NCBI RefSeq assembly: GCF_022828475.1
Contig: NZ_CP059557.1
Coordinates: forward strand, 4,697,470-4,761,469
From: Saccharopolyspora gloriosae
GTDB lineage: Bacteria; Actinomycetota; Actinomycetes; Mycobacteriales; Pseudonocardiaceae
Direction: 5' to 3'
Length of the DNA: 64,000 nucleotides
A model generated the notes under the pieces. That model had not been told where the DNA came from, did not search any database, and saw only the letters and a program-made list of their open reading frames with translations. The position numbers and the translations under genes were made by a program. Shown here piece by piece: positions 1 through 64,000 of the stretch. The stretch's first letter is position 1, and each line of letters begins with the position of its first letter.

Positions 1-657
1 GGCACCCCCAACCCACCGGATCGGCGCTTCTGCGTGCGCTGCGCGACGCAGCTGATCGGACCGGAGCCGGAGCCGACGCGCTGGCTTTCCCGGAAACGGC
101 GCAACAACAACGGTCTCGGCTGGCTGTGGCGGCGACTGACGATCCTCAGCGTGATCCTCGCGCTCGTGATCGGCGGCTACCTGCTGTTCCCGTTCGGCCA
201 GTGGGCCGTGCAGGACATCCTCGACAAGACCATGGATGCCTCGAACGTCGAACCGGCGAAGATCACCGCGAGCAGCGAGATGTCCGGCCACCCCGCTACC
301 GCCGCGGTCGACGAAATCACCAACCAAGGGTGGGGGACCACGGACGTCGGCGAGTGGATCGAGTTCGAGTTCGACCCGCCGTTCCGGCTGCTGAACGTGC
401 TGGTCACCACCGGGCCGACAGGGAAGTCCTTCGAAGCCCAAGCCCGCCCTACCCGAATGGAGGCCGTCATCACCGACGCGAACGGAGTCACCCAGAGCCA
501 CCTCCTCCAGCTCGCCGCCGCCCACGAAGCGAAGCCGTTCAGCATCCGGGTCAGCGACGTGCGACGAATCCGGCTCGTGGTCCACGAGACCACCGGCGTC
601 ACCAGCGGCAAGCACATCGAACTGGGCGAGGTCGAGTTCCAGAAACGAGGAAACTGA
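1..657 (+). CDS. Zinc-ribbon/discoidin-domain membrane protein, 5'-truncated
   Basis: The reading frame is open from the first base of the window, so the true start lies upstream. The visible 218 residues begin with a CVRC half-site that looks like the second CxxC knuckle of a zinc ribbon. A basic linker follows, then one membrane segment (about residues 42-65, LSVILALVIGGYLLF core), then a roughly 145-residue extracytoplasmic domain. That domain has the beta-sandwich pattern of discoidin/F5-8C-like 'NADase-type glycan-binding' domains: an ITASSE start, a GWGT turn, and a C-terminal strand ending in GEVEF. In actinobacteria this domain is usually fused to zinc-ribbon membrane proteins of unknown function, so a cell-surface binding role is inference. 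A strong bidirectional hairpin follows and separates it from tatC, which is transcribed towards it. Confidence 0.75.
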   Translation, partial: GTPNPPDRRFCVRCATQLIGPEPEPTRWLSRKRRNNNGLGWLWRRLTILSVILALVIGGYLLFPFGQWAVQDILDKTMDASNVEPAKITASSEMSGHPATAAVDEITNQGWGTTDVGEWIEFEFDPPFRLLNVLVTTGPTGKSFEAQARPTRMEAVITDANGVTQSHLLQLAAAHEAKPFSIRVSDVRRIRLVVHETTGVTSGKHIELGEVEFQKRGN

Positions 658-699
658 CCGCCGCTCACGTGCGCGACCGAGGAAAGCGGCCACGAACGC

Positions 700-735
700 A
701 CTCGTCCCCCGTCACCGAAGCGACGGGGGACGAGT
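700..735. terminator. Bidirectional hairpin terminator
   Basis: A perfect 14-bp stem (700-713 paired with 722-735) has an 8-nt loop. It lies between the convergent discoidin-domain gene and tatC. A second small hairpin (CGCACT-c-AGTGCG) follows directly. There is no long T-tract, as is common for terminators in GC-rich actinobacteria. Confidence 0.7.
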
Positions 736-760
736 TGCGCACTCAGTGCGAACTACGTGA

Positions 761-1726
761 TCAGGTGGCGTCTTCCTTGCCGCCTACCCGTGACTCCGAA
801 GCGGAGGTATCGAGCGACGATGCCCGGTAATCGACCTTCGAAGCCTCGTCGAGGTCCACATCGTCCATGCTCAAGCCCTGCGCGGCCAGCTTCCGCGCCT
901 TGGAACGGTCGTGCGCCCGGCAGATGACCATCGCGATCACAAAAAGGACCACCAGGCACGCGGCCAGCGCCATCATCGAGAACGGGTCCTGCCCCGGAGT
1001 CGCGACGGCCGCCAGCACGAACAGGCCGAACACGATGCCGCGCCACCAGCTCTTCAGCTTCGCGTAACTCACCACACCGGCCCGGTTCAGCATCACCAGC
1101 ACCAGCGGCATCTCGAAGCTGATGCCGAACATCAGCAGCATCAGGAGAACGAAGTTGATGTACTCGCCACCGGTCAACGCGGTGAAGAACGCGCCGCCAC
1201 CGAAGCTGGTCATGAAGCCCAGACCCTCGGGAACGACGAAGTAGGCCAACACCGCGCCGAAGACGAACAGCATGCTCGCGATCGTCACGAAGGTGCGGGC
1301 GAACTTGCGCTCATTCGCATGCAGACCCGGCGTGATGAACGCCCACAACTGGTACAGCCACAGCGGGCTGAACAGCAGAGAGCCGACCGCGATGCCGACC
1401 TTCAGTTGCAACATGAAGACTTCGAAAGCCTTCGTCTGCAGCAACTGGCACTCGCCGTTGGGGCTGAACCGCACCTGCGGGGGCAACTGGCAATACGGGC
1501 GGATCAGAATGTCACTGAGCGTCGGCAGCCCGAAGACATGATTCGAGAACCAGATGAAACCGAAGATCGCGCCGACAAGAATGCCGAACGCCGCCCAGCC
1601 CAGCCGATACCTCAGCTCGTAGAGATGATCGACCAGGGTCATGGTGCCGTCGGGGTTGTGCCGACGACCCCAACGGCGGCGGTCACCGCGCCACGGGTTC
1701 AAACGGCGGAACGGGTTTGAACTCAC
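761..1726 (-). CDS. tatC: Sec-independent translocase subunit TatC
   Basis: Core membrane subunit of the twin-arginine translocase, which binds Tat signal peptides and exports folded proteins. The 321-residue product has the family features: the cytoplasmic N-terminal stretch TLVDHLYELRYRL, six predicted membrane helices, and the conserved WAFITPGL loop. The GTG start at 1726 keeps an N-terminal RRLNP-rich leader that matches mycobacterial TatC in position; an internal ATG just before TLVDHL is the alternative. It lies 18 bp downstream of tatA on the same strand, so the two are probably co-transcribed. A charged C-terminal tail of about 60 residues is typical of actinobacterial TatC. No tatB is present in the window. 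Confidence 0.96.
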   Translation of the reverse strand: MSSNPFRRLNPWRGDRRRWGRRHNPDGTMTLVDHLYELRYRLGWAAFGILVGAIFGFIWFSNHVFGLPTLSDILIRPYCQLPPQVRFSPNGECQLLQTKAFEVFMLQLKVGIAVGSLLFSPLWLYQLWAFITPGLHANERKFARTFVTIASMLFVFGAVLAYFVVPEGLGFMTSFGGGAFFTALTGGEYINFVLLMLLMFGISFEMPLVLVMLNRAGVVSYAKLKSWWRGIVFGLFVLAAVATPGQDPFSMMALAACLVVLFVIAMVICRAHDRSKARKLAAQGLSMDDVDLDEASKVDYRASSLDTSASESRVGGKEDAT

Positions 1727-1744
1727 CGTGCGTTCCGTCCCCGA

Positions 1745-2017
1745 TCAGTTCTTGGTTTCTTTGCGCTGCGTCTCTTCCGCGTTGGACGCGGTCACCGGCG
1801 CGCTGGGCTCGCCGGTCGTGAGCTGCTGCGGCTCGGACGTCGATTCCTGGTCGCGCTTCGCGGCGGCTTCGTCTTCCTTCATCCCACGAGCCTCGGCCTT
1901 GAACACTCGTGCGGACTGGCCGAGCGAACGCGCCATCTGCGGCAGCTTGGTGGCACCGAACAGCAACACCAGCACACCCACGATGAGAACGAGCTCCCAC
2001 CCACCTGGCAAACCCAT
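1745..2017 (-). CDS. tatA: Sec-independent translocase subunit TatA
   Basis: Pore-forming or membrane-thinning subunit of the Tat translocase. The 90-residue protein has a short N-terminal membrane helix (GWELVLIVGVLVLLFG), the FG hinge, and the amphipathic helix KLPQMARSLGQSARVFKAE, followed by an acidic/polar unstructured tail. That is the canonical TatA layout and length. The ATG start at 2017 is preceded by an AAGAAAGGTGTGCACTG leader that contains an AAGG ribosome-binding site. It directly precedes tatC. Confidence 0.95.
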   Translation of the reverse strand: MGLPGGWELVLIVGVLVLLFGATKLPQMARSLGQSARVFKAEARGMKEDEAAAKRDQESTSEPQQLTTGEPSAPVTASNAEETQRKETKN

Positions 2018-2087
2018 CAGTGCACACCTTTCTTGGGGCTTCCTGCGAGCGCAATGGTACGCGGGCAGGTGTCGGTCTCATAGGCCG

Positions 2088-2294
2088 TCACGCGGCTCCA
2101 TTACGACGCTCGGCCAGCGCCACCTGGAGGCCCGCGATTCGTGCTTTCAGCAGACCCGATCGGTTCGAGACGTCGGCGGCAACAGCACGTTGCACCTTCT
2201 TCACCCTGCGCAACAAGGTGAACAACCGGATCAGAACAGCGAGCAGGAGCAGCACTCCCACCACGAACAGCACAAGACTCCACACGTAGGGCAC
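2088..2294 (-). CDS. Small single-span membrane protein
   Basis: Predicted 68-residue protein with one strongly hydrophobic N-terminal helix (about residues 4-26, SLVLFVVGVLLLLAVLIRLF) and a basic/amphipathic tail rich in Arg and Val. It starts at a GTG and sits between pafC and tatA on their strand. The 18-bp gap to pafC suggests it is read as part of the pafBC transcript. I recognise no domain. The position between pafC and tatA, and GC-rich third positions, argue that it is a real gene and not a shadow. Function unknown. Confidence 0.6.
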   Translation of the reverse strand: MPYVWSLVLFVVGVLLLLAVLIRLFTLLRRVKKVQRAVAADVSNRSGLLKARIAGLQVALAERRNGAA

Positions 2295-2312
2295 CGGAGC
2301 ACCGTAGCGCGC

Positions 2313-3287
2313 TCAGTTCGACGACAGGTGATGCGCCCGCACCAGCGCCTCTTCGGCGCGTCGCCGCACGTCATCGGCCAGATCCCGAGGTTCCACGACG
2401 CGTCCCTGGCCGCCCAGGCCGAGCACCAGGCGCACCATCCACGAGCGATCCGAGTAACGCATCCGCACCCTGATACGCCCTTGATCCAGTTCGGCGAGCT
2501 CGTCCACCGGGTAGTACTCGCTGACCCAGCGCGCGTCGGGATCAAGCTCCAGCACAGCGCTCGGCTGGTCCGGCATCGGCCGGAACAACCCGGCCGAGAA
2601 GTCCGTCGGTTCCGCGTCCCGCGGTGGCTGCGCCGACTCGTCGAGCACGTCGGCCACGTCGATGCGGTCCAACCGGAAGCGGCGGACCGCCACCGCCGAA
2701 CGACACCACGCCTCCAGGTAGCTGCGACCGTCGACGATCACCAATCGCATCGGGTCCACGGTGCGTTCGCTGACCTCGTCCCGCGACGCCGTGTAGTACC
2801 GCATGAACAGTGCGCGGTGCTCGGTCACTGCCCGCTGCACCGCCTCCTGCACCCCCGGCACCATCGGGCCTTCCCGGCCGGCCAGACCCACCACGACCCC
2901 GGTGGGCTGGGCCTGCCCGACGGCCTCCTCGACCTTCGACAGCGCCCGCTGCACCGCCTCGGTGTCGGCGATGCCCGGCGTATCGGCCAGCGCTCGCAAG
3001 GCCACCAGCAGCGAAGTCGCCTCCGACGCGGTCATCCGCAGCGGGCGGCGCATCCCCGCGTCATAGGTGACGGTGATCGTCTCGCCCTCGAAGGACAGAT
3101 CGATCAGGTCACCCGGCCCGTACCCCGGCAGCCCGCACATCCACAACAGCTCCAGGTCCCGCCGCAGCTGCTGCTCGCCGACGCCGAAGTCCGCGGCAGC
3201 ATCGGCGACCGGAACCCCCGGCCTGCTCAGCAGGTACGGCACCAGCGCCAGCAACCGTGGCAGTCGCTCCGTCGCCCCGCTCGTCAT
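2313..3287 (-). CDS. pafC: WYL-domain transcriptional regulator PafC
   Basis: Partner subunit of the PafBC heterodimer, which in mycobacteria activates the LexA/RecA-independent DNA-damage response. The 324-residue product opens with a winged-helix region (PRLLALVPYLLSRPGVPVADAA) and has a WYL domain in the middle (SYLEAWCRSAVAVRRFRLDRI) and a WCX-like C-terminal domain. The start at 3287 is chosen because its ATG overlaps the pafB stop codon in an ATGA, implying translational coupling; the longer upstream reading frame is an artefact inside pafB. Length and order match the pafB-pafC pair of mycobacteria. Confidence 0.93.
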   Translation of the reverse strand: MTSGATERLPRLLALVPYLLSRPGVPVADAAADFGVGEQQLRRDLELLWMCGLPGYGPGDLIDLSFEGETITVTYDAGMRRPLRMTASEATSLLVALRALADTPGIADTEAVQRALSKVEEAVGQAQPTGVVVGLAGREGPMVPGVQEAVQRAVTEHRALFMRYYTASRDEVSERTVDPMRLVIVDGRSYLEAWCRSAVAVRRFRLDRIDVADVLDESAQPPRDAEPTDFSAGLFRPMPDQPSAVLELDPDARWVSEYYPVDELAELDQGRIRVRMRYSDRSWMVRLVLGLGGQGRVVEPRDLADDVRRRAEEALVRAHHLSSN

Positions 3288-4294
3288 CCGATCACCTCCC
3301 CTGATTCCTCCGCTCCGAGCGCACCGAGGGCCGCGGCCGCTCCCAGGTGCGCTTCGTGCACCGACTTGCGCAGCACGTCCGGTTCGAGGACCGCCGCGTC
3401 CGGGCCATAGCCCGCGATCCACGAGGCCGCCGAATCCGGGTAGAACAGGTCGAGCTCCAGCACCTCGCCGTCGACGCCGCCCAACCGCATCGTTTCCACG
3501 ACCGCCGCGCGCCGTCGCAGTCCCTGCGCACGTCCCTGCGCAACCCACACCCGGGCCGGAGTGCGCGGCGGAGTTGCTCGCTGCTCACCGGCGACGAGAG
3601 TCAGCAAGTCCACGTCCGGCGGCGTGCTCACCACCCCCGGCCGCCCCTGCGCCGCAGGCTCCCCGACGATGCGAGACAACCGGAAGCAGCGCGACGCATC
3701 CCGATCCCGGTCGTGCCCGACGAGATACCAGCGGCCCCGCCACGCGACCACGCCCCAGGGCTCCACCGTGCGTCGTTGTGCCTGCGCGTCGTTCGGCCGC
3801 CGGTAGTCGAAGGTCACCACTCGCCCCGCCTGCACCGCTGCGAGCAGCACGGGAAAGGCGGGCTCGCTGGTGCGCACCTTCGGTTCGATCGTGCCCGCCG
3901 CCCGATCGTCGACGTCGACCCCTGCCGCCCGGAGCTTCAGCAGCGCACCGCGGGCCGCGCCGGTGAGCTCCGGGGAGTCCCACAGTCGCAGGGCCAGCGC
4001 CACGGCAGCAGCCTCATCGGGTTCCAGTCCGATGTCGCCGAGTTCGTAGTCCCGTCGGGCGATCCGGTAGCCGTCCGCGGCGTCGAACGCCGAGTTCCGG
4101 CCGGTCTCCAACGGCACGCCCAAGTCCCGCAGTTCGGACTTGTCGCGTTCGAAGGTCCGGAAGAACGCCTCGTCATTGGGCGCATCGGTGTAACCCGGAA
4201 CAATTCCCCTGATTCGCTCCGCCGTCAGGTACTGGCGCGTCGAGAGCAGGCACAGCACCAGGTTCACCAAGCGTTCCGCACGCGCAGTGGCCAC
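3284..4294 (-). CDS. pafB: WYL-domain transcriptional regulator PafB
   Basis: DNA-binding subunit of PafBC. The 336-residue product begins with a winged-helix segment (ERLVNLVLCLLSTRQYLTAERI), continues with a FRTFERDKSELRDLGVPLE block typical of WYL regulators, and contains a WYL core (PWGVVAWRGRWYLVGHDRDR) near residues 185-205. In M. tuberculosis pafB and pafC lie next to pafA, and the same neighbourhood is seen here, although an SDR and a VOC gene now separate pafB from pafA. The gene overlaps pafC by four bases. Confidence 0.94.
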   Translation of the reverse strand: MATARAERLVNLVLCLLSTRQYLTAERIRGIVPGYTDAPNDEAFFRTFERDKSELRDLGVPLETGRNSAFDAADGYRIARRDYELGDIGLEPDEAAAVALALRLWDSPELTGAARGALLKLRAAGVDVDDRAAGTIEPKVRTSEPAFPVLLAAVQAGRVVTFDYRRPNDAQAQRRTVEPWGVVAWRGRWYLVGHDRDRDASRCFRLSRIVGEPAAQGRPGVVSTPPDVDLLTLVAGEQRATPPRTPARVWVAQGRAQGLRRRAAVVETMRLGGVDGEVLELDLFYPDSAASWIAGYGPDAAVLEPDVLRKSVHEAHLGAAAALGALGAEESGEVIG

Positions 4295-4493
4295 TTTTGA
4301 ACTCTAGCTCCATCACAGTTGATCAGGTCTTTCGGGCACGCGGTCGCCCACCGGGCGGTTCCCGTCCAAGCCCGTTTTGAAGGTGTCGCCGGCACCGTTG
4401 CGCGGTCGCGCCACGGCCGCATCGGACATTGATTTCATTCGACACTGAAACCCTCGCCATCACGAAGTTGTTCATGGGTGTTCTCCTCGCTCG

Positions 4494-4499
4494 TAGACT
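4494..4499 (+). promoter_or_regulatory. -10 element for leaderless SDR transcript
   Basis: TAGACT lies exactly 6 nt before the ATG at 4506. A TAnnnT hexamer at 6-7 nt from the start codon is the signature of leaderless transcription in actinobacteria. No Shine-Dalgarno sequence is visible at this start. Confidence 0.55.
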
Positions 4500-4505
4500 G
4501 CGGAC

Positions 4506-5210
4506 ATGTCAGCCCCGGTCCTGCTCATCACCGGCGCGTCCCGCGGGATCGGTGCGGCGACCGCACGAGCCGCCGCCGACGCCGGTTACCGCCTCGCCCT
4601 CGTCTCCAGGTCCGCCGACCAGCTGGAACCGCTGGCACGCGAGCTCGGCCACGAGAACGCCCTGCCCTTGCCGTGCGACATCACCGAGTGGACCGAGATC
4701 AGTTCCGCCGTGGCACGAGCCGAAGCGCACTTCGGCAGGCTCGACGCCGTGTTCGCCAACGCCGGCCACAGCGTGTCCACCTCATTCCTGGGCACCGATG
4801 GAGCGGATCCCGACCAGTGGCGCGAGATGGTGCTGACCAACGTGCACGGCACCGCGCTCACCGCACGCGCGGCGCTGCCCGCACTCGTTCGCAGCGGCGG
4901 CCACCTGCTGCTGACCGGCTCGGCGGCGGGCCGCGGCATCCGGCCCGGCAACCTCTACTCCGCGACCAAGTGGGCCGTGACCGGCATGGCCCAGAACATC
5001 CGCGCCGAATGCGTCGGCACCGGGGTCCGGGTCACCCTGCTGCAGCCAGGCTTGGTGGAGACCGAGATGAACACCCCGGAACAGGCCGACCGCCCCAAAC
5101 TGCGCGCCGAGGACATCGCACAGGCCGCGCTCTACGCACTCGCCCAGCCCGACACCGTTGATGTCAACGAACTGCTCATCCGCCCCACCGGCCAGCACCC
5201 GCTGCGCTGA
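4506..5210 (+). CDS. Short-chain dehydrogenase/reductase (SDR)
   Basis: NAD(P)-dependent oxidoreductase with a Rossmann fold. The 234-residue protein shows the cofactor motif TGASRGIG (about residues 9-16), the NAG motif, the catalytic Ser in LLTGSAAG and the catalytic YSATK. Together these make a complete classical SDR active site. The Arg/Ser residues after the second strand (LVSRSADQ) favour NADPH. The substrate cannot be read from sequence. It stands alone between pafB and a VOC gene, divergent from pafB, and appears to be transcribed without a leader. Confidence 0.9.
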   Translation: MSAPVLLITGASRGIGAATARAAADAGYRLALVSRSADQLEPLARELGHENALPLPCDITEWTEISSAVARAEAHFGRLDAVFANAGHSVSTSFLGTDGADPDQWREMVLTNVHGTALTARAALPALVRSGGHLLLTGSAAGRGIRPGNLYSATKWAVTGMAQNIRAECVGTGVRVTLLQPGLVETEMNTPEQADRPKLRAEDIAQAALYALAQPDTVDVNELLIRPTGQHPLR

Positions 5211-5235
5211 ACCGAGCCCCGACGTACCGGCCGGA

Positions 5236-5634
5236 TCAGTCCTGGGCGCTGATGCCGTAAAGGTTGCCTTCCGGATCCGCGAACTGCGCCCATCTCGTCG
5301 AACCACCCGGATCCCATGGCGCCGCCTGCGGCTCGACCGGGAACGACACGCCCTTGGCGCTGAGGTCCGCGAAGGTCGCGTCGAGATCATCGGAGTCGAA
5401 CCACACCGTGCTCATCGCCCCACGTCGCAGCCGGATCTGCTCAGCGAGCTGAGGATCCTCGGCCGCGAGCACCAGGTAAGTGCGCGCACCCGGTGGACGC
5501 ACCTCGAGCCACCGGTCGCCATCGCCGTACGGGGCGTCGGTCAACACCTCGAAACCCAGCGTTCCGGAGAAGAACTTCAGCGCCCGATCCTGATCGGCGA
5601 CGTAGAGCACGGCGAACTTCGGCTGAGTGATCAT
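5236..5634 (-). CDS. VOC (glyoxalase/bleomycin-resistance) family protein
   Basis: Single-domain, 132-residue member of the vicinal oxygen chelate superfamily. It starts with the beta-alpha-beta unit PKFAVLYVADQDRALKFF and FSGTLGFEV, and ends with FADPEGNLYGI, in which the Glu is a typical metal ligand. Members include glyoxalases, dioxygenases and antibiotic-binding proteins; nothing here separates these options. The start at 5634 is chosen because AAAGGATCTCGCC provides a clear ribosome-binding site before this ATG; a longer upstream frame lacks support. Convergent with the SDR gene, with a 25-bp gap. Confidence 0.88.
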   Translation of the reverse strand: MITQPKFAVLYVADQDRALKFFSGTLGFEVLTDAPYGDGDRWLEVRPPGARTYLVLAAEDPQLAEQIRLRRGAMSTVWFDSDDLDATFADLSAKGVSFPVEPQAAPWDPGGSTRWAQFADPEGNLYGISAQD

Positions 5635-5743
5635 GGCGAGATCCTTTCGTCGGCGCGTTGACACCAACTCTATCCGAACTCGCGTTCGATAAAAGGATCT
5701 AGGGCGGCCCTTCACCGCATCGAGTGGCCCACCGGTCCGCCGG

Positions 5744-7102
5744 CTACAACGACCCGATGAGCCGCTCCACGCGTTCGTCCACCGCCCGGAACGGGTCCTT
5801 GCACAACACCGTGCGCTGCGCCTGATCGTTCAACTTCAGGTGCACCCAGTCCACGGTGAAATCACGTCCCGCGGCCTGCGCGGCGGCGATGAAGTCCCCG
5901 CGCAGCTTCGCCCTGGTGCTCTGCGGCGGCGTGTCCTTGGCCGCCTCGATCTCCCCGTCCTCGGTGGCCCGGTCGACCAGATCCTTGCGCTGCAACATGT
6001 CGAACAGGCCCCGGCCGCGCCGGATGTCGTGGTAGGCGAGGTCGAGCTGCGCGATCCGCGGGCTGGACAGCTCCAGACCGTGCTTGGTGCGGTAGCGCTC
6101 CAGCAACCGCAGCTTGATCGCCCAATCCACCTCGCGGTCGATCAGCGAATAGTTCTGCGTCTCCACCGCGTCCAGCGCCCGGCCCCACAGATCCAGGATC
6201 CGCTCCGACATCGGATCGGACCCGCGGCGAGCCACGTGGTCCACCGCTCGGCTGTGGTACTCGCGCTGGATGTCCAGCGCCGAGGCCTCCCGGCCACCGG
6301 CCAACCGGACCGTCCGCCTGCCGGTGAGGTCGTGGCTGATCTCGCGGATCGCCCGGATCGGGTTGTCCAGGCTGAAATCGCGGAACTGCACCCCGCTCTC
6401 GATCATCTCCAGCACCAGGTGCGCGGTGCCCACCTTGAGCAACGTCGTCACCTCGGACATGTTCGAGTCGCCCACGATCACGTGCAGCCTGCGGTACCGC
6501 TCCGCATCCGCGTGCGGCTCGTCCCTGGTGTTGATGATCGGCCGCGACCGGGTGGTGGCGCTGGAGACGCCCTCCCAGATGTGTTCGGCGCGCTGCGACA
6601 AGCAGTACACGGCGCCGCGCGGGGTCTGGAGCACCTTGCCCGCCCCGGCGATCAGCTGGCGCGTCACGAGGAACGGCAGCAGCACGTCCGCGATTCGGGA
6701 GAATTCGCCGGACCGTCCGACCAGGTAGTTCTCGTGGCAGCCGTAGGAGTTGCCCGCCGAGTCGGTGTTGTTCTTGAACAGGAAGATGTCGCCGCCGATG
6801 CCCTCGTCGGCCAAGCGGCGTTCGGCGTCGACGAGCAGGTCCTCCAGGATCCGCTCCCCCGCCTTGTCGTGGGTGACCAGTTGCGTCAGGTCGTCGCACT
6901 CCGCCGTGGCGTACTCCGGGTGCGAGCCGACGTCGAGGTAGAGGCGGGCGCCGTTGCGCAGGAACACGTTCGAAGAACGTCCCCACGACACGACCCGCCG
7001 GAACAGGTACCTGGCCACCTCGTCCGGGGAGAGCCGACGCTGCCCGTGAAAGGTGCAGGTGACCCCGAACTCGGTTTCGATGCCGAAGATCCGCCGCTGC
7101 AT
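5744..7102 (-). CDS. pafA: Pup-protein ligase PafA
   Basis: ATP-dependent ligase that phosphorylates the C-terminal Glu of deamidated Pup and joins it to substrate lysines, marking them for the proteasome. The 452-residue product keeps the glutamine-synthetase-like start [14 protein letters not shown], including the metal-binding Glu residues, then [19 protein letters not shown] and the nucleotide-site block [18 protein letters not shown]. It also has the C-terminal [15 protein letters not shown] domain. The start at 7102 gives [13 protein letters not shown], matching mycobacterial PafA exactly in length; a 10-residue longer frame is less likely. TACTGT lies 7 nt upstream, so the message may be leaderless, although GGAGGG also overlaps this spot. 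Confidence 0.97.
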
Positions 7103-7157
7103 GCCCTCCACAGTAGGCGCATCGGCGACCATCGGCGGTCCGCCGTTCGGGCATCGG

Positions 7158-7163
7158 TAGCGT
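7158..7163 (+). promoter_or_regulatory. -10 element for leaderless PAP2/DGK transcript
   Basis: TAGCGT is placed 7 nt before the GTG at 7171, in the 68-bp divergent gap with pafA. No ribosome-binding site is visible, which fits leaderless transcription. Confidence 0.5.
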
Positions 7164-7170
7164 TCGAGAT

Positions 7171-8655
7171 GTGCAGCAGTGGCTACGCAAGATCACCGGC
7201 AAGCTGGACGCAGCGGACCGCGAACTCGCGCGGCGCAGCGCGGCGCTACCCGCTACGGCGGCGGATCCGGGCCTGAAAGCCCTGAGCACGGCCGCGAATC
7301 ACAGCCTGTTGTGGCTCTCCGTCGCGGGCGGCCTGGGCACCCGAAAGGGGGCACCGCGCCGGGCCGCGCTGCGTGGTCTCGCGGCGATCGCGGCGGCGAG
7401 TGCGACGACGAATCTTGTGGGCAAACCGCTGTTCCCGCGGCGACGACCGGCCGCGCACCTGGTTCCGCGGCACCGCAGGCTCAGCGATCCGCCGAGTTCC
7501 TCGTCCTTCCCGTCCGGGCACGCCGCCTCCGCCGCCGCGTTCGCCACCGCCGTCGCGATGGAGTCCCCCGCGCTGGGGCTGGCCGTCGCCCCGGTCGCCG
7601 CCGCCGTCGGCTATTCCAGAGTGCACACCGGGGTCCACTGGCCCACCGACGTGCTGTGCGGGACCGCCATCGGCGCTGGTCTGGCGTGGGCGACCCGCCG
7701 CTGGTGGCCGTTGCGGCCGGACGCCCCGGCCGCCGTGCGCCATCCCGCCGAGGTTCCCGCGCTGCGGGGAGGCGAAGGCGTGCTGGTGCTGGTCAATCCG
7801 GGATCCGGTGACGGCACCTTCGACCCGGAGCACTGGGTGAACACGCGCTGGCCTGCCGCGAAGGTCGTCTACACCGAGCCGGACGGCGACGTGCTCGGCG
7901 AGCTGGAGGCGACCCTGGACCGGGAGGGCGACTCGGTGCGCGCCTTGGGCGTCGCAGGTGGTGACGGCACCGTGGCCACCGTCGCGGCGCTGGCCACCCG
8001 CCGGAAGATTCCGCTCGCGGTGCTCTCCGCGGGCACGCTCAACCACTTCGCGCGCGACGCCGGTGTGGACGACTCCGATTCGGTCGCCGAGGCCGTCGAC
8101 CAGGGCAGCGCGGTGCGCGTCGACCTCGGCGGGGTCACCGTCGACGACCGGCCGACGCGGTGGTTCCTCAACACGGCCAGTCTCGGCGGCTATCCCGACA
8201 TGGTCCGGTTCCGGGAGAAGTGGACCGGGCGCTGGGGCAAGTGGCCCGCGGGCGCGGCGGCCCTGGCGCGGGTGCTCTACGAGTCCACTCCGCTGGAAGT
8301 GGAGCTCAACGGGGTCCGGCGACGGGTGTGGGTGCTGTTCGTCGGCAACGGCTCGTACGCGCCGCGCGGATTCGCCCCGTCATGGCGGCCCCGGCTGGAC
8401 AACGGCCTGCTCGACGTCCGCTACGTGCGCGCCGACATCCGCTGGTCCCGGGTGCGGTTCGTGGTCGCGGCGATGACCGGCGCGCTGCACCGCAGCCGCG
8501 CCTACGTCGAGCTGGACCACCGCTTCCTGGACGTCGTCGTGGACGGTCCTGCCGTGGCGGTGGCCACCGACGGCGAGGTCGGGCCGCGCGGCAACCGTTT
8601 CGCCTTCACCGCCCACGACGACATGCTCAGCGTGTACCGCCCCGACCGGCCCTAG
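7171..8655 (+). CDS. PAP2 phosphatase - diacylglycerol kinase fusion protein
   Basis: Bifunctional lipid-phosphate enzyme of 494 residues. The N-terminal half carries the three PAP2 signature blocks: [10 protein letters not shown] (about residues 84-93), PSGH (114-117) and [12 protein letters not shown] (149-160). The C-terminal half is a DAGK/sphingosine-kinase catalytic domain with [19 protein letters not shown] (about 262-268) and [12 protein letters not shown] (about 285-296). It could interconvert a lipid phosphate and its alcohol, for example phosphatidic acid and diacylglycerol, or act on polyprenyl phosphates. Fusions of this order are common in actinobacteria; the substrate is unknown. 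Divergent from pafA. Both active sites look complete. Confidence 0.9.
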
Positions 8656-8686
8656 GGGGCGTCGCGGATGATCTTTCGGTCGTCGT

Positions 8687-8850
8687 ACTGTCAGCGGCGG
8701 AGCCGCTGAGCAGTGACCAGCTGGAGCAAGCCGACCACCGGCGGGTTCGCAGCGGCATCCCCGCGAGGACAGCGATTTCGCCGTGCATCGGACATGCAGG
8801 AGAAATCGATCCCGCCGCGAGCAAGCCGCTGAGCGACCCACCATGCAGGC
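8687..8850 (+). repeat. Palindromic intergenic element, copy A
   Basis: Begins with a 7-bp hairpin CAGCGGC-gga-GCCGCTG (8692-8708) and the motif GAGCAGTGACCA. Then comes a nested palindrome: an outer stem (8748-8763 with 8818-8833, 12 of 16 pairs), a middle stem CGATTTC/GAAATCG, and an inner TGCAT/ATGCA. It fills most of the 258-bp gap between the PAP2/DGK gene and prcA, and the gap holds no gene. Confidence 0.75.
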
Positions 8851-8913
8851 CGTTCTCTTCAGCGAGCCGTACTCGCGGGTGAGGATTTCGAGGTAGCCCG
8901 ACCGGCGCGGTCG

Positions 8914-9684
8914 CTACTTCCCGTTGCCGGAGCTCTTCCCGTTGCCCTTGTCGGAGTCCGCGTCACCGGCTTCGTCGTCCGCCCCCTCGGAAGCGGCCTC
9001 CCGCTTCGGGAGCAGGGACTCCAGCGCCGCGCCCGCGATCCGGCGGAACGTCCGGTGCGGACGCGCCCGGTCCAGGACCGCGACCTCCAGCTGCTTGTTG
9101 CCCAGCTCGCGGGTGCTCTCCCCGCTGGAGGCCAGCGCCTTCACCGACAACTCCACGGCCGGGCCGAGTTCCATCCCGTCGACGAACGAGTCCTTCAACG
9201 TCGAGTTGATCGTGTCGGCCTGACCGCCCATCACCACGTACTGCGGCTCGTCCACGATCGATCCGTCGTAGGTGAGGCGGTAGAGCTGGTCGGTCTCCGC
9301 ACTCGCCCCGACCTCCGCCACGCAGATCTCCACCTCGAACGGCTTGATCTGCTCGGTGAAGATCGCGCCCAGGTGCTGGGCGTAGGTGTTGGCCAGCGAC
9401 CGCCCGGTGACGTCGCGGCGGTCGTAGGAATAGCCGCGGAAGTCGGCGATGCGCACCCCGGCCACCCGCAGGCTTTCGAATTCGCTGTAGCGGCCGACGG
9501 CCGCGAACCCGAGCCGGTCGTAGATCTCGGAGACCTTGTGCAGCGTGGTGGACGGGTTCTCCGCCACGAACAGCACACCCCCCGCGTACTTCAGCACCAC
9601 CACGCTGCGTCCGCGGGCGATGCCCTTGCGGGCCAGCTCGGAACGCTCCCGCATCAGCTGTTCGGGCGAGGTGTAGAACGGCAT
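8914..9684 (-). CDS. prcA: Proteasome alpha subunit PrcA
   Basis: Forms the outer rings of the 20S core, gating substrate entry and docking the Mpa C-terminus. The 256-residue product starts with [21 protein letters not shown], the typical N-terminal gate and H0 helix. It has the proteasome fold ([19 protein letters not shown]) and lacks the catalytic Thr of beta subunits. The start at 9684 is set by homology to the MSFPYFISPEQAMRER-type N-terminus; upstream residues of the open frame are not conserved. A charged Gly/Ser/Asp tail closes the protein. prcB lies 94 bp upstream on the same strand, so co-transcription is likely. Confidence 0.96.
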
Positions 9685-9778
9685 CGTCACGGCTGTGCAC
9701 TCCTGGGTCGAATCGTTCGGCGCCCCCGCTCGAAGGCGGGGCAACCGTGCTCAGCGAAGGAACGGGCGAACGCGGCGG

Positions 9779-10636
9779 TCAGCCGCCCGGATTCTCGGCC
9801 CGGCCCTGCACGACCTGTTCGGCGATCTCGGCGGCCTGCTGCTCGCCGAGCCGGACCGCGCCTTCCTCAGCCGTGATCGTCACGACGGTCGGGTAGATCC
9901 GCCGGGACACGTCGGGGCCACCGGTGGCGGTGTCGTCGTCCGCAGCGTCGTAGAGCGACTCGACCGCGTTGCGCACCGCGGAGTCCACGTCTGCGTCCGG
10001 GTCGTGGCGCTTCTTGAGCGCCGCCTTCGCGAACGGCGAACCGGAACCCACCGCATGGAAACCGCCGGACTCGCCGTAACGGCCGCCGGTGATGTCGTAG
10101 GAGATGATCCGGCCGGCCCGCTCGGGGTCCTCGGCCGCGGTGTCGAAACCGACGAACAGCGGCACCACGGCCAGCCCGGCCATCGCGCCCTGCAGGTTGC
10201 CGCGCAGCATCGTGGCGAGCTTGTTCGCCTTGCCGTCCAGCGACAGCGACACGCCTTCGAGCTTCTCGTAATGCTCCAGCTCGATCGCGTACAGCCGCAC
10301 CATCTCCAGTGCGATGCCCGCGGTGCCCGCGACGCCGACGGCGGAGTAGGCGTCGGTGACGTAGAGCTTGTCCATGTCGCGCTGGGCGATGAGGTTGCCC
10401 ATGGTCGCGCGCCGGTCACCGGCAAGCAGGACACCGCCGCGGAAGGTCAGCGCGACGATCGTGGTGCCGTGCGGCGCCTCGACGATGCCTTGCGGGACAT
10501 CGCGGTTGCCCGGCAGCAGTTCCGGGGCCGTGGCCTGGAGGAAGTCGGTGAACGATGAGGATCCGGAGGTGAGGTAGGCAGCGGGCAGGGCCTGACCCGG
10601 AAAGTTCCGAGCCGCGCTGGATTCCATCGGCGACAT
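9779..10636 (-). CDS. prcB: Proteasome beta subunit PrcB
   Basis: Catalytic subunit of the 20S core and an N-terminal-threonine hydrolase. A propeptide of about 57 residues ends in HG, and mature PrcB begins [21 protein letters not shown], with the nucleophilic Thr first. The Lys/Asp/Ser relay of beta subunits is in the following strands, with a GTAG block after them. The ATG at 10636 is preceded closely by AGGAG; a second ATG three codons later (10627) is the alternative, giving a 282-residue product with better-spaced signals. Total length (285) is normal. pup lies 185 bp upstream, a wider gap than in mycobacteria. Confidence 0.95.
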
Positions 10637-10821
10637 CGTCTCCTGCTTCGAAGGACTGCCCCACCGCCGCGACGGCGGGGCCGGGATCGGGGCAGGCCCC
10701 AAGATCGGGGCCGTACCGCAACTCTAATCAAGATCGCCCGCGTGAGCGATGGTCCGGGACCGTCCGCGTGGCGAGGGCCGCCGGGCCGGGTCTCGCCCCG
10801 GCGGCCACGCGGTGTCGGTGC

Positions 10822-11013
10822 CTACTGCCCGCCCTTCTGCACGTAGGCGCGGACGAAGTCCTCGGCGTTCTCTTCCAGGACGTCGTCGATCTCGTCCAGG
10901 ATGGCGTCGACGTCCTCGCCGAGCTTCTCGCGACGTTCCTGACCGGCTGCTTCGGGACCCGACTCCTCGTCTCCGTCGCCGCCATCGGGCCGCTGGACCT
11001 TTTCCTGGGACAT
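10822..11013 (-). CDS. pup: Prokaryotic ubiquitin-like protein Pup
   Basis: Small, intrinsically disordered protein modifier that is joined through its C-terminus to lysines of proteins destined for the proteasome. The 63-residue product has a Gly/Asp/Glu-rich N-terminal part and the conserved segment AAGQERREKLGEDVDAIL. It ends DFVRAYVQKGGQ. The C-terminal Gln means it must be deamidated by Dop before PafA can use it. The start at 11013 follows a strong GGGAGG site; the 22 extra upstream codons are not conserved. Located between dop and prcB on the same strand. Confidence 0.97.
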   Translation of the reverse strand: MSQEKVQRPDGGDGDEESGPEAAGQERREKLGEDVDAILDEIDDVLEENAEDFVRAYVQKGGQ

Positions 11014-11207
11014 CTCGCCCTCCCGGTGGTTGTCCGTTCGGATGCCGGGGATGTCGAACGGTCGCCGAACACGGGGCATCCTGAGGTGAACAGTACCTAG
11101 CTGAACCCCTGTTCGCCCACATCCAAGCGGGCAATGTTGCGATCTTTCACGTTCGGTGAAGACGCACCAGCACCATCTAACGAGCTGGTCAGCGGGGCCA
11201 CCCGGAG

Positions 11208-12707
11208 TCAGCCTCGGGTCAGCGAGTCCACGAGCTCCTCCGCACTGGACGCGGCGTCGAGCAGTTCGCCCACGTGGGCTCGCGTTCCGCGCAACGGCTC
11301 CAGGGTCGGGATGCGCACCAACGACTCCCTGCCCAGGTCGAAGATGACGGAATCCCAGGAGGCCGCAGCGACCTCGGCCGGGTATCGCTCCAGGCAGCGG
11401 CCTCGGAAGTAGGCCCTGGTGTCCTCGGGGGGCTCGGTCACGGCCGCCCTGACCTCTTCCTCGGTGACGAGCCTGCGCATCGAGCCGCGCGCGACGAGCC
11501 GGTTGTAGAGGCCCTTGTCCAACCGCACGTCGGAGTACTGCAGGTCGATCATGTGGAGTTTCGGGGAGGCCCAGCCGAGGTTGCCGCGGGTGCGGTAGTT
11601 CTCCAGCAGTCGCAGCTTCGCCGGCCAGTCCAACCGATCGGCGCAGTCCATCGGGTCCCCGCCGAGCAGGTCCAGCACCTCACCCCAGGTCGCCAGCACT
11701 TCCTTCGAGGTCTGGTCACCGCCGTTGGCGGCCACGTGCCGCGCGGCCCGCTCGTGGTACTCGCGCTGCAGGTCGAGGCCGGTGAACTTGCGGCCGTCGG
11801 CGAGTTCCACCGTCTGGCGCAACGTCGTGTCGTGGCTGATCAGGTGCACCGCCTGCACCGAGTCCGCGAGCTTGAGGTCGTCGAAGCGCTCACCGGCCTC
11901 GATCATGTCCAGCACCAGCGCGGCGGTGCCGACCTTCAGGTACGTGGAGGTCTCGGCCAGGTTCGCGTCGCCGATGATGACGTGCAGCCTGCGGTACTTG
12001 TCCGCGTCGGCGTGCGGTTCGTCACGGGTGTTGATGATGCCGCGCTTGAGCGTGGTCTCCAGGCCGACCTCGACCTCGATGTAGTCGGAGCGCTGCGAGA
12101 GCTGGAACCCGGGCTTCTCCCCCGCCTGCCCGAGCCCGACCCGTCCGGAACCGCACATCACCTGGCGGGACGCGAAGAACGGGGTGAGCCCGGAGATGAC
12201 CGAGGTGAACGGCGTGTCCCGGGCCATCAGGTAGTTCTCGTGAGTGCCGTAGCTGGCGCCCTTGCCGTCGACGTTGTTCTTGTACAGCTGCATCTGCGGA
12301 GTGCCGGGCACGCTGGCCGCCTTGATCGCGGCCTCCTCCATGACCCGCTCGCCCGCCTTGTCCCAGACCACGGCGTCACGCGGGTTGGTGACCTCGGGGG
12401 CCGAGTACTCGGGGTGCGCGTGGTCGACGTAGAGCCGGGCGCCGTTGGTGAGGATGACGTTGGCCGCGCCGAGGTCGTCGCTGTCGGAGCCGTTGTTCTG
12501 CGGTGCCGACGCCCCCAGGTCGAAGCCGCGGGCGTCCCGCAACGGCGACTCCACTTCGTAGTCCCACCGGGCACGGCGAGCGCGCGGGATGTCCGCCGCG
12601 GCCGCGTAAGCGAGCACGATGTGTGTGGAGGTCAGCACCGGGTTGGCCGTCGAATCGCCGGGCACGACGATGCCGTACTCCACTTCGGTTCCCATGATCC
12701 GCCGCAT
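11208..12707 (-). CDS. dop: Deamidase/depupylase Dop
   Basis: Converts the Pup C-terminal Gln to Glu and also removes Pup from substrates. The 499-residue product is a PafA paralogue with the same glutamine-synthetase-like core: [20 protein letters not shown] at the N-terminus, [19 protein letters not shown], and [20 protein letters not shown]. Unlike PafA it has the Dop-specific loop near residues 40-80 ([20 protein letters not shown] and the following Asn/Ser/Asp stretch). The start at 12707 gives the conserved [12 protein letters not shown]; the longer open frame upstream overlaps the divergent Nudix gene promoter region. Length matches the family. Confidence 0.97.
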
Positions 12708-12819
12708 ACCTGGAAGCCTACGGGTTCCAGGCCGTTCAGCAGAATTTTTCCGGCGTTGGACGCGTTCCGTGGTCGGGCGCCCGGCGGGTCCCTCAGCAGC
12801 GCTCTGCGAGGATTCCACC

Positions 12820-13344
12820 GTGGGCGCTCAGGACGAACTGGTGGCGGTGTACGACGCGGCGGGTGACGTGGCGGGGTCCGCGCCGCGCTGGCGGATGCGG
12901 CGGGACGGCCTCTGGCACGCGGCGACGTCGATCCTGGTGCGCTCCGGCGACGGCCGGTCGATCTACGTGCATCGGCGCACCGACCACAAAGATGTCAATC
13001 CGGGCGCGCACGACTGCTTCGCCGGCGGCGTCGTCGCCGCTGGTGAGACGCCTGATTCCGGTGCGGAGCGCGAACTGGCGGAGGAGCTCGGCATCCGGGG
13101 CGTGCCGCTCGAGTTCCTGTTCCGCTCGGTGTTCGAGCAGGACTCGGTCCGCCACCACGGGTTCGTCTACGAGACGCGGTGGGACGGCCCGGTCGTCCAC
13201 CAGCCGGAAGAGGTCGCCGACGGCTGGTGGATGCCGGTGGCCGAGCTGCGCGAACGGTTGGCGGATCACGATTGGCCGTTCGCCGCCGACAGCCGCCGCT
13301 TCATCCGCGAATGGTTCACCCGCCAGGACGCCGAGGGCTCCTGA
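12820..13344 (+). CDS. Nudix hydrolase
   Basis: Hydrolyses a nucleoside diphosphate linked to another moiety; the exact substrate is unknown. The 174-residue product has a perfect Nudix box, [23 protein letters not shown] (GX5EX7REXXEEXG, about residues 66-88). Its N-terminal [22 protein letters not shown] strand pattern resembles isopentenyl-diphosphate-isomerase-like and YfcD-type Nudix proteins. The GTG start at 12820 has a GAGGA ribosome-binding site 7 nt upstream; the longer frame would run back through dop. Divergent from dop and convergent with the aldo/keto reductase, leaving 5 bp between stops. Confidence 0.92.
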
Positions 13345-13349
13345 GACCG

Positions 13350-14297
13350 TCAATGCCACGGCAGCGCTGAACGTTCCCCCCAGTAGGTGGCGGAATCGCG
13401 GGTCAGCGCGGCCAGTTCACCCAGGTCCGTCGCGTCGAGCCGAACCGACGCCGCGGCCAGGTTCGAGTCCAGCTGCGCCACGTCCGCAGGCCCGACGAGC
13501 ACCACGTCCGCCCACGGCTGGGCCAGCACGTGCGCCAGCGCGACCGCGTCGGGAGTGGTTCCGTGCCGTGCGGCCACGCGGGCGAGCAGTTCCGGTGGGT
13601 TCACCGCGAGCCTGCCGTTGGCGAGGGATTCCTTCACCAGCACCTGCCAGCCGCCGTGGTGCACCTCGGTCAGCGCCCGCCCCGCCGAGGGTTCCAGCGA
13701 GTTCCAGGTGGATTGCACGGCGCTGAACAGCTGCCTGCCACCGATCTCCAGTTCCCAGGCCCGTTCCACGGCCTCGGCCTGTGCCGCCCCGCTGGTGGAG
13801 ATTCCGAGGCGCACCCCGGAGTCCCGCAGCCGCGCCAGTTCGTGTTGCAGCGCCAAGTCGTCGAACAGCGGGCTTTCCGGCGTCAGCGAGTGCACCTGGT
13901 ACAGGTCGACCCGGTCGTCGAGCAGGTCGTGAGTCTGCGCCCACTGCTCGCGGAGGCGTTCCACCGAGTGCTCTTTGACCTCGTGCACTTCGGTTTCGAT
14001 GCGCCACTCTGCGACGTAGGCGTAGCCCCACTTGCTGGACACGGTGACGCCCTGGTGGCCGCGTTCGGCGAGCCAGCCCGCGAGGAATTCCTCGGCGCTG
14101 CCGTAGGAACGGGCGGTGTCGACCCAGCGGATGCCGCGCTCGTAGGCGGCGTCGAGCACCCGGCCGGTGTGCTCGCGCATCGCCTCGGCCGTCCGGTGCG
14201 CCGGCAGCGCGTCGGTGCGGCCGATGTTGATGTAGGCGGGGCGGCCGAGCGCGGCCAGCCCGAGGCCGAACCGATTCGGATGCGGCGTGGAGATCAT
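13350..14297 (-). CDS. Aldo/keto reductase
   Basis: NADPH-dependent carbonyl reductase with a TIM barrel, 315 residues. The catalytic tetrad is recognisable: Asp and Tyr in WVDTARSYG, Lys in VTVSSKWGY, and His in YQVHSLTPE. The C-terminal GPADVAQLDSNLAAA segment is the family's cofactor-binding end. The ATG at 14297 gives the standard N-terminal HPNRFGLGLAALGRP strand. The substrate cannot be inferred. Its position between dop and mpa is not part of the Pup pathway and differs from the M. tuberculosis order. Confidence 0.9.
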   Translation of the reverse strand: MISTPHPNRFGLGLAALGRPAYINIGRTDALPAHRTAEAMREHTGRVLDAAYERGIRWVDTARSYGSAEEFLAGWLAERGHQGVTVSSKWGYAYVAEWRIETEVHEVKEHSVERLREQWAQTHDLLDDRVDLYQVHSLTPESPLFDDLALQHELARLRDSGVRLGISTSGAAQAEAVERAWELEIGGRQLFSAVQSTWNSLEPSAGRALTEVHHGGWQVLVKESLANGRLAVNPPELLARVAARHGTTPDAVALAHVLAQPWADVVLVGPADVAQLDSNLAAASVRLDATDLGELAALTRDSATYWGERSALPWH

Positions 14298-14363
14298 GCC
14301 TGAAAACCTAATCGCTGCCCACGAGGATCGACACTCGACCTCGGCCGGGCACCCCGTTCCGAC

Positions 14364-14409
14364 ACGACTCGTGGCGGGCACCGAAGCACGGCGCCCGCCA
14401 CGAAGTCGT
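14364..14409. terminator. Hairpin terminator downstream of mpa
   Basis: Stem of about 16 bp with one bulge: ACGACTCGTGGCGGGC pairs with a reverse-complementary arm ending at 14409, with a 13-nt loop. It begins 9 bp beyond the mpa stop codon on the minus strand and could end mpa transcription. Confidence 0.6.
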
Positions 14410-14417
14410 GAACGTTG

Positions 14418-16217
14418 CTACAGGTACTGGCCGGTGTTGGTGGCCGTGTCGATCGCCCGGCCGGATTCCTGGTTCTTGCCGCTGACCAGGGTCCGGATGT
14501 AGACGATCCGCTCGCCCTTCTTGCCCGAGATCCGCGCCCAATCGTCCGGGTTGGTGGTGTTGGGCAGGTCCTCGTTCTCGGCGAATTCGTCGATGATGGC
14601 GTCCTGCAGGTGCTGCACCCGCAGGCCCGGCTGGCCGGTGTCGAGCACCGACTTGATCGCGGCCTTCTTCGAGCGGTCCACGATGTTCTGGATCATCGCG
14701 CCGGAGTTGAAGTCCTTGAAGTACAGGACTTCCTTGTCTCCGTTGGCGTAGGTGACCTCCAGGAACCGGTTCTCGTCGGTCTCGGCGTACATCCGCTCCA
14801 CGGTGGTCTGGATCATCGCGTCGATGCAGGCCGCCTGGTCGCCGCCGAACTCGAGGAGGTCCTCCTCGTGGATGGGCAGCTTGTCGGTGAGGTACTTGGA
14901 GAAGATGTCCTTCGCCGACTCGGCGTCCGGCCGCTCGATCTTGATCTTCACGTCGAGCCTGCCCGGTCGCAGGATCGCCGGGTCGATCATGTCCTCGCGG
15001 TTGGAGGCACCGATGACGATGACGTTCTCCAGGCCCTCGACACCGTCGATCTCCGAGAGCAGCTGCGGCACGATCGTGGTCTCCACGTCCGAGGACACCC
15101 CGCTGCCACGGGTGCGGAAGATCGAGTCCATCTCGTCGAAGAACACGATCACCGGCGTGCCTTCGGAGGCCTTCTCCCTGGCTCGCTGGAAGATGAGCCG
15201 GATGTGCCGCTCGGTCTCGCCCACGAACTTGTTCAGCAGTTCGGGACCCTTGATGTTCAGGAAGTAGGACTTGGCCTGCCCGTCGTCATCACCGCGCGAC
15301 GCGGCGACCTTCTTGGCCAGCGAGTTCGCCACCGCCTTCGCGATGAGCGTCTTACCGCAGCCGGGCGGCCCGTAGAGCAGCACTCCCTTGGGAGGTTGCA
15401 GCTGGTACTGCACGTAGAGGTCGGAGTGCAGGAACGGGAGCTCCACGGCGTCCCGGATCTGCTCGATCTGGCCGCTGAGGCCACCGATGTCCAGGTAACC
15501 GACGTCCGGGACCTCTTCGAGCACAAGGTCCTCGACCTCGGCCTTGGGCACCGTGTCGTAGGCATAACCCGCTTTGCTGTCCACCAGCACGGAGTCACCG
15601 GACTTGAGCCCGGCCTCCACCAGCGGATCGGTCAGCCACACGACCCGTTCCTCATCGGTGTGGCCGAGTACCAGCGCACGGTTCGTGCCCACGCTGTCGG
15701 TGAGGCTCGGGGGCAGGATCTCCCGGAAGGTGCACACCTCGCCGATCTGCTCGAAGGCGCCCGCTTCCACGACGGTCAGCGCCTCGTTGAGCCGGACGGA
15801 CTGGCCCAGCTTGAGCTCTTCGGCCTCGACGTTCGGCGATACGGCGACCCGCATCTTGCGACCGGAGGTGAATACATCGACCGTGCCGTCCTCGTAGCGG
15901 CACAGGAAAGTTCCGTATCCGCTCGGAGGTTGGGCCAGGCGGTCGACCTCCTCGCGCAGGGCCATCAGCTGGCCGCGCGCTTCCTTCAGGGTCTCGGTGA
16001 GTTTGGCGTTCCGTTCGGTGAGCTGGCTCACGCGCTCGGATGCCTCGGCCAGCCGCTTTTCCAGCAACCGGGCCTGCTGGGGGGACTCGTTGAGCTTTCG
16101 GCGCAGCAACGCCACTTCGTCTTGGAGCAGACGAATCTGGCCGTTGAGCTCGGCTTGCCCGCCGGGCTGCTGCTCGCCGCCCTCCTCAGGCCGGCTGCCG
16201 GGACGGTCGTGCTGCAT
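14418..16217 (-). CDS. mpa: Mycobacterial proteasome ATPase Mpa/ARC
   Basis: Hexameric AAA+ unfoldase that recognises Pup and feeds pupylated proteins into the 20S core. The 599-residue product has a coiled-coil that binds Pup (about residues 25-96), a double OB-fold interdomain (about 97-235) and one AAA domain. The AAA domain carries Walker A GPPGCGKT (283-290), Walker [10 protein letters not shown] (356-364) and an arginine-finger region ILRPGRLD. It ends GQYL, the C-terminal motif that docks into PrcA pockets and opens the gate. The ATG at 16217 has a strong GGAGGAGGG site 7 nt upstream. AKR and Nudix genes separate it from dop. Confidence 0.97.
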
Positions 16218-16784
16218 ATCGGCACCCTCCTCCCGTGCTCGTACCACCACGGTACCGGCGATCACCGACGACGGCGGCGTCGTGATTGCGCGCCGGATCG
16301 CCTAGCGTGCCACAAAATTCGGCGAATACCCATGACTCGAACGTCCTCGATGGCCCGCCCGGGCGTGGTGGGAGTGGACGGTGAACACGGTGTGCTCACG
16401 ATCATGGTCCATTCGGTGTTTCCGGCCCGTTGCGTCGTCGCCGAAACCGGCGGTACGACCACGGGTTTTCCGTTCAGCCACCGCATTCGGTACCGAATGT
16501 CGGCATCCGAGTGTCGGTGAGCTGACAACCGGGTGTCGTTGCGGTGCCGACGCCCTCGGCGTGTCCGACTTCTCCCATCATTTGGAACAACAAGGGTTTT
16601 CCGCAGACGAAACGTGCGGCGACGAGATCCTCATGTCGGGCATCTCACCCATGTGGCACAGGACAGCCGGAAAGGTCTACTCCTGACATGCGTCAGATAA
16701 CGCTCTGATGTACTTACGCCCGCCGCACTTGGGGCGACCGCACCTCGGTGCGGCCAGAGCACAGAACTTGGGGGAGGAACATCC
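16218..16784. other. Intergenic region between mpa and a membrane protein
   Basis: This 567-bp divergent gap has lower GC than its surroundings and no convincing gene. It contains a 6-bp hairpin CCGCAC-ctcg-GTGCGG at 16738-16753, just before the downstream ribosome-binding site. It probably holds the mpa promoter and that of the gene at 16785; no -10/-35 pair stands out. Confidence 0.5.
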
Positions 16785-17507
16785 ATGACCTATCCGCCGC
16801 AACAGCCCGGACCGGGCGGGTGGGACCGGTCGCCGGCCGGGAACCCGGCGGACGGCGCTCCGACCCCCGGCGGGCCACCACCGCAGCAGCAGCCCAACTT
16901 TTACGGCAACCAGCACGCCGGATGGCCGCAAGGCCCCATCACCGGAGTCCCGGCGCAGCCCGGCCAGCAGCCCTTCCCGCCGGCGGCGGGCCAGGACCCG
17001 TTCGGCGGCCGGCAGTTCGGCCAGCAGGTCCCGCCGCCGCCGAACTGGGGCGGCGAATTCGGGGCGGGCGCGTGGATCCAGGAGCCCGGCGAGTTCGACG
17101 ATGACGAGCCGGAGCGGCGGTCTCCGCTGGTCTGGATCCTCGGCGGCGTCGGAGTGCTGGTCCTGGCCGGGGCGGTGGTCGGCGGCATCTTCCTGTTCGG
17201 CGGCGGCGACCCCGGTGCTGCTCGGCCGGTCGCCCAAGGACTCGTCGACAAGGTCAACGCCGGGGACTTCGGCTCGCTCGGCCCGCAGCTGTGCGCGGCC
17301 AACCGGGGAGAGCTCGACACGCAGTTCCAGCAGCTCGCCAGCGGCGAGTTCCAGGTGCAGCTCGGGCAGATCACCGAACAGGGCGAACAGGCCCGCGCGA
17401 AGCTCCACGGCACCTACACCCTCGGCGGCGCCACCATGCCCGTCGACCAGACCATCCTGCTCACCGTCGAAGACGACGAGTGGAAAGTGTGCAAGCTCGA
17501 CCAGTGA
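16785..17507 (+). CDS. Proline/glutamine-rich single-span membrane protein
   Basis: 240-residue protein of unknown function. The N-terminal 100 residues are a low-complexity, Pro/Gly/Gln-rich cytoplasmic region (for example PPQQQPNFYGNQHAG). One membrane helix follows (about 113-140, SPLVWILGGVGVLVLAGAVVGGIF). The extracytoplasmic domain of about 95 residues begins DPGAARPVAQGLVDKVNAGDF and has a pattern resembling NTF2-like/DUF4878 domains, with one Cys pair (LCAAN and VCKLD). The ATG has a strong GGGGGAGGAA ribosome-binding site. It occupies the place of the Rv2116-Rv2117 genes between mpa and trmI in M. tuberculosis, but I see no homology to lppK. Confidence 0.8.
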   Translation: MTYPPQQPGPGGWDRSPAGNPADGAPTPGGPPPQQQPNFYGNQHAGWPQGPITGVPAQPGQQPFPPAAGQDPFGGRQFGQQVPPPPNWGGEFGAGAWIQEPGEFDDDEPERRSPLVWILGGVGVLVLAGAVVGGIFLFGGGDPGAARPVAQGLVDKVNAGDFGSLGPQLCAANRGELDTQFQQLASGEFQVQLGQITEQGEQARAKLHGTYTLGGATMPVDQTILLTVEDDEWKVCKLDQ

Positions 17508-17536
17508 GTCTTGTTCCGATTGGCCTGCGCAGAGTC

Positions 17537-17580
17537 GGGTAGCCGAACCTCAGCGCTTCCTCGCCGGCAGGGGGCACTGA
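17537..17580 (-). repeat. Palindromic intergenic element, copy B (half)
   Basis: On the minus strand this reads GGCGAGGAAGCGCTGAGG followed by TTCGGCTACCCG, the right-hand end of the palindromic element seen at 21838, 55508 and 62895. Only one arm is present, so it cannot form the outer hairpin. It lies between the membrane protein and trmI. Confidence 0.55.
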
Positions 17581-17599
17581 TCAAGAGCTCGTCTTGCGG

Positions 17600-17632
17600 C
17601 CGGTGGCACCGCTGGAGTTGCGGTGCCACCGG
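17600..17632. terminator. Bidirectional hairpin terminator
   Basis: Perfect 13-bp stem: CCGGTGGCACCGC pairs with GCGGTGCCACCGG across a 7-nt loop. It lies 5 bp past the trmI stop codon on the minus strand and also downstream of the convergent membrane-protein gene. Confidence 0.75.
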
Positions 17633-17637
17633 GGTGC

Positions 17638-18612
<975 letters not shown>

Positions 18613-19755
18613 TCACCGTTCGCGGTTGCGGGATCTGAGCGCGCTGCGCAGGTCCTCCCGGCGCAGCACCCCGCAGGGCCTGCCGTCGGTGTCGATGACG
18701 AGGAACTGCCAGGCCAGTACGGTACGCACCCGTTCCAGGACGGCCTCGCCCGGCTCGCCCTCCAGCAGGATGGTGTCCGGGCCGACGGGTTCGGCGGCGC
18801 GTTCGGCGGGGTCCTGGGGCGCGCTGGTGGCGAGGCGTTCGGCGGCGGACTGGTCGAGCAGTCCCACTGCGATGCCGTCGGCTCGCACCAGCACCACGCC
18901 TCGTCCGGCGGCGGCGACCAGCGCGTCTCCGACGGGGCTCTCCGCGGGCAGTTGCAGCACCGGGCGCATGATCTCGGTGAGCGAGACCCGCACGGGCCTG
19001 CTCCGGCGTTGTTCCGCCTTGTGCTCGGCCGTGGCGCCCGCGATGACGAACCACACCATGAACACGCAGGCCAGCAGCCGCAGCCACTGGTCGTCGACGT
19101 CGTGGAGCAGTCCCAGCAACGCCCACACCAGCAGTGCGGCGGCGACGAGGCCCGCTCCGACGACGCCCGCGGTGGTGCCCGCGTTCCTGCGTCCCGTGAC
19201 GGCCCACAGCAGTGACCGCAGCATCCGGCCGCCGTCCAGCGGGAGCCCCGGCAGCAGGTTGAACACGGCCACCGCGAGGTTCGCCACGCAGGTCTGCGCG
19301 ATGAGCAGCCAGATCGCGCCGCCCGAGGGCATCGCGAACCAGCCGAGCCCGGTGACCGCGGCCAGCAGCACCGACACCGCGGGTCCCGCCGCGGCGACCA
19401 TGCCTTCCTGGGCCGGGGTCGCGGGAGTCCGGCTGATCTCGGAGATGCCGCCCAGCAGGAACAGCCGCACCCGGCGCACCGGCAGTCCCAGGCGCACCGC
19501 CACCAGGCAATGCCCGAGTTCGTGCAGCAGCACCGAGGCCGCCAGCAGCACCGTGAACACGGCGGCGATGAACGCACTGGTCCACACGCTGACGTCGGGC
19601 AGGATCCGGGTGACCAGCGGTGTGTAGAGGAGCACGATGAACGCGGCTCCGACCCACCACGACGGCGACAGCAGCACCGGTACGCCGGCCACCCGGCACA
19701 GCAGCAGCCCGTTGTCCGGTGGAGCAGGTCGGCCGCGAGCTGTGTTGGCGGGCAT
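18613..19755 (-). CDS. M50-family site-2 protease with CBS domains
   Basis: Intramembrane zinc metalloprotease of 380 residues. It has the active-site helix HELGH (about residues 78-82), the second metal motif NLLPGLPLDGGRML (about 160-173), six or so membrane helices, and two C-terminal CBS domains (about 245-375, ending GVLRREDLRSAL). This layout matches the Rip3-like group in actinobacteria. CBS domains usually bind adenine nucleotides and may control the protease. The start at 19755 (MPANTARGRP) is chosen because TACCCT lies 7 nt upstream, which suggests leaderless transcription; the much longer open frame runs through the divergent RecB gene. Substrate unknown. Confidence 0.9.
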   Translation of the reverse strand: MPANTARGRPAPPDNGLLLCRVAGVPVLLSPSWWVGAAFIVLLYTPLVTRILPDVSVWTSAFIAAVFTVLLAASVLLHELGHCLVAVRLGLPVRRVRLFLLGGISEISRTPATPAQEGMVAAAGPAVSVLLAAVTGLGWFAMPSGGAIWLLIAQTCVANLAVAVFNLLPGLPLDGGRMLRSLLWAVTGRRNAGTTAGVVGAGLVAAALLVWALLGLLHDVDDQWLRLLACVFMVWFVIAGATAEHKAEQRRSRPVRVSLTEIMRPVLQLPAESPVGDALVAAAGRGVVLVRADGIAVGLLDQSAAERLATSAPQDPAERAAEPVGPDTILLEGEPGEAVLERVRTVLAWQFLVIDTDGRPCGVLRREDLRSALRSRNRER

Positions 19756-19762
19756 GGGCCAC

Positions 19763-19768
19763 AGGGTA
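19763..19768 (-). promoter_or_regulatory. -10 element for leaderless M50 protease transcript
   Basis: On the minus strand TACCCT lies 7 nt before the ATG at 19755. It shares an 87-bp divergent promoter region with the RecB-like gene. Confidence 0.5.
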
Positions 19769-19830
19769 GAGCGGGCCGCGTGAATCGCCGGTGATACGCC
19801 ACGCCCGCGGATCTTGTCGGCAGTCTGTTC

Positions 19831-19836
19831 TAGGGT
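19831..19836 (+). promoter_or_regulatory. -10 element for leaderless RecB-like transcript
   Basis: TAGGGT lies exactly 6 nt before the ATG at 19843. No Shine-Dalgarno sequence is present. Confidence 0.5.
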
Positions 19837-19842
19837 GCGGGC

Positions 19843-20781
19843 ATGGTGGAACCGGCCCGGACCAGCGACCCATCGCGTCCAGATCTCGCCGCGGCCGACG
19901 GCGCGGCGGGCGGCTCGGACGGTGCGAGTCTGCCCGCAGGCAGGCGGCGACCGGCGTTGTCGCCGTCGCGCGCGGGCGATTTCAAGCAGTGCCCGCTGCT
20001 GTACCGCTTCCGCGCGGTGGACCGGTTGCCGGAGACGCCGACGCGGGCGCAGGTGCGCGGCACCGTGGTGCATTCGGTGCTGGAGCGGATGTTCGCGCTG
20101 CCGACCGCGCAGCGGGACGTCGAGCACGCCCGTGAACTGCTGGAACCGGCTTGGCGGGAGCTGCTGGCCGAGCAGCCCGAGCTGAGCGCGTTGTTCGACG
20201 GTCCGGAGGATCCGGAGCTGGAGACCTGGCTGAAGTCGGCGACGCGACTGCTGGACTCGTACTTCGAACTGGAGGATCCGCGCCGCCTGGAACCGGAGGC
20301 GTGCGAGCTGCGGGTGGAGACCGAACTCGATTCGGGGGTGCTGCTGCGCGGCTTCATCGACCGGGTCGATGTGGCACCGACCGGGGAGATCCGGCTGGTC
20401 GACTACAAGACGGGCGCGGCGCCGCGGGCCATCGGCGAGGCGAAGGCGCTGTTCCAGATGAAGTTCTACGCCCTGGTGCTGTGGCGCACTCGCGGCGAGA
20501 TCCCCCGCCAGTTGCTGCTGATGTACCTGTCGGACAAGCAGTCGTTGGCGTACACGCCGGACGAGGCCGAGCTGGTCCGTTTCGAGAAGACGCTGGAGGC
20601 GATCTGGCAGGCGATCCTGCGCGCCGGGCGCACCGGTGATTTCCGCCCGAACCCCAGCAAGTTGTGCAACTACTGCGATCACAAGGCGCACTGCCCGGAG
20701 TTCGGTGGGACTCCCCCGCCGTATCCGGGCTGGCCGGAACCGGATCCCGGCCCGGAGTCGGTGCTGGACCGCACGGACTGA
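19843..20781 (+). CDS. RecB-family PD-(D/E)XK nuclease with Fe-S cluster
   Basis: Stand-alone nuclease of the RecB/Cas4-like group, 312 residues. Nuclease motifs are GTVVHSVLE (metal-binding His77), GFIDRVDV (Asp) and LVDYKTG (the D-x-K element). Four cysteines, C50 in the FKQCP motif and C275, C278 and C284 in LCNYCDHKAHC, match the split 4Fe-4S 'iron staple' of AddB- and Cas4-type nucleases. The homologue Rv2119 also lies beside trmI. A role in DNA repair or processing is likely but the substrate is unknown. The first 40 residues are low-complexity. Confidence 0.92.
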   Translation: MVEPARTSDPSRPDLAAADGAAGGSDGASLPAGRRRPALSPSRAGDFKQCPLLYRFRAVDRLPETPTRAQVRGTVVHSVLERMFALPTAQRDVEHARELLEPAWRELLAEQPELSALFDGPEDPELETWLKSATRLLDSYFELEDPRRLEPEACELRVETELDSGVLLRGFIDRVDVAPTGEIRLVDYKTGAAPRAIGEAKALFQMKFYALVLWRTRGEIPRQLLLMYLSDKQSLAYTPDEAELVRFEKTLEAIWQAILRAGRTGDFRPNPSKLCNYCDHKAHCPEFGGTPPPYPGWPEPDPGPESVLDRTD

Positions 20782-20857
20782 ACATCACCCGTCCGGCCGT
20801 GTTCGCTCAGGGCGAACTCGGCCGAATGCGTTGACGCAGCGAGCAGAGGAGGAATCC

Positions 20858-21634
20858 GTGGACGAGCAGGCCGCGTTCTACGAGGCGCTGGGCGAGGGAA
20901 CGTTCCTGGCCACCGGGCACACCGCCGGTCCTTGGTCGGACAAGGCCCAACATCTCGGCCCGGTCGCCGCCCTGCTCGTGCGCGAGTTGGAGCGCTGCGA
21001 GCCCGCCGCGGGCACCGCGATCCGGCGGGTGAGCGTCGACGTGCTCGGCCCGGTCCCGGTGGACGAGCTCACCGTGCGCAGCGAGGTGCTGCGGCCGGGC
21101 CGCTCCGTGCAGCTGATCTCGGCGGAGCTTTCGGCGGGCGGACGGGTGTGCGCGACGGCCCGCGCGTGGCGAATGGTCCGCGGGGACAGCTCTCCGATTT
21201 CCGGCGGGGAACGGGAGCCGCTGAGCGGTGATCCGGAGTCCTGGCCGATGGTGCCGGACATCGACGGCTGGGACCGCGGCTATGCGGCGGCGATGGAGTG
21301 GCGCGCGGGACCGGCGGCGACCGGGCAGGCCCAGATGTGGGCGCGGCAGCGGATCCCGCTGCTGGCGACGGAGCAGCCGAGCCCGCTGCAACGGCTGTTC
21401 ACGGTCGTCGACTCCTCCAGCGGCCTGTCCCGCAGGGCGAGCATGTCGGAGTGGTCCTTCTCGAACACGGACCTCACGGTCCACCTCCACCGAGAACCGA
21501 CCGGCGAATGGGTGGGCCTGGACGCCGAAACCACAATCGGCCCCGACGGCGGCGGCCTCGCCACCAGCACCATCCACGACCACCACGGCTCCGTAGGCCG
21601 CTCCGCCCAAGCCCTGCTGGTAACCCCGCTCTGA
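20858..21634 (+). CDS. Acyl-CoA thioesterase-like (double hotdog) protein
   Basis: 258-residue protein with the arrangement of the thioesterase-like superfamily (4HBT_3/TesB-like double hotdog). The N-terminal hotdog includes FLATGHTAGPWSDKAQHLGP and RVSVDVLGPVPVDELTV. The C-terminal one includes SFSNTDLTVHLHREPTGEWVGLDAETTIGPDGGGLA. The GTG start at 20858 has a GAGGAGGAA site 4 nt upstream; the longer open frame overlaps the RecB-like gene. It probably cleaves an acyl-CoA, but chain length or partner is not evident. It follows the RecB-like gene by 76 bp on the same strand. Confidence 0.83.
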   Translation: MDEQAAFYEALGEGTFLATGHTAGPWSDKAQHLGPVAALLVRELERCEPAAGTAIRRVSVDVLGPVPVDELTVRSEVLRPGRSVQLISAELSAGGRVCATARAWRMVRGDSSPISGGEREPLSGDPESWPMVPDIDGWDRGYAAAMEWRAGPAATGQAQMWARQRIPLLATEQPSPLQRLFTVVDSSSGLSRRASMSEWSFSNTDLTVHLHREPTGEWVGLDAETTIGPDGGGLATSTIHDHHGSVGRSAQALLVTPL

Positions 21635-21697
21635 CACCTAGCGCCGAAGCCGCGCAGCTGGCGGACCAGTCCCACAAAGGGCGAACCGAAGCAACCC

Positions 21698-21797
21698 TGC
21701 CTGGCGGCGAAGCCGTGCCTTACGGCCGAAGGCCGTGCCTGGCGGCGAAGCCGTGCCTTACGGCCGAAGGCCGTGCCTGGCGGCGAAGCCGTGCTTG
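21698..21797 (+). repeat. Tandem array of GAA-loop hairpins
   Basis: Two full 38-bp direct repeats (21698-21735 and 21736-21773) and a partial third. Each unit contains two small stem-loops with a GAA loop: CGGC-gaa-GCCG and ACGGCC-gaa-GGCCGT. The array closes with ATGCGC-gaa-GCGCAT, which has the same loop but a different stem. Together they form a chain of about six hairpins after the thioesterase gene. Confidence 0.8.
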
Positions 21798-21837
21798 TAT
21801 GCGCGAAGCGCATAGCCCACGTCGAAAAGCCGCTCAC

Positions 21838-21951
21838 CCGCGGGTTCTCAGTTGGTCTCTCGCGAGGACAGCTTTTTCCCTCGTGGCGGAGCCACTAGGG
21901 AAAAAGATCCCGCAGCGAGAGACCAACTGAGGTTCCGCCACCCGACCACCA
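21838..21951 (+). repeat. Palindromic intergenic element, copy C
   Basis: Three nested stems with no mismatch: outer CTCAGTTGGTCTCTCG (21847-21862) with 21916-21931, middle TTTTTCCCT (21873-21881) with 21897-21905, and inner GTGGC (21883-21887) with GCCAC (21891-21895). It is the most complete palindrome of the family. Together with the tandem hairpin array it fills the 338-bp gap, which holds no gene. Confidence 0.85.
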
Positions 21952-21972
21952 AAGCCAAACGAGCCCACGAAT

Positions 21973-22821
21973 TCAATCATCATAAGGATCAAAATTGGCG
22001 GCGCTGTCGAACCAGTCTGTGGCTTGCGTGTCATCAACGACCGCAAACCGCGCCCCAGTGGGATCTCGCAGCACCGCGACCCGTCCGATGCTGGATCCGT
22101 AGGGATCGACCCGTACGCGCCCGCCGAGTCCGATGGCCCGGTGGACGAGTTCGTCGATGCCTTCGTCGGCGTCGGCGCCGAGGTACAGCAGCCAGTGCGG
22201 CCTGGTGCCGGGGGTGATGTAGTCGCGGATCATGCTGACTCTGGCCAGCACTGATTCACCTGCGAGGTACCAGACGGCGTAGTTGGAGCGGTTTTCCGCG
22301 CCGAATTGTTCGGCGGTGTAGCCGAAGAGGTTGTGGAAGAAGTTGTCCGCGGCCTGGGCTTTGATCGTGACGAGTTCGGCCCACATGAGCGTGCCGGGCA
22401 GGCCTACGTCGAACTGCCAGGACTCGGCGGGCGTGAGCAGCCCGAACTCCGCGTCGGAGGGGCCGACGAGCACGGCTTTGCGGCCGAGTCCGGGCACGTC
22501 GGAGGTCGGCACGGCGATCCGGGCGCCGTCGTCCTCAGCTTGCCGGATGGCGGAGTCGACGTCCTGGGTGGCGAGGAACAGCCGCCACACGGAGTGGTCT
22601 CCGGCGGCGCGGCGGATGCTGGCGACGGGAAATCCGTCTCGCGAGGCGACGATGTGCTCGCCTGCTTCGTCATCTTGGTGCGTTTTGTACTCCCAGCCGA
22701 ACAGTCCGGCGTAGAACTCGCAGGCCTGTTCCACATCGGTGGTGGCCAGCTCGATCCAGCACGGCATCCCGGCCAGCAGTTCCCATCGAGGAGCGGCCTC
22801 TCCCGGCAGCACAACGGCCAT
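21973..22821 (-). CDS. Two-domain VOC (glyoxalase-like) protein
   Basis: 282-residue protein made of two vicinal-oxygen-chelate modules. The first (about 15-135) starts PCWIELATTDVEQACEFYAG, and the second (about 145-270) starts LMWAELVTIKAQAADNFFHN and ends AVLRDPTGARFAVVDD. This tandem layout is found in actinobacterial proteins such as mycobacterial Cfp30B and hydroxylases of unknown substrate. The ATG at 22821 follows GGGTGAGGGAC; a GTG three codons earlier is an alternative. No enzymatic role can be assigned. Confidence 0.85.
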   Translation of the reverse strand: MAVVLPGEAAPRWELLAGMPCWIELATTDVEQACEFYAGLFGWEYKTHQDDEAGEHIVASRDGFPVASIRRAAGDHSVWRLFLATQDVDSAIRQAEDDGARIAVPTSDVPGLGRKAVLVGPSDAEFGLLTPAESWQFDVGLPGTLMWAELVTIKAQAADNFFHNLFGYTAEQFGAENRSNYAVWYLAGESVLARVSMIRDYITPGTRPHWLLYLGADADEGIDELVHRAIGLGGRVRVDPYGSSIGRVAVLRDPTGARFAVVDDTQATDWFDSAANFDPYDD

Positions 22822-23060
22822 GTCCCTCACCCCCGCGTCATAGCTTCAAGATCACTCCCATTATGACCGAGTGATCGGTGTGTGAAGCCCCCCGAATACG
22901 GATTCACTCGTCTCGACTCCCCGCCCCAACCAGCACAAATAGGACGAAACAGCCATAAATCCGGCATCAGCCGACGCGGCCGAACAGCAATCCCGTGCAG
23001 TTCGCGGCGCACCTTTACAGCAAGTGGCGCAAGCCGTGCACAAAGGCCCCGGCTCATGCT

Positions 23061-23095
23061 CCGGCCCTCCCGGCCACGACAAGGCCGGGAGCCGG
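23061..23095 (-). terminator. Hairpin terminator after hisE
   Basis: Stem CTCCCGGCC/GGCCGGGAG (23067-23075 with 23083-23091), extended by CCGG/CCGG past one bulge, with a 7-nt loop. It starts at the base next to the hisE stop codon on the minus strand. Confidence 0.7.
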
Positions 23096-23377
23096 TCACA
23101 GATACCGGTAAACGTCCGCCGGGTTCAAACCACGGGCGAGCATGATCACTTGGAGGCGGTACAGCAGCTGCGAGATCTCTTCGGCCAGCGCCTCATCCGA
23201 CTCGTGCTCGGCGGCGAGCCATACCTCGCCGGCTTCTTCGATGACCTTCTTGCCCTGGGCGTGCACCCCGGCGTCGAGCGCGGCGACGGTCGCGGACCCT
23301 TCCGGCCGGGTTCGGGCACGTTCCTGGAGCTCGCTGAACAGCTCGTCGAAGGTCTTCACGGGTTTCGATCCTTGCAT
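23096..23377 (-). CDS. hisE: Phosphoribosyl-ATP pyrophosphatase HisE
   Basis: Second step of histidine biosynthesis: hydrolyses phosphoribosyl-ATP to phosphoribosyl-AMP. The 93-residue all-alpha MazG-like protein keeps the metal-binding motif [19 protein letters not shown] and ends with a [12 protein letters not shown] helix. Length and N-terminus ([14 protein letters not shown]) agree with mycobacterial HisE. In M. tuberculosis hisG follows directly; here a terminator and a VOC gene follow instead, so hisG must be elsewhere. It lies 37 bp downstream of the HAD gene and may be co-transcribed with it. Confidence 0.96.
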
Positions 23378-23414
23378 CCGGCGGACCGGGCGCCGACGCG
23401 GGTCCCGGGGTGGG

Positions 23415-24095
23415 TCACGTGAACGCCCCGGGCAGCAACGAGCCGAGCGAGCCGGTGTCGAGCTCTTCGAGGGAATCCAGCACCACTCGCCGCTCCCCCG
23501 GCTCCAGCGGCACTTCGCAGGGCACGGCGATCACGGTGCAGCCCGCCGCCACGGCGGCGGCCACGCCGGTCGGCGAGTCCTCCACGGCGACGCATCGCCG
23601 CGGGTCGACGGCGAGCATCCGGGCGGCCCGCAGGTAGGGCTCGGGGTCGGGCTTGTTGCGACCGTCCACTTCGTCTCCGCAGACGGTGACGTCGAAGGAG
23701 TCGCGCCCGAGGGTGTCGAGCGCGATCTCGGCCAGCGACCGGATCGTCGAGGTCACCAGCGCCGCCGGGATGCCGAGCGAACGCACCGCCGCCAGCGCCT
23801 CCTGGGCGCCGGGCCGCCAGGGCAGGCCCTGCCGGAACAGTTCGGTGCTGCGCGCCTCCACCCAGTCGGCGGCTTCAGCGACGGCGGCCGCGTCGGCGGG
23901 GAGATCCAGGTCGGCCAGCAGCATCCGCATGCTGGTGCTCATGTTCGACCCGACCATGGCTTCGCGGGTGGCGATGCTGAGTTCGCCGCCGCGATACGTC
24001 GCGTAGTCGCTCAGCGAGATCGTCCACAGCTTTTCGGAGTCGACCAGCGTGCCGTCCATGTCGAACAGGACGGCGGCGGGGCGGGCGTCAGTCAT
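23415..24095 (-). CDS. HAD-superfamily hydrolase (beta-phosphoglucomutase-like)
   Basis: 226-residue HAD phosphatase of subfamily IA. Motif I is [13 protein letters not shown] (nucleophile Asp and acid/base Asp), motif II is the Thr/Ser in ALVTST, motif III is the Lys in [10 protein letters not shown], and motif IV is [11 protein letters not shown]. An alpha-helical cap follows motif I. Members include beta-phosphoglucomutases and sugar-phosphate phosphatases; the substrate is not predictable. It lies immediately upstream of hisE on the same strand and is divergent from the PAC2 gene. Confidence 0.9.
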
Positions 24096-24241
24096 CGCGC
24101 CCTGGTCTCGGCGTGTTCATCTCTCGCACGCGTCCAGTACAGCAAAGGCTCTCGGGCCGCTCACAGCGAACGTGGCCGATCCCTCCCCTGCGGGTTCCGA
24201 ACCCATCCGGGATGTCGGGCGCTCGCGTCGTCCATAGGTCG

Positions 24242-24247
24242 TAGGCT
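24242..24247 (+). promoter_or_regulatory. -10 element for leaderless PAC2 transcript
   Basis: TAGGCT lies 6 nt before the GTG at 24254, and no ribosome-binding site is seen between them. Confidence 0.55.
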
Positions 24248-24253
24248 GACGCG

Positions 24254-25198
24254 GTGAACGATCGCGAACCACGCTCCGCAGACCAGGTGGACCGGACCGA
24301 GGGGAATCCGACCGAAGGGACATCGACCGAAGGGAAACCCGCCGGGCCGACCGACCCGATCGCCGTGATCGGTTTCGAAGGTTGGAACGATGCGGGTGAC
24401 GCCGCAAGCTCCGCGATCGAGCACCTCGAACTCACTTGGGACGCCTCACCGCTGGCTGAGATCGACCCGGATCCGTACTACGACTTCCAGGTCTCCCGTC
24501 CCACGGTGAAGCTGGTGGACGGCGTGACCCGCAAGGTGAGCTGGCCGACGACGCGGCTGTCGGTGTGCCGCCCGCCGGGCGCCGAACACGACGTGGTGCT
24601 GGTGCACGGGATAGAGCCGAACATGCGCTGGAACGCGTTCTGCGCGGAACTGCTCGAACATCTGGACAAGGCCGGGGTGCGCACCGTGGTGTCGTTGGGC
24701 GCGCTGCTGGCGGATTCGCCGCATACGCGTCCGGTTCCGGTGACGGGCACGGCTTACGACGAGGACTCCGCCACCCGCTACGGACTGGAACGTTCCACCT
24801 ACGAGGGGCCGACGGGCATCGTGGGGATCTTCCAGGACTCGTGCGTGCGCTCCGGCATTCCGGCGATCTCGTTCTGGGCGGCGGTGCCGCACTACGTGTC
24901 GCAGCCGCCGTCGCCGAAGGCCACGCTGGCGCTGCTGCACCGGGTGGAGGACGCGCTGGACTTGGAGGTGCCGTTGGGCAACCTGCCGGATCAGGCGGAG
25001 GAATGGGAGACCACGGTCAGCGAGATGGCCGAGGAGGACGAGGACGTCCGCAACTACGTCCGTGCACTGGAGGAACGCGGCGACGCCGAGGTGAAGCTCA
25101 CCGAGACCAGTGGTGACGCGATCGCCGCTGAGTTCGAGCGCTACCTGCGCCGTCGCGGCCCGGGAGGCAAGGGACCGTTGGGTCCCGGCCCGGGCTGA
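24254..25198 (+). CDS. PAC2-family protein (proteasome assembly chaperone-like)
   Basis: 314-residue protein of the PAC2 family, related by fold to eukaryotic proteasome assembly chaperone 2. It has PIAVIGFEGWNDAGDAASSAIEHL at the start of the domain, the YYDFQVSRPTVKLVDG strand, and GALLADSPHTRPVPVTG. The homologue Rv2125 lies in the same neighbourhood. A link with the proteasome in bacteria is not established; the function is unknown. The N-terminal 30 residues contain a TEGNPTEGTSTEG repeat encoded by a near-repeated DNA triplet block. GTG start, probably leaderless. Confidence 0.88.
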   Translation: MNDREPRSADQVDRTEGNPTEGTSTEGKPAGPTDPIAVIGFEGWNDAGDAASSAIEHLELTWDASPLAEIDPDPYYDFQVSRPTVKLVDGVTRKVSWPTTRLSVCRPPGAEHDVVLVHGIEPNMRWNAFCAELLEHLDKAGVRTVVSLGALLADSPHTRPVPVTGTAYDEDSATRYGLERSTYEGPTGIVGIFQDSCVRSGIPAISFWAAVPHYVSQPPSPKATLALLHRVEDALDLEVPLGNLPDQAEEWETTVSEMAEEDEDVRNYVRALEERGDAEVKLTETSGDAIAAEFERYLRRRGPGGKGPLGPGPG

Positions 25199-25218
25199 CC
25201 CGGATCACCGTCCCACGA

Positions 25219-25251
25219 GAACGCCCTCCGAGCTCGGCTCGGAGGGCGTTC
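25219..25251. terminator. Bidirectional hairpin terminator
   Basis: Perfect 14-bp stem GAACGCCCTCCGAG/CTCGGAGGGCGTTC with a 5-nt loop, centred between the convergent PAC2 and mshC genes. Confidence 0.85.
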
Positions 25252-25267
25252 GGCGTTCGGGGTCAGC

Positions 25268-26503
25268 TCACAGCTGCACGCCCAGGAGGGCATCGACGGC
25301 GGCCTTGATCTCACCGGGTGCCGCTTCATCGGCACCACCTTCGGTGAGCGCCTCGGCCGCCCAGGTGTCCACGGCGCGCAGTGCTCCCTCGGTGTCTAGG
25401 TCGTCGGCGAGGCGGTCGCGGAGCCCAGCGATCGCCGTCGCGGCCGCGGGTCCCGCGGTCAGGGCGGCGGCTTCGCGCCACCGCGCCAGCCGAGCCGTTC
25501 CGGTGGTGAGCGCATCGGCCGTCCAGGAGCGGTCCGTGCGGTAGTGCGCGTCGAGCAGTGCGATCCGCACCGCCATCGGGTCCACTCGGTCGCCGCGCAG
25601 CCGCGACACGAACACCAGGTTGCCCTTGGACTTGGACATCTTCTCGCCGTCGAGGCCGACCATGCCCGCGTGACAGTAGTGCCGCGCGAACGGCGATTCG
25701 CCGGTCAGCGCCTCGGCGTGCGCGGCGCTGTACTCGTGGTGCGGGAAGGCCAGGTCGGAGCCACCGCCTTGCACGTCGAAGGCCATCCGCAGCCGGTTCA
25801 GCGCGATCACGGAACATTCCAGGTGCCAGCCGGGCCTGCCCGGTCCGAGCTCGGATTCCCAGGACGGTTCGCCGGGCCGGGCGGCCCGCCACAGCAGCGC
25901 GTCCAGCGGGTGTTCCTTGCCCGCGCGGTCCGGGTCGCCGCCGCGTTCGGCGAAGAAGCGGAGCATGTCCTCGGCCCCGTAGTTCGACTCGTAGCCGAAC
26001 CGGCCGGTGGTGTCGTGGCGGTAGTAGATGTCGGGGTATTCGTCGTCGACCCGGTAGGCCGCCCCGGAGGCGAGCAGCTTTCCGACGGCTTCGATGATCT
26101 CGGGCATCGCTTCCACGGCGCCGATGAACTCCCGCGGCGGCAGCACGCGCAGCGCGGTCATGTCCTCGCGGAACAGCGCGGTCTCGCGCATGCCCAGGAC
26201 CATCCAGTCCTCGTTGTCCCGGTCGGCGCGTTCGAGCAGCGGGTCGTCGATGTCGGTGACGTTCTGCACGTAGTGCACTTCGTGCCCGTTGTCGAGCCAC
26301 AGGCGGTGCACCAGGTCGAACGCCAGGTAGGTGGCGGCGTGACCGAGGTGCGTGGCGTCGTAAGGGGTGATGCCGCAGACGTACATCCGCGCCACCGGGC
26401 CGGGATTGGTGGGCCGGACCTCACCGGTGGCGGTGTCGAAAAGCCTGAGGGGACGGGGTGTGCCCGGCACCTGGGGCACGGGGACCGACGACCAGGTATG
26501 CAT
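25268..26503 (-). CDS. mshC: Mycothiol ligase MshC
   Basis: Joins L-cysteine to glucosaminyl-inositol (GlcN-Ins) using ATP, the third step of mycothiol synthesis. The 411-residue class-I aminoacyl-tRNA-synthetase relative has the zinc Cys and HIGH-type motif in [19 protein letters not shown], the [14 protein letters not shown] block, and KMSKSKGN. It resembles CysRS but lacks the tRNA-binding C-terminal domain; length and sequence match mycobacterial MshC (Rv2130c). The ATG at 26503 gives the family start [10 protein letters not shown]. Its presence shows the organism makes mycothiol, a trait of Actinobacteria. Confidence 0.97.
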
Positions 26504-26845
26504 GCACTCGACCTTAAACGTCCCGGCCGACACGATGCCGCCCTGTTACACATCGTGAGAAGCACCGGCCCGGACGGCCCCAGGACGGCCCTGGTCACGA
26601 GGAAATCCGGGGCGGTAATCCACCGGGAATTCGTGAGTCCGGAGGCGATCGCGAGTTTTCCTCTCCGCCCGCTGATCGCGGTGTGCACGGATCGTCGCAA
26701 ATGGATGATCAAAATTGCACAATGCATCCATATCGGGCCGCCCTGTAGCACAAAAACACCGGCCGGTCATTCGTCCAGGTGATGGTCAAGTTACTATCCG
26801 GCACTGCCGAGCGTGCTGTCACGCGAACCTGGAGGAACCCCCGTG
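26504..26845. other. Intergenic region upstream of the DUF2637 gene
   Basis: This 342-bp divergent gap is richer in A and T than its neighbours. TACTAT at 26792-26797 could be a -10 element for the downstream gene. No gene or repeat is visible. Confidence 0.4.
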
Positions 26846-28648
26846 CATGACGCCGCCAAGAGCAGCGAGCGCCCGATGAACAGCCCGGAAACGAGTGCGG
26901 ACGGGTATCCCGGCGCATCGAGCGATCGGGGCAGTCGTTCGCTGTCGATCGCCGCGCTGATCTTCGTGGCGATGGCCGCGGTGATGGGCTGGGGCGCGAG
27001 CTTCGTCGGCCTGCACGAGTACGGCATGCAGTCAATGGCCGGGTTCACCTACTGGTCGGCGTGGCTGGTGCCCGCCACCTTCGACGGCGCCGCGTTCGCG
27101 TGCACCTTGATGACCTACCGCTCATCGATCAACGGCCGCTCGGCGGTGCGCGGCCGAATCCTGATGTGGGCGTTCACCGGGGTCAGCTCCTGGATCAACT
27201 GGATCCACCAGCCGAGCCACGAGGCGCAGATCGTCGCGGCCGGGCTGCCCATCGCGGCCGTCGCGGTGTTCGACGTGGTGCTGCTGGAGCTGCGCGCCGA
27301 CTACGAGGCCAAGCACGGCATGCGCGGCTTCCGGCTGCGGCCGGGGCTGCTGGTGCTGCGCTGGATGGTGGATCGCCGCAGCACGAGCGACGCGTTCCGC
27401 AAGCAGGTCATCGACATTCCCGTTGAGGAGATCGCCGGTCTCGGCACGCTCGCCCCGCCCGGCACCCGCCGCGCCGCCGCTCTCAAGGCGGCGGCCCACG
27501 CGGAGGAGGAGCAGCTCGCCAACGAGCGTGCGAACGCGGACCTCCGCGCCGTCGATTCTCCCGCGGATCGGCCGGAGTCGAACTCGGACGACACCGTCGC
27601 GGCGGACCGCTCCCGCACCGGCGACTCGGAGTCGGCCACGACCGTGTCCCGACCCGCCGAGCAGGAGGCGAAATCCTCCGGTGCCGCCGCTGCGGTTGCC
27701 GACCCGACTCCGCGCCCGTACGCGGCACGTGACTCCGCACCCGCCGCTTCTCGCGAGGAGCCGGTGACCGAGTCCGTCGCGCCTCCGGTCCGCGAGAAGG
27801 TCGGCGCGAGCGCCGCGGCCACCGCGACCAGCACGGTGTCCGCTCGGACCGGCACGTCCACGACGGATTCCGCCGACGCGGACCTCAAGACCGCGCGCAA
27901 CGACGTGAACGACGAGGCCCAGCCCTCCGAATCTCGAACCTCGGATCACCAATCCTCCGAGCCCCGGTCCTCGGAGACCCGGCCCGCGGACTCGGCGAGC
28001 AAGCCGGCCGAGACCGCGAAGACGGCGCCGGTCACGGCGAAGACGACCGCGAAGGGTTCGACCGCGAAGGCCGCCAAGACCGGCTCCGCCAAGGATGAGC
28101 CCACCGTTCAGGGCGCGGAGGCGGCCACCGTCACGCTCGAACTGCCCAAGGTCTCCGCCGACGAGAAGTCCACTGCGACCGAGTCGGCCGAGTCCGATTC
28201 CACGGCGCAGAGCAAGCCCGCCAAGAGCGGCCCGTCCACCACGACGACCGCCTCCGCCACCGGCTCGACCACCTCCGGCTCCGCGAAGACCGCCTCGGCG
28301 AAGCCGGAGGTCACGGCGAAGACCGCGAACTCCAAGTCCGGCGACAACGCACCCAAGAACTCCACCGACGGCAAGAAGGACGCGAATCCCGTCAGCGATT
28401 CCGAGCAGACGCTGACCCTGCCGCCGGTCCCCGACCAGCCGATGAGCGACCGGGACAAGCGTTCCGCCGCCCGCGCCGACTACCGCAAGTCCGTGGAAGC
28501 GGAGCAGCCGGTCAAGCCCGCCGAGCTCGGCAAGCGCTACGGCCTGTCGGAGAGCTGGGGCCGCCGCCAGATCAACGCGGTCCGCAAGTCCATGGCCCAG
28601 GAAGAGGCCCAGGACCCGGCCACCCTGGTCGGCGCCACCAAGAGCTGA
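26846..28648 (+). CDS. DUF2637 membrane protein with disordered tail and C-terminal HTH
   Basis: 600-residue protein of unknown function. Residues about 33-155 form a four-helix membrane domain of the DUF2637 type (SIAALIFVAMAAVMGWGASF, then WSAWLVPATFDGAAFACTL, then two more helices). A basic cytoplasmic segment follows. Next come more than 300 residues of low-complexity Ala/Thr/Ser/Lys/Glu sequence. The last 75 residues hold a helix-turn-helix-like segment (PAELGKRYGLSESWGRRQINAVR). DUF2637 is known from actinobacterial chromosomes and conjugative elements, where its role is unclear. The GTG at 26846 has GGAGGA 6 nt upstream and is preferred over a GTG at 26813. A membrane-tethered DNA-binding protein is an inference. 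Confidence 0.82.
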   Translation, partial: HDAAKSSERPMNSPETSADGYPGASSDRGSRSLSIAALIFVAMAAVMGWGASFVGLHEYGMQSMAGFTYWSAWLVPATFDGAAFACTLMTYRSSINGRSAVRGRILMWAFTGVSSWINWIHQPSHEAQIVAAGLPIAAVAVFDVVLLELRADYEAKHGMRGFRLRPGLLVLRWMVDRRSTSDAFRKQVIDIPVEEIAGLGTLAPPGTRRAAALKAAAHAEEEQLANERANADLRAVDSPADRPESNSDDTVAADRSRTGDSESATTVSRPAEQEAKSSGAAAAVADPTPRPYAARDSAPAASREEPVTESVAPPVREKVGASAAATATSTVSARTGTSTTDSADADLKTARNDVNDEAQPSESRTSDHQSSEPRSSETRPADSASKPAETAKTAPVTAKTTAKGSTAKAAKTGSAKDEPTVQGAEAATVTLELPKVSADEKSTATESAESDSTAQSKPAKSGPSTTTTASATGSTTSGSAKTASAKPEVTAKTANSKSGDNAPKNSTDGKKDANPVSDSEQTLTLPPVPDQPMSDRDKRSAARADYRKSVEAEQPVKPAELGKRYGLSESWGRRQINAVRKSMAQEEAQDPATLVGATKS

Positions 28649-28720
28649 CCGCTCAACTCGGCGACCACCTCAGGTGAACGCCTCGTTCGCCCAACAGGAC
28701 CGGTCGAACTGACCAACAGA

Positions 28721-28781
28721 ACTGGTCGAACGGTCCGTTCACTCCACGAGGTCGACGGGGTGAACGGACCGTTCGACCAGT
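28721..28781. repeat. Perfect 22-bp inverted repeat
   Basis: Arms 28721-28742 and 28760-28781 are exact reverse complements, built around ACTGGTCGAACGGTCC, with a 17-nt loop. A degenerate direct copy of the left arm (28694-28715) lies just upstream. It lies 72 bp after the DUF2637 gene and may act as its terminator. The rest of the 416-bp gap to the HAD gene holds a 9-bp inverted repeat CTCAAGATC/GATCTTGAG and no gene. Confidence 0.75.
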
Positions 28782-29065
28782 GGGTCCGGGCGAAGGGAAC
28801 ATTTCCCGCACCGCGTTGGAGCTCGCGGTGGCGCTCTTAGCGAGCCCCCGCCGCCGACCGTTCGACTCAAGATCCTCGTGTTGAGCACGCGCCGTTGCAG
28901 GCGTCCGCCACCCGAGTGATCTTGAGAGCGCAGCCGGATGATCCGGTCTCGCGGACGGCCGCGAAGAACCCCCGACCGGCAAGGTCTGTGCCGGATCCGG
29001 ATCACCCCGCGTGTCGTGACGGCGCGGTGGCCCGGAACCGGCACAACGGTTCGAGGGGAGCGCTG

Positions 29066-29737
29066 ATGGCGGAGTTCGGCGGGCACATCGTGTGGGACTG
29101 GAACGGCACGCTGCTCGACGACGGGCAAGCCATGATCGACTCCGTCGCGGCCGCGTTCGCCGAAGCCGGGCACCGGGTGACCGTCGAGGACCACCAACGC
29201 CACTTCACCCGGCCGATCGCGAAGTTCTGCGACCGCCTCGCGGGCCGGGCGCTCGCCCCCGAAGAACTGGAAGCGCTGCTGCGCAAGTTCGACGAGTGCT
29301 ACGACCTGGCGCTGCCGAACCTGTCGCTCGCCGAGGACGCCCGCTTCGCCCTCGCCGCGTGGACGGGCGCGGGCGGAACCCAGTCGCTGCTGTCGATGTG
29401 CCCGCACGAGGTGCTGCTGCCGGCGGTGCGCAGAGCCGGGATCGAAAGCTCGTTCCGGCACCTCCAGGGCCGAACCGGCGCGGTCCCCGACACCAAAGCG
29501 GCGCACATCGAACGCCACCTGACCGCGCTGGACGATCCCGACCCTCGCGAGGTCGTGCTCATCGGCGACACCGTGGACGACACCGCCGCCGCAGCGGCCG
29601 TCGGCGCGCACTGCGTCGTCTACCACTCCGGGCCGACGGCCCTGCACGACTTGAGCCACTTCGCCGACCGGGGCGTTCCGATCGCGACCAGCCTGTCCGG
29701 CGCCGTGGAACGCGCCCACGAACTGCTCACAGGCTGA
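29066..29737 (+). CDS. HAD-superfamily hydrolase
   Basis: 223-residue HAD phosphatase. Motif I is IVWDWNGTLLDD, with Trp instead of the usual Met/Leu beside the nucleophile; this variant is common in actinobacterial phosphoglycolate-phosphatase-like proteins. A Ser/Thr follows at QSLLSMC, a Lys in PDTKAAHIERHL, and motif IV is VVLIGDTVDDTAAA. The ATG at 29066 has GAGGGGAG 5 nt upstream; the longer open frame is not supported. The substrate is unknown. It precedes the Rad50-like ATPase by 144 bp on the same strand. Confidence 0.88.
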   Translation: MAEFGGHIVWDWNGTLLDDGQAMIDSVAAAFAEAGHRVTVEDHQRHFTRPIAKFCDRLAGRALAPEELEALLRKFDECYDLALPNLSLAEDARFALAAWTGAGGTQSLLSMCPHEVLLPAVRRAGIESSFRHLQGRTGAVPDTKAAHIERHLTALDDPDPREVVLIGDTVDDTAAAAAVGAHCVVYHSGPTALHDLSHFADRGVPIATSLSGAVERAHELLTG

Positions 29738-29881
29738 CCGTCTCTCCCAACTCCGGTGCGCTTGCGACGCTCAGGTGATGTTCGCGTCGCACAAGGATGA
29801 TCTTCCGGTCCGATCAGTTCAACGCATCGATCCGACACGGCAGTGTCACCTCAGGACGATCACAGCAGCCAAAGGCGGGCG

Positions 29882-31831
29882 ATGGGGAAAACACTGCGGA
29901 TCCACGAGCTGTCGATCAAAGATCACCGAGGCTGGCAGGAGGCTTACAACCTGAATGGTCGCCTGATCGGCATCACCGGCCCCATCGATCGGGGAAAAAC
30001 CTCGATGGTGGATTGCATCGGTTTCGTGCTTGGCCGGACCACCCACTTCAGAGGCGCGGTGCAGGACCGCTTAGCGGCGGTCCGAGTCCGCTTGCAGATC
30101 GGAAACGTGGTCTACCAGCTGGAACGCTCCCGGAAGTCTCCCTCCCGGGTCAAGATCTCCGGTCCGGGTGGTGATCCTCTCGGTGCCTTCGCCGTGAAAC
30201 CCGTCGCTGACGAGCAGAGCCTCTCAAGCTGGCTACTCGAACGCCTGGAACTCGACGACGCCTTCGCCTCCGTACGCCCCTCCGGCAACAAAACGCTCGG
30301 GTTCGCCACTGACTTGCTTCCCTACCTGCACATCCGACAGGAGGACATCGACAGGTTCATCGTTCGCCCGCACAGTGGTGCCGACGACGCGAACAGGATC
30401 GCGGTGGCGAAGATGCTGTTGCGGCTGACCAGCCCCGAATACGAACGGCTCAGCGCCTCGGTGCACGACAAGAACAATGTGATCGACAGGAGAACGGACA
30501 AGATCAAGGAGTTGCGGACGTTCCTCCAAGAGTCCGACGTCACGTCGCAGGAAGCCCTTGCCAAGGACACCGAACGCTTGCGAACAGAAGAAGCGGCTGC
30601 TCGGCGAAAGTTGGAATCGCTCCAAGCCGATGCCCGCAACGCGACCGGATTCGCCGACGAGGCCAGGCAGAAGCTGCGAAAGTTGAAACTTCAGCTCACC
30701 AACGCGGAGAACGAATTCGCCAACGTGGAGCAACTACACCGGGACAGCGTGGCGAAGATCGAGGCCATGGACAACTCGGTCAGCGCGCTGGGCGCAGCAC
30801 TTGCAGAGCCAGAACAATTGGCTGCGATCAAGCTGCACCTGACGAAGTGCTGCGCGTGCGGATGCGATCTCACTCATCGCGTCGTGCCTGCCGGTCATTG
30901 CGGGGTTTGTACCGAACCGCTGCCGGATACCGCTCGCAGCTCTGAACGAGCAAGGCTGCTACAAGCTCGGCAAGCAGCGGTCGGCGCCCGTGACAAGCAC
31001 GCGCGTGATCGCGACACGGCGAAGCGCAATGTCGAACGGTGCCGCCGCGAGCACGACGAAGCGGCACGACGCCTCGACGAGCGCACAGCCGATGGCATCG
31101 CACCACACGTTGATGCCCTTACAGCCGCAGCAGCCGAATTGAGCTCGATCCTGACTGAGATGGATGCGTTGAAACGGGCTCAGGAACCTCATGCCCGACT
31201 CGCCACCCGAGAAGAGGAAGTGGAGGAGCTCCGCGATGAGGTGGCGACCCTTGAACACGCCCGTAGCCAGGCAGCCGCTGAACTCGTTGTGGATCCAGCG
31301 GAAGTACTGGATCGACTGGACTCGCTGTTCTTGCAAATCGTTGCAGCATTCCACCTCCCGTGGGCGAGTGGGCGTGCTCGCGTCGACCGGTCGACGCTGG
31401 TTCCGGTGGTCGACGAACAGGACTTCGCGCAACGCGGTGGCGGCTCGCGCACGGCAGTATCGGTGGCCTACAGCCTCGCCTTGCTGCTGTGCGCGCTGGA
31501 GGACCCGAGGGTCGAACTTCCCACATTTCTAATCTTGGACTCACCGCAAAAGAACCTCGGCCACAACCCGCACGACCAGGATCTGGCCGAGCGCATGTAC
31601 CGGTGGTTGACCGACTACTTGTCACTGCGGCACGAAGTCATCGGCGCACGCTACGGAGAGTTCCAACTGATCGTCGTCGACAATGACATTCCGTCGTCGG
31701 TCCGCTCGGACTTCGACGTGATCGTTCAGTTCGCAGGCGAGCAAGGTTTCATTCGAGATCTCGACTTCCCGCACGGCGAGCCCGACCGCCCTCGCCAGCT
31801 TGAGTTCGGTGACATCGAAGACGAATCGTGA
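29882..31831 (+). CDS. Rad50/SMC-like ATPase with zinc-hook-like cysteine cluster
   Basis: 649-residue P-loop ATPase of the SMC/Rad50/RecN type. Walker A is GPIDRGKT (33-40). The N-terminal lobe runs to about 195. A first coiled-coil (about 196-305) and a second (about 350-465) flank the apex CCACGCDLTHRVVPAGHCGVC (323-343), whose C323/C326 and C340/C343 pairs could bind zinc as in the Rad50 hook. The C-terminal lobe has a signature-like GGGSRTAVSVAYSLALLL (519-536), Walker B FLILDSP (549-555) with Gln where a catalytic Glu often sits, and the D-loop NLG. I see no nuclease or toxin domain. Codons use A/T at third positions more than neighbours. The start at 29882 has AAAGGCGGG upstream; GTG at 29843 is an alternative. 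Specific role unknown. Confidence 0.85.
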   Translation: MGKTLRIHELSIKDHRGWQEAYNLNGRLIGITGPIDRGKTSMVDCIGFVLGRTTHFRGAVQDRLAAVRVRLQIGNVVYQLERSRKSPSRVKISGPGGDPLGAFAVKPVADEQSLSSWLLERLELDDAFASVRPSGNKTLGFATDLLPYLHIRQEDIDRFIVRPHSGADDANRIAVAKMLLRLTSPEYERLSASVHDKNNVIDRRTDKIKELRTFLQESDVTSQEALAKDTERLRTEEAAARRKLESLQADARNATGFADEARQKLRKLKLQLTNAENEFANVEQLHRDSVAKIEAMDNSVSALGAALAEPEQLAAIKLHLTKCCACGCDLTHRVVPAGHCGVCTEPLPDTARSSERARLLQARQAAVGARDKHARDRDTAKRNVERCRREHDEAARRLDERTADGIAPHVDALTAAAAELSSILTEMDALKRAQEPHARLATREEEVEELRDEVATLEHARSQAAAELVVDPAEVLDRLDSLFLQIVAAFHLPWASGRARVDRSTLVPVVDEQDFAQRGGGSRTAVSVAYSLALLLCALEDPRVELPTFLILDSPQKNLGHNPHDQDLAERMYRWLTDYLSLRHEVIGARYGEFQLIVVDNDIPSSVRSDFDVIVQFAGEQGFIRDLDFPHGEPDRPRQLEFGDIEDES

Positions 31832-31850
31832 GCATGAACCCGGCTCGAAG

Positions 31851-32600
31851 CTAAGCGGCCGATTCAGACCAGAACGAGGTGAGCGCTGCCGCGCCGCGGA
31901 CCGGGTCCTGCACCATCCACCAGTGCCCCAGGCCGCCGAGGGTCGCGACGTGGGCTCCCGCTCTGTCGGCGGATCGGCCGCGCATGTCCTGCGAGCCTCC
32001 GACGTGGTCGTCGGTGGCGACGATGGCGAGGCCGGGACGGGCCGCGGCGGCGGGGAGCTCCCGGCCGAAGTCCGCCATGACCGGCTGGACCGCGGAGCGG
32101 TAGAAGGTGAGGATGGCCCGGATCATCTCCGGTCCCTGGCCCGCCGCCAGCCGTGCGGCGACCGGCCGGTCGATGCCCCTGGCGACCATGCGCTCGGTGC
32201 GTTCGTCGAGCGTGCCGCCCAGCAACTTCGCGGCCGACCTCTCGCCGACTTCAGGTGTCTGCCATTGCTGCGCGAGGTCGTGCCAGACGTACTCCGGATC
32301 GAACAGGCCCACGGCATCGCTGGCCCAGGTTCGCAGCAGGTCGGGGCGTGTCATGGCCACCGCTACGACGACGGCTCCGCCCAGGTCGTGGCCGACGAGG
32401 TCGACCGGTTCGCCGAAAGCATCCAGCTCCGCTACGAGCCAGTCCCGGTAGTCCGCCAGAGTGCAGCCGAAACCGTCCGGGATGGGAGCGCCGAATCCGG
32501 GCGGGGACAGGCGAACGACGTCCGAGCGGCCCAACTCGGCGCACAGCGGTCCCCACACCTCGCCGGTCTCGGGATTCCCGTTCACGAACACCACAGGCAT
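31851..32600 (-). CDS. Alpha/beta hydrolase
   Basis: 249-residue hydrolase. The nucleophile elbow is VGHDLGG, where Asp replaces Ser. This arrangement belongs to haloalkane dehalogenases and epoxide hydrolases. The oxyanion loop region is FVNGNPETGEVW (HGxP-like), and the catalytic His is in GLGHWWM near the C-terminus. The protein may therefore open epoxides or dehalogenate; the substrate is not evident. Convergent with the Rad50-like ATPase, with 19 bp between them. ATG at 32600 gives the standard first strand MPVVFVNG. Confidence 0.88.
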   Translation of the reverse strand: MPVVFVNGNPETGEVWGPLCAELGRSDVVRLSPPGFGAPIPDGFGCTLADYRDWLVAELDAFGEPVDLVGHDLGGAVVVAVAMTRPDLLRTWASDAVGLFDPEYVWHDLAQQWQTPEVGERSAAKLLGGTLDERTERMVARGIDRPVAARLAAGQGPEMIRAILTFYRSAVQPVMADFGRELPAAAARPGLAIVATDDHVGGSQDMRGRSADRAGAHVATLGGLGHWWMVQDPVRGAAALTSFWSESAA

Positions 32601-32748
32601 GGGTCTCCTGACCTAGAGCGGTTCAACGTTCTTGTGGTTCGGCGAACGAGTTCGGTGTTCGCTCGCGATGTTTCCGCCACCGCCACCCCGATCAGAACGA
32701 GCTCACCTGGCGGAGTTCCCGTTCCAGCCGGTCGAATCCGCGACGACG

Positions 32749-34710
32749 TCACCGCCGACGTTTCGTGCGGAGGTAGTCGCCGACGACCGCCGCGCCCAAG
32801 CCGTCGGCGCTCGGAGCGACGACTCGGCCGCCGCCGCGGCGCGCGAGGATGTCGACGAACGCCTCCAGGCGCGGGTCCTCGCCGAGCATGAACACGCTCA
32901 ACGTGGCGCCCAGCCGGTGCAGCGAGTCCACTTCGGACAGTGTGACGCCGAGAGTGCGCGGGGTCGGCGGATACTGGAACACGGCCTCGCCGTCGGCTTC
33001 CAGATGCGCCGTCGGCTCGCCGTCGGTGACGACCAGCACCACCGGCTGCGCGTCCGGATTCCGCCGCACGTGCCGTCCCGCCAGCAGCAGCGCGTGGTGC
33101 AGGTTGGTGCCCTGCTCCCACGTTCCCTCCAGCGCCGCCAGCTCACCGACGTCCACAGTGGACGCATGACGGCCGAAGGTGATCAGCTGCAGCGCGTCCG
33201 ACCGGAACCGGGTGCTGACCAGGTGGTTCAGCGCCAGCGCGGTGCGCTTCATCGGCACCCAGCGGCCGTCCTGCACCATCGACCACGAGGTGTCCACGCA
33301 GAGCGCCACGGCCGCGCGAGAACGCTGCTCGGTCTCGGCGACCTCCAGGTCCTCGATGTCCAGCCGAGGCGCCGAGGGGCCGGCCGCCGCGCGCCGCAGC
33401 ACCGCGTTGCGCACCGTGCGGCCCGCGTCCCACGGTTCGGTGTCGCCATAAGCCCACGGGCGGGTCGTGCCGGTGAGTTCCCCGGCCGCACCCGCCCGGT
33501 CGGTGTCGCGCTCGCCTTTGCGGGAACGCAACTGGGAGATCACCGATTGCAGCGCGGTCTCCCCCAGCCTGCGCATCGCCCGCGGGCTCAGCTGGAGGTT
33601 CCCGTCGGCACCGCGTTGCAGCAGTCCCTGCTGCCGCAGCTGCTTCTCGATGTCGGCGAGCCGCTGCGCGTCCACCACGGCCCGCTCGCCGAGCTGCCGC
33701 TCCAGTGCTTCCAGGTCGATGTCCTGCAGGCTCGCCCCCGGGTAGGACTGGCCCAGCTGCTCGGCGAGCTGCTCCAGCTCACCGAGCTCGGCCATCGCCT
33801 CGGTCGCCTCCGCCAAGCCCATCGGCTGATCACCGCGGAACCGGCCGCGACCCGACCAGTCCGCACCCGGCCGCAACGACCGCAGCTGCTGATCCATCCG
33901 GTTGAGCGCCTGGCCGATGCGGGGATCACCGAACGCCTGCTGCGAGAGCTCGGCCAGCTCGGCGCGCTGCTGCTCGCTCATCGAGTTCAGCATCCGCTGC
34001 GCGGCCGCCGAACGAGCCGCCAGCGCGTCGATCAGCTCATCCACGTCGCGTGGGTTCTCCGGGAAGAACTCGCCGTGCTCGGCCATGAACCGGCCGAACC
34101 GCTCCGGGACATCGGCATCGCCGCGGGCGTGCGCGGCCAGCAGTTCCGAGAGGTCGTCTAGCATCGCGCGGACCCGCTCGACGTCCTCCGGGGTGGTGTC
34201 CTGCAACGCGTCCTTCATGCCTTTGAAGCGCTGTTCCAGGAGTTCGCCGCCCAGCAGCCGCTGGATCTCCTCGAACGTCTCCCGCGCCTCGGACGAACGC
34301 CAGTCGTACTCGGCGAGTTCGCGCACCGAACCGCCCGCGTCCGGTGGCAGCGCGCTCAGCTGCAGTTCGCGGAACCGCGCGTCCTCGCCGTCCTCCGCCG
34401 CCAGCGCCTGCCGCTCCTGGTCGAGGGCGCGGTCCAGCAACCTGCGCACCTCCTGCACCGTGCCGTCCAGGTTGTGCCGACGCTGCAATTCGCTGCGGCG
34501 CTGCCACAACCGGCGGGTGAGCTCGTCGAGGCCGCTGGTGCCGCGCGTCCCGGTGCGCAGCAACTCCTCCAGCGCCGAGCGCGGCGATGCTCCCTCCATC
34601 ACGTCCCGGCCGATCTGATCGAGCGCGGAACGCAGGTCCACCGGCGGCTCCAGCGGATCGGAACCACCGTGCCAAGCCCCGTAGTGGTAACGGCGAGCGC
34701 GGCCGGTCAT
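32749..34710 (-). CDS. VWA-domain protein (CoxE/MoxR-partner type)
   Basis: 653-residue protein that pairs with a MoxR-type AAA+ ATPase. The N-terminal 430 residues are largely helical and rich in Glu, Arg and Leu. The C-terminal von Willebrand A domain (about 455-640) has a complete metal-ion-dependent adhesion site: VDTSWSM (DxSxS), the Thr in EQGTNLHHAL, and the Asp in VVTDGEP. MoxR-VWA pairs are usually chaperones that mature enzymes or complexes, for example in metal insertion. M. tuberculosis Rv0959/Rv0958 is a comparable pair. AAAGGA 5 nt before the ATG forms the ribosome-binding site. The gene starts inside the second copy of a 23-bp duplication. Confidence 0.9.
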   Translation of the reverse strand: MTGRARRYHYGAWHGGSDPLEPPVDLRSALDQIGRDVMEGASPRSALEELLRTGTRGTSGLDELTRRLWQRRSELQRRHNLDGTVQEVRRLLDRALDQERQALAAEDGEDARFRELQLSALPPDAGGSVRELAEYDWRSSEARETFEEIQRLLGGELLEQRFKGMKDALQDTTPEDVERVRAMLDDLSELLAAHARGDADVPERFGRFMAEHGEFFPENPRDVDELIDALAARSAAAQRMLNSMSEQQRAELAELSQQAFGDPRIGQALNRMDQQLRSLRPGADWSGRGRFRGDQPMGLAEATEAMAELGELEQLAEQLGQSYPGASLQDIDLEALERQLGERAVVDAQRLADIEKQLRQQGLLQRGADGNLQLSPRAMRRLGETALQSVISQLRSRKGERDTDRAGAAGELTGTTRPWAYGDTEPWDAGRTVRNAVLRRAAAGPSAPRLDIEDLEVAETEQRSRAAVALCVDTSWSMVQDGRWVPMKRTALALNHLVSTRFRSDALQLITFGRHASTVDVGELAALEGTWEQGTNLHHALLLAGRHVRRNPDAQPVVLVVTDGEPTAHLEADGEAVFQYPPTPRTLGVTLSEVDSLHRLGATLSVFMLGEDPRLEAFVDILARRGGGRVVAPSADGLGAAVVGDYLRTKRRR

Positions 34711-34714
34711 CAGC
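34692..34714. repeat. 23-bp direct repeat, copy 1 (VWA start side)
   Basis: Identical to 34813-34835. On the minus strand it contains the VWA start codon in the context CTGATGACC. The two copies are 121 bp apart and flank a half copy of the palindromic intergenic element. Confidence 0.85.
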
Positions 34715-34737
34715 GTCCTTTCAGAACCATCTGCGTA

Positions 34738-34809
34738 GCGGGTCAGGTGGCGGAACCTCAGCGGCTCTCTCGCTGCCCCCTGCCGTGTGACCTCGATTTC
34801 TCAAGCAGC
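34738..34809 (-). repeat. Palindromic intergenic element, copy D (half)
   Basis: On the minus strand it reads GCTGCTTGAGAAATCGAGG, then CAGCGAGAGAGCCGCTGAGG and TTCCGCCACC. This is the right half of the element from its loop outward, closest to copy E (49352). The left arm is absent. Confidence 0.7.
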
Positions 34810-34812
34810 CCT

Positions 34813-34835
34813 GGCGAGCGCGGCCGGTCATCAGC
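34813..34835. repeat. 23-bp direct repeat, copy 2 (MoxR stop side)
   Basis: Second copy of the repeat at 34692-34714. On the minus strand it overlaps the MoxR stop codon as GCTGATGACC, so a vestigial ATG follows the TGA. Confidence 0.85.
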
Positions 34836-36234
34836 CGTACACCGATCGCTGGTCTTCGGTGTCCTTGGCGAGCTTCTTCGCCAGGTACAGGGATTCCAGC
34901 GCCAGCTCCACCGCGCTCGCGATGCGGCCCGGCGGATCACCGGCGCGCACGTCGAGCCGTTCGGCGACCTGGTGCAGCACCGGCAGTTCCGGCAGCGCGG
35001 TGAGCACGTCGGAGCCCGCGATGCGCTCCCCCGTCGCGACCTGGTGACCGCCGGTGACGGCATCGGCGAGCGAGTGCAGGTCCAGCCCGGCGAACAGGCC
35101 GCGCGCGGTGTCGGCCACCGATCGGCGCAGCAGGTAGCCGAGGATCTCGTCCTCGCGGCCCTCCTCGCCGGCCTCGAACTCCAGCTTGCCGCGCAGCACC
35201 GCGGGCACCGCGTCCAGATCCACCGGCCGCGCCACCGCCGGGTCCTCCCCGGTCAGTGCCGCCCGGTGCACGGCCGCCGCCGCCACGGTCTCCGCCGCCG
35301 CGATCGCGAACCGAGCCGAGACGCCGGAACGTTGATCCACCGCCGAGGACTCCCGCAGGTGCCCCACGAACCGGGCCAGCACCTCCAGCAGGTGGTCCCC
35401 GACCTCGGCCTCCAGGAGCGCTTCCTGGCGGATCAGGGAGATCTCGTCTTCGAGGTCGAACGGGTAGTGCGTGCGGATCTCCGCGCCGAAGCGGTCCTTG
35501 AGCGGCGTGATGATCCGGCCGCGGTTGGTGTAGTCCTCCGGGTTCGCGGTCGCGACCAGCAGCACGTCCAGCGGCAGGCGCAGGCTGTAGCCGCGGATCT
35601 GGATGTCCCGCTCCTCCATCACGTTCAGCAGCGCCACCTGGATCCGCTCGGCCAGGTCGGGCAGCTCGTTGATGGTCACGATGCCGCGGTGCGCCCGCGG
35701 CACCAGTCCGAAGTGGATGGTCTCCGGGTCGCCGAGCGATCGGCCCTCGGCGACCTTCACCGGATCCACGTCGCCGATGAGGTCGCCGACGGCGGTGTCC
35801 GGGGTCGCCAGCTTCTCCACGTAGCGTTCACCGCGGTGCCGCCACTCGACGGGCAACGCGTCGCCCTCCTCGGCGGCGCGGCGCAGCGAGACGGGCGTGA
35901 TCGGTTCCAGCGGGTGTTCGTCGAGTTCGGAGCCGGGAATCACCGGCGTCCATTCGTCGAGCAGTGCGGTCAATCCGCGCAGCAGCCGCGTTTTGCCCTG
36001 TCCCCGCTCGCCGAGCAGCACCACGTCGTGGCCGGCGATCAAGGCGCGCTCCAGCTGCGGCAGCACGGTGCGCTCGAAGCCGACGATGCCCGACCACAAG
36101 GGATTCCCGGAGCGCAGCGCGGTCAGCAGGTTGCGGCGCACCTCGACCTTCACGCTGTACGGCAGGTATCCGCTGACACGCAGCTCGCCCGCCGTACTGG
36201 GCAGTCCGGTGGGTGGGGTCCGAGAGTTCGTCAC
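34831..36234 (-). CDS. MoxR/magnesium-chelatase-like AAA+ ATPase
   Basis: 467-residue AAA+ ATPase of the MoxR/ChlI group. It has SGNPLWSGIVGFERTVLPQL at the start of the ATPase, Walker A GERGQGKT, and Walker B-type GIVTINELPDLAERIQVALLN (with INE). The ChlI-like insert ERDIQIRGYSLRLPLDVLLVATANPED carries sensor 1, and PLKDRFGAEI the arginine finger. Together with the downstream VWA protein it probably forms a MoxR-VWA chaperone pair. The GTG at 36234 (MTNSRTPP) is the most likely start; upstream codons lie in a region shared with the divergent gene. No metal-chelatase pathway genes are nearby. Confidence 0.9.
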   Translation of the reverse strand: MTNSRTPPTGLPSTAGELRVSGYLPYSVKVEVRRNLLTALRSGNPLWSGIVGFERTVLPQLERALIAGHDVVLLGERGQGKTRLLRGLTALLDEWTPVIPGSELDEHPLEPITPVSLRRAAEEGDALPVEWRHRGERYVEKLATPDTAVGDLIGDVDPVKVAEGRSLGDPETIHFGLVPRAHRGIVTINELPDLAERIQVALLNVMEERDIQIRGYSLRLPLDVLLVATANPEDYTNRGRIITPLKDRFGAEIRTHYPFDLEDEISLIRQEALLEAEVGDHLLEVLARFVGHLRESSAVDQRSGVSARFAIAAAETVAAAAVHRAALTGEDPAVARPVDLDAVPAVLRGKLEFEAGEEGREDEILGYLLRRSVADTARGLFAGLDLHSLADAVTGGHQVATGERIAGSDVLTALPELPVLHQVAERLDVRAGDPPGRIASAVELALESLYLAKKLAKDTEDQRSVYG

Positions 36235-36575
36235 CCGTTCGACGCTACTCGTTCCCCACGACGGCCGCGAACACGTCACGGAACGGAAACGCCGATGTGC
36301 CAACGGGTTTCCGCATCGCGGGACCGATCTCGGTGATCAGCGGCTCGGCATCCCCCACCGGACGCCGGGAAGTCGCCGATCTCCCCGCGCGTGGCGCGCG
36401 CCGGGACATCGCCGAAGCCGCCGACGCAACCGCGCGCACGCTCCGGTCTCGAACGCCGAACGTCCCAGGCCGCGCACTGGGAAACGGTGTTCACGCGACG
36501 TGTCGGGCGCCACTGGCACACCGAGCGTACCGACGAGTAGAAAGGTGGACGGCCCCGGCAGAGGAGAAGGATCCA

Positions 36576-37799
36576 GTGAGCCCGTTGCAGATCGAGACCG
36601 ATCCAGTCCAGGCGGGCTTCGACCCGGAACGCCTTCAGCGCATCGACCGCCACTTCGCGTCCTACGTCACCGACGGAAAGCTCCCCGGCTGGCAGGTGCT
36701 CATCGCCCGCCGCGGCCGGATCGCGCACCTGAGCAGCCACGGGCATCGCGACGTGGCCACCGCCGCGCCCATCGAGAACGACACGATCTTCCGCATCTAC
36801 TCGATGACGAAGCCGATCACGTCGGTCGCGGCGATGATGCTCTACGAGGAGGGCGCGTTCGAGCTCACCGACCCGGTCAGCACGCTCATCCCATCGTTCG
36901 CCGACCAGCGCGTCTACACCGGTGGCCCCGCCAAAGCCCCGCAGACGCGGCCCGCGACCGAGCCGGTGCGGATCTGGCACCTGCTCACCCACACCGCCGG
37001 GCTCACCTACGGCTTCAACCGGATCCACCCGGTCGACGAGCTCTACCGGCGCACCGGATACGACTACGGCACCCCCGACCAAGACCTCGCCGCGGTGTGC
37101 GACGACTACGCGTCGATGCCGCTGCTGTTCGAACCGGGCAGCTCCTGGAACTACGGCGTCTCCACCGACGTGCTGGGGCGCGTCGTGGAGGTCGCTTCCG
37201 GGATGGGGCTCGACGAGTTCTTCCGCACCCGCATCTTCGAACCGCTCGGCATGACCGACACCGGCTTCGGCGTGGCACCGCAGGACAAGGACCGGCTCGC
37301 GTCGCTGTACCTCGCCGACGCCGCGGGCAATGCCACCGTGCCGCGCAACTCCCCGCCGGACGGGGCGCCGCGAGCGCTGTCCGGCGGTGGCGGGCTCGTG
37401 TCCACCGCCTACGACTACCACCGCTTCACCGGCATGCTGCTCGGCGGCGGCGCGCTCGACGGAGTGCGGCTGCTCAGCGACCGCACGCTGCGCTACATGG
37501 GCCGCAACCACCTGCCCGGTGGCGCGCACCTGGACCAGATCGCCAACGGCTCGTTCTCCGAGGTCTCCAACGCGGGCAAGGGCTTCGGGCTCGGCTTCGC
37601 CGTGGTGGAAGACCCGGTCGCCTCGCACGTCGTGTCCACTCCCGGCGAACTGTCCTGGGGCGGGATGGCCAGCACGGTGTTCTGGGTGGACCCGGCCGAG
37701 GACCTGTCGGTGCAGTTCTTCACCCAGCTCATCCCGTCCGGCACCCACCCCATCCGCTCCCAGCTTCACCAGCTCGTCTACCAGGCACTCGTGGACTGA
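36576..37799 (+). CDS. Beta-lactamase-fold serine hydrolase
   Basis: 407-residue member of the class C beta-lactamase/esterase family. The catalytic SxxK is IYSMTKP (Ser and Lys), and the Tyr of the second motif is in WNYGVSTD. HTAGLTYGF is a hallmark of the esterase EstB-like branch. There is no signal peptide, so it is probably a cytoplasmic esterase or transesterase and not a resistance lactamase; LovD-like enzymes share this form. GTG at 36576 has GGAGAAGG 5 nt upstream; the longer open frame has no support. Divergent from the MoxR gene. Confidence 0.88.
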   Translation: MSPLQIETDPVQAGFDPERLQRIDRHFASYVTDGKLPGWQVLIARRGRIAHLSSHGHRDVATAAPIENDTIFRIYSMTKPITSVAAMMLYEEGAFELTDPVSTLIPSFADQRVYTGGPAKAPQTRPATEPVRIWHLLTHTAGLTYGFNRIHPVDELYRRTGYDYGTPDQDLAAVCDDYASMPLLFEPGSSWNYGVSTDVLGRVVEVASGMGLDEFFRTRIFEPLGMTDTGFGVAPQDKDRLASLYLADAAGNATVPRNSPPDGAPRALSGGGGLVSTAYDYHRFTGMLLGGGALDGVRLLSDRTLRYMGRNHLPGGAHLDQIANGSFSEVSNAGKGFGLGFAVVEDPVASHVVSTPGELSWGGMASTVFWVDPAEDLSVQFFTQLIPSGTHPIRSQLHQLVYQALVD

Positions 37800-37832
37800 G
37801 GGGATCCGCGCGGCTGACCGGGTGACGGGGCC

Positions 37833-38657
37833 TCAGCGCTGGCGGTAGCGGGCGAAGCCGCCCTCGGATTCGATCACCTGGCCGGTGATCCAGCGGGCCT
37901 CGTCGGTGCACAGCCAGGTGATCAGCCGGGCCGGATCGTCCGGCTCGCCCCACCGGCCGAACGGGAACATGTGGCCGATCGTCGCCCAGTGCTCCTCGGT
38001 GAGATAGCCGGTCTGCACCGGGCCGGGGTTCACCGTGTTCACCGTGATGCCCGAGTCGGCGAGCTGTTCGGCGATGGTCAGGGTGATCTCGGCGAGCGCG
38101 CCCTTCGCCGCCGCGTAGGCGATCTCGGGCATCGGACCGGCGCGCTGTCCCGAAGTCAGGAACACCACGCGCCCACCGGGCGACCCGCCGCGCACGGCGG
38201 CGAACTCCTGCGCGAGCAGGATCGACGAGCGGGTGTTCACCGCCCAATGCCCGTCCAGCTTCGCCGCGTCCAGCTCGCCCAGCGCGCCGTCGGACCCGTT
38301 GCGGGCGTGGTTGCACACCAGCACGTCGAGCCGCCCGAACTCGTCCACCGCCCGCCGCACCAACCGAGCCGGTTCGTCCGGGCCGGCCAGGTCCCCGGCG
38401 GCGTCGGCGATGCGCGCCGAGCTCGACAGGTGCCCGGCCACGCCGGCGCGGACCTCGTCGAGATCGTCGGCACCCCACGGTTGCGCCACGTCGTGCGGCC
38501 GGTGGTGGTGCAGGAACACGCTCGCGCCCCAGGCCGCCATCCGGGACGCGATCGCGAATCCGATGCCCTGCCTGCGACTCACGCCCGTCACCAGCGCCGT
38601 CCGGCCGCGCAACGGGAACGGGTCGCGGGCGAGCGAACGCTCACCGTCTGTGGTCAT
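37833..38657 (-). CDS. Short-chain dehydrogenase/reductase (SDR)
   Basis: 274-residue SDR. The cofactor motif is expanded to TGVSRRQGIGFA, similar to the GxxxGxG variants in 3-oxoacyl-reductase-like enzymes that carry a two-residue insertion. The catalytic residues are Ser in FLTSGQRAGPM and YAAAK. The NNAG-type motif reads CNHARNG, an unusual substitution. The C-terminal ITGQVIESEGGF end is typical. The physiological substrate is unknown. Convergent with the beta-lactamase-fold gene, with a 33-bp gap. Confidence 0.9.
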   Translation of the reverse strand: MTTDGERSLARDPFPLRGRTALVTGVSRRQGIGFAIASRMAAWGASVFLHHHRPHDVAQPWGADDLDEVRAGVAGHLSSSARIADAAGDLAGPDEPARLVRRAVDEFGRLDVLVCNHARNGSDGALGELDAAKLDGHWAVNTRSSILLAQEFAAVRGGSPGGRVVFLTSGQRAGPMPEIAYAAAKGALAEITLTIAEQLADSGITVNTVNPGPVQTGYLTEEHWATIGHMFPFGRWGEPDDPARLITWLCTDEARWITGQVIESEGGFARYRQR

Positions 38658-38714
38658 GCCCGCATGATCGCGTAGCGATATGTCCGGCGCATCCGATTTT
38701 TCCGAGGCCGACGC

Positions 38715-39509
38715 TCAGAACGCGGGCCACGGGATCGCGGGCCACTCGCCGGACGGGGCGGGGAACTCCGCCGCGCCCAGCAGCGCGTCCACTCGTTCCG
38801 CGACGGCCTGCACTTCCTTCGGCGTGATGTGCTCGGCCAGCCGACCGGCGAGCTCGCCCTCCAGCAGGGCGCGGAACCGGCTCAGCGCCTCGAGCGCGTC
38901 CTCGGGCAACCGCTCCCCGATCCAGCCCCACAAGACCGTGCGCAGCTTGTTCTCCGCGTTCAGGCTCACCCCGTGGTCCACGCCGAACACCTCGCCACGC
39001 GGCGAGTGCAGCACGTGACCGCCCTTGCGGTCGGCGTTGTTGATCACGATGTCGAGCACCGCGAGCCGCCGCAACACCTCATGATCGGAATGCGCCAGCA
39101 CCACCGGGTCACCGCGGTGGTCGTGCGCGCGCAACACCGCCCGCCAGCCGTCCGGGACCTCCGCAGGCGCGGTCAGGTCGACGAGCTCCGAGTCCTCTTC
39201 GGTGTCCACCCACAGCTGCACCATGCCCGGCCCGAACGGCCCGTCCCGCAACAGCGTCGGCGGAATCAGGTCCCAGCCCAGCGCCTCGGCGATCAGGAAC
39301 GAGCCGACTTCCCGTCCGGCCAGCGTGCCGTCCGGGAAGTCCCACAGCGGGCGTTCCCCGCGAACCGGTTTGTACACGCACTCGGCGGCCGCGCCGTTGT
39401 GCTCGATGGAGCAGAACAACGTGGCGTTCGAGGCTTCCACGAGCCGACCCTCGACCTCGATGCGGCCGTGTGCCAGGACCTCGCGAACGACCGGATCATC
39501 GGGATGCAC
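38715..39509 (-). CDS. SCO1664/TIGR03843-family protein (PI3/4-kinase-like)
   Basis: 264-residue protein of a family conserved in actinobacteria and distantly related to phosphatidylinositol 3/4-kinases. Family features visible are ECVYKPVRGERPLWDFPDGTL (phosphate-binding strand and Lys), AVLDIVINNADRKGGHVL (catalytic-loop-like NNADRK), and VFGVDHGVSLN (metal-binding DHG). No experimentally proven substrate is known to me. It lies 6 bp downstream of the DUF3090 gene, probably translationally coupled; the same pair is found in M. tuberculosis as Rv2133c-Rv2134c. Confidence 0.88.
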   Translation of the reverse strand: MHPDDPVVREVLAHGRIEVEGRLVEASNATLFCSIEHNGAAAECVYKPVRGERPLWDFPDGTLAGREVGSFLIAEALGWDLIPPTLLRDGPFGPGMVQLWVDTEEDSELVDLTAPAEVPDGWRAVLRAHDHRGDPVVLAHSDHEVLRRLAVLDIVINNADRKGGHVLHSPRGEVFGVDHGVSLNAENKLRTVLWGWIGERLPEDALEALSRFRALLEGELAGRLAEHITPKEVQAVAERVDALLGAAEFPAPSGEWPAIPWPAF

Positions 39510-39515
39510 GGGCGG

Positions 39516-40082
39516 CTAGTCCTCCTCCGAGCGGCGGTAACCGTTCTGCCTGGGGCAGATGTGGCCCTCCGGGTCCAGCGGCTCCCCGCACAGCGGGCAC
39601 GGCTTGCGACCGGCGTTGAGGACCCGCTCGGCCCGCTCCGCGAACGCGCGGGCATCGGCCGGGCTGAGGAAGACGCGGACCGCGTCCGGCCCTTCCTCGG
39701 TGTCGTCGAGCACCACGGACTCGTCGATCTCCTCCTCGGTGACCGCGAGCAGTTCGACGACGACGGCCTCGGTCTCGGCGTCCCAGCCCAGCCCCATGGT
39801 GCCGACGCGGAACTCCTCCTCCACCGGCACCGCCAGCGGGTCGGCGTCAACGAGATCGTCCGGCGGCTCCGCGGGCAGTTCCGCGTCGAAGCGGCGCTGC
39901 ACCTCCTCCAGGAGGGCACCGATCCGTTCGGCGAGGACCGAGACCTGCTGTTTCTCCAGCTGCACGCTGACCGTGCGGACATCCTCGGACGCCTGCAGGT
40001 AGAACGTGCGCTCACCGGGTTCCCCGACGGTCCCTGCGACGAACCGGTCGGGCTGGCGGAAGACGTGGATGACACGAGCCAT
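39516..40082 (-). CDS. DUF3090/TIGR03847-family protein
   Basis: 188-residue protein of unknown function, always linked with the TIGR03843 family. It starts MARVIHVFRQPDRFVAGTVG and has two long strands typical of the family, followed by a C-terminal zinc-ribbon-like end, CPLCGEPLDPEGHICPR. The start at 40082 is chosen by the conserved MARVIHVF; GAAGG lies 5 nt upstream. In mycobacteria a histidine-phosphatase gene (MSMEG_4193 family) precedes this pair; here it is missing, and an LD-carboxypeptidase gene lies divergently instead. Confidence 0.9.
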   Translation of the reverse strand: MARVIHVFRQPDRFVAGTVGEPGERTFYLQASEDVRTVSVQLEKQQVSVLAERIGALLEEVQRRFDAELPAEPPDDLVDADPLAVPVEEEFRVGTMGLGWDAETEAVVVELLAVTEEEIDESVVLDDTEEGPDAVRVFLSPADARAFAERAERVLNAGRKPCPLCGEPLDPEGHICPRQNGYRRSEED

Positions 40083-40345
40083 GGCACCTTCGACAGTAAG
40101 CCACCCGGGCCGTGGGCCGCGCAGCCGTCCCCAGTTGCACCCGGCACACCCTCTCAGCAGCACCGTCGGTACCGAACAGGTGCGCGGAAACCGGCTGAAG
40201 CGGGCGTGGAGCCGTTCGCGCGGCGTGTTCGCCGAACGCGAACACGCCGCCGCGGGCTGCGGTCCCGATCACCGGTGGACCGCTACGCTCGGCTCCGGCC
40301 GCATCGCGGCCCCCACGATCCGGCCCTCCCGGACGGAGCCATCCC

Positions 40346-41278
40346 ATGAGTTCCCGTGAACGACGCCGGCCGCGACGGCTGCGAGCCGGTGACGCGGTCG
40401 CCGTGGTCGCCCCCGCCGGTCCCGTCCCCGCCGACCAGCTCGATGCGGGCCTGGACCTGCTGCGCGACTGGGACCTGCGAGTCGTCCCCGGCAAACACGT
40501 GCGCGAACGCCACCCGAGGCTGCGGTACCTCGCGGGCAACGACGCCGACCGGGCCGCTGACCTGCAACAGGCCTGGTGCGATCCGGAAATCGACGGCGTC
40601 CTGTGCGCCCGCGGCGGCTACGGCAGCATGCGAGTGCTCGACCACCTGGACTGGGCGGCGATGGGCGCCGCCGAGAGCAAGGTGTTCGCCGGTTCCAGCG
40701 ACGTCACCGCACTGCACGACGCGTTCGGTTCCCGGCTCGGCGTCGCCACCGTGTTCGGCCCGATGATCGCGACCGGCGCCTTCGTCGAGGACGCGCCCGC
40801 GAGGGAGCACCTGCGCCGCACCCTGTTCACTCCGGAATCGGTGACGATCCTGACCAGGCGCGGCGCCGAGGCGCTGGTGCCCGGCCGGGCCAACGGCGTC
40901 ACCTACGGCGGCAACCTGAGCCTGCTCGCCGCCTCGCTCGGCGCCCCCGACGCGGCCGTTCCACCGGCCCGCGGAATCGCGCTGCTCGAAGACGTCGGCG
41001 AAGACCCGTACCGGCTCGACCGCGCCCTGACACAACTGCTGCGCGCCGGTTGGTTCGACCGCGCCAGCGGCATCGCGCTCGGCTCCTGGAGCGAGTGCGG
41101 ACCGCTCGACGAGGTGCGCTCGGTGCTGCGCAACCTGCTCGGCGACCTGGGCATCCCGGTCCTGTGGGAACTCGGCTTCGGCCACTGCGCCGCCCAGCGC
41201 ACCGTGCCGCTGGGCGTCGCCGCCGAACTCGACACCGCGGCCCAGCGCTTGAGCATCCTGCAACCGGCCCTGCGCTGA
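40346..41278 (+). CDS. LD-carboxypeptidase (S66 family, LdcA/MccF-like)
   Basis: 310-residue serine peptidase that in LdcA cleaves the L,D-bond of murein tetrapeptides during recycling; the related MccF degrades microcin C. The catalytic Ser is in FAGSSDVTALH, the Glu in IALLEDVGEDPYRLDR, and the His in GFGHCAAQ. The N-terminal VAVVAPAGPVPADQL and DGVLCARGGYGSMR are S66 family motifs. LdcA or MccF activity cannot be told apart by sequence alone. It has no signal peptide, consistent with cytoplasmic recycling. A transposase relic follows 12 bp after the stop. Confidence 0.9.
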   Translation: MSSRERRRPRRLRAGDAVAVVAPAGPVPADQLDAGLDLLRDWDLRVVPGKHVRERHPRLRYLAGNDADRAADLQQAWCDPEIDGVLCARGGYGSMRVLDHLDWAAMGAAESKVFAGSSDVTALHDAFGSRLGVATVFGPMIATGAFVEDAPAREHLRRTLFTPESVTILTRRGAEALVPGRANGVTYGGNLSLLAASLGAPDAAVPPARGIALLEDVGEDPYRLDRALTQLLRAGWFDRASGIALGSWSECGPLDEVRSVLRNLLGDLGIPVLWELGFGHCAAQRTVPLGVAAELDTAAQRLSILQPALR

Positions 41279-41289
41279 GGCGGTCCGAT

Positions 41290-41640
41290 TCATTGCAAGT
41301 CGTGTTCGGTCTGCTGGGAGATCCATAGCGGCTGCCCGTTCGGGGCGGAGAGCGATTGGATGTCGCCGCCACGGCAGTGGGCTTGCCGGAATACCGCAGG
41401 TCTATGGATCTTCCCCGCACACTGGCGGTCCTCTCGCTCAACCGGCCAGTGGTGATGACCGTGCCGTCGAGGATGATGCAGGCCGGTTGCTGTCGGCGGG
41501 CCTGCTGCGACGCGTCCTACAGGTCCGGAGCCTGCCCTGCCAGGACGTCGATTTCCTCGTCGAGGTAGCGACCGCCGTGGCTCGGGCCATTCCTGGCCAC
41601 AGGCCAACCGAGCCACCGACGTGCGATCACGAAACCAGCG
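41290..41640 (-). pseudogene. Degenerate DDE transposase relic (IS5-like)
   Basis: Reads on the minus strand as a broken transposase fragment: GRYLDEEIDVLAGQAPDL, an in-frame TAG, then DASQQARR...CIILDGTVITTGRLSERT and SIDLRYSGK. A one-base frameshift follows, then GGDIQSLSAPNGQPLWISQQTEHDLQ and a stop. The LDGTVI / YSGK / GGxIQxLxAPxGxPLW / EHDL series is the catalytic region of DDE_Tnp_4/IS5-type transposases. The N-terminal HTH is degraded, and the C-terminus with the final Glu is missing. No terminal inverted repeats or target duplication are seen. Remaining bases of the 695-bp gap hold only a promoter candidate. Confidence 0.75.
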
Positions 41641-41962
41641 CAAACCCCTGGAGCAGCTCAACTTCCGAGCGCTCTGGAGCCGCCCGCTCGGGGTCGATCA
41701 TGGGCGTCGCCGGCCGCCGGACCGGTACAAGTTGATCATCTAGGGAGGGCACGGCGCCCGACGTGCTCCTAGCTCACGGACGGACCGGTGTGCCCGGCTC
41801 TGGAGTGTCACAGCACGGCACTGCGCGCAGGCCGGTCGGCGTCCGTCCGGACGGCTGTCACACAGGTCGGCCCTGCCTGTGCGCGGTGCCGGGAGGGCCG
41901 ACCTTCGCCGTACGTGCCACCAGCGGACCGCGGAAGCTAACAAGTTCCTGACATCCGCCGCC

Positions 41963-41968
41963 TAGCTT
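41963..41968 (+). promoter_or_regulatory. -10 element for leaderless serine protease transcript
   Basis: TAGCTT lies 6 nt before the ATG at 41975, and no ribosome-binding site is visible. Confidence 0.45.
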
Positions 41969-41974
41969 GGTCGC

Positions 41975-42994
41975 ATGATGAGCACGAAGTTGAAGGGCCT
42001 GGTCGTCGGGTGCACGGCGCTGGCAGCGGGATCGCTGACCGCCACGCCCGCCGCGGCCGCCTCCGTCGCCGAGCACCCCATGGCGACCAGCGCGGCGGAA
42101 CAACAGGCGGTGCGGGACTACTGGACCCCCGAGCGCATCGCCGCGCTCACCGAGCCCTCGTCGGACAACCCGCCCAAAGCCGGGCCGGACGGCGCCCCGT
42201 GGACCATTCGCAACGCCCTGCCCACGACCGTGGGACGACTTTTCTTCACCGACCACGGCACGGACGCCAGCTGCACCGCGACCGTGGTGGAGGCGGGCAA
42301 CCGCAGCACGATCGTCACCGCCGGGCACTGCGTCAACGCCACGGACCTGCTCGGCGAGGACAACCAGTGGACGCGCAACGTGCTGTTCATCCCGGGCTAC
42401 CACGATGGGCAAGAGCCCTACGGCCGGTTCACCGGCCGGATCGGCTTCGTCGACGAGACCTGGCTGGACAACGACCAGCAGCACGGCGAGATCTACGGCG
42501 CCTACGACCAGGCCACCGTGGTGCTCAATCCGAACGAGCGCGGGCAGCGAGCCCAGGACGCGATCGGCGCCGCCCAGCGCATCGGCTTCGACGAGCCGGG
42601 CGAGGGCACCGCGACGTCGTTCGGATATCCCCGCGCCTCTTCGGATCCCGCGCGGGACGGCCTGCCCGAATACATCGGCGAGCGGCTCGCCTACTGCCAG
42701 GGACCGGCGAAGGAGTACCTCGGTACTCCCGAAAACCCGGCGGCGCCAGGGCAATGGGGGCCGTCCTGCGTCATGGGCGGCGGCTCCAGCGGCGGACCCC
42801 GGTTCTCCGAACTGTCCGCGGAGACCGGTATCGGCACGGTCGTCGGCGCCAACACCCAGAGCGGCTCCTTCGACAGCGCCGGGAACCCGTGCCCTTCCGG
42901 CGAGCAGGAGGAATGCACCCGGCACCTGGTGGGGCCGCAGTTCACCACCGAGATCACCGAGCCGCTCCACCAATCGGCCGAGAAGGCCTGGTGA
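41975..42994 (+). CDS. Secreted trypsin-like serine protease
   Basis: 339-residue chymotrypsin-fold (S1) protease. It starts with a signal peptide (about residues 1-29, cleavage after TPAAAA) and continues with a propeptide-like segment. The catalytic His is in IVTAGHCV (H118). The Asp is probably in YGAYDQATVVL, and the Ser is in GGGSSGGPRF, where the canonical GDSGGP has become SSGGP. Cysteines in SCTATVV/AGHCV, AYCQG/SCVMG and NPCPSG/EECTR suggest three disulfides. Two ATGs are adjacent at the start. It is exported and may be a degradative protease; whether it is activated by another enzyme is unknown. Confidence 0.9.
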   Translation: MMSTKLKGLVVGCTALAAGSLTATPAAAASVAEHPMATSAAEQQAVRDYWTPERIAALTEPSSDNPPKAGPDGAPWTIRNALPTTVGRLFFTDHGTDASCTATVVEAGNRSTIVTAGHCVNATDLLGEDNQWTRNVLFIPGYHDGQEPYGRFTGRIGFVDETWLDNDQQHGEIYGAYDQATVVLNPNERGQRAQDAIGAAQRIGFDEPGEGTATSFGYPRASSDPARDGLPEYIGERLAYCQGPAKEYLGTPENPAAPGQWGPSCVMGGGSSGGPRFSELSAETGIGTVVGANTQSGSFDSAGNPCPSGEQEECTRHLVGPQFTTEITEPLHQSAEKAW

Positions 42995-43108
42995 TCCATG
43001 TCGGCCGCCGCAAGGAGTGCGTTTCGCGTACGGGTGCCGGTGTCGAGGACCTTGGCCCACGCCCGGACGGTCGCACGGCAGTGGTCGTGCATCCGGTAGA
43101 ACGGCGGG

Positions 43109-43738
43109 ATGCGGGTTCGGGCGATCACTCCGGAGAAGTTGACGGGCGAGCTCGCCGACGTCCTCGACGGGGAGCGGCGGCGGTGGGTCCGGGTCGCCGT
43201 GGACGGGGCGGCGGCCGCGGGCACGGCGCGTTTCGCCGATGAGCTGGTGGAACCGCTGCGGGTGCGCGGCCGCGAAGTGGTGCGGGTGCGCATGGACGGG
43301 TACGTGCGCCCGGCTTCGCTGCGGTTCGAGCACGGACGGGACGACCCGGATTCGTTCTACGAGAGCTGGTTCGACCTCGCCGGGCTGAGCCGCGAGGTGC
43401 TCGACCCGCTGGCCGACGGCGGCACCGGCGAGGTGCTGCCCGCGCTGTGGGACGCCACGACCGACCGCTCCCCCAGGCTCGACCGGGTGCGGCTGCCGGA
43501 GCGCGGCGTGGTGCTCGTGGACGGTCCGCTGCTGCTCGGCGCGGGCCTGCCGTTCGACCGCACGGTGCACCTGTGGCTGCCGGGAGGTTCGCTCGCGCGG
43601 CACACCGCCGAGGCCGACCGGTGGACGCTGCCCGCCTTCGACCGCTACAGCGCCGAAGTCGCCCCGGAACGCCTCGCCGACCACGTCATCCGCGTCGACC
43701 GCCCCGGCCATCCGGCCGTCGTGGACGAGGTGGACTGA
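43109..43738 (+). CDS. Uridine-kinase-like protein with degenerate P-loop
   Basis: 209-residue protein of the actinobacterial uridine kinase-like family: VAVDG strand, FADELVEPLRVRG helix, the substrate segment RVRMDGYVRPASLRFEHGRDDPDSFYESWFD, and the final HLWLPGGSLARHTAEADRWTLPAFDRY. The Walker A motif, normally GxDGAGKT, reads GAAAAGTA (33-40), so both the Lys and the following Ser/Thr are missing. It may have lost kinase activity. Whether this is a true substitution or a decaying gene cannot be decided here. It is convergent with the ABC importer operon. Confidence 0.8.
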   Translation: MRVRAITPEKLTGELADVLDGERRRWVRVAVDGAAAAGTARFADELVEPLRVRGREVVRVRMDGYVRPASLRFEHGRDDPDSFYESWFDLAGLSREVLDPLADGGTGEVLPALWDATTDRSPRLDRVRLPERGVVLVDGPLLLGAGLPFDRTVHLWLPGGSLARHTAEADRWTLPAFDRYSAEVAPERLADHVIRVDRPGHPAVVDEVD

Positions 43739-43791
43739 CCTGCCGCATCCGCCGCGTTGGCACAATTCCACTCGCCGCGAAGAGCCCCCGC

Positions 43792-45387
43792 TCAGCTCGC
43801 CGGGCGCCGGTCCAACGAGGGCACGGCGGCCAACAGTGTCTTCGTGTACTCGTGCTGCGGGTCGAGCAGGACCTGCTCCACGGTGCCGAGCTCCACGATC
43901 TCGCCCCGGTACATCACCGCCACCCGGTCGGCGATGTTCCACGCCAGCCCCAGATCGTGCGTGATGACCAAAGTGGACAGTCCTCGTTCGACGCGCAATC
44001 GCAGCAGCAGCGCCAAGATCTCGCCGCGCACCGTCGCGTCCAGCGAAGCCACCGGTTCGTCCGCGACTAGCACCTTCGGTGCCAGCACCAACGCCCCCGC
44101 GATCACCACGCGCTGCCGCTGCCCACCGGAGAGCTCGTGCGGGAACCGGGACAGGAACTTCGACGCGGGCCGCAGCTCCGCCGCCTCCAGCGCTTCGGTC
44201 ACCTTCGCCGCCTCGTCGGCGACGTCCCCGTGGATGCGCAGGCCCTCCGCGACCGCCTCGTAGACGGTGTTGCGCGGGTTGAGCGCCCCGGTCGGGTCCT
44301 GCAGTACCAGCTGCACCTGCCGCCGGTACTCGCGCAGGCCCGCGCTGGTGGCGGGCAGCACCTTCCCGTCGAACCGCACCACGCCCGACGTAGGCTGTTG
44401 CAGGCCGAGCAGCGTGCGCGCCAGCGTCGTCTTGCCCGATCCGGACTGCCCGACGAGCGCGACGATCTCGTCCGCACCGACCTCCAGGTCCACCACGCGC
44501 ACCGCCCGCACCGGCGGTCCGGAGCGCGCCGGGAAGGTCACCGACACGTCCTCCGCCGCCAGCAGCGCCTTCCCGGTGCGCTGGGAAGAGCCGACCAAGC
44601 GGAACTTCGGGTCGCCGACGGTGGGGAACGCCTCGGCCAACGCCCGGCTGTGCTCGTGCTCCGGGGAGCCCATGACCTGGCGCGACGACCCCTGCTCGAC
44701 GATGCGGCCGTCCTGCATCACCGCGATCCGGGAACAGCTCGACGCGAGCACCGACAGGTCGTGGCTGATCATCAGCAGCGCGATCCCGCGCTCCGCGACG
44801 AGCCGGCCCAGCAGCGCCAGCACCTGGGCCTGCACCACCACGTCCAGCGCCGTCGTCGGCTCATCGGCGATGATCAGCCGCGGTTCGCAGGCCAGCGCCA
44901 TCGCGATCATCACGCGCTGCTTCTGCCCGCCGGAGAGCTCGTGCGGATACGCGCCCGCGCGGCTCGCGGGCAGCTCCACCGATTCCAGCAGTTCCGCGAC
45001 CCGGCCGGTCAGGTCGCCGGAGGCCGTGCCGTGCAACCGCATCGGCTCCGCGATCTGCGCACCGACGGTCTGCACCGGGTTCAGCGCGTGCATCGCGCCC
45101 TGGAACACCACCGACGCCGTGGCCCACCGGGCCGCGCGCAGCTGCCCGAACGACAGGCTCCGCACGTCCTTCCCGTCGAGCAGCACCTCGCCGTCGAGCA
45201 CCGCCGAACGCGGCAGCAGGCGCAGCACCGACATCGCCAGCGTCGTCTTGCCGCAGCCGGACTCCCCGGCGAGGCCGAGCGTGTCCCCCGGCTCCAGCTC
45301 CAAGTCCACGTCGTGCACTGCGGGCACCGGACCGTCCGCGCCTCGGTAGGAGATCGACGTACCCCGCAGGGTCAGGATCGGGCTCAT
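43792..45387 (-). CDS. Peptide/nickel ABC importer, fused dual ATPase (DppDF-like)
   Basis: 531-residue protein containing two ABC ATPase domains that in other bacteria are separate (DppD and DppF type). The first has Walker A GESGCGKTT, signature LSGGQKQRVMIAMAL and Walker B LIIADEPTTALD. The second has GQSGSGKTT, LSGGQRQRVVIAGAL and VLVADEPVASLD. Both sites look complete. It powers uptake of oligopeptides or a related ligand through the two permeases encoded upstream. The ATG at 45387 overlaps the permease stop in an ATGA, so translation is coupled; the longer frame lies inside the permease gene. Confidence 0.95.
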   Translation of the reverse strand: MSPILTLRGTSISYRGADGPVPAVHDVDLELEPGDTLGLAGESGCGKTTLAMSVLRLLPRSAVLDGEVLLDGKDVRSLSFGQLRAARWATASVVFQGAMHALNPVQTVGAQIAEPMRLHGTASGDLTGRVAELLESVELPASRAGAYPHELSGGQKQRVMIAMALACEPRLIIADEPTTALDVVVQAQVLALLGRLVAERGIALLMISHDLSVLASSCSRIAVMQDGRIVEQGSSRQVMGSPEHEHSRALAEAFPTVGDPKFRLVGSSQRTGKALLAAEDVSVTFPARSGPPVRAVRVVDLEVGADEIVALVGQSGSGKTTLARTLLGLQQPTSGVVRFDGKVLPATSAGLREYRRQVQLVLQDPTGALNPRNTVYEAVAEGLRIHGDVADEAAKVTEALEAAELRPASKFLSRFPHELSGGQRQRVVIAGALVLAPKVLVADEPVASLDATVRGEILALLLRLRVERGLSTLVITHDLGLAWNIADRVAVMYRGEIVELGTVEQVLLDPQHEYTKTLLAAVPSLDRRPAS

Positions 45388-46316
45388 CGCTTCCCCCGCA
45401 GCCTCGGGTTGAACACCGCTTCCATCGCCCTTCCGCACAGCGTGAAGCTCAGCACCACCAGCACGATCCCGACGCCCGGCGGCAGCAGGTACCACCAGGC
45501 GCCGCCGGTGACCGCGCCGGTGTCCATCGCCGACTTCAGCATCGAACCCCACGAAACCCGGCTCGGATCACCGAGTCCGAGGAACGACAGGGTGGACTCC
45601 ATGATGATCGCGCTGGCCACCGACAACGTGGTGTTCGCGAACACCAGCGGCAGCACCGCGGGCAGCACGTGCCTGCCGATGACGTGGCGATGCCCGCCGC
45701 CGAGCACCTTCGCCCGCTCGATGTAGGGCCGCGCCTCCACGGTCAGCGTCTGCGCCCGCACCAGCCGGGCCGTCGTCGGCCACGAGGTCACGCCGATCGC
45801 GAGCACGATCGTCGGCAACCCGCGCGCCAGCACCGTCGACAACGCGATGGCCAGCACCAGCGCGGGCAGCACCAGGAAGAAGTCGGTGAACCGCATCAGC
45901 AGCGTCGAGGTCCAGCCGCCGAAGTGCGCGGCGAGCACGCCCACGACCGTGCCGATCACCACCGACAGCACCGCCGCGGCCAGCCCCACCAGCAGCGACA
46001 CCCGCGCGCCCCACCAGGTCAGCAGCAGCACCGACCGGCCCGACTCGTCGGTGCCCAGCCAGTTCGCCGCACTCGGCGGCTGCAATCCCTCGCCGGTCAC
46101 CTTGGTGACGTCCAGCCCGGTCTGGTCGGTCAACAGCGGTGCCAGCAACGCCAGTGCGGCGATCACCACCAGCAGCACCAGCCCGATCAGACCGCCTCGA
46201 TCGGCGCGGAACACCCGCCAGGACTCGGCCGCCGCGGCCCGCCGCCGAGCCCGCACGAGCTGCGCGGGGCTCGGAGCGTCCGCTTCCCGCGGCGGAGCCG
46301 GTTCGGTGGCCGTCAT
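45384..46316 (-). CDS. Peptide ABC importer permease 2 (DppC-like)
   Basis: 310-residue inner-membrane permease of the BPD_transp_1 family. A cytoplasmic N-terminus is followed by an OppC-type helix (GLIGLVLLVVIAALALLAPLL), the NWLGTDESGRSVLLLTWWGAR segment, and five more helices. The EAA-type coupling loop is YIERAKVLGGGHRHVIGRHVLP, which docks onto the ATPase. ATGA overlaps join it to both the preceding permease and the following ATPase gene. The ligand is decided by the binding protein. Confidence 0.95.
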   Translation of the reverse strand: MTATEPAPPREADAPSPAQLVRARRRAAAAESWRVFRADRGGLIGLVLLVVIAALALLAPLLTDQTGLDVTKVTGEGLQPPSAANWLGTDESGRSVLLLTWWGARVSLLVGLAAAVLSVVIGTVVGVLAAHFGGWTSTLLMRFTDFFLVLPALVLAIALSTVLARGLPTIVLAIGVTSWPTTARLVRAQTLTVEARPYIERAKVLGGGHRHVIGRHVLPAVLPLVFANTTLSVASAIIMESTLSFLGLGDPSRVSWGSMLKSAMDTGAVTGGAWWYLLPPGVGIVLVVLSFTLCGRAMEAVFNPRLRGKR

Positions 46317-47365
46317 GCCGCACGCACCCTCGGGTCCAGAACCCGGTAGAGCAGGTCCGCCACCACGTTCATCACGATCACACTCCCCGCCAGCACGATG
46401 AACGTGCCCTGCAGCAGCGGCAGGTCCGGCACGCGCAACGCCTCGAAGGTCAGCAGCCCCAGACCGGGCCACGAGTACACCGTCTCCACCGTGATCGCGC
46501 CGCCGACCACCAGCCCCAAGTGCAGGAAGATCAACGTCACGGTCGGCAGCAGCGCGTTCGGCACCGCGTGCCTGCGCCGCACCAGGTCCTCCCGCAGGCC
46601 CTTCGCGCGGGCCGTGGTGAGGTAGTCCGCGCCCATCTCCTCCAGCAGCGAGGACCGCATCACCATCAGGTACTGCGCGTAGATCACCGCGACCATCGTC
46701 AGCGACGGCAGCACCAGGTGCCGCGCCACGTCCAGCACCTGCGGGATCAGCTCCGCCGGGGTGTCCGGCGAAGACATGCCGCCGACCGGGAACAACCCGG
46801 GAATCGGGCCGACCCCGACGCCGAACACCATGAGCACGATCAGCCCGAGCCAGAACGTCGGCACCGACCACAAGGTCAGCGCGATCGAAGTCGAGGCCTT
46901 GTCGAACCCGCCGCCGTGCCGCCACGCCGCCCGCGTTCCGATCCACAGCCCGAGCACGACCGCCAGCACCGTCGCCGTGCCCACCAACAGCACCGTCGGC
47001 CAGAACCGCTCGGCGATCAGCTCCGCCACCGGCCGGCTGTAGGTGTAGGAGGTGCCGAGGTCACCGCGCAGCAGCGCGCCGAGGAAGTCCAGGAACTGCT
47101 TCCACAGGGGCTGATCCAGCCCGAACCGCTGCCGCAACTGCTCGATCTGCTCGGCCGAGACCGGAGCGCCGCGCGTCATGGTGCGCACCGGGTCGCCGGG
47201 CAGCACCCGGAACAGGAAGAACCCGAGCACCGCCACGAGGAACACGCTCACCAGCCCGCCGCCGAGCTTGCGCGCGATGTAGCCGGGCCAGCCGCCACCG
47301 GAGCGGACGTGCCCGGATGGGACGTGCTCCGCGCGGTCTTCGGCCTCGGCCGTCGAGTCGGCCAT
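46313..47365 (-). CDS. Peptide ABC importer permease 1 (DppB-like)
   Basis: 350-residue inner-membrane permease. The OppB-type hallmark LGFFLFRVLPGDPVRTMTRG follows the first helix. Six helices are predicted. The EAA-type loop is ADYLTTARAKGLREDLVRRRHAVPNALLP, and the C-terminal VETVYSWPGLGLL is typical. Thirty residues of extra charged sequence precede the first helix. It lies 3 bp after the binding-protein gene on the same strand and overlaps permease 2 by an ATGA. Confidence 0.95.
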   Translation of the reverse strand: MADSTAEAEDRAEHVPSGHVRSGGGWPGYIARKLGGGLVSVFLVAVLGFFLFRVLPGDPVRTMTRGAPVSAEQIEQLRQRFGLDQPLWKQFLDFLGALLRGDLGTSYTYSRPVAELIAERFWPTVLLVGTATVLAVVLGLWIGTRAAWRHGGGFDKASTSIALTLWSVPTFWLGLIVLMVFGVGVGPIPGLFPVGGMSSPDTPAELIPQVLDVARHLVLPSLTMVAVIYAQYLMVMRSSLLEEMGADYLTTARAKGLREDLVRRRHAVPNALLPTVTLIFLHLGLVVGGAITVETVYSWPGLGLLTFEALRVPDLPLLQGTFIVLAGSVIVMNVVADLLYRVLDPRVRAA

Positions 47366-47368
47366 GCG

Positions 47369-49150
47369 TCACTCCCGTTCGTCGACGGTGGCTCGCCGGT
47401 GCCGCACCACCAGCAGGATCACCACTCCGGCGATCACCACGATCCCGACCAGCACCCACGCGACCGTTCCGTAGTCGGTGTCCTGCGAGTTCATCGCGGC
47501 CGGGGTGGGCTGCGCGCCGTAGTAACCCCAATAGCCCTGCTGCCCGGTGATGACCCCCTCAGCGGCGGGCTGCGTGGTGAAGCCGCTGTAGCGGTCGCTG
47601 CGGTGCGCCTCCAGTGAGTTCTGGTAGTACAGCACCGATGCGGTCGCCTGGTCGTAGAACCGCCGCTGCGCCTGCTTGACCAGGTCGATCCGCTTCGCCG
47701 GGTCGAACTCGCCGAGCTGCCGCGCGTAGAGGTCGTCGTACTGCTGGTCGCACAGGAACGAGTCGGGCGTACCGCCGCCTTCGGGGCTCGGCCGGGAGCC
47801 GCAGGTCTGCAACCGCAGCACGTAGTCCGGGTCCGGGTTCGCCGACCAGCCGGAGATCGCCAGGTCGAAGTCACCCGCGGTGGTGCGGTCGTTGACCTGG
47901 TTGTCCGAGACCGGTTCCAGCTCGACGGCGATGCCGACGTCGGCCAGCCAACGCTTCACGAACTCACCGACCTGCGCGTCCGCCGAGGTGCTCGCGTGCA
48001 GCATGAACCCGAGGTTCAACGGCTCGCCCTGCGGTGTGCGGCGAATTCCGTCCGGCCCGCGCCGATAGCCGGCCGCGTCGAGCTGCGCGTTGGCAGCGGC
48101 CGGGTCGAATCCGCGCGGCTGCGGCGGCGTCCAGTGGTAGTCGTCGAAGATCGGCGGCAGGTAGCCGCCGCCGACCTGCCCGTAACCGTTGAGCACCCGA
48201 TCCACCAGGGCCTGCTTGTTGATGGCCTGATCGATCGCGCGGCGCACTCGCACGTCCCGCAACGCCGGATGCCCGGTGCCGATGGGAGCGCCCGCGCTGT
48301 TGGCCGCGCCCGGGTTGATCAGCATTTCGAAGAACCGGCGCCCCTGGCCCTTGACCTGCTCGACGTCCGGCTCGTCGGCCAGCGCGTCGAACTGCGCGGG
48401 AGTGAGCTTCTGCGCGACGTCCACTTCGCCCTTGCGCAGCGCCTGCACCGACGCGTCGGTGTTCTTGAACTGCACGAACTGCAACTCGGAGACCTTCGGC
48501 GGCCCCCGCCAGAACCGCGGGTTCGCGCGCAGCATGGCGTACTGCTCCGGCTCGTACTCGGTGAGTTCGAACGGCCCGGAACCCACCACCGGCATCCGGT
48601 CGTTGGCGAACCCGGCGACGTCGTCGACCTTCGACCACACGTGCTCGGGCACGATCGGCGCGTCGATAGCCAGCATCGTCGACTGCGGAGTCTTGGTGCG
48701 GATCACCAGCGTGCCGTCGTCCGGTGCCGAGACCGATTCGAAGTTCTCCACGAAGTTGCCGTTCGCGGTGGCCGCGGCGGGATCATGCATCATCCGGTCG
48801 TAGGTGTAGGCCGCGTCGCGGGCCGTCACCGGCTGCCCGTCGGTCCACTGCACGCCGGGGCGGATGTGGAAAGTCCAGGTCAGCTTGTCCGGCGAGGTCT
48901 CCCAGCGCTCCGCCAGCTCGGGCGTGGCCGAGAAGTCCTGCGGGCTGTAGGTGGTCAGCGTGGGGTAGATCAGCCGGAACAGGTCCGTGGCCGCCAGCGA
49001 GTACCCGAGGAACGGGTTGAGCGAGTCGATCTGCTGCGGCACCGCGACCCGCAGCTTCGCCGCACCACCCGCCGAAGGCTGCGCGATGGCGGCGTTCGGC
49101 ATGAGCAACCCGCCCAGGACGACCAGCGCAACGAGGATTTTCCGGCCCAC
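47369..49150 (-). CDS. Peptide ABC importer substrate-binding protein, membrane-anchored
   Basis: 593-residue family-5 extracellular solute-binding protein. An N-terminal signal peptide (about 1-23) ends AIA|Q with no lipobox Cys. The SBP_bac_5 domain includes AVPQQIDSLNPFLGYSLAATD, LAERWETSPDKLTWTFHIRPGVQWTDGQPVTARD and MPVVGSGPFELTEYE. A C-terminal membrane helix (about 557-580, TVAWVLVGIVVIAGVVILLVV) with a basic end holds it to the membrane, replacing the usual lipid anchor. GTG start. First gene of a four-gene importer operon that lacks an obvious regulator. The ligand is probably a peptide but is unknown. Confidence 0.93.
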   Translation of the reverse strand: MGRKILVALVVLGGLLMPNAAIAQPSAGGAAKLRVAVPQQIDSLNPFLGYSLAATDLFRLIYPTLTTYSPQDFSATPELAERWETSPDKLTWTFHIRPGVQWTDGQPVTARDAAYTYDRMMHDPAAATANGNFVENFESVSAPDDGTLVIRTKTPQSTMLAIDAPIVPEHVWSKVDDVAGFANDRMPVVGSGPFELTEYEPEQYAMLRANPRFWRGPPKVSELQFVQFKNTDASVQALRKGEVDVAQKLTPAQFDALADEPDVEQVKGQGRRFFEMLINPGAANSAGAPIGTGHPALRDVRVRRAIDQAINKQALVDRVLNGYGQVGGGYLPPIFDDYHWTPPQPRGFDPAAANAQLDAAGYRRGPDGIRRTPQGEPLNLGFMLHASTSADAQVGEFVKRWLADVGIAVELEPVSDNQVNDRTTAGDFDLAISGWSANPDPDYVLRLQTCGSRPSPEGGGTPDSFLCDQQYDDLYARQLGEFDPAKRIDLVKQAQRRFYDQATASVLYYQNSLEAHRSDRYSGFTTQPAAEGVITGQQGYWGYYGAQPTPAAMNSQDTDYGTVAWVLVGIVVIAGVVILLVVRHRRATVDERE

Positions 49151-49351
49151 GAAGCACCCACCCTTCTCCAGAAGTGAGGAGAAAGAACCATCCCCGGGTG
49201 CGGTTCGTCAATGCTTCACCGGCCGTGCCGCAGGACGGCTAACGGAGTGTGTACCCAACCGTTACGCAACACCGGATCGGACGGCGCCCACCTGCACGAT
49301 CACTCCGCCCATGGAACTCGTCCGGTTCACCGCGCGCGTCGATCAGGCGTC

Positions 49352-49485
49352 TTGTCAGCCGCGCAGCCACCGAGCAGTGACCACCTGCGCAGCCGGACCA
49401 TCGTCAGATTCTTGGCGGCCTTCTCACGAAGACGACGATTTCGCCGACCCGAGGGCTACTTGAGAAATCGATCCCCGGCGAGTGA
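49352..49485 (+). repeat. Palindromic intergenic element, copy E (degenerate)
   Basis: Starts with TTGTCAGCCGCGCAGCC, a decayed form of the first hairpin, and GAGCAGTGACCACC. The middle stem CGATTTC/GAAATCG is preserved (as in copy A), but the outer stem is poor. It lies in the 346-bp gap between the binding-protein gene and the Imm1-like gene, which otherwise holds only the importer promoter. Confidence 0.65.
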
Positions 49486-49496
49486 AACGACCGGAT

Positions 49497-50210
49497 TCAG
49501 TGTTCGCCCCAGCGGGCCTGCTGCCACCGCACCGCTTCCGGACGAGCACCGTCGACGACGTACTCCAGCAATCCGGCGCGCAGGGCGCGGAAGGCGAGCA
49601 CGGAGTCCTTCGGGAACAGCAGCGCGCTGCCCGTGTCGAAGCGCAGCTTCGGCGCCCCCGGCAGCGGCTCCTGGTTGTGGCTGTGCCAGGAGGTGAGGTC
49701 GCCCTCCTCGGACTCCTCGGTGTAGTTGAGCACGCCCACCTCGGCCTCCGGATCGGTCACGACCCGCAGCTGCTGGTACGGCCCCGCGATCTCGTCGCTC
49801 TCGTACGGCCGGTCCCACACGTACAGGTGCGCGGCCGCTCCCGCTGTCGGCGGCCGCAGCACCTTCTCCACCAGGGCGGCCTTGTCGTCGGAGGTCGTCG
49901 CGTAGTGGCGCTCGCCGTCGACGACGGCGGTGGCGACGGTGACGCCGAGTTCGGTGTTGCGCGCCCCCACCGCCTCCGAGCGCAGCGCGTCCAGGCATTC
50001 CCGCGCTTCCCGCAAGGCCTTGATCGCGGCGCCCTGGTGCAGGACCAGCTCGCCCCAGTACGGATGGCCGTGGATCTTGTTGAGCTCGCCGTAGACGGCG
50101 TTGGTGGACTCGATCAGCTTGTCCACCTGGTCCAGCGGAACGTCGGTGAGGCGGGCGAACACGACCGCCAGAGGTTCGACCGGACCGTCTTGCAGAGGCG
50201 GATTCGACAT
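49497..50210 (-). CDS. Imm1-type immunity protein, orphan
   Basis: 237-residue protein. The C-terminal half resembles the Imm1 immunity family: VGVLNYTEESEEGDLTSWHSHN in the middle (strand, then a Trp-Ser-His turn) and a closing helix with LEYVVDGARPEAVRWQ, close to the 'EF..GxRPxxVxWQ' end of that family. Imm1 proteins neutralise polymorphic toxins, in several cases deaminase toxins. No toxin gene or secretion gene is visible within 10 kb, so it is an orphan. The ATG at 50210 follows GAAGG closely; a GTG 18 bp upstream is an alternative. The N-terminal 100 residues are helical and not assigned. Confidence 0.65.
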   Translation of the reverse strand: MSNPPLQDGPVEPLAVVFARLTDVPLDQVDKLIESTNAVYGELNKIHGHPYWGELVLHQGAAIKALREARECLDALRSEAVGARNTELGVTVATAVVDGERHYATTSDDKAALVEKVLRPPTAGAAAHLYVWDRPYESDEIAGPYQQLRVVTDPEAEVGVLNYTEESEEGDLTSWHSHNQEPLPGAPKLRFDTGSALLFPKDSVLAFRALRAGLLEYVVDGARPEAVRWQQARWGEH

Positions 50211-50471
50211 GCCTTCGTTGCACCCCACGGGAGTCGATTCAGCTGTTCTCGCATGGACACGCCGCCGCTCATGATGCCAACCCGCTCGACGCGCGCGGAC
50301 AGCGGTACCGGGGGAACGAAGACTACCTGTCGTGATCTTGCGATCTCACAGCGCGGCCGCTTCCTCGCCTGCACCGGAATAACAGCTGTTCAGGAACCTG
50401 ATCGGCACCTCGCCGAGATCCGCCGGGCCGGTCGATCCGCGTGCCCGCGACGACCCGGCGGACGGCTGCGA

Positions 50472-51095
50472 TCAGCTGGCTTGGCCCCGGAGCAGACCGT
50501 CGGCCGGTTCCGCGTCCGCGGCCATCCCGAGCAGCGACCGGCCCAGTGCCTCCGGATCGCCGAAGCCGATCCGGCCCGCCACGTCATCGGGCAGGCTCAG
50601 CATCGACATCGCCACGCCCATCATCCCCGCCTCGAGCAGGCCGCCACCGCGAGCGGAGATCGGCTCGCCCACCGCGGCGTGCAAGGTCACCGCCGAGTCC
50701 ACCCCGGCCAAGGTCATCTCGCCGAGCGCGGCGCGGACCTGCGGGTTGCGCACGCCCTCCAGCTGCAGTTCGAACAGGGCCAGGAACTGCGACCGGGCCG
50801 AGGTCGCCATCCGGTGCAGCATCGCCACGTACAGCGTGCGCACATCCGCGGCGGAGACTCCGTCCGGCATCCCCTCGCGCAGCCGGCGCATCGCGGCCGT
50901 GTGCTGATCGGCCATCTGCCGGGCGACCGCGACGTACAGGGACTCGCGACTGGCGTGGTAATTCTTGGTGGTGCCCTCGGGGAACCCGGCTTCGCGGTCC
51001 ACCGCCCGATGAGTCAGGCCGCGACCCCCTTCCCGCGCCAGAACTTCGATCGCGGCGTCGGCGAGCTGGACCCGACGATTCCTACGCTGCGGCAT
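50472..51095 (-). CDS. TetR-family transcriptional regulator
   Basis: 207-residue regulator. The N-terminal DNA-binding domain reads VQLADAAIEVLAREGGRGLTHRAVDREAGFPEGTTKNYHASRESLY, with the turn residues and the Y-H-x-S-R-x-x-L recognition helix of TetR proteins. The C-terminal ligand domain is unassigned. Regulation is unknown; the SIS gene is divergent and 222 bp away, so it could share a promoter region. The start at 51095 (MPQRRNRR) is chosen over an upstream ATG because it precedes the HTH directly. Confidence 0.9.
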   Translation of the reverse strand: MPQRRNRRVQLADAAIEVLAREGGRGLTHRAVDREAGFPEGTTKNYHASRESLYVAVARQMADQHTAAMRRLREGMPDGVSAADVRTLYVAMLHRMATSARSQFLALFELQLEGVRNPQVRAALGEMTLAGVDSAVTLHAAVGEPISARGGGLLEAGMMGVAMSMLSLPDDVAGRIGFGDPEALGRSLLGMAADAEPADGLLRGQAS

Positions 51096-51316
51096 GCAAC
51101 CCCTGTGCTCTTGCGTCGACACGTCTCTGCCTGGTGCCGGTCTCGCGCGTCGGCAGCCGCCCGCGAGGCTGACACCACAGAGTAATCATTGTAGCGAGAG
51201 TGATCACCGCACCGCGATCAACACGACGGCGAGCCCCAAGAAATCGAAAGTTGCCGTCTGGCCCGTCATTGGTATAGACCGGCAGAGTTCCGCAGTCCGC
51301 ATCCAGGAGTCCGCGC

Positions 51317-52111
51317 ATGCCCGACACTTCCGACATCGGCCGAACCGACACCACCGCGCCCGATCCGGCGCGGACACCGACCGTGACCGGCCCGCACCAC
51401 GCCGAACCGACCCTCGCCCACCTCCGCAAGATCGGCGAGCACAACGCGGCGGCGCTACGCGAGGCGGCGCGAACGCTGATCAACTGCGTGCGCGAGGACG
51501 GACTGGTGTTCACCGCCGGTGCCGGGCACTCGCTGGCCGGGGTCATGGAATCCTTCTACCGAGCGGGCGGACTCGCCGCGGTGCGCCCGCTGTACCACCC
51601 GGATCTGCTGCCGCTGCACGGAGCGGTCGCCTCCACCGCCACCGAACGCACCAGTGGGCTCGCGGCGCAGGTGCTCGACCAGGCCGCGTTCCGCGGCGGC
51701 CGGGACGCACTGGTCGTCTTCTCCAACTCCGGGGTGAACCCGTACCCGGTGGAGCTCGCCACCACCGCCTCCGCCGCCGGGTCCACCGTCATCGCCGTCA
51801 CCTCACCGCTGGCAAGCGCGGACGCTCCGCTGCGTGCGGGCACCACGCTCGCGGCGCAGGCCGGAATCGTGCTCGACACGCTGGTGCCAGGCGGTGACGC
51901 CAGCTATCCGCCCGCCGCCCCGGTCACCGCGCCGCTGTCCTCGCTGGCCAACGCCTACCTGTGGAACATGCTGCTGGTGGAGCTGCACGACGCCGCGCAG
52001 CGGGAGGGCGTGGAACTTCCGGTGTGGCGCAGCGCCAACACCATCGGCGGCGACGAGGCGAACAAGGCCAACCTCGCGCATTACGGAGCCCGAGTTCCGG
52101 GCCTGACCTGA
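51317..52111 (+). CDS. SIS-domain sugar-phosphate-binding protein
   Basis: 264-residue protein with one sugar isomerase (SIS) domain of the UPF0309 type. Family features are DGLVFTAGAGHSLAGVMESFYRAGG (phosphate-binding loop), GGRDALVVFSNSGVNPYPVELA (second phosphate loop) and TVIAVTSPLAS. Bacterial relatives occur near aminosugar metabolism genes and are thought to process phosphorylated aminosugars or peptidoglycan fragments; no such neighbours are present. The first 30 residues are low-complexity. ATG start with a CAGGAG-type site upstream. Confidence 0.88.
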   Translation: MPDTSDIGRTDTTAPDPARTPTVTGPHHAEPTLAHLRKIGEHNAAALREAARTLINCVREDGLVFTAGAGHSLAGVMESFYRAGGLAAVRPLYHPDLLPLHGAVASTATERTSGLAAQVLDQAAFRGGRDALVVFSNSGVNPYPVELATTASAAGSTVIAVTSPLASADAPLRAGTTLAAQAGIVLDTLVPGGDASYPPAAPVTAPLSSLANAYLWNMLLVELHDAAQREGVELPVWRSANTIGGDEANKANLAHYGARVPGLT

Positions 52112-52120
52112 GCTGGAACC

Positions 52121-52159
52121 GCCGAAGCCGGTCCCGCGAACAGCGGAACCGGCTTCGGC
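52121..52159. terminator. Bidirectional hairpin terminator
   Basis: Perfect 12-bp stem GCCGAAGCCGGT/ACCGGCTTCGGC with a 15-nt loop, placed between the convergent SIS and enoyl-CoA hydratase genes. Confidence 0.8.
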
Positions 52160-52184
52160 GTGAAGATCAAGCGCGTCGGGCTGC

Positions 52185-52976
52185 TCAGCCCCCGAGCAGG
52201 CCTGCGAGTTCCGCGATGCGGCGGATCTGCGCGGCCCGTTCCGCGGCGAGCTGCTGTTCCGGATCCACGACCTCGTCGGCCTGGGCCAGCAGCGCCAGTG
52301 TTTCGCGCACCGCCCCCTCCGGCGGCGCGCTCACCGCCTCCACCAGGCGATCCACCGCCGAGTCCAAGTCGTCGGCGGCGACCACCGAGTTCGCCAGGCC
52401 GATCCGCTGCGCCTCATCGGCCGTCACGTCCCGGCCGGTCACGCAGATCTCCACCGCACGCGCATAGCCGACCGCACGCACCAACGGCAGCGTGCCGCCG
52501 AGGTCCGGAACCAGGCCCAACCCGGTCTCGGCCATCCGCAGCATCGCGTCCTCGGTCAGCACTCGCAGGTCGCAGGCCAGCGCCAGCTGGAAACCCGCGC
52601 CGATGGCGTGCCCCTGCACGGCTGCGATGGTGACCCGATCCGGCTCCCGCAACCAGCTGAACCCCTGCTGGAAGGCGGCGATGTCGGCGTCGGCCTCTTC
52701 GGTGGGACGTTGCACCAGCGAGATCAGACCGGGCGCCCCGTCCACGTCATCGACCCCGAACAACCGTCTGTCCAGTCCGGCGGAGAACGCGCGCCCCTCT
52801 CCGCGCACCACCACGACCCGCACTTCCGGGTCCAGGGACTGGCCGATTTCGCGCAACGCAGCCCAGGTCACCGGGGTCTGAGCGTTGAGCTTGTCCGGGC
52901 GATCGAGTGTGATGGTGGCACGCCGACCTTGGACCGTGAGCCCCACACCGCCACGGTCCAGAAGGTCGGCGTCCAT
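52185..52976 (-). CDS. Enoyl-CoA hydratase/isomerase (EchA12-like)
   Basis: 263-residue crotonase. The oxyanion-hole segments are GRAFSAGLDRR and VQGHAIGAGFQLALACDLR. MAETGLGLVPDLGGTLPLVR contains the catalytic region, where Asp replaces one of the two Glu residues of true hydratases. This suggests isomerase or related activity. The closest layout is M. tuberculosis Rv1472 (echA12), which likewise precedes an ABC-F gene. The start at 52976 has GGAG 9 nt upstream; two earlier ATGs in frame are alternatives. Confidence 0.85.
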   Translation of the reverse strand: MDADLLDRGGVGLTVQGRRATITLDRPDKLNAQTPVTWAALREIGQSLDPEVRVVVVRGEGRAFSAGLDRRLFGVDDVDGAPGLISLVQRPTEEADADIAAFQQGFSWLREPDRVTIAAVQGHAIGAGFQLALACDLRVLTEDAMLRMAETGLGLVPDLGGTLPLVRAVGYARAVEICVTGRDVTADEAQRIGLANSVVAADDLDSAVDRLVEAVSAPPEGAVRETLALLAQADEVVDPEQQLAAERAAQIRRIAELAGLLGG

Positions 52977-53090
52977 CCTCGACTGCTCCAAGCGGGCCTC
53001 CATCAGTTCTGCGTTGACCGGGCAGGAATCGCGCAAGACGTTACCCGCCGGTCGTAAACGGACCGCATCGAACCGATCATGCCCGCCGAG

Positions 53091-53300
53091 TCACTTCTTC
53101 TTGGTACGCGTTGCACCCCCACGGCCGCGCAGCTGCACGCCCGACTCGCTCAGCACCCGGTGCACGAACCCGTAGGAACGCCCGGTCGCCTCGGCAAGGG
53201 CGCGAATGCTCGCTCCCTTCTCGTATTTCTTCTTCAGGTCACTGGCAAGCTTGTCCCGGGCGCTCCCTGTAATTCGCGCACCCTTCTTCAGGTCAGCCAC
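53091..53300 (-). CDS. Small helix-turn-helix protein (Rv1473A-like)
   Basis: 69-residue basic protein with one HTH: LASDLKKKYEKGASIRALAEATGRSYGFVHRVLSESGV. It ends in a Gly/Arg/Lys-rich tail (GRGGATRTKKK). The starting VADLKKGARITG and the tail are characteristic of the actinobacterial family typified by Rv1473A, which follows an ABC-F gene in M. tuberculosis. A GTG at 53300 follows a GGGGA site; the longer frame is poorly conserved. Its role is unknown; it may be a small nucleoid- or promoter-binding protein. Confidence 0.85.
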   Translation of the reverse strand: MADLKKGARITGSARDKLASDLKKKYEKGASIRALAEATGRSYGFVHRVLSESGVQLRGRGGATRTKKK

Positions 53301-53617
53301 AGTGTCCCCGCCTTCCCTCCGAACAGGTCGGGCCGCTCGCGACCCCTGTCGTCGCAATGATCGAACAGGACGGCCGTAAACGCCAGGCGATCATGCAAAA
53401 AGATCGCCCAACGGTTGAGATCGAGAGGCTGCGATCACCGGAATGCGCTCGACCGATCGGTCTAGCCAACTCGCGACATCCGGCGGTGAAGACCGCCATC
53501 TCACGGCATTTTTGCTGTTCAGAGCGTTGTTACAGAGAGAGATCAGTCGCCGCTCGCCGACAGTGACGACCGGTCGTCGCAGCAGGTCGTGATCCGTTAC
53601 ATGAGCCGAGGGGTGCG
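53301..53617. other. Intergenic region between the HTH gene and ABC-F
   Basis: Over 300 bp, A/T-richer than its surroundings, with no gene or family repeat. It probably contains the promoter of the small HTH gene; I cannot place it. Confidence 0.4.
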
Positions 53618-53640
53618 AAAAAACACTCGTCAGGCGAGTT
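53618..53640 (-). terminator. Intrinsic terminator overlapping the ABC-F stop
   Basis: On the minus strand ACTCG-cctga-CGAGT is followed by GTTTTTT. The loop contains the ABC-F TGA stop codon. The stem is short (5 bp), but the six-T run is rare in this GC-rich sequence and is characteristic of an intrinsic terminator. Confidence 0.5.
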
Positions 53641-55258
53641 GCACTAGCTCCAAGTAATCAGCCGACCAGTGGTCCTCGGTCCCGTCGGGCAACAGGATCA
53701 CACGTTCCGGCTCCAATGCTTCCACGGCGCCGGGATCATGCGTGACCAGAACGACCGCTCCGCTGAAACTGCGCAGCGCATCAAGGACCTGTTCGCGGCT
53801 GGCGGGGTCGAGGTTGTTCGTCGGTTCGTCCAGCAGCAGCACGTTCGCCGCGCTGGAGACGAGGCCTGCGAGCGCCAGCCGGGTCTTCTCACCGCCGGAG
53901 AGCGTGCCCGCAGGCTGATCGAGCTGCTCACCGCGGAATAGGAACGTCCCGAGCAGCGTGCGCAGCTGCTGTTCCGGGGTGTCGGGGGCGGCGCTGCGAA
54001 TGTTCGACCACACGCTGGCGTCGTGGTCGAGGGTCTCGTGTTCCTGCGCGTAGTAGCCGACGCGCAGACCGTGGCCGGGCACCATGCCGCCCGCGTCGGG
54101 CTCCTCCATGCCGCCGAGCAGGCGCAGCAGCGTCGTCTTGCCCGCACCGTTGAGCCCGAGCACCACGACCTTGGCACCCCGGTCCACCGCCAGGTCCACG
54201 CCGCTGAAGATCTCCAGCGAGCCGTAGGACTTCGACAGGCCGCTCGCGGTCAGCGGCGTCCGCCCGCAGGGCGCGGGGTCCGGGAAGCGGATCTTGGCGA
54301 CCTTGTCGTCGACCGTTTCCTCTTCCAGGTCGTTGACGAGCTTCTCGGCGCGGCGGGCCATGTTCTGCGCGGCGACGGCCTTGGTGGCCTTGGCGCGCAT
54401 CTTGTCGGCCTGCGCCATGAGCACGGAGGCCTTCTTCTCGGCGTTGGCTCGTTCCCGGCGGCGGCGCTTCTCGTCGGCGGCCCGTGCCTCCTGGTAGCGC
54501 TTCCAGTCCATGTTGTAGACGTCGGCCTCACCACGAACGGCGTCGAGGAACCAGACCTTGTTCACCACGTCGGCCAGCAGCTCCACGTCGTGGCTGATGA
54601 CCACGAGACCGCCGTCGTGGGTGCGCAGGAACTCGCGCAGCCAGTTGATGGAGTCCGCGTCGAGGTGGTTCGTCGGCTCGTCGAGCAGCAGCGTCGTCGC
54701 CGAACGGCCGCCCGGCCCCGCCTCGGAGGCGGCGAACAGGATGCGGGCGAGCTCGACGCGGCGGCGCTGGCCACCGGAGAGCGTTTGCAGCGGCTGTTCG
54801 AGGATGCGTTCGGCCAACCCGAGGTTGGAGCAGATCCGGCCGGCCTCGCTCTCGGCCGCGTAGCCGCCGCGGGCGGAGAACCGCTCCTCCAGCTTGCCGT
54901 AGCGGTTGATCGCCTTGTCCCGCTGGCGGTCGTCGGCCAGCTCGGCCATCTCGGTCTGCGCCTTCTCCATGTCGCGCAGCATCTTGTCGAGGCCGCGGGC
55001 GGAGAGCACGCGCTCCTTCGCGGACACCGACAGGTCTCCTTCGCGGGGATCCTGCGGCAGATAGCCGAGCTCGCCGCGGCGGATGAGCTCACCGGCGTAC
55101 GGCTCGCCTTCACCGGCGAGCACGCGCAGCGTGGTCGTCTTGCCCGCGCCGTTGCGGCCGACGAGGCCGACGCGGTCACCTGGCTGCACGCGCAGCGTGG
55201 CGCCGGAGAGCAGGATGCGCGAACCCGCGCGCAGTTCAAGGCCCGAGGCAGAGATCAA
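53630..55258 (-). CDS. ABC-F family ATPase (Rv1473-like)
   Basis: 542-residue cytoplasmic protein with two ABC ATPase domains and no membrane segment, as in ribosome-binding ABC-F proteins. Domain 1 has GRNGAGKTTTLRVL, LSGGQRRRVELARILF and TLLLDEPTNHLD. The interdomain linker (about 250-320) is a long basic coiled coil (YQEARAADEKRRRRERANAEKKA). Domain 2 has GLNGAGKTTLLRLL, LSGGEKTRLALAGL and VLLLDEPTNNLD. ABC-F proteins protect ribosomes from antibiotics or modulate translation; which applies here is not decided by sequence. It is preceded by a short leader ORF. Confidence 0.95.
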   Translation of the reverse strand: MISASGLELRAGSRILLSGATLRVQPGDRVGLVGRNGAGKTTTLRVLAGEGEPYAGELIRRGELGYLPQDPREGDLSVSAKERVLSARGLDKMLRDMEKAQTEMAELADDRQRDKAINRYGKLEERFSARGGYAAESEAGRICSNLGLAERILEQPLQTLSGGQRRRVELARILFAASEAGPGGRSATTLLLDEPTNHLDADSINWLREFLRTHDGGLVVISHDVELLADVVNKVWFLDAVRGEADVYNMDWKRYQEARAADEKRRRRERANAEKKASVLMAQADKMRAKATKAVAAQNMARRAEKLVNDLEEETVDDKVAKIRFPDPAPCGRTPLTASGLSKSYGSLEIFSGVDLAVDRGAKVVVLGLNGAGKTTLLRLLGGMEEPDAGGMVPGHGLRVGYYAQEHETLDHDASVWSNIRSAAPDTPEQQLRTLLGTFLFRGEQLDQPAGTLSGGEKTRLALAGLVSSAANVLLLDEPTNNLDPASREQVLDALRSFSGAVVLVTHDPGAVEALEPERVILLPDGTEDHWSADYLELVQLA

Positions 55259-55353
55259 GGAAGGCTCCGAAGACGTAGTGGTCGAGCGAGTTCACGAAAA
55301 AGCCCACCGCAGGCCGGTGACGACCGGAATCGGATGGGCCGAGAACGTCGCCG

Positions 55354-55434
55354 CTAATCAGCGGAGACGGTTGTGCGCGGCCCTCGCAGGCGGAGTTTCG
55401 CCGCGCACTTCTTCGTTGCGCGCTTGCTCACCAC
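55354..55434 (-). CDS. Possible leaderless 26-codon leader peptide of ABC-F
   Basis: A small basic ORF (MVSKRATKKCAAKLRLR...) starts at GTG-GTG 55434 and ends at a TAG (55354). TACACT lies exactly 6 nt upstream of the first GTG, the spacing of a leaderless promoter. The stop codon lies in a small hairpin (CCGCT-aatc-AGCGG), about 95 nt before the ABC-F start. Short leader ORFs upstream of ABC-F genes often control them by attenuation, so that role is plausible. Without conservation data this remains uncertain; the ORF may only mark the promoter. Confidence 0.35.
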   Translation of the reverse strand: MVSKRATKKCAAKLRLRGPRTTVSAD

Positions 55435-55440
55435 GTATCC

Positions 55441-55446
55441 AGTGTA
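55441..55446 (-). promoter_or_regulatory. -10 element upstream of the ABC-F leader
   Basis: On the minus strand TACACT is 6 nt before the GTG at 55434. It is the best promoter candidate for the ABC-F gene. Confidence 0.5.
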
Positions 55447-55507
55447 GCCGGTCGCCTCCCCACCACCGGCGTGCACTCCGCCACCTGGCCCGTTCGTCAC
55501 GGCCTGC

Positions 55508-55685
55508 ATAGGTATCCGAGTAGCGGAACCTCAGCTGCTTCCTCGCTGCGGGGTCCTTTTCCCCAAGTGGCTCCGCCACGAGAGAAAAAGCCGTCCGCGC
55601 GAGGAAGCAGCTGAGAACCCGCCGGTGGTCGGCTTGCTTGGGTGGTCACTGCTCGGCGGCTTCGCCGCTGACAGCACGCAGCGCA
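55508..55685 (-). repeat. Palindromic intergenic element, copy F
   Basis: Complete copy on the minus strand. It has the first hairpin (CAGCGGC-gaa-GCCGCCG, one mismatch), GAGCAGTGACCACC, and a perfect 16-bp outer stem (55530-55545 with 55600-55615, CTCAGCTGCTTCCTCG). The inner stem is GTGGC/GCCAC. The middle arm (TTTTTCTC vs GGGGAAAAG) is imperfect. It lies between the ABC-F leader and the Vms1-like gene. Confidence 0.85.
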
Positions 55686-55720
55686 TGGGCCGCACTGCAA
55701 CGACTGCCGGCGCTCGGTGG

Positions 55721-56389
55721 TCACGGTTCGTGGATGTGGACCTCGACCGCGATGGCGCGTTCGGCGGCGTCGTCGAGGATCGAGCGGCGTGGCTCGGGGA
55801 CGTCGAGGACGCGGGGTTCGGCGGTGGCCAGCAGGTCGCGCAGCCGTGGTTCGGCGCGCAGCGTCTCCAGCGCCCGGCGGTCGCCGCCGAGCACGAGGGC
55901 GTCGAGCCGGTCGCGTTCGGGCAGCAGCACTCGCGCTACGTCGGCGGCTGCGGACTCCAGGGAGCGCCGCGCCTGGCCAACGCGGCGCCGGGCGAACCGC
56001 TGCTGGGACTGCCCGCCCGCCTTGTTCCGGCCGTGCACCAGGTGGCGGTCCGTGGTGGACACCTCAACGACACCGCCGCGGGCGATGCCGACGCTGTGCG
56101 CGCCGAGACGCACCAGCACCAGCCCGATCCGCCGCGGAACGCTCACGTGCTCGACCAGCGGGTCGACGGCGAGTCCGGGGATTTCTCCGTGCGGGCCGGG
56201 CAGTTCCTCGAACGGCACCTCCACCACCGCGACGGCACCGTCGACGGCGGTGACCGTCACTCGCCGCTCGGTGCGCTCGGTGCGCTCGATGCCGCCGTGG
56301 CGGGTGCCGAATCGCTCGAACCAACCCGCCAGCCGATCCGGCGGCACCGGAACCGCGCGTCCGCCGCCCGCCAGTTGCCTGCCTCGCAT
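55721..56389 (-). CDS. Actinobacterial Vms1-like release factor (acVLRF1)
   Basis: 222-residue peptidyl-tRNA hydrolase-type factor. The catalytic GGQ is in HGRNKAGGQSQQRFARRR (125-127). The eRF1-like core around it (VLVRLGAHSVGIARGGVVEVSTTDRHLVHG before, and the RSLESAAADVARVLLPE helix after) matches the actinobacterial Vms1-like family. Members cleave nascent chains from stalled large ribosomal subunits in ribosome-associated quality control. The ATG at 56389 gives MRGRQLAGGGR. It sits upstream of the ABC-F gene, a neighbour that also acts on ribosomes, but functional coupling is inference. Confidence 0.88.
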   Translation of the reverse strand: MRGRQLAGGGRAVPVPPDRLAGWFERFGTRHGGIERTERTERRVTVTAVDGAVAVVEVPFEELPGPHGEIPGLAVDPLVEHVSVPRRIGLVLVRLGAHSVGIARGGVVEVSTTDRHLVHGRNKAGGQSQQRFARRRVGQARRSLESAAADVARVLLPERDRLDALVLGGDRRALETLRAEPRLRDLLATAEPRVLDVPEPRRSILDDAAERAIAVEVHIHEP

Positions 56390-56552
56390 GGCTCCATCCC
56401 AGCACGTCCGCACAGCCCTGCCGACCGCCGTTCATCGGCGACGCCGGTTTTTTTCCTTCCGCACCCTTGCCGGGCCACTGTCCCCTCGTTAACGTGCACC
56501 AACTTACAGCGTTAGTTATCTGGGACACACCGACTCCGAAGGGTGCGCCGCG

Positions 56553-57869
56553 ATGGCCTCTCCCTCCTCCCAGGCTCGCCGGGTGGCTTTAGCCAGCCTC
56601 ATCGGCACGACCATCGAATGGTTCGACTTCTTCATCTACGGCACCGCCGCGGCGCTGGTGTTCAACAAACTGTTCTTCCCCGAGTTCGACCCGTTGATGG
56701 GCACCCTCGCCTCGTTCGCGACGTTCGCGGTCGGGTTCATCGCCCGCCCGCTCGGCGGCGTCCTGTTCGCGCACTTCGGCGACCGGCACGGCCGCAAACC
56801 GGTGCTGGTCCTGTCATTGCTGCTGATGGGCGTCGCGACCGTGCTGATGGGCGTGCTGCCGACCTACGAGACCATCGGCGTGGCCGCACCGCTGCTGCTC
56901 ACGCTGCTGCGGTTCGCTCAAGGCCTCGGCGTCGGCGGGGAATGGGGCGGAGCGGCGCTGATGGCCGTGGAACACGCCCCCGCCCACCGCCGCGGCTTCT
57001 ACGGGAGCTGGCCGCAGATCGGGGTGCCCGCCGGATTGCTGCTGGGCAACCTCACGTTCTCCGCGCTGTCCGCGAGCGTCAGCGACGCCGAATTCCTCGC
57101 CTGGGGCTGGCGGGTGCCGTTCCTGTGCAGCGCGGTGCTCATCGTCATCGGCTTCTTCATCCGGCTGCGAATCAGCGAGAGCCCGGTGTTCGAGCAAGCC
57201 GCGCGCAGCGAGCCGCATTCGCGCACCCCGGTGCTCGACGTGCTGCGCGAGCATCCGCGAATCGTGGCGCTCGCGGCGGGATCGTTCCTGGCCACCAACG
57301 CCACCTTCTACGTCGGGACCACCTGGATCGTGTCCTACGCGACGACCTCGCTGGACTACGAACGGACGTCGATCCTGAACGCGAACGCGCTGTTGAGCTT
57401 CGTCGACATCCCACTGATGCTGGCCTTCGGGCTGCTGTCGGACCGCATCGGGCGGCGGGGCATGTCGATGGCGGGAATGGCCGGACTGGCGGTGTTCGCG
57501 GTGCCGTACTTCCTGCTGGTGGACAGCGGTTCGATCATGCTGTTCCTGATGGGCGGCATCGTCGTGCAGGTGTGCCGGACCGCGGTGTACGGACCGCAGT
57601 CGGCGTACTTCTCGGAGCTGTTCAGCACCCGCTTCCGCTACAGCGGCGCCTCGCTCGCCTACCAACTCGCGGCGATCCTCGGCGGCGGGCTGGCGCCGAT
57701 GATCTGCACCGCCCTCTACAGCTGGACCGGGTCGTCGATGGCCATCGCCGGATACGTGGTGGTGCTGTGCCTGATCTCCCTCGGCTCCAGCTACCTGCTG
57801 GCGGAGACGTACCGCAAGGGACTCACCGAGGACACCGCCGCCGCACCGCTCGACCGAACCTCAGATTGA
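56553..57869 (+). CDS. MFS transporter, metabolite:H+ symporter (MHS) family
   Basis: 438-residue permease with 12 predicted membrane helices. Family signatures are IGTTIEWFDFFIYGTAAAL in the first helix, GFIARPLGGVLFAHFGDRHGRKPVLV (the MFS loop 2-3 motif), and FAQGLGVGGEWGGAALMAVE. MHS members carry organic acids and osmolytes such as shikimate, citrate or proline/betaine; the substrate here is unknown. Divergent from the Vms1-like gene. A short inverted TAACG/CGTTA pair lies in the promoter region. It overlaps the convergent dGTPase gene by 9 bp. Confidence 0.92.
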   Translation: MASPSSQARRVALASLIGTTIEWFDFFIYGTAAALVFNKLFFPEFDPLMGTLASFATFAVGFIARPLGGVLFAHFGDRHGRKPVLVLSLLLMGVATVLMGVLPTYETIGVAAPLLLTLLRFAQGLGVGGEWGGAALMAVEHAPAHRRGFYGSWPQIGVPAGLLLGNLTFSALSASVSDAEFLAWGWRVPFLCSAVLIVIGFFIRLRISESPVFEQAARSEPHSRTPVLDVLREHPRIVALAAGSFLATNATFYVGTTWIVSYATTSLDYERTSILNANALLSFVDIPLMLAFGLLSDRIGRRGMSMAGMAGLAVFAVPYFLLVDSGSIMLFLMGGIVVQVCRTAVYGPQSAYFSELFSTRFRYSGASLAYQLAAILGGGLAPMICTALYSWTGSSMAIAGYVVVLCLISLGSSYLLAETYRKGLTEDTAAAPLDRTSD

Positions 57870-59435
57870 GATTTCCGAGAACAGGCGGGTGGTCCGGCCG
57901 GAAAGGGCTTCCAGCAGGGAGGCCGCCTGGTCGTCGGTGAGGGAGGCGATGAAGTCGATCACGGCGCGGCCGCGGGCTCGGCGGTCCAGGTCCGCGCCGC
58001 TGATCGGCTCACCACCCGGGGACAACGCGGCCGGATCGGCCGAGCGCAGGTCGGCGAACTCCTGGTGCGCCCGGTCGAACAGGTCGCGCAGCCGATGCGG
58101 CAGCCGGGCCGCCTCGCTGCGGTCGATCAGCCACGAGTCCAGCGCCGTGACCAGCTTGGTCAGCAACCGGTCCTGGCCGCGCTGGTGCAACGCCAGATCC
58201 GGGCGCTGCAGCACGAAGCGGCGATGCACGAACTTCAGCACCTGCACCTCGTGCCACTGCTCCGGACCGAGCGACACGTGCCCCGAACGCACCGTCGGCC
58301 GCCGCTCCACCCGCACGCCTTCGACCAGCCTGCGAGTCCACTCGCCGGAGAACACCGCCACCGTCTGCTCGGCCTGCTTCGAACGGTCGAACGGCACCTG
58401 CAGCAGCTTCGTCACCAGCTCCTCGACGACCTTCTTCACGGCCTGGGTGAAAGCGTCGTCGGAGGCGATCCAGGAGTCCTTCGCGTGCAGCCTGCGCCGC
58501 AGCCGCTCCAGCGACCGGCCCGGAAAGTGCTCGGTGCGGGCGAGCTCGGCATCGCCCAGCGCGGCGAGCTGCACCTGGTGGGCGAGCCACTCGGTGAGCT
58601 CATGCGAGACGGTCGTGTGCTGCAGGATGCCGACCCGGTGGAAGTCCTCCAGGTCGTGGATGGCGTAAGCGATGTCGTCGGCGGTGTCCATCACCGACGC
58701 CTCAACGGTCTGCTGCCAGCTGTCCACCAAGCCGCGGAACGCCGAACGGCAGTCGCGCATGTCGTCGAGCTCGGTGACGTAGCAGGAGAACTTCGCCGAA
58801 CCGGTGCCCGGCGCCTCGTCCGGCTCGGACGCGCCGCGCGGCGGCTCCCGCAGGTCACGCGGGTGCGGGGACGGGCGGTGCAGTCGCGTCCACGGGTACT
58901 TCAGCAACGCGGCGCGCACCGCCGCGGTGAGGTCGAGGCCGTCCCCGGAACCGTCCGGATCGCCGCGCACGTCGATCGAACTGACGATGCGGAACGACTG
59001 CGCGTTGCCTTCGAACCCGTCCGGCAACCCGAACTCGACGCGCGCGATCCGATCCAGCACGGTCTCGCCGAGATGACCGAACGGCGGATGCCCGAGATCG
59101 TGGCCCAGCCCGGCGGCCTCCACGACGTCCAGGTCGCAGCCGCCGAGCTCGTCCATCGCCGCCTTCGCATCCGGATCCACGTGCAGCCGCTCGCCGATGG
59201 CCCGCGCCACCTGCGCGACCTTCAGGCTGTGCGTGAGCCGGTTGTGCAGCAGCATGCCGGAACCGCTGGGGCTCACGACCTGCGTCACGCCGCCGAGGCG
59301 CGCGAAGAACGCCGAACTCGACACCCGGTCCCGATCCGCCCGGAACGGGCTCGTCGCCAGGTCCGAGGCCGGCCGGCCGTTGCGGATGGCGTCGCTGCGG
59401 CGGGAGGTTCGCTGGACCGGCGGATCGGTTCGCAT
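57861..59435 (-). CDS. Deoxynucleoside triphosphate triphosphohydrolase (dGTPase-like)
   Basis: 524-residue HD-domain dNTPase, hydrolysing dNTPs to deoxynucleosides and triphosphate. HD residues are LTHSLKVAQ (His), GLGHDLGHPPFGHLGE (the HD pair and catalytic His) and SVMDTADDIAYAIHDLED (the final Asp). Length suits the SAMHD1-like dgt type 1 family rather than the short type. TAACGT lies 7 nt before the ATG at 59435, so the message may be leaderless. It overlaps the MFS gene tail to tail. Confidence 0.92.
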   Translation of the reverse strand: MRTDPPVQRTSRRSDAIRNGRPASDLATSPFRADRDRVSSSAFFARLGGVTQVVSPSGSGMLLHNRLTHSLKVAQVARAIGERLHVDPDAKAAMDELGGCDLDVVEAAGLGHDLGHPPFGHLGETVLDRIARVEFGLPDGFEGNAQSFRIVSSIDVRGDPDGSGDGLDLTAAVRAALLKYPWTRLHRPSPHPRDLREPPRGASEPDEAPGTGSAKFSCYVTELDDMRDCRSAFRGLVDSWQQTVEASVMDTADDIAYAIHDLEDFHRVGILQHTTVSHELTEWLAHQVQLAALGDAELARTEHFPGRSLERLRRRLHAKDSWIASDDAFTQAVKKVVEELVTKLLQVPFDRSKQAEQTVAVFSGEWTRRLVEGVRVERRPTVRSGHVSLGPEQWHEVQVLKFVHRRFVLQRPDLALHQRGQDRLLTKLVTALDSWLIDRSEAARLPHRLRDLFDRAHQEFADLRSADPAALSPGGEPISGADLDRRARGRAVIDFIASLTDDQAASLLEALSGRTTRLFSEISI

Positions 59436-59500
59436 GCCCAGCACGTTAGCGGCGTCCGGCCGTGCGGCGGCACCCGCACCCGGCGTGATCTGATGCTCGC

Positions 59501-60703
59501 GTGGTGGACGTGCTCATCGTCGGGGCTGGGCCTGCGGGCCGAGCGGTGGCCGCGGCGTGCGCCGACACCGGCCTGGCCGTGACCGTGATCGATCCGGCGC
59601 CGCGCCGGGGGTGGCCGCACACCTACAGTTCCTGGCTCGACGAGCTGGACGCGGCGGTGCCGCGTTCGACGCTCGCCTCCGTGACCGCCACCATGCGCGT
59701 CTTCGGCACCTCCCCGCGCGACCTGGCCAGGCCGTACGCGGTGCTGGACAACACCGCGCTGTGGAAGCACCTGTGGCGTCCCGACGTCCACGACATCACC
59801 GGGCGCGTCGTGGGCGCCGAGCACGGTCCTACCGGTTCGACGGTGCAGCTCAAGGACGGCAGGCGGCTCGCAGCGGCCGCCGTCGTCGACGCCAGCGGCG
59901 CCGCGCGGGTGCTCTCCGGGGGCCGCCCGCCCCGGCCCGCGGCACAGCAGTCCGCGGTCGGAGTCGTGGTGGACGCCGCGACGGCCGAACCGCTGTGCCC
60001 GGTGGGCAGCGGAGTGTTCATGGACTGGCGTCCCGCTCCCGACACGCGCGGCGGCTGGCCGACGTTCCTGTACTGCGTCCGGTTCGGCACCGGCCAGGTG
60101 CTGTTGGAGGAGACCTCGCTGGCCCGGCGGCCCGCGATGCCGTTGACGCTGCTGCGCAGGCGATTGCACGGCCGGCTCGCCGCGGCCGGGATCACCGTGC
60201 CCGACGGCGCCCCCGAAGAGCGGGTGCGCTTCCCGGTGGACGATCCGATCCCGCTGCCCGGCCGGGTGGTGCCGTTCGGCGCCTCGGGCGGGCTGGTGCA
60301 TCCGGCCAGCGGTTTCAGCGTCGCCGCCGCGCTGCGGCAGGCGCCGTGGGTGGCGGGAGCGTTGAGCGCGGGACTCACTGCGGGGCCGGCCAAGGCCGCG
60401 AAGGCCGCCTGGTCGATCCTCTGGCCGCCGCGCGCGATGGCGACGCACGCACTGCACAGGCGTGCGCTGCGGTCGCTGCTCGTGTTCCCGCCGAGCCTGG
60501 TGCCGGAGTTCTTCGAGGCGTTCTTCTCCCTGCCCGAAGCCGACCAGGCCGCGTTCCTGGCGGCCGAACGCGACCCGGCCCGAACGGCCGCCGCGATGAC
60601 GACGCTCTTCCGCCGTTCCCCCTGGTCGGTTCGGCGCAGGCTGGTGGCCGGCGGTTTCGGTCCCGGTGGCGGCGAGGCGCAGCACGGCTTCGGCGGCCTC
60701 TGA
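59501..60703 (+). CDS. Lycopene-cyclase-family flavoprotein
   Basis: 400-residue FAD/NAD-binding protein of the lycopene beta-cyclase family. It begins VDVLIVGAGPAGRAVAAAC (FAD-binding GxGxxG). Family-specific segments are MDWRPAPD (the MDxR motif), VLLEETSLARRP (the LEETSL motif) and HPASGFSVAAALRQAP. Typical members cyclise the ends of lycopene; many actinobacteria have related proteins of unproved role. No other carotenoid gene is in the window, so activity on lycopene is not supported by context. GTG start at 59501; divergent from the dGTPase. Confidence 0.8.
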   Translation: MVDVLIVGAGPAGRAVAAACADTGLAVTVIDPAPRRGWPHTYSSWLDELDAAVPRSTLASVTATMRVFGTSPRDLARPYAVLDNTALWKHLWRPDVHDITGRVVGAEHGPTGSTVQLKDGRRLAAAAVVDASGAARVLSGGRPPRPAAQQSAVGVVVDAATAEPLCPVGSGVFMDWRPAPDTRGGWPTFLYCVRFGTGQVLLEETSLARRPAMPLTLLRRRLHGRLAAAGITVPDGAPEERVRFPVDDPIPLPGRVVPFGASGGLVHPASGFSVAAALRQAPWVAGALSAGLTAGPAKAAKAAWSILWPPRAMATHALHRRALRSLLVFPPSLVPEFFEAFFSLPEADQAAFLAAERDPARTAAAMTTLFRRSPWSVRRRLVAGGFGPGGGEAQHGFGGL

Positions 60704-60886
60704 CATGTCGTTCGCGTCGCGAACAGCACGTCAGGACGTTGTGTGAGTTCCCACAACGGGTGGGCGAGTTGGGTGCCCCGGCCCCGGTAAGCGCGCTAGG
60801 TTGGCGTTCGGCATAGCCCGCCGCCCCGAGGCGAGGAGCAGCTGAGATGTCGGTGAACAGGTCGTGAACCCGCTCGATGGAGTGCC

Positions 60887-62794
60887 ATGAGTGCAGGCAG
60901 CATCGACCCCGTGCTCGCGCTGGTCAACGAAGTGCGCTTCGCGTTCCAGCCCCTGATCAACGTGAAGACCGGTGCCATCGTGGCGGTGGAAGCCCTCGCC
61001 CGGCCCACCGGTGGGGACGTCCATGACCTGTTCCGGGAGGCCGCTCGGCATCGCAAGCTCACGGAACTCGACATCGAGCTGGCCCGGTCGGCGGTCACCG
61101 CGGCCGCCGACCACGAGACCCTGTTACCGCTGCACGTGAACATCTTCGGCGGCACCGTCACCCACGACCTGCCCCGCCTCGAACTGCTGCTGGACCGGTT
61201 GCGCGAAGTGGGGCGCCGCCCGCAGGAAGTGACGCTGGAGATCGGGCCGCCGTTCGCGCGGCTGGACCCGGCTCAGCTCGTCGAAGGGGTGCACGCCCTC
61301 AAGTCCGACGGGTTCCAGATCGCGGTGGACGGCGTCGGGGACGGCGATGTGCCGCTGACGCTGATCGCGGACATGGAACCCGGCATGGTCAAGCTGGACC
61401 GGGGTGTGGTGCGCGGTCTGCCGGACTCCGCGCCGCGCCGAGCGGTGCTGGAGTCGGTGCGGCACCTGTGCGAGGCCGCCGACGCGGACCTCGTCGCCGA
61501 AGGCGTGGAGAACGAGCGGCAGCTGTCCGCGTTGCGCCGCACCGGGGTGCGGCTGGTGCAGGGCAACCTGCTGGCGCCGGCCGCGCGCAGGCCACCGACG
61601 ACGATCACCGTTCCGGGCGTCGCTGCCGAGGTCACCGATCCGTCCGGGCAGCCGGTGAACACGCTCGCGGCCGGCCCGCGAGTCACCGAGTTCCTCTCCC
61701 CCGCCACCTTGCTGTCGGTGGACGCGACCGCGGACAAGGTGCGCGGCGTCCTCGCCGACCACCCGGAGATCAGCGGCGTGGTGCTGGTCGACGAGCACAA
61801 CCGCCCGCAGTTCACCATCGACCGCAACCGGTTCCTGCTCGCCGTCACCGGCCCCTACGGGCACGCGCTGCACGCGAAGCGGCCCGCCTCGCGGCTCGCC
61901 GACGAACCTCGGGTGGTCACCACGGCCACCACCGCGATAGAGGCGTTGAGCCTGGTCACCCGTTCCGATCAGTACCGGATGTACGACGACGCGATCGTCG
62001 TCGACGAGGCAGGCCGCTGCCTGGGCGCCGTGCGCGCCGGGCACCTCATCCGCGGCATGGCCGACCTGAAGGTGGAGGAGGCCGCGGCGCTGAACCCGCT
62101 GACGCGGCTGCCCGGCAGCGACGCCATCGCCAGGGACGTCGGCAGGCGGATCTCCGCCGGTGACGTGTTCGCGGTGAGCTGGCTGGACATCGACGGGTTC
62201 AAGTCCGTCAACGACAGCGTCGGGTTCTCCGCGGGCGACGACCTGATCCGGGTCATCGGGCGGGTGCTGACCGACGCCGCCACCTCGCTGACCTCGGTGA
62301 CCGTCGGACACGTCGGCGGGGACGACTTCCTGCTGGTGGCCGACCTGGACGATCTGGTGCCGCTCTCGGAGTTGCTGCTGGATCCGGAGCGGGAGGCCGG
62401 CGGGGTGCCGGTGACGTTGTCGCTGGCGACGCTGGTGTGCACGCAGAGCACCGTGACCTCCTACGACGAGGTGTCGCGGATGCTGGCGCCGCTCAAGCAG
62501 GACGCGAAGGCGTTGACCGGTTCCAGCTGGGTGATGTCGCGTCCCGGTTCGGAACACGTCGACGTGCTGCGCGGCAAACCGCAGCAGCCGCCCCCGCCGT
62601 CCTTCCCGGGTCCGGCGACGATGCCGCCGCCCGGTCTCGCGCCCGGGTCCGGTCCGCCGCCCGCCACGGGACCGCCGTCCGGCGGACCGCACTCGCGGAG
62701 CTCGGGTTCGGCCGATCCGTCCGCGATGCGCTTCCCCACCGAGGACCCCGACCCGGGCCTGCCGCAGGCCCAATCCCGCGTCCCGGGCCGCTGA
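60887..62794 (+). CDS. EAL-CBS-GGDEF cyclic-di-GMP signalling protein
   Basis: 635-residue protein. An EAL domain (about 10-232) keeps E35 in VEALARP, N85, E118, K169 and E205 in AEGVENE. However, its loop 6 reads AVDGVGDGD instead of DDFGTG, so a metal-binding Asp is lost and phosphodiesterase activity is doubtful. Two CBS domains follow (about 265-395). A GGDEF domain (about 402-545) has LDIDGFKSVND (433-443) and the active-site GGDDF (477-481), which differs from GGDEF by one conservative change. A Pro-rich tail of about 70 residues ends it. It may synthesise or bind c-di-GMP in response to nucleotides at CBS. ATG start with GGAG. TAGGTT at 60797 is a -10 candidate. Confidence 0.88.
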   Translation: MSAGSIDPVLALVNEVRFAFQPLINVKTGAIVAVEALARPTGGDVHDLFREAARHRKLTELDIELARSAVTAAADHETLLPLHVNIFGGTVTHDLPRLELLLDRLREVGRRPQEVTLEIGPPFARLDPAQLVEGVHALKSDGFQIAVDGVGDGDVPLTLIADMEPGMVKLDRGVVRGLPDSAPRRAVLESVRHLCEAADADLVAEGVENERQLSALRRTGVRLVQGNLLAPAARRPPTTITVPGVAAEVTDPSGQPVNTLAAGPRVTEFLSPATLLSVDATADKVRGVLADHPEISGVVLVDEHNRPQFTIDRNRFLLAVTGPYGHALHAKRPASRLADEPRVVTTATTAIEALSLVTRSDQYRMYDDAIVVDEAGRCLGAVRAGHLIRGMADLKVEEAAALNPLTRLPGSDAIARDVGRRISAGDVFAVSWLDIDGFKSVNDSVGFSAGDDLIRVIGRVLTDAATSLTSVTVGHVGGDDFLLVADLDDLVPLSELLLDPEREAGGVPVTLSLATLVCTQSTVTSYDEVSRMLAPLKQDAKALTGSSWVMSRPGSEHVDVLRGKPQQPPPPSFPGPATMPPPGLAPGSGPPPATGPPSGGPHSRSSGSADPSAMRFPTEDPDPGLPQAQSRVPGR

Positions 62795-62824
62795 CCAGCG
62801 GCGTCGCGAATCCGACCCCGAACA

Positions 62825-62861
62825 CACTGATCGCCCCTGGCAGAACCAGGGGCGATCAGTG
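62825..62861 (+). terminator. Hairpin terminator after the EAL-GGDEF gene
   Basis: Perfect 16-bp stem (62825-62840 with 62846-62861, core CTGATCGCCCCTGG) with a 5-nt loop, 30 bp after the stop codon. Confidence 0.85.
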
Positions 62862-62894
62862 ATTACGCGTTCACGAGAAGTACTTCACCGTTGT

Positions 62895-63055
62895 CTTGTC
62901 AGCGGCGAGGCCGCTGAGCGGGGACCACCAACGCGGCCCGACCATCGGCGGGTTCTCAGCGGCCTTCCCCGGGGACGGCCCATTCGCCCAGTAGGGGACT
63001 CAGAAATGGGATCCCGCAGCGAGAAGGCCACTGAGGTTCCGCTACCCGCCCCGCC
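62895..63055 (+). repeat. Palindromic intergenic element, copy G
   Basis: First hairpin CAGCGGC-gag-GCCGCTG (62899-62915 region), GAGCGGGGACCACC, then a 16-bp outer stem with three mismatches (62955-62970 with 63020-63035). The middle stem is CCCATT/AATGGG, unlike that in other copies. It fills the 287-bp gap before the MIP18-like gene. Confidence 0.8.
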
Positions 63056-63081
63056 GAGCACGGCGAGCCGAAGGAGCACGA

Positions 63082-63528
63082 TCAGACCGTGAAGCCGAGT
63101 GCCCGCAGTTGTTCGCGGCCTTCTTCGGTGATCTTCTCCGGACCCCACGGCGGCATCCACACCCAATTGATGCGGAAGTCGCTGACCACGCCGCCGCCGG
63201 GACCGCCGGTGAGCGCGGAGCGAGCCTGCTCCTCGATCACGTCGGTCAGCGGGCAGGCCGCGGAGGTCAGCGTCATGTCCACCGTGGCGCTGTTGTCCTG
63301 CTCGACGCGGACGTCGTAGACGAGGCCGAGGTCGACGATGTTGATCCCCAACTCGGGATCCACGACGTCGCGCAGCGCCTCTTCCACGTCTTCGAGCGCG
63401 GCGAGTTCGGCCGCCGGGGCCGGGGGCTCCGGCAGGTTCTCGGCGCCGCGCGCCACGTCAGTGGCCTCGCCCGCGGCCGCCTCGTCCTGCACGGCCGCCT
63501 CGTCCTGCACCTGGGTCTGGTCTGTCAT
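63082..63528 (-). CDS. MIP18/DUF59-family Fe-S assembly protein (SufT-like)
   Basis: 148-residue protein. The N-terminal 50 residues are Glu/Ala-rich and unstructured, with a repeated (V)QDEAA. The MIP18 domain follows: VEEALRDVVDPELGINIVDLGLVYDV, with the conserved Cys in TSAACPLTDVIEEQAR, and NWVWMPPWGPEKITEEGREQL. The family helps deliver Fe-S clusters to target proteins. Its start codon overlaps the sufU stop in an ATGA, so it is translated with the Suf genes. The start at 63528 is chosen over a longer open frame that lies inside sufU. Confidence 0.93.
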   Translation of the reverse strand: MTDQTQVQDEAAVQDEAAAGEATDVARGAENLPEPPAPAAELAALEDVEEALRDVVDPELGINIVDLGLVYDVRVEQDNSATVDMTLTSAACPLTDVIEEQARSALTGGPGGGVVSDFRINWVWMPPWGPEKITEEGREQLRALGFTV

Positions 63529-63986
63529 GACGCTCCCACCTCGTCGACGACGCGCGAAACGGCGTCCTTGAAAGCCATCCACCCCAGCAACGCGCACTTC
63601 ACGCGTGCCGGGTATTGCGCCACACCGGCGAACGCGATGCCGTCCTCCAGGACGTCCTCGTCGGGCTCCACCTTGCCACGGCCCTGCATGAGCTCGCTGA
63701 AGGCGGCCTGCCGCTGCATGGCCTCCTTCACCGGCTTGCCGACCACCAGGTCGGTGAGCACCGAGATCGAGGCCTGGCTGATCGAACAGCCCTGCCCCTC
63801 GTAGGAGACGTCCTCGATGATCGCGTCGAGGCCGTTGCCCGCCAACCGGACGCGCAACGTCACCTCGTCCCCGCACACCGGGTTGACCTGCGAGGACTCC
63901 GCGTCGAACGGGTCCCGCAGGCCGTGCCCGTGCGGGTTGCGGTAGTGGTCCAGGATGATCTCCTGGTACATCTGTTCGAGCTGCAT
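63525..63986 (-). CDS. sufU: Fe-S cluster assembly protein SufU
   Basis: 153-residue SufU, a zinc-dependent sulfurtransferase that receives persulfide from SufS in the Suf pathway. The conserved ligands are Cys in NPVCGDEV, Cys in GQGCSISQAS and Cys in ARVKCALLGW, with Asp in the first motif. The N-terminal LEQMYQEIILDHYRNPHGHG is typical. The ATG at 63986 follows GAAGGA at 6 nt and overlaps a TGA in TGATG; a GTG one codon earlier would also be in frame. Overlaps the MIP18-like gene by an ATGA. Confidence 0.95.
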   Translation of the reverse strand: MQLEQMYQEIILDHYRNPHGHGLRDPFDAESSQVNPVCGDEVTLRVRLAGNGLDAIIEDVSYEGQGCSISQASISVLTDLVVGKPVKEAMQRQAAFSELMQGRGKVEPDEDVLEDGIAFAGVAQYPARVKCALLGWMAFKDAVSRVVDEVGAS

Positions 63987-64000
63987 CACACGTCCTTCAG
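63986..64000 (-). CDS. Last codons of an upstream gene, probably sufS
   Basis: The window ends with CTG AAG GAC GTG TGA on the minus strand, whose TGA overlaps the sufU ATG (TGATG). A translationally coupled gene is implied; in actinobacteria sufS precedes sufU. Four codons are too few to identify it from sequence. Confidence 0.35.
   Translation of the reverse strand: MKDV

Follow-up and report, generated by a model that had tools for sequence, protein, structure and literature searches.

A palindromic repeat family of Saccharopolyspora gloriosae and its relatives abuts stop codons and is probably an IS5-type MITE

Results

Palindromic elements in the window

The window, a 64,000-nucleotide stretch of the Saccharopolyspora gloriosae genome, carries copies of a palindromic element at seven sites, A to G (Table 1). 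An earlier note had credited all seven with one architecture; copies C, F and G are indeed complete and copy A nearly so, but its GAGGTTCCGC end, the 3' end motif, has been lost, whereas B and D are 3' parts and E is degenerate. The outer stems of C and F are fully paired and differ at four positions, every one of them compensated on the other arm, just as the same note had stated. In copy C, 28 nt separate the end of the core from the stop codon of the opposing gene. Copy B is placed between the stop codon of a plus-strand gene ending at 17507 and a terminator-like hairpin, copy D is flanked on both sides by a duplicated gene-junction sequence of ~20 bp (judged by eye), and copy F has a CAGCGGCGAAGCCG hairpin 5' of its core, at about 55655-55670. 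The hairpin-array layout of copy C recurs in other derived copies. At window 21700-21800, and 5' of many other derived copies, ~19-nt hairpin units (GCGGCGAAGCCGTGCCTT) are repeated in tandem; their number varies, and they seem to expand independently.

Table 1. Coordinates of the palindromic elements in the window and of a second repeat
Feature	Position in window	Strand	Description
Copy A	8687..8865	+	5' hairpin and core (8741-8833), ancestral-type apex
Copy B	17536..17600	-	3' part only
Hairpin array 5' of copy C	21700..21839	+	~19-nt hairpin units and GCGCGAAGCGC hairpin; derived subfamily
Copy C core	21840..21944	+	Outer stem, internal loop GAGGACAGC/GATCCCGCA, variable middle stem, apical hairpin
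Copy C 3' tail	21945..21972	+	Reaches stop codon of opposing gene (21973-22830, -)
Second palindromic repeat	28721-28781		Also at L024 and on the own side of the site aligned to position 182873 of the G001 stretch
Copy D	34744..34790	-	3' part only
Copy E	49349..49496	+	Degenerate; without end motif
Copy F core	55517..55622	-	Derived subfamily
Copy G core	62948..63048	+	5' hairpin from 62895; 3' tail to stop codon of opposing gene at 63082

The end motif GAGGTTCCGCYACCCG, allowing up to three mismatches, matched the window 11 times against 3.13 expected, a count that none of 100 shuffles reached. The motif GAGCAGTGACCACC matched 18 times against 10.4 expected and is by itself a weak signal, because 3 of 100 shuffles reached 18. 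Copies B and E were not recovered by a profile search at E 1e-3. RNA folding gave z-scores of -9.5 for C, -8.6 for F and -3.4 for G, with no shuffle among 200 folding as well for any of them. Rfam models gave no match at gathering score anywhere in the window. A 401-base piece around site C produced two matches by E-value, one to a microRNA model and one to a trypanosome snoRNA model, and both scored far short of the gathering threshold. Searches of Rfam, phage and plasmid collections with the element as query returned nothing useful.

Family size and distribution

The family extends far beyond the seven copies claimed for the window. In the 6.88-Mb genome of the host (G000; its relatives are labelled G001-G005, G017 and G018), the end motif with at most one mismatch occurs 262 times, and its reversed pattern twice. 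The covariance-model search proposed by the earlier note returned many further copies there, with at least 150 candidates, all scored ones at E ≤ 3.9e-14, so that the scarcity that would have spoken against a family did not appear. Beyond the species, the element was present in 11 of 40 sampled genomes of the Pseudonocardiaceae, own included, and 29 of the 40 gave no match. All six genomes of the genus carry it (model R1), with at least 150 copies each in G000, G001 and G002 and 130, 37 and 32 in the others; within the order, under stricter filters, it was found in 8 of 150 genomes, own included. G018 holds 126 copies of the element and G003 130 copies of the core. Most named hosts among the matches listed belong to Saccharopolyspora or Actinopolyspora; Amycolatopsis, Halopolyspora and Prauserella account for a few, and the listing also contains chance matches in unrelated genomes. 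Among 88 own copies examined the commonest type is a derived subfamily (63 copies), whose apex is of the GTGGCGGAGCCAC type. The presumed terminus region (G000 C1:2.5-4.0 Mb, 1.5 Mb) is poor in copies, with 9 of the best 150 listed.

The earlier note knew of no description of this family, and in agreement with this, listings of the open-licence literature yielded no description; passages of the S. erythraea transcriptome paper (PMC3610266) do not mention the element. These soil actinomycetes appear to harbor a large, apparently undescribed repeat family, together with a likely mobilising enzyme.

Core structure and covariation

In alignment A1, which comprises 49 hand-picked cores out of 105 full ones, the consensus consists of an outer stem, a conserved internal loop with GAGGACAGC opposite GATCCCGCA, a variable middle stem and an apical hairpin. 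Compensatory change was seen in 20 of 33 pairs, and 97.3% of cells were paired, against 40-50% (at most 49.5%) when the structure was slid by one to three columns; none of 500 shuffles attained the observed covariation score. Strong covariation is therefore present in a larger alignment as well, and the outcome named in advance as refuting, a lack of significant covariation, did not occur. The fold itself may be under selection, as the earlier note proposed. Preserved pairing does not by itself imply this, since copying of whole palindromes as the element moves, gene conversion from copy to copy and arm-to-arm correction would also preserve it.

In the genus (126 copies), Watson-Crick pairs filled 3796 of 3891 cells, and G-T (31) and A-C (27) mispairs were nearly equal in number. 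Across genera, G-T outnumbered A-C by 64 to 15 on the modelled strand, partly owing to lineages with fixed wobble pairs; two invariant G-T columns were excluded from both counts. Cores one or two positions apart showed 15 single and 3 double stem changes, that is, single-arm intermediates, and a concerted change of both arms without intermediates is unsupported by this ratio. Identical cores were found at unrelated loci. The core is kept across genera, and the tails differ between them. The family may serve as a warning that strong RNA-like covariation can accompany DNA mobility and is no proof of RNA function.

Comparison with relatives

Six of the seven sites (A, B, D, E, F and G) are empty in at least one of four relatives: A in G001 and G004, B in G001 and G003, D in G003, E in G003 and G004, F in G001, G002 and G003, and G in G002. 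G001 carries a complete copy at site E, has copy G in common with the own genome, and also has a copy at site C, with a different outer stem. We compared an own stretch of 544 kb, with 41 copies in all, with 460 kb of G001. A counterpart was detected for 14 of 32 anchored own copies and for 16 of 28 copies of G001, leaving 18 and 12, respectively, with none detected in the other genome, although this detection can miss degenerate copies such as that at site E. At 15 shared sites compared, three copies had opposite orientations and 13 differed in outer-stem sequence by our own reading. The opposite orientations lie in orthologous gaps (own/G001 stretch positions 247175/267715, 124199/123993 and 266685/286479), pointing to in-place inversion or repeated insertion at one site.

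Retro-mobility, with a group II intron or another retroelement as source, was considered, prompted by the fixed 3' end and variable 5' end, and rejected; the reverse transcriptase domain PF00078 is absent from G000, G001, G003 and G018, is present in G002 and G017, and was found in 7 of 25 genomes. Truncations among 69 hits (five at the 5' end, three at the 3' end and one at both) are too few to judge. By eye, the 15 largest clusters of 832 flanking proteins included no recurrent mobile gene beside the copies and resembled ordinary metabolic or housekeeping genes.

Terminal repeats and an IS5-family element

Type-I copies in G004 and G005 carry inverted TTTCAGNATGATTT pairs 206-222 bp apart, and core-deleted copies retaining both ends exist, one of them 86 bp long. 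The own genome has a type-I copy at C1:5003878-5004093. Type-I copies are thus short, gene-free elements with terminal inverted repeats, as a MITE should be; this finding covers the type-I copies and does not extend to the derived subfamily. A search for the end pattern in four genomes found, in the own genome and outside the window, four inverted-end pairs 900 bp apart, which represent a ~0.9-kb IS. Its four copies are identical over the 900 bp compared, and all four have TTAG on both flanks. It encodes a transposase of 274 aa matching NF033580 (IS5 family transposase, E 1.5e-68) as well as PF13340 and PF01609. The left end of the IS and the left end of the repeat at C1:5003878 agree in 22 of 24 bases, so that ends common with an autonomous element are found too, again for the type-I copies only. 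The IS carries none of the palindromic core, and the tail of the derived subfamily is unlike the IS ends.

Apart from the two ends of the IS itself, six places in the 544 kb come within six mismatches of the IS-end 24-mer. At four of them an element core or core fragment follows in the same orientation, 38-101 nt further 3' as measured between nearest edges. Of the IS copies themselves, one is located within the 5' hairpin of a repeat and a second is immediately adjacent to the 3' end of a repeat. Among 12 repeat copies that have two IS-like ends, just 2 were seen by eye to be flanked by the same TNA on either side; L379, which is not one of the 12, is a third case. In G017, TCA was present at both edges in 6 of 22 fetched copies, the right TCA being a TGA stop codon as read by eye. 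No ~0.9-kb IS-end pair of this pattern was found in G001, G003 or G018, and G003 had zero matches to the end pattern despite its 130 cores. Three IS5 relatives from Streptomyces were examined, with protein identities of 68.5, 66.5 and 75.7%; the left end of the closest (75.7%) shows 2 differences in 28 bases, and the ends of the other two are unlike.

Two side observations concern the IS. Among viral contigs, the IS5 transposase was met at one locus, with 43% identity. In the flank of the IS5 copy at G000 C1:2615129 (L411), two copies of a GTCGGCCCCGCGCACGCGGGGATGGTTC repeat lie within about 190 nt; we take this repeat to resemble a type I-E CRISPR repeat.

Gene context

Hits scoring above 25 bits, 38 of the 41 in the own stretch and 26 of the 28 in G001, were placed against gene calls made in this analysis, and none fell within a gene so called. 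Of the 38 own hits, 18 lay between convergent genes, 20 between tandem genes and none between divergent ones; the corresponding numbers for G001 were 15, 10 and 1. The gene to the right of the element points at it in 45 of 55 own loci, 22 of 29 loci of the genus set and 75 of 93 in other records, and among these the 3' end of the core lies 19-45 nt from the opposing stop codon in 33 of 45, 18 of 22 and 57 of 75. By group, the 19-45 nt rule holds in 41 of 56 cases for Saccharopolyspora, 9 of 9 for Actinopolyspora, 2 of 3 for Amycolatopsis, 2 of 2 for Halopolyspora, 2 of 2 for the genus g42 and 1 of 3 for the genus g38, whose other two copies are at 9 nt. In G017 the distance is 32-34 nt in 11 of 21 copies, and in G018 it is 19-45 nt in 17 of 24. 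As the conserved tail measures about 22-32 nt, copies at 19-45 nt end at or beside the stop codon.

In convergent pairs the rule is partly trivial, since the counterpart gap often leaves little room there (3, 13, 19 or 27 bp). In tandem pairs, where the gap does not force it, the rule held in 8 of 11 own, 8 of 9 genus-set and 30 of 35 other records, and the element stood opposite to both genes more often than along them, which overlaps with the fork bias described below. Empty-site lengths are a weak null for the rule, several counterparts not being truly empty: the own site E holds a degenerate copy, and at two others the difference is just 15 and 40 bp. TAG stop codons were abutted about as often as background (6 of 49 versus 83 of 898); because TAG is not TNA on the strand of the element, TNA targeting alone is insufficient for the rule. 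The stop codon as a pure TNA target was accordingly rejected, stop-type usage equalling background. The family lends itself to studying how a transposable element comes to occupy a harmless position behind a stop codon.

Orientation relative to the replication fork

Assuming that both records start at the origin, 91 of 111 listed copies in G018 and 36 of 39 listed copies in G017 are oriented against the fork. Between convergent genes the numbers for fetched copies were 10 of 14 and 12 of 12, respectively, and these counts are informative because gene direction cannot dictate orientation there. In the own genome, where dnaA lies at base 895, 88 copies were examined; those against the fork were 8 of 8 with the ancestral apex, 13 of 17 unclassed and 29 of 63 derived, so the derived subfamily has no fork bias. 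A strong bias over all own copies was rejected, just 87 of the best 150 listed being against the fork. The family is equally suited to the question of how orientation is set by the replication fork.

Discussion

In this study, we found a repeat family whose intact copies, where read, carry IS-like ends, whose sites can be empty in relatives, and whose copies abut stop codons, with a fork bias in two relatives and in the ancestral own type. We consider it probable that the seven sites are copies of an IS5-type MITE moved in trans by the resident IS5-family DDE transposase. In its complete ancestral form the repeat is about 206-222 bp long and encodes no protein. Its palindromic core of ~106 nt is preceded by a small hairpin, and both lie between two terminal inverted repeats, the first of which reads GGGGTCCTTTCAGAATGATCTT in the own copy examined. 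It would be cut and pasted in trans by the transposase whose IS has the same ends and four identical copies in the own genome, and from these shared ends we infer that this IS drives the movement of the repeat. Insertion may prefer short targets with a TNA, CTNAG or TCAG. Such a target can coincide in part with a stop codon, which would survive intact when the target is duplicated. Target duplication, together with purging of insertions from genes and promoters, would then leave copies directly behind stop codons and would thereby explain the abutment. The replication fork may orient insertion, and the derived subfamily presumably grew later.

The MITE reading does not account for a core that is conserved while the tails change between genera, which is the reverse of a plain MITE. 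The core might be a selected device, a folded RNA or single-stranded DNA carried by several transposable ends through the Pseudonocardiaceae, that steers insertion to gene 3' ends on the fork-codirectional strand; we hold this to be rather unlikely. If true, such steering to gene 3' ends would protect the host and so the element.

Among known mobile repeats, the RUP elements of pneumococcus have ends common to a resident IS, and the ERIC and YPAL palindromes of enterobacteria measure 100-200 bp. The family reported here has terminal repeats and, in some of the copies read, a TNA-containing sequence at its flanks in common with the own IS5-family IS, which differs in encoding a transposase and in having no palindromic core. 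As described in passages of PMC2229807, RUP and the Correia/NEMIS MITEs are short and intergenic, with terminal inverted repeats and target duplication, and ERIC, RUP and Correia are MITE-like. The present family differs from RUP and Correia in its IS5-type partner, its long, covarying and conserved core, its ends that vary between genera, its 3' end that abuts stop codons, and its fork orientation in two relatives. ERIC and YPAL are, according to the same passages (PMC2229807), also intergenic palindromes able to fold as RNA. Their host group is another one, and here a likely partner IS exists. REP/BIME elements with their RAYT resemble the family in being palindromic, of high copy number and mostly behind genes, between convergent or unidirectional ones, but REPs are given as 20-40 bp (PMC3733652), and here the ends are different and no RAYT was found.

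This last likeness underlies one alternative, that a REP-like element is moved by a Y1/HUH REP-associated tyrosine transposase as single-stranded DNA on the lagging-strand template. Parts of two papers place REPs, too, behind genes and near stop codons (PMC3733652; PMC12306157), which our palindromic, intergenic copies match, and the strong fork-oriented strand bias in two relatives is as in IS200/IS605 (PMC5371812, in part). However, the same source describes fork-oriented insertion for Tn7 and multiple other IS families as well (PMC5371812). The RAYT link suggested by the earlier note was not borne out: PF01797 (Y1_Tnp) gave no match in the own genome or in G018, with its 126 copies, while the E. 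coli control was positive and 7 of 41 genomes overall had the domain. Ten ~3-kb Y1_Tnp loci of relatives, out of 13 places listed, lacked the element at E ≤ 10, and the terminal repeats match an IS5-type DDE element instead. We therefore regard a REP-like origin as highly improbable.

A functional structured RNA or 3'-untranslated element, with its fold selected in place and copies serving termination, mRNA stability or translation of the opposing gene, would fit the 20 of 33 compensated pairs, the 97.3% of cells paired, the similar stop-codon distance across genera and the G-T excess (64 to 15) on the modelled strand across genera. In the same direction, where a gene of another species is followed by the element and has an ortholog in the own stretch, that ortholog is followed by one too in 4 of 10 cases; for the other genes the figure is 5 of 52 (p 0.03 by Fisher's test). 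Such a role in place agrees poorly with the 18 of 32 anchored own and 12 of 28 G001 copies without a detected counterpart, with opposite orientation at 3 of 15 shared sites, with the near equality of G-T and A-C within the genus (31 to 27), with an insertion at site B that was already trailed by a terminator-like hairpin, and with 29 of 40 family genomes that gave no match, and we judge it improbable. The core could also be an independent, structure-recognised module with a mechanism of its own, taken up by unrelated sets of ends of which the IS5-like ones are borrowed. The conserved core with tails of at least three types (TTTCAGAATG, GCCTGTCTTYGA and one reading AAAACGAGCCTGGAAA on the plus strand) speaks for this, as does the fact that derived copies without IS-like tails are commonest among the own copies examined. 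Yet the intact ends in the own genus match an IS resident in the own genome, and neither the own stretch of 544 kb nor the 460 kb of G001 showed another autonomous partner; such a module seems to us quite improbable.

Two further observations concern other elements. Several places between genes carry another palindromic repeat, unrelated to the first, around GAACGGTCCGTTCACT / AGTGAACGGACCGTTC (Table 1). At G000 C1:1534200, 2948987 and 5992292, three weak DnaA-family matches with identical scores fall in 269-aa frames, which are presumably IstB of an IS21-like element; the one at 1534200 lies about 0.6 kb from the palindromic element at 1533495.
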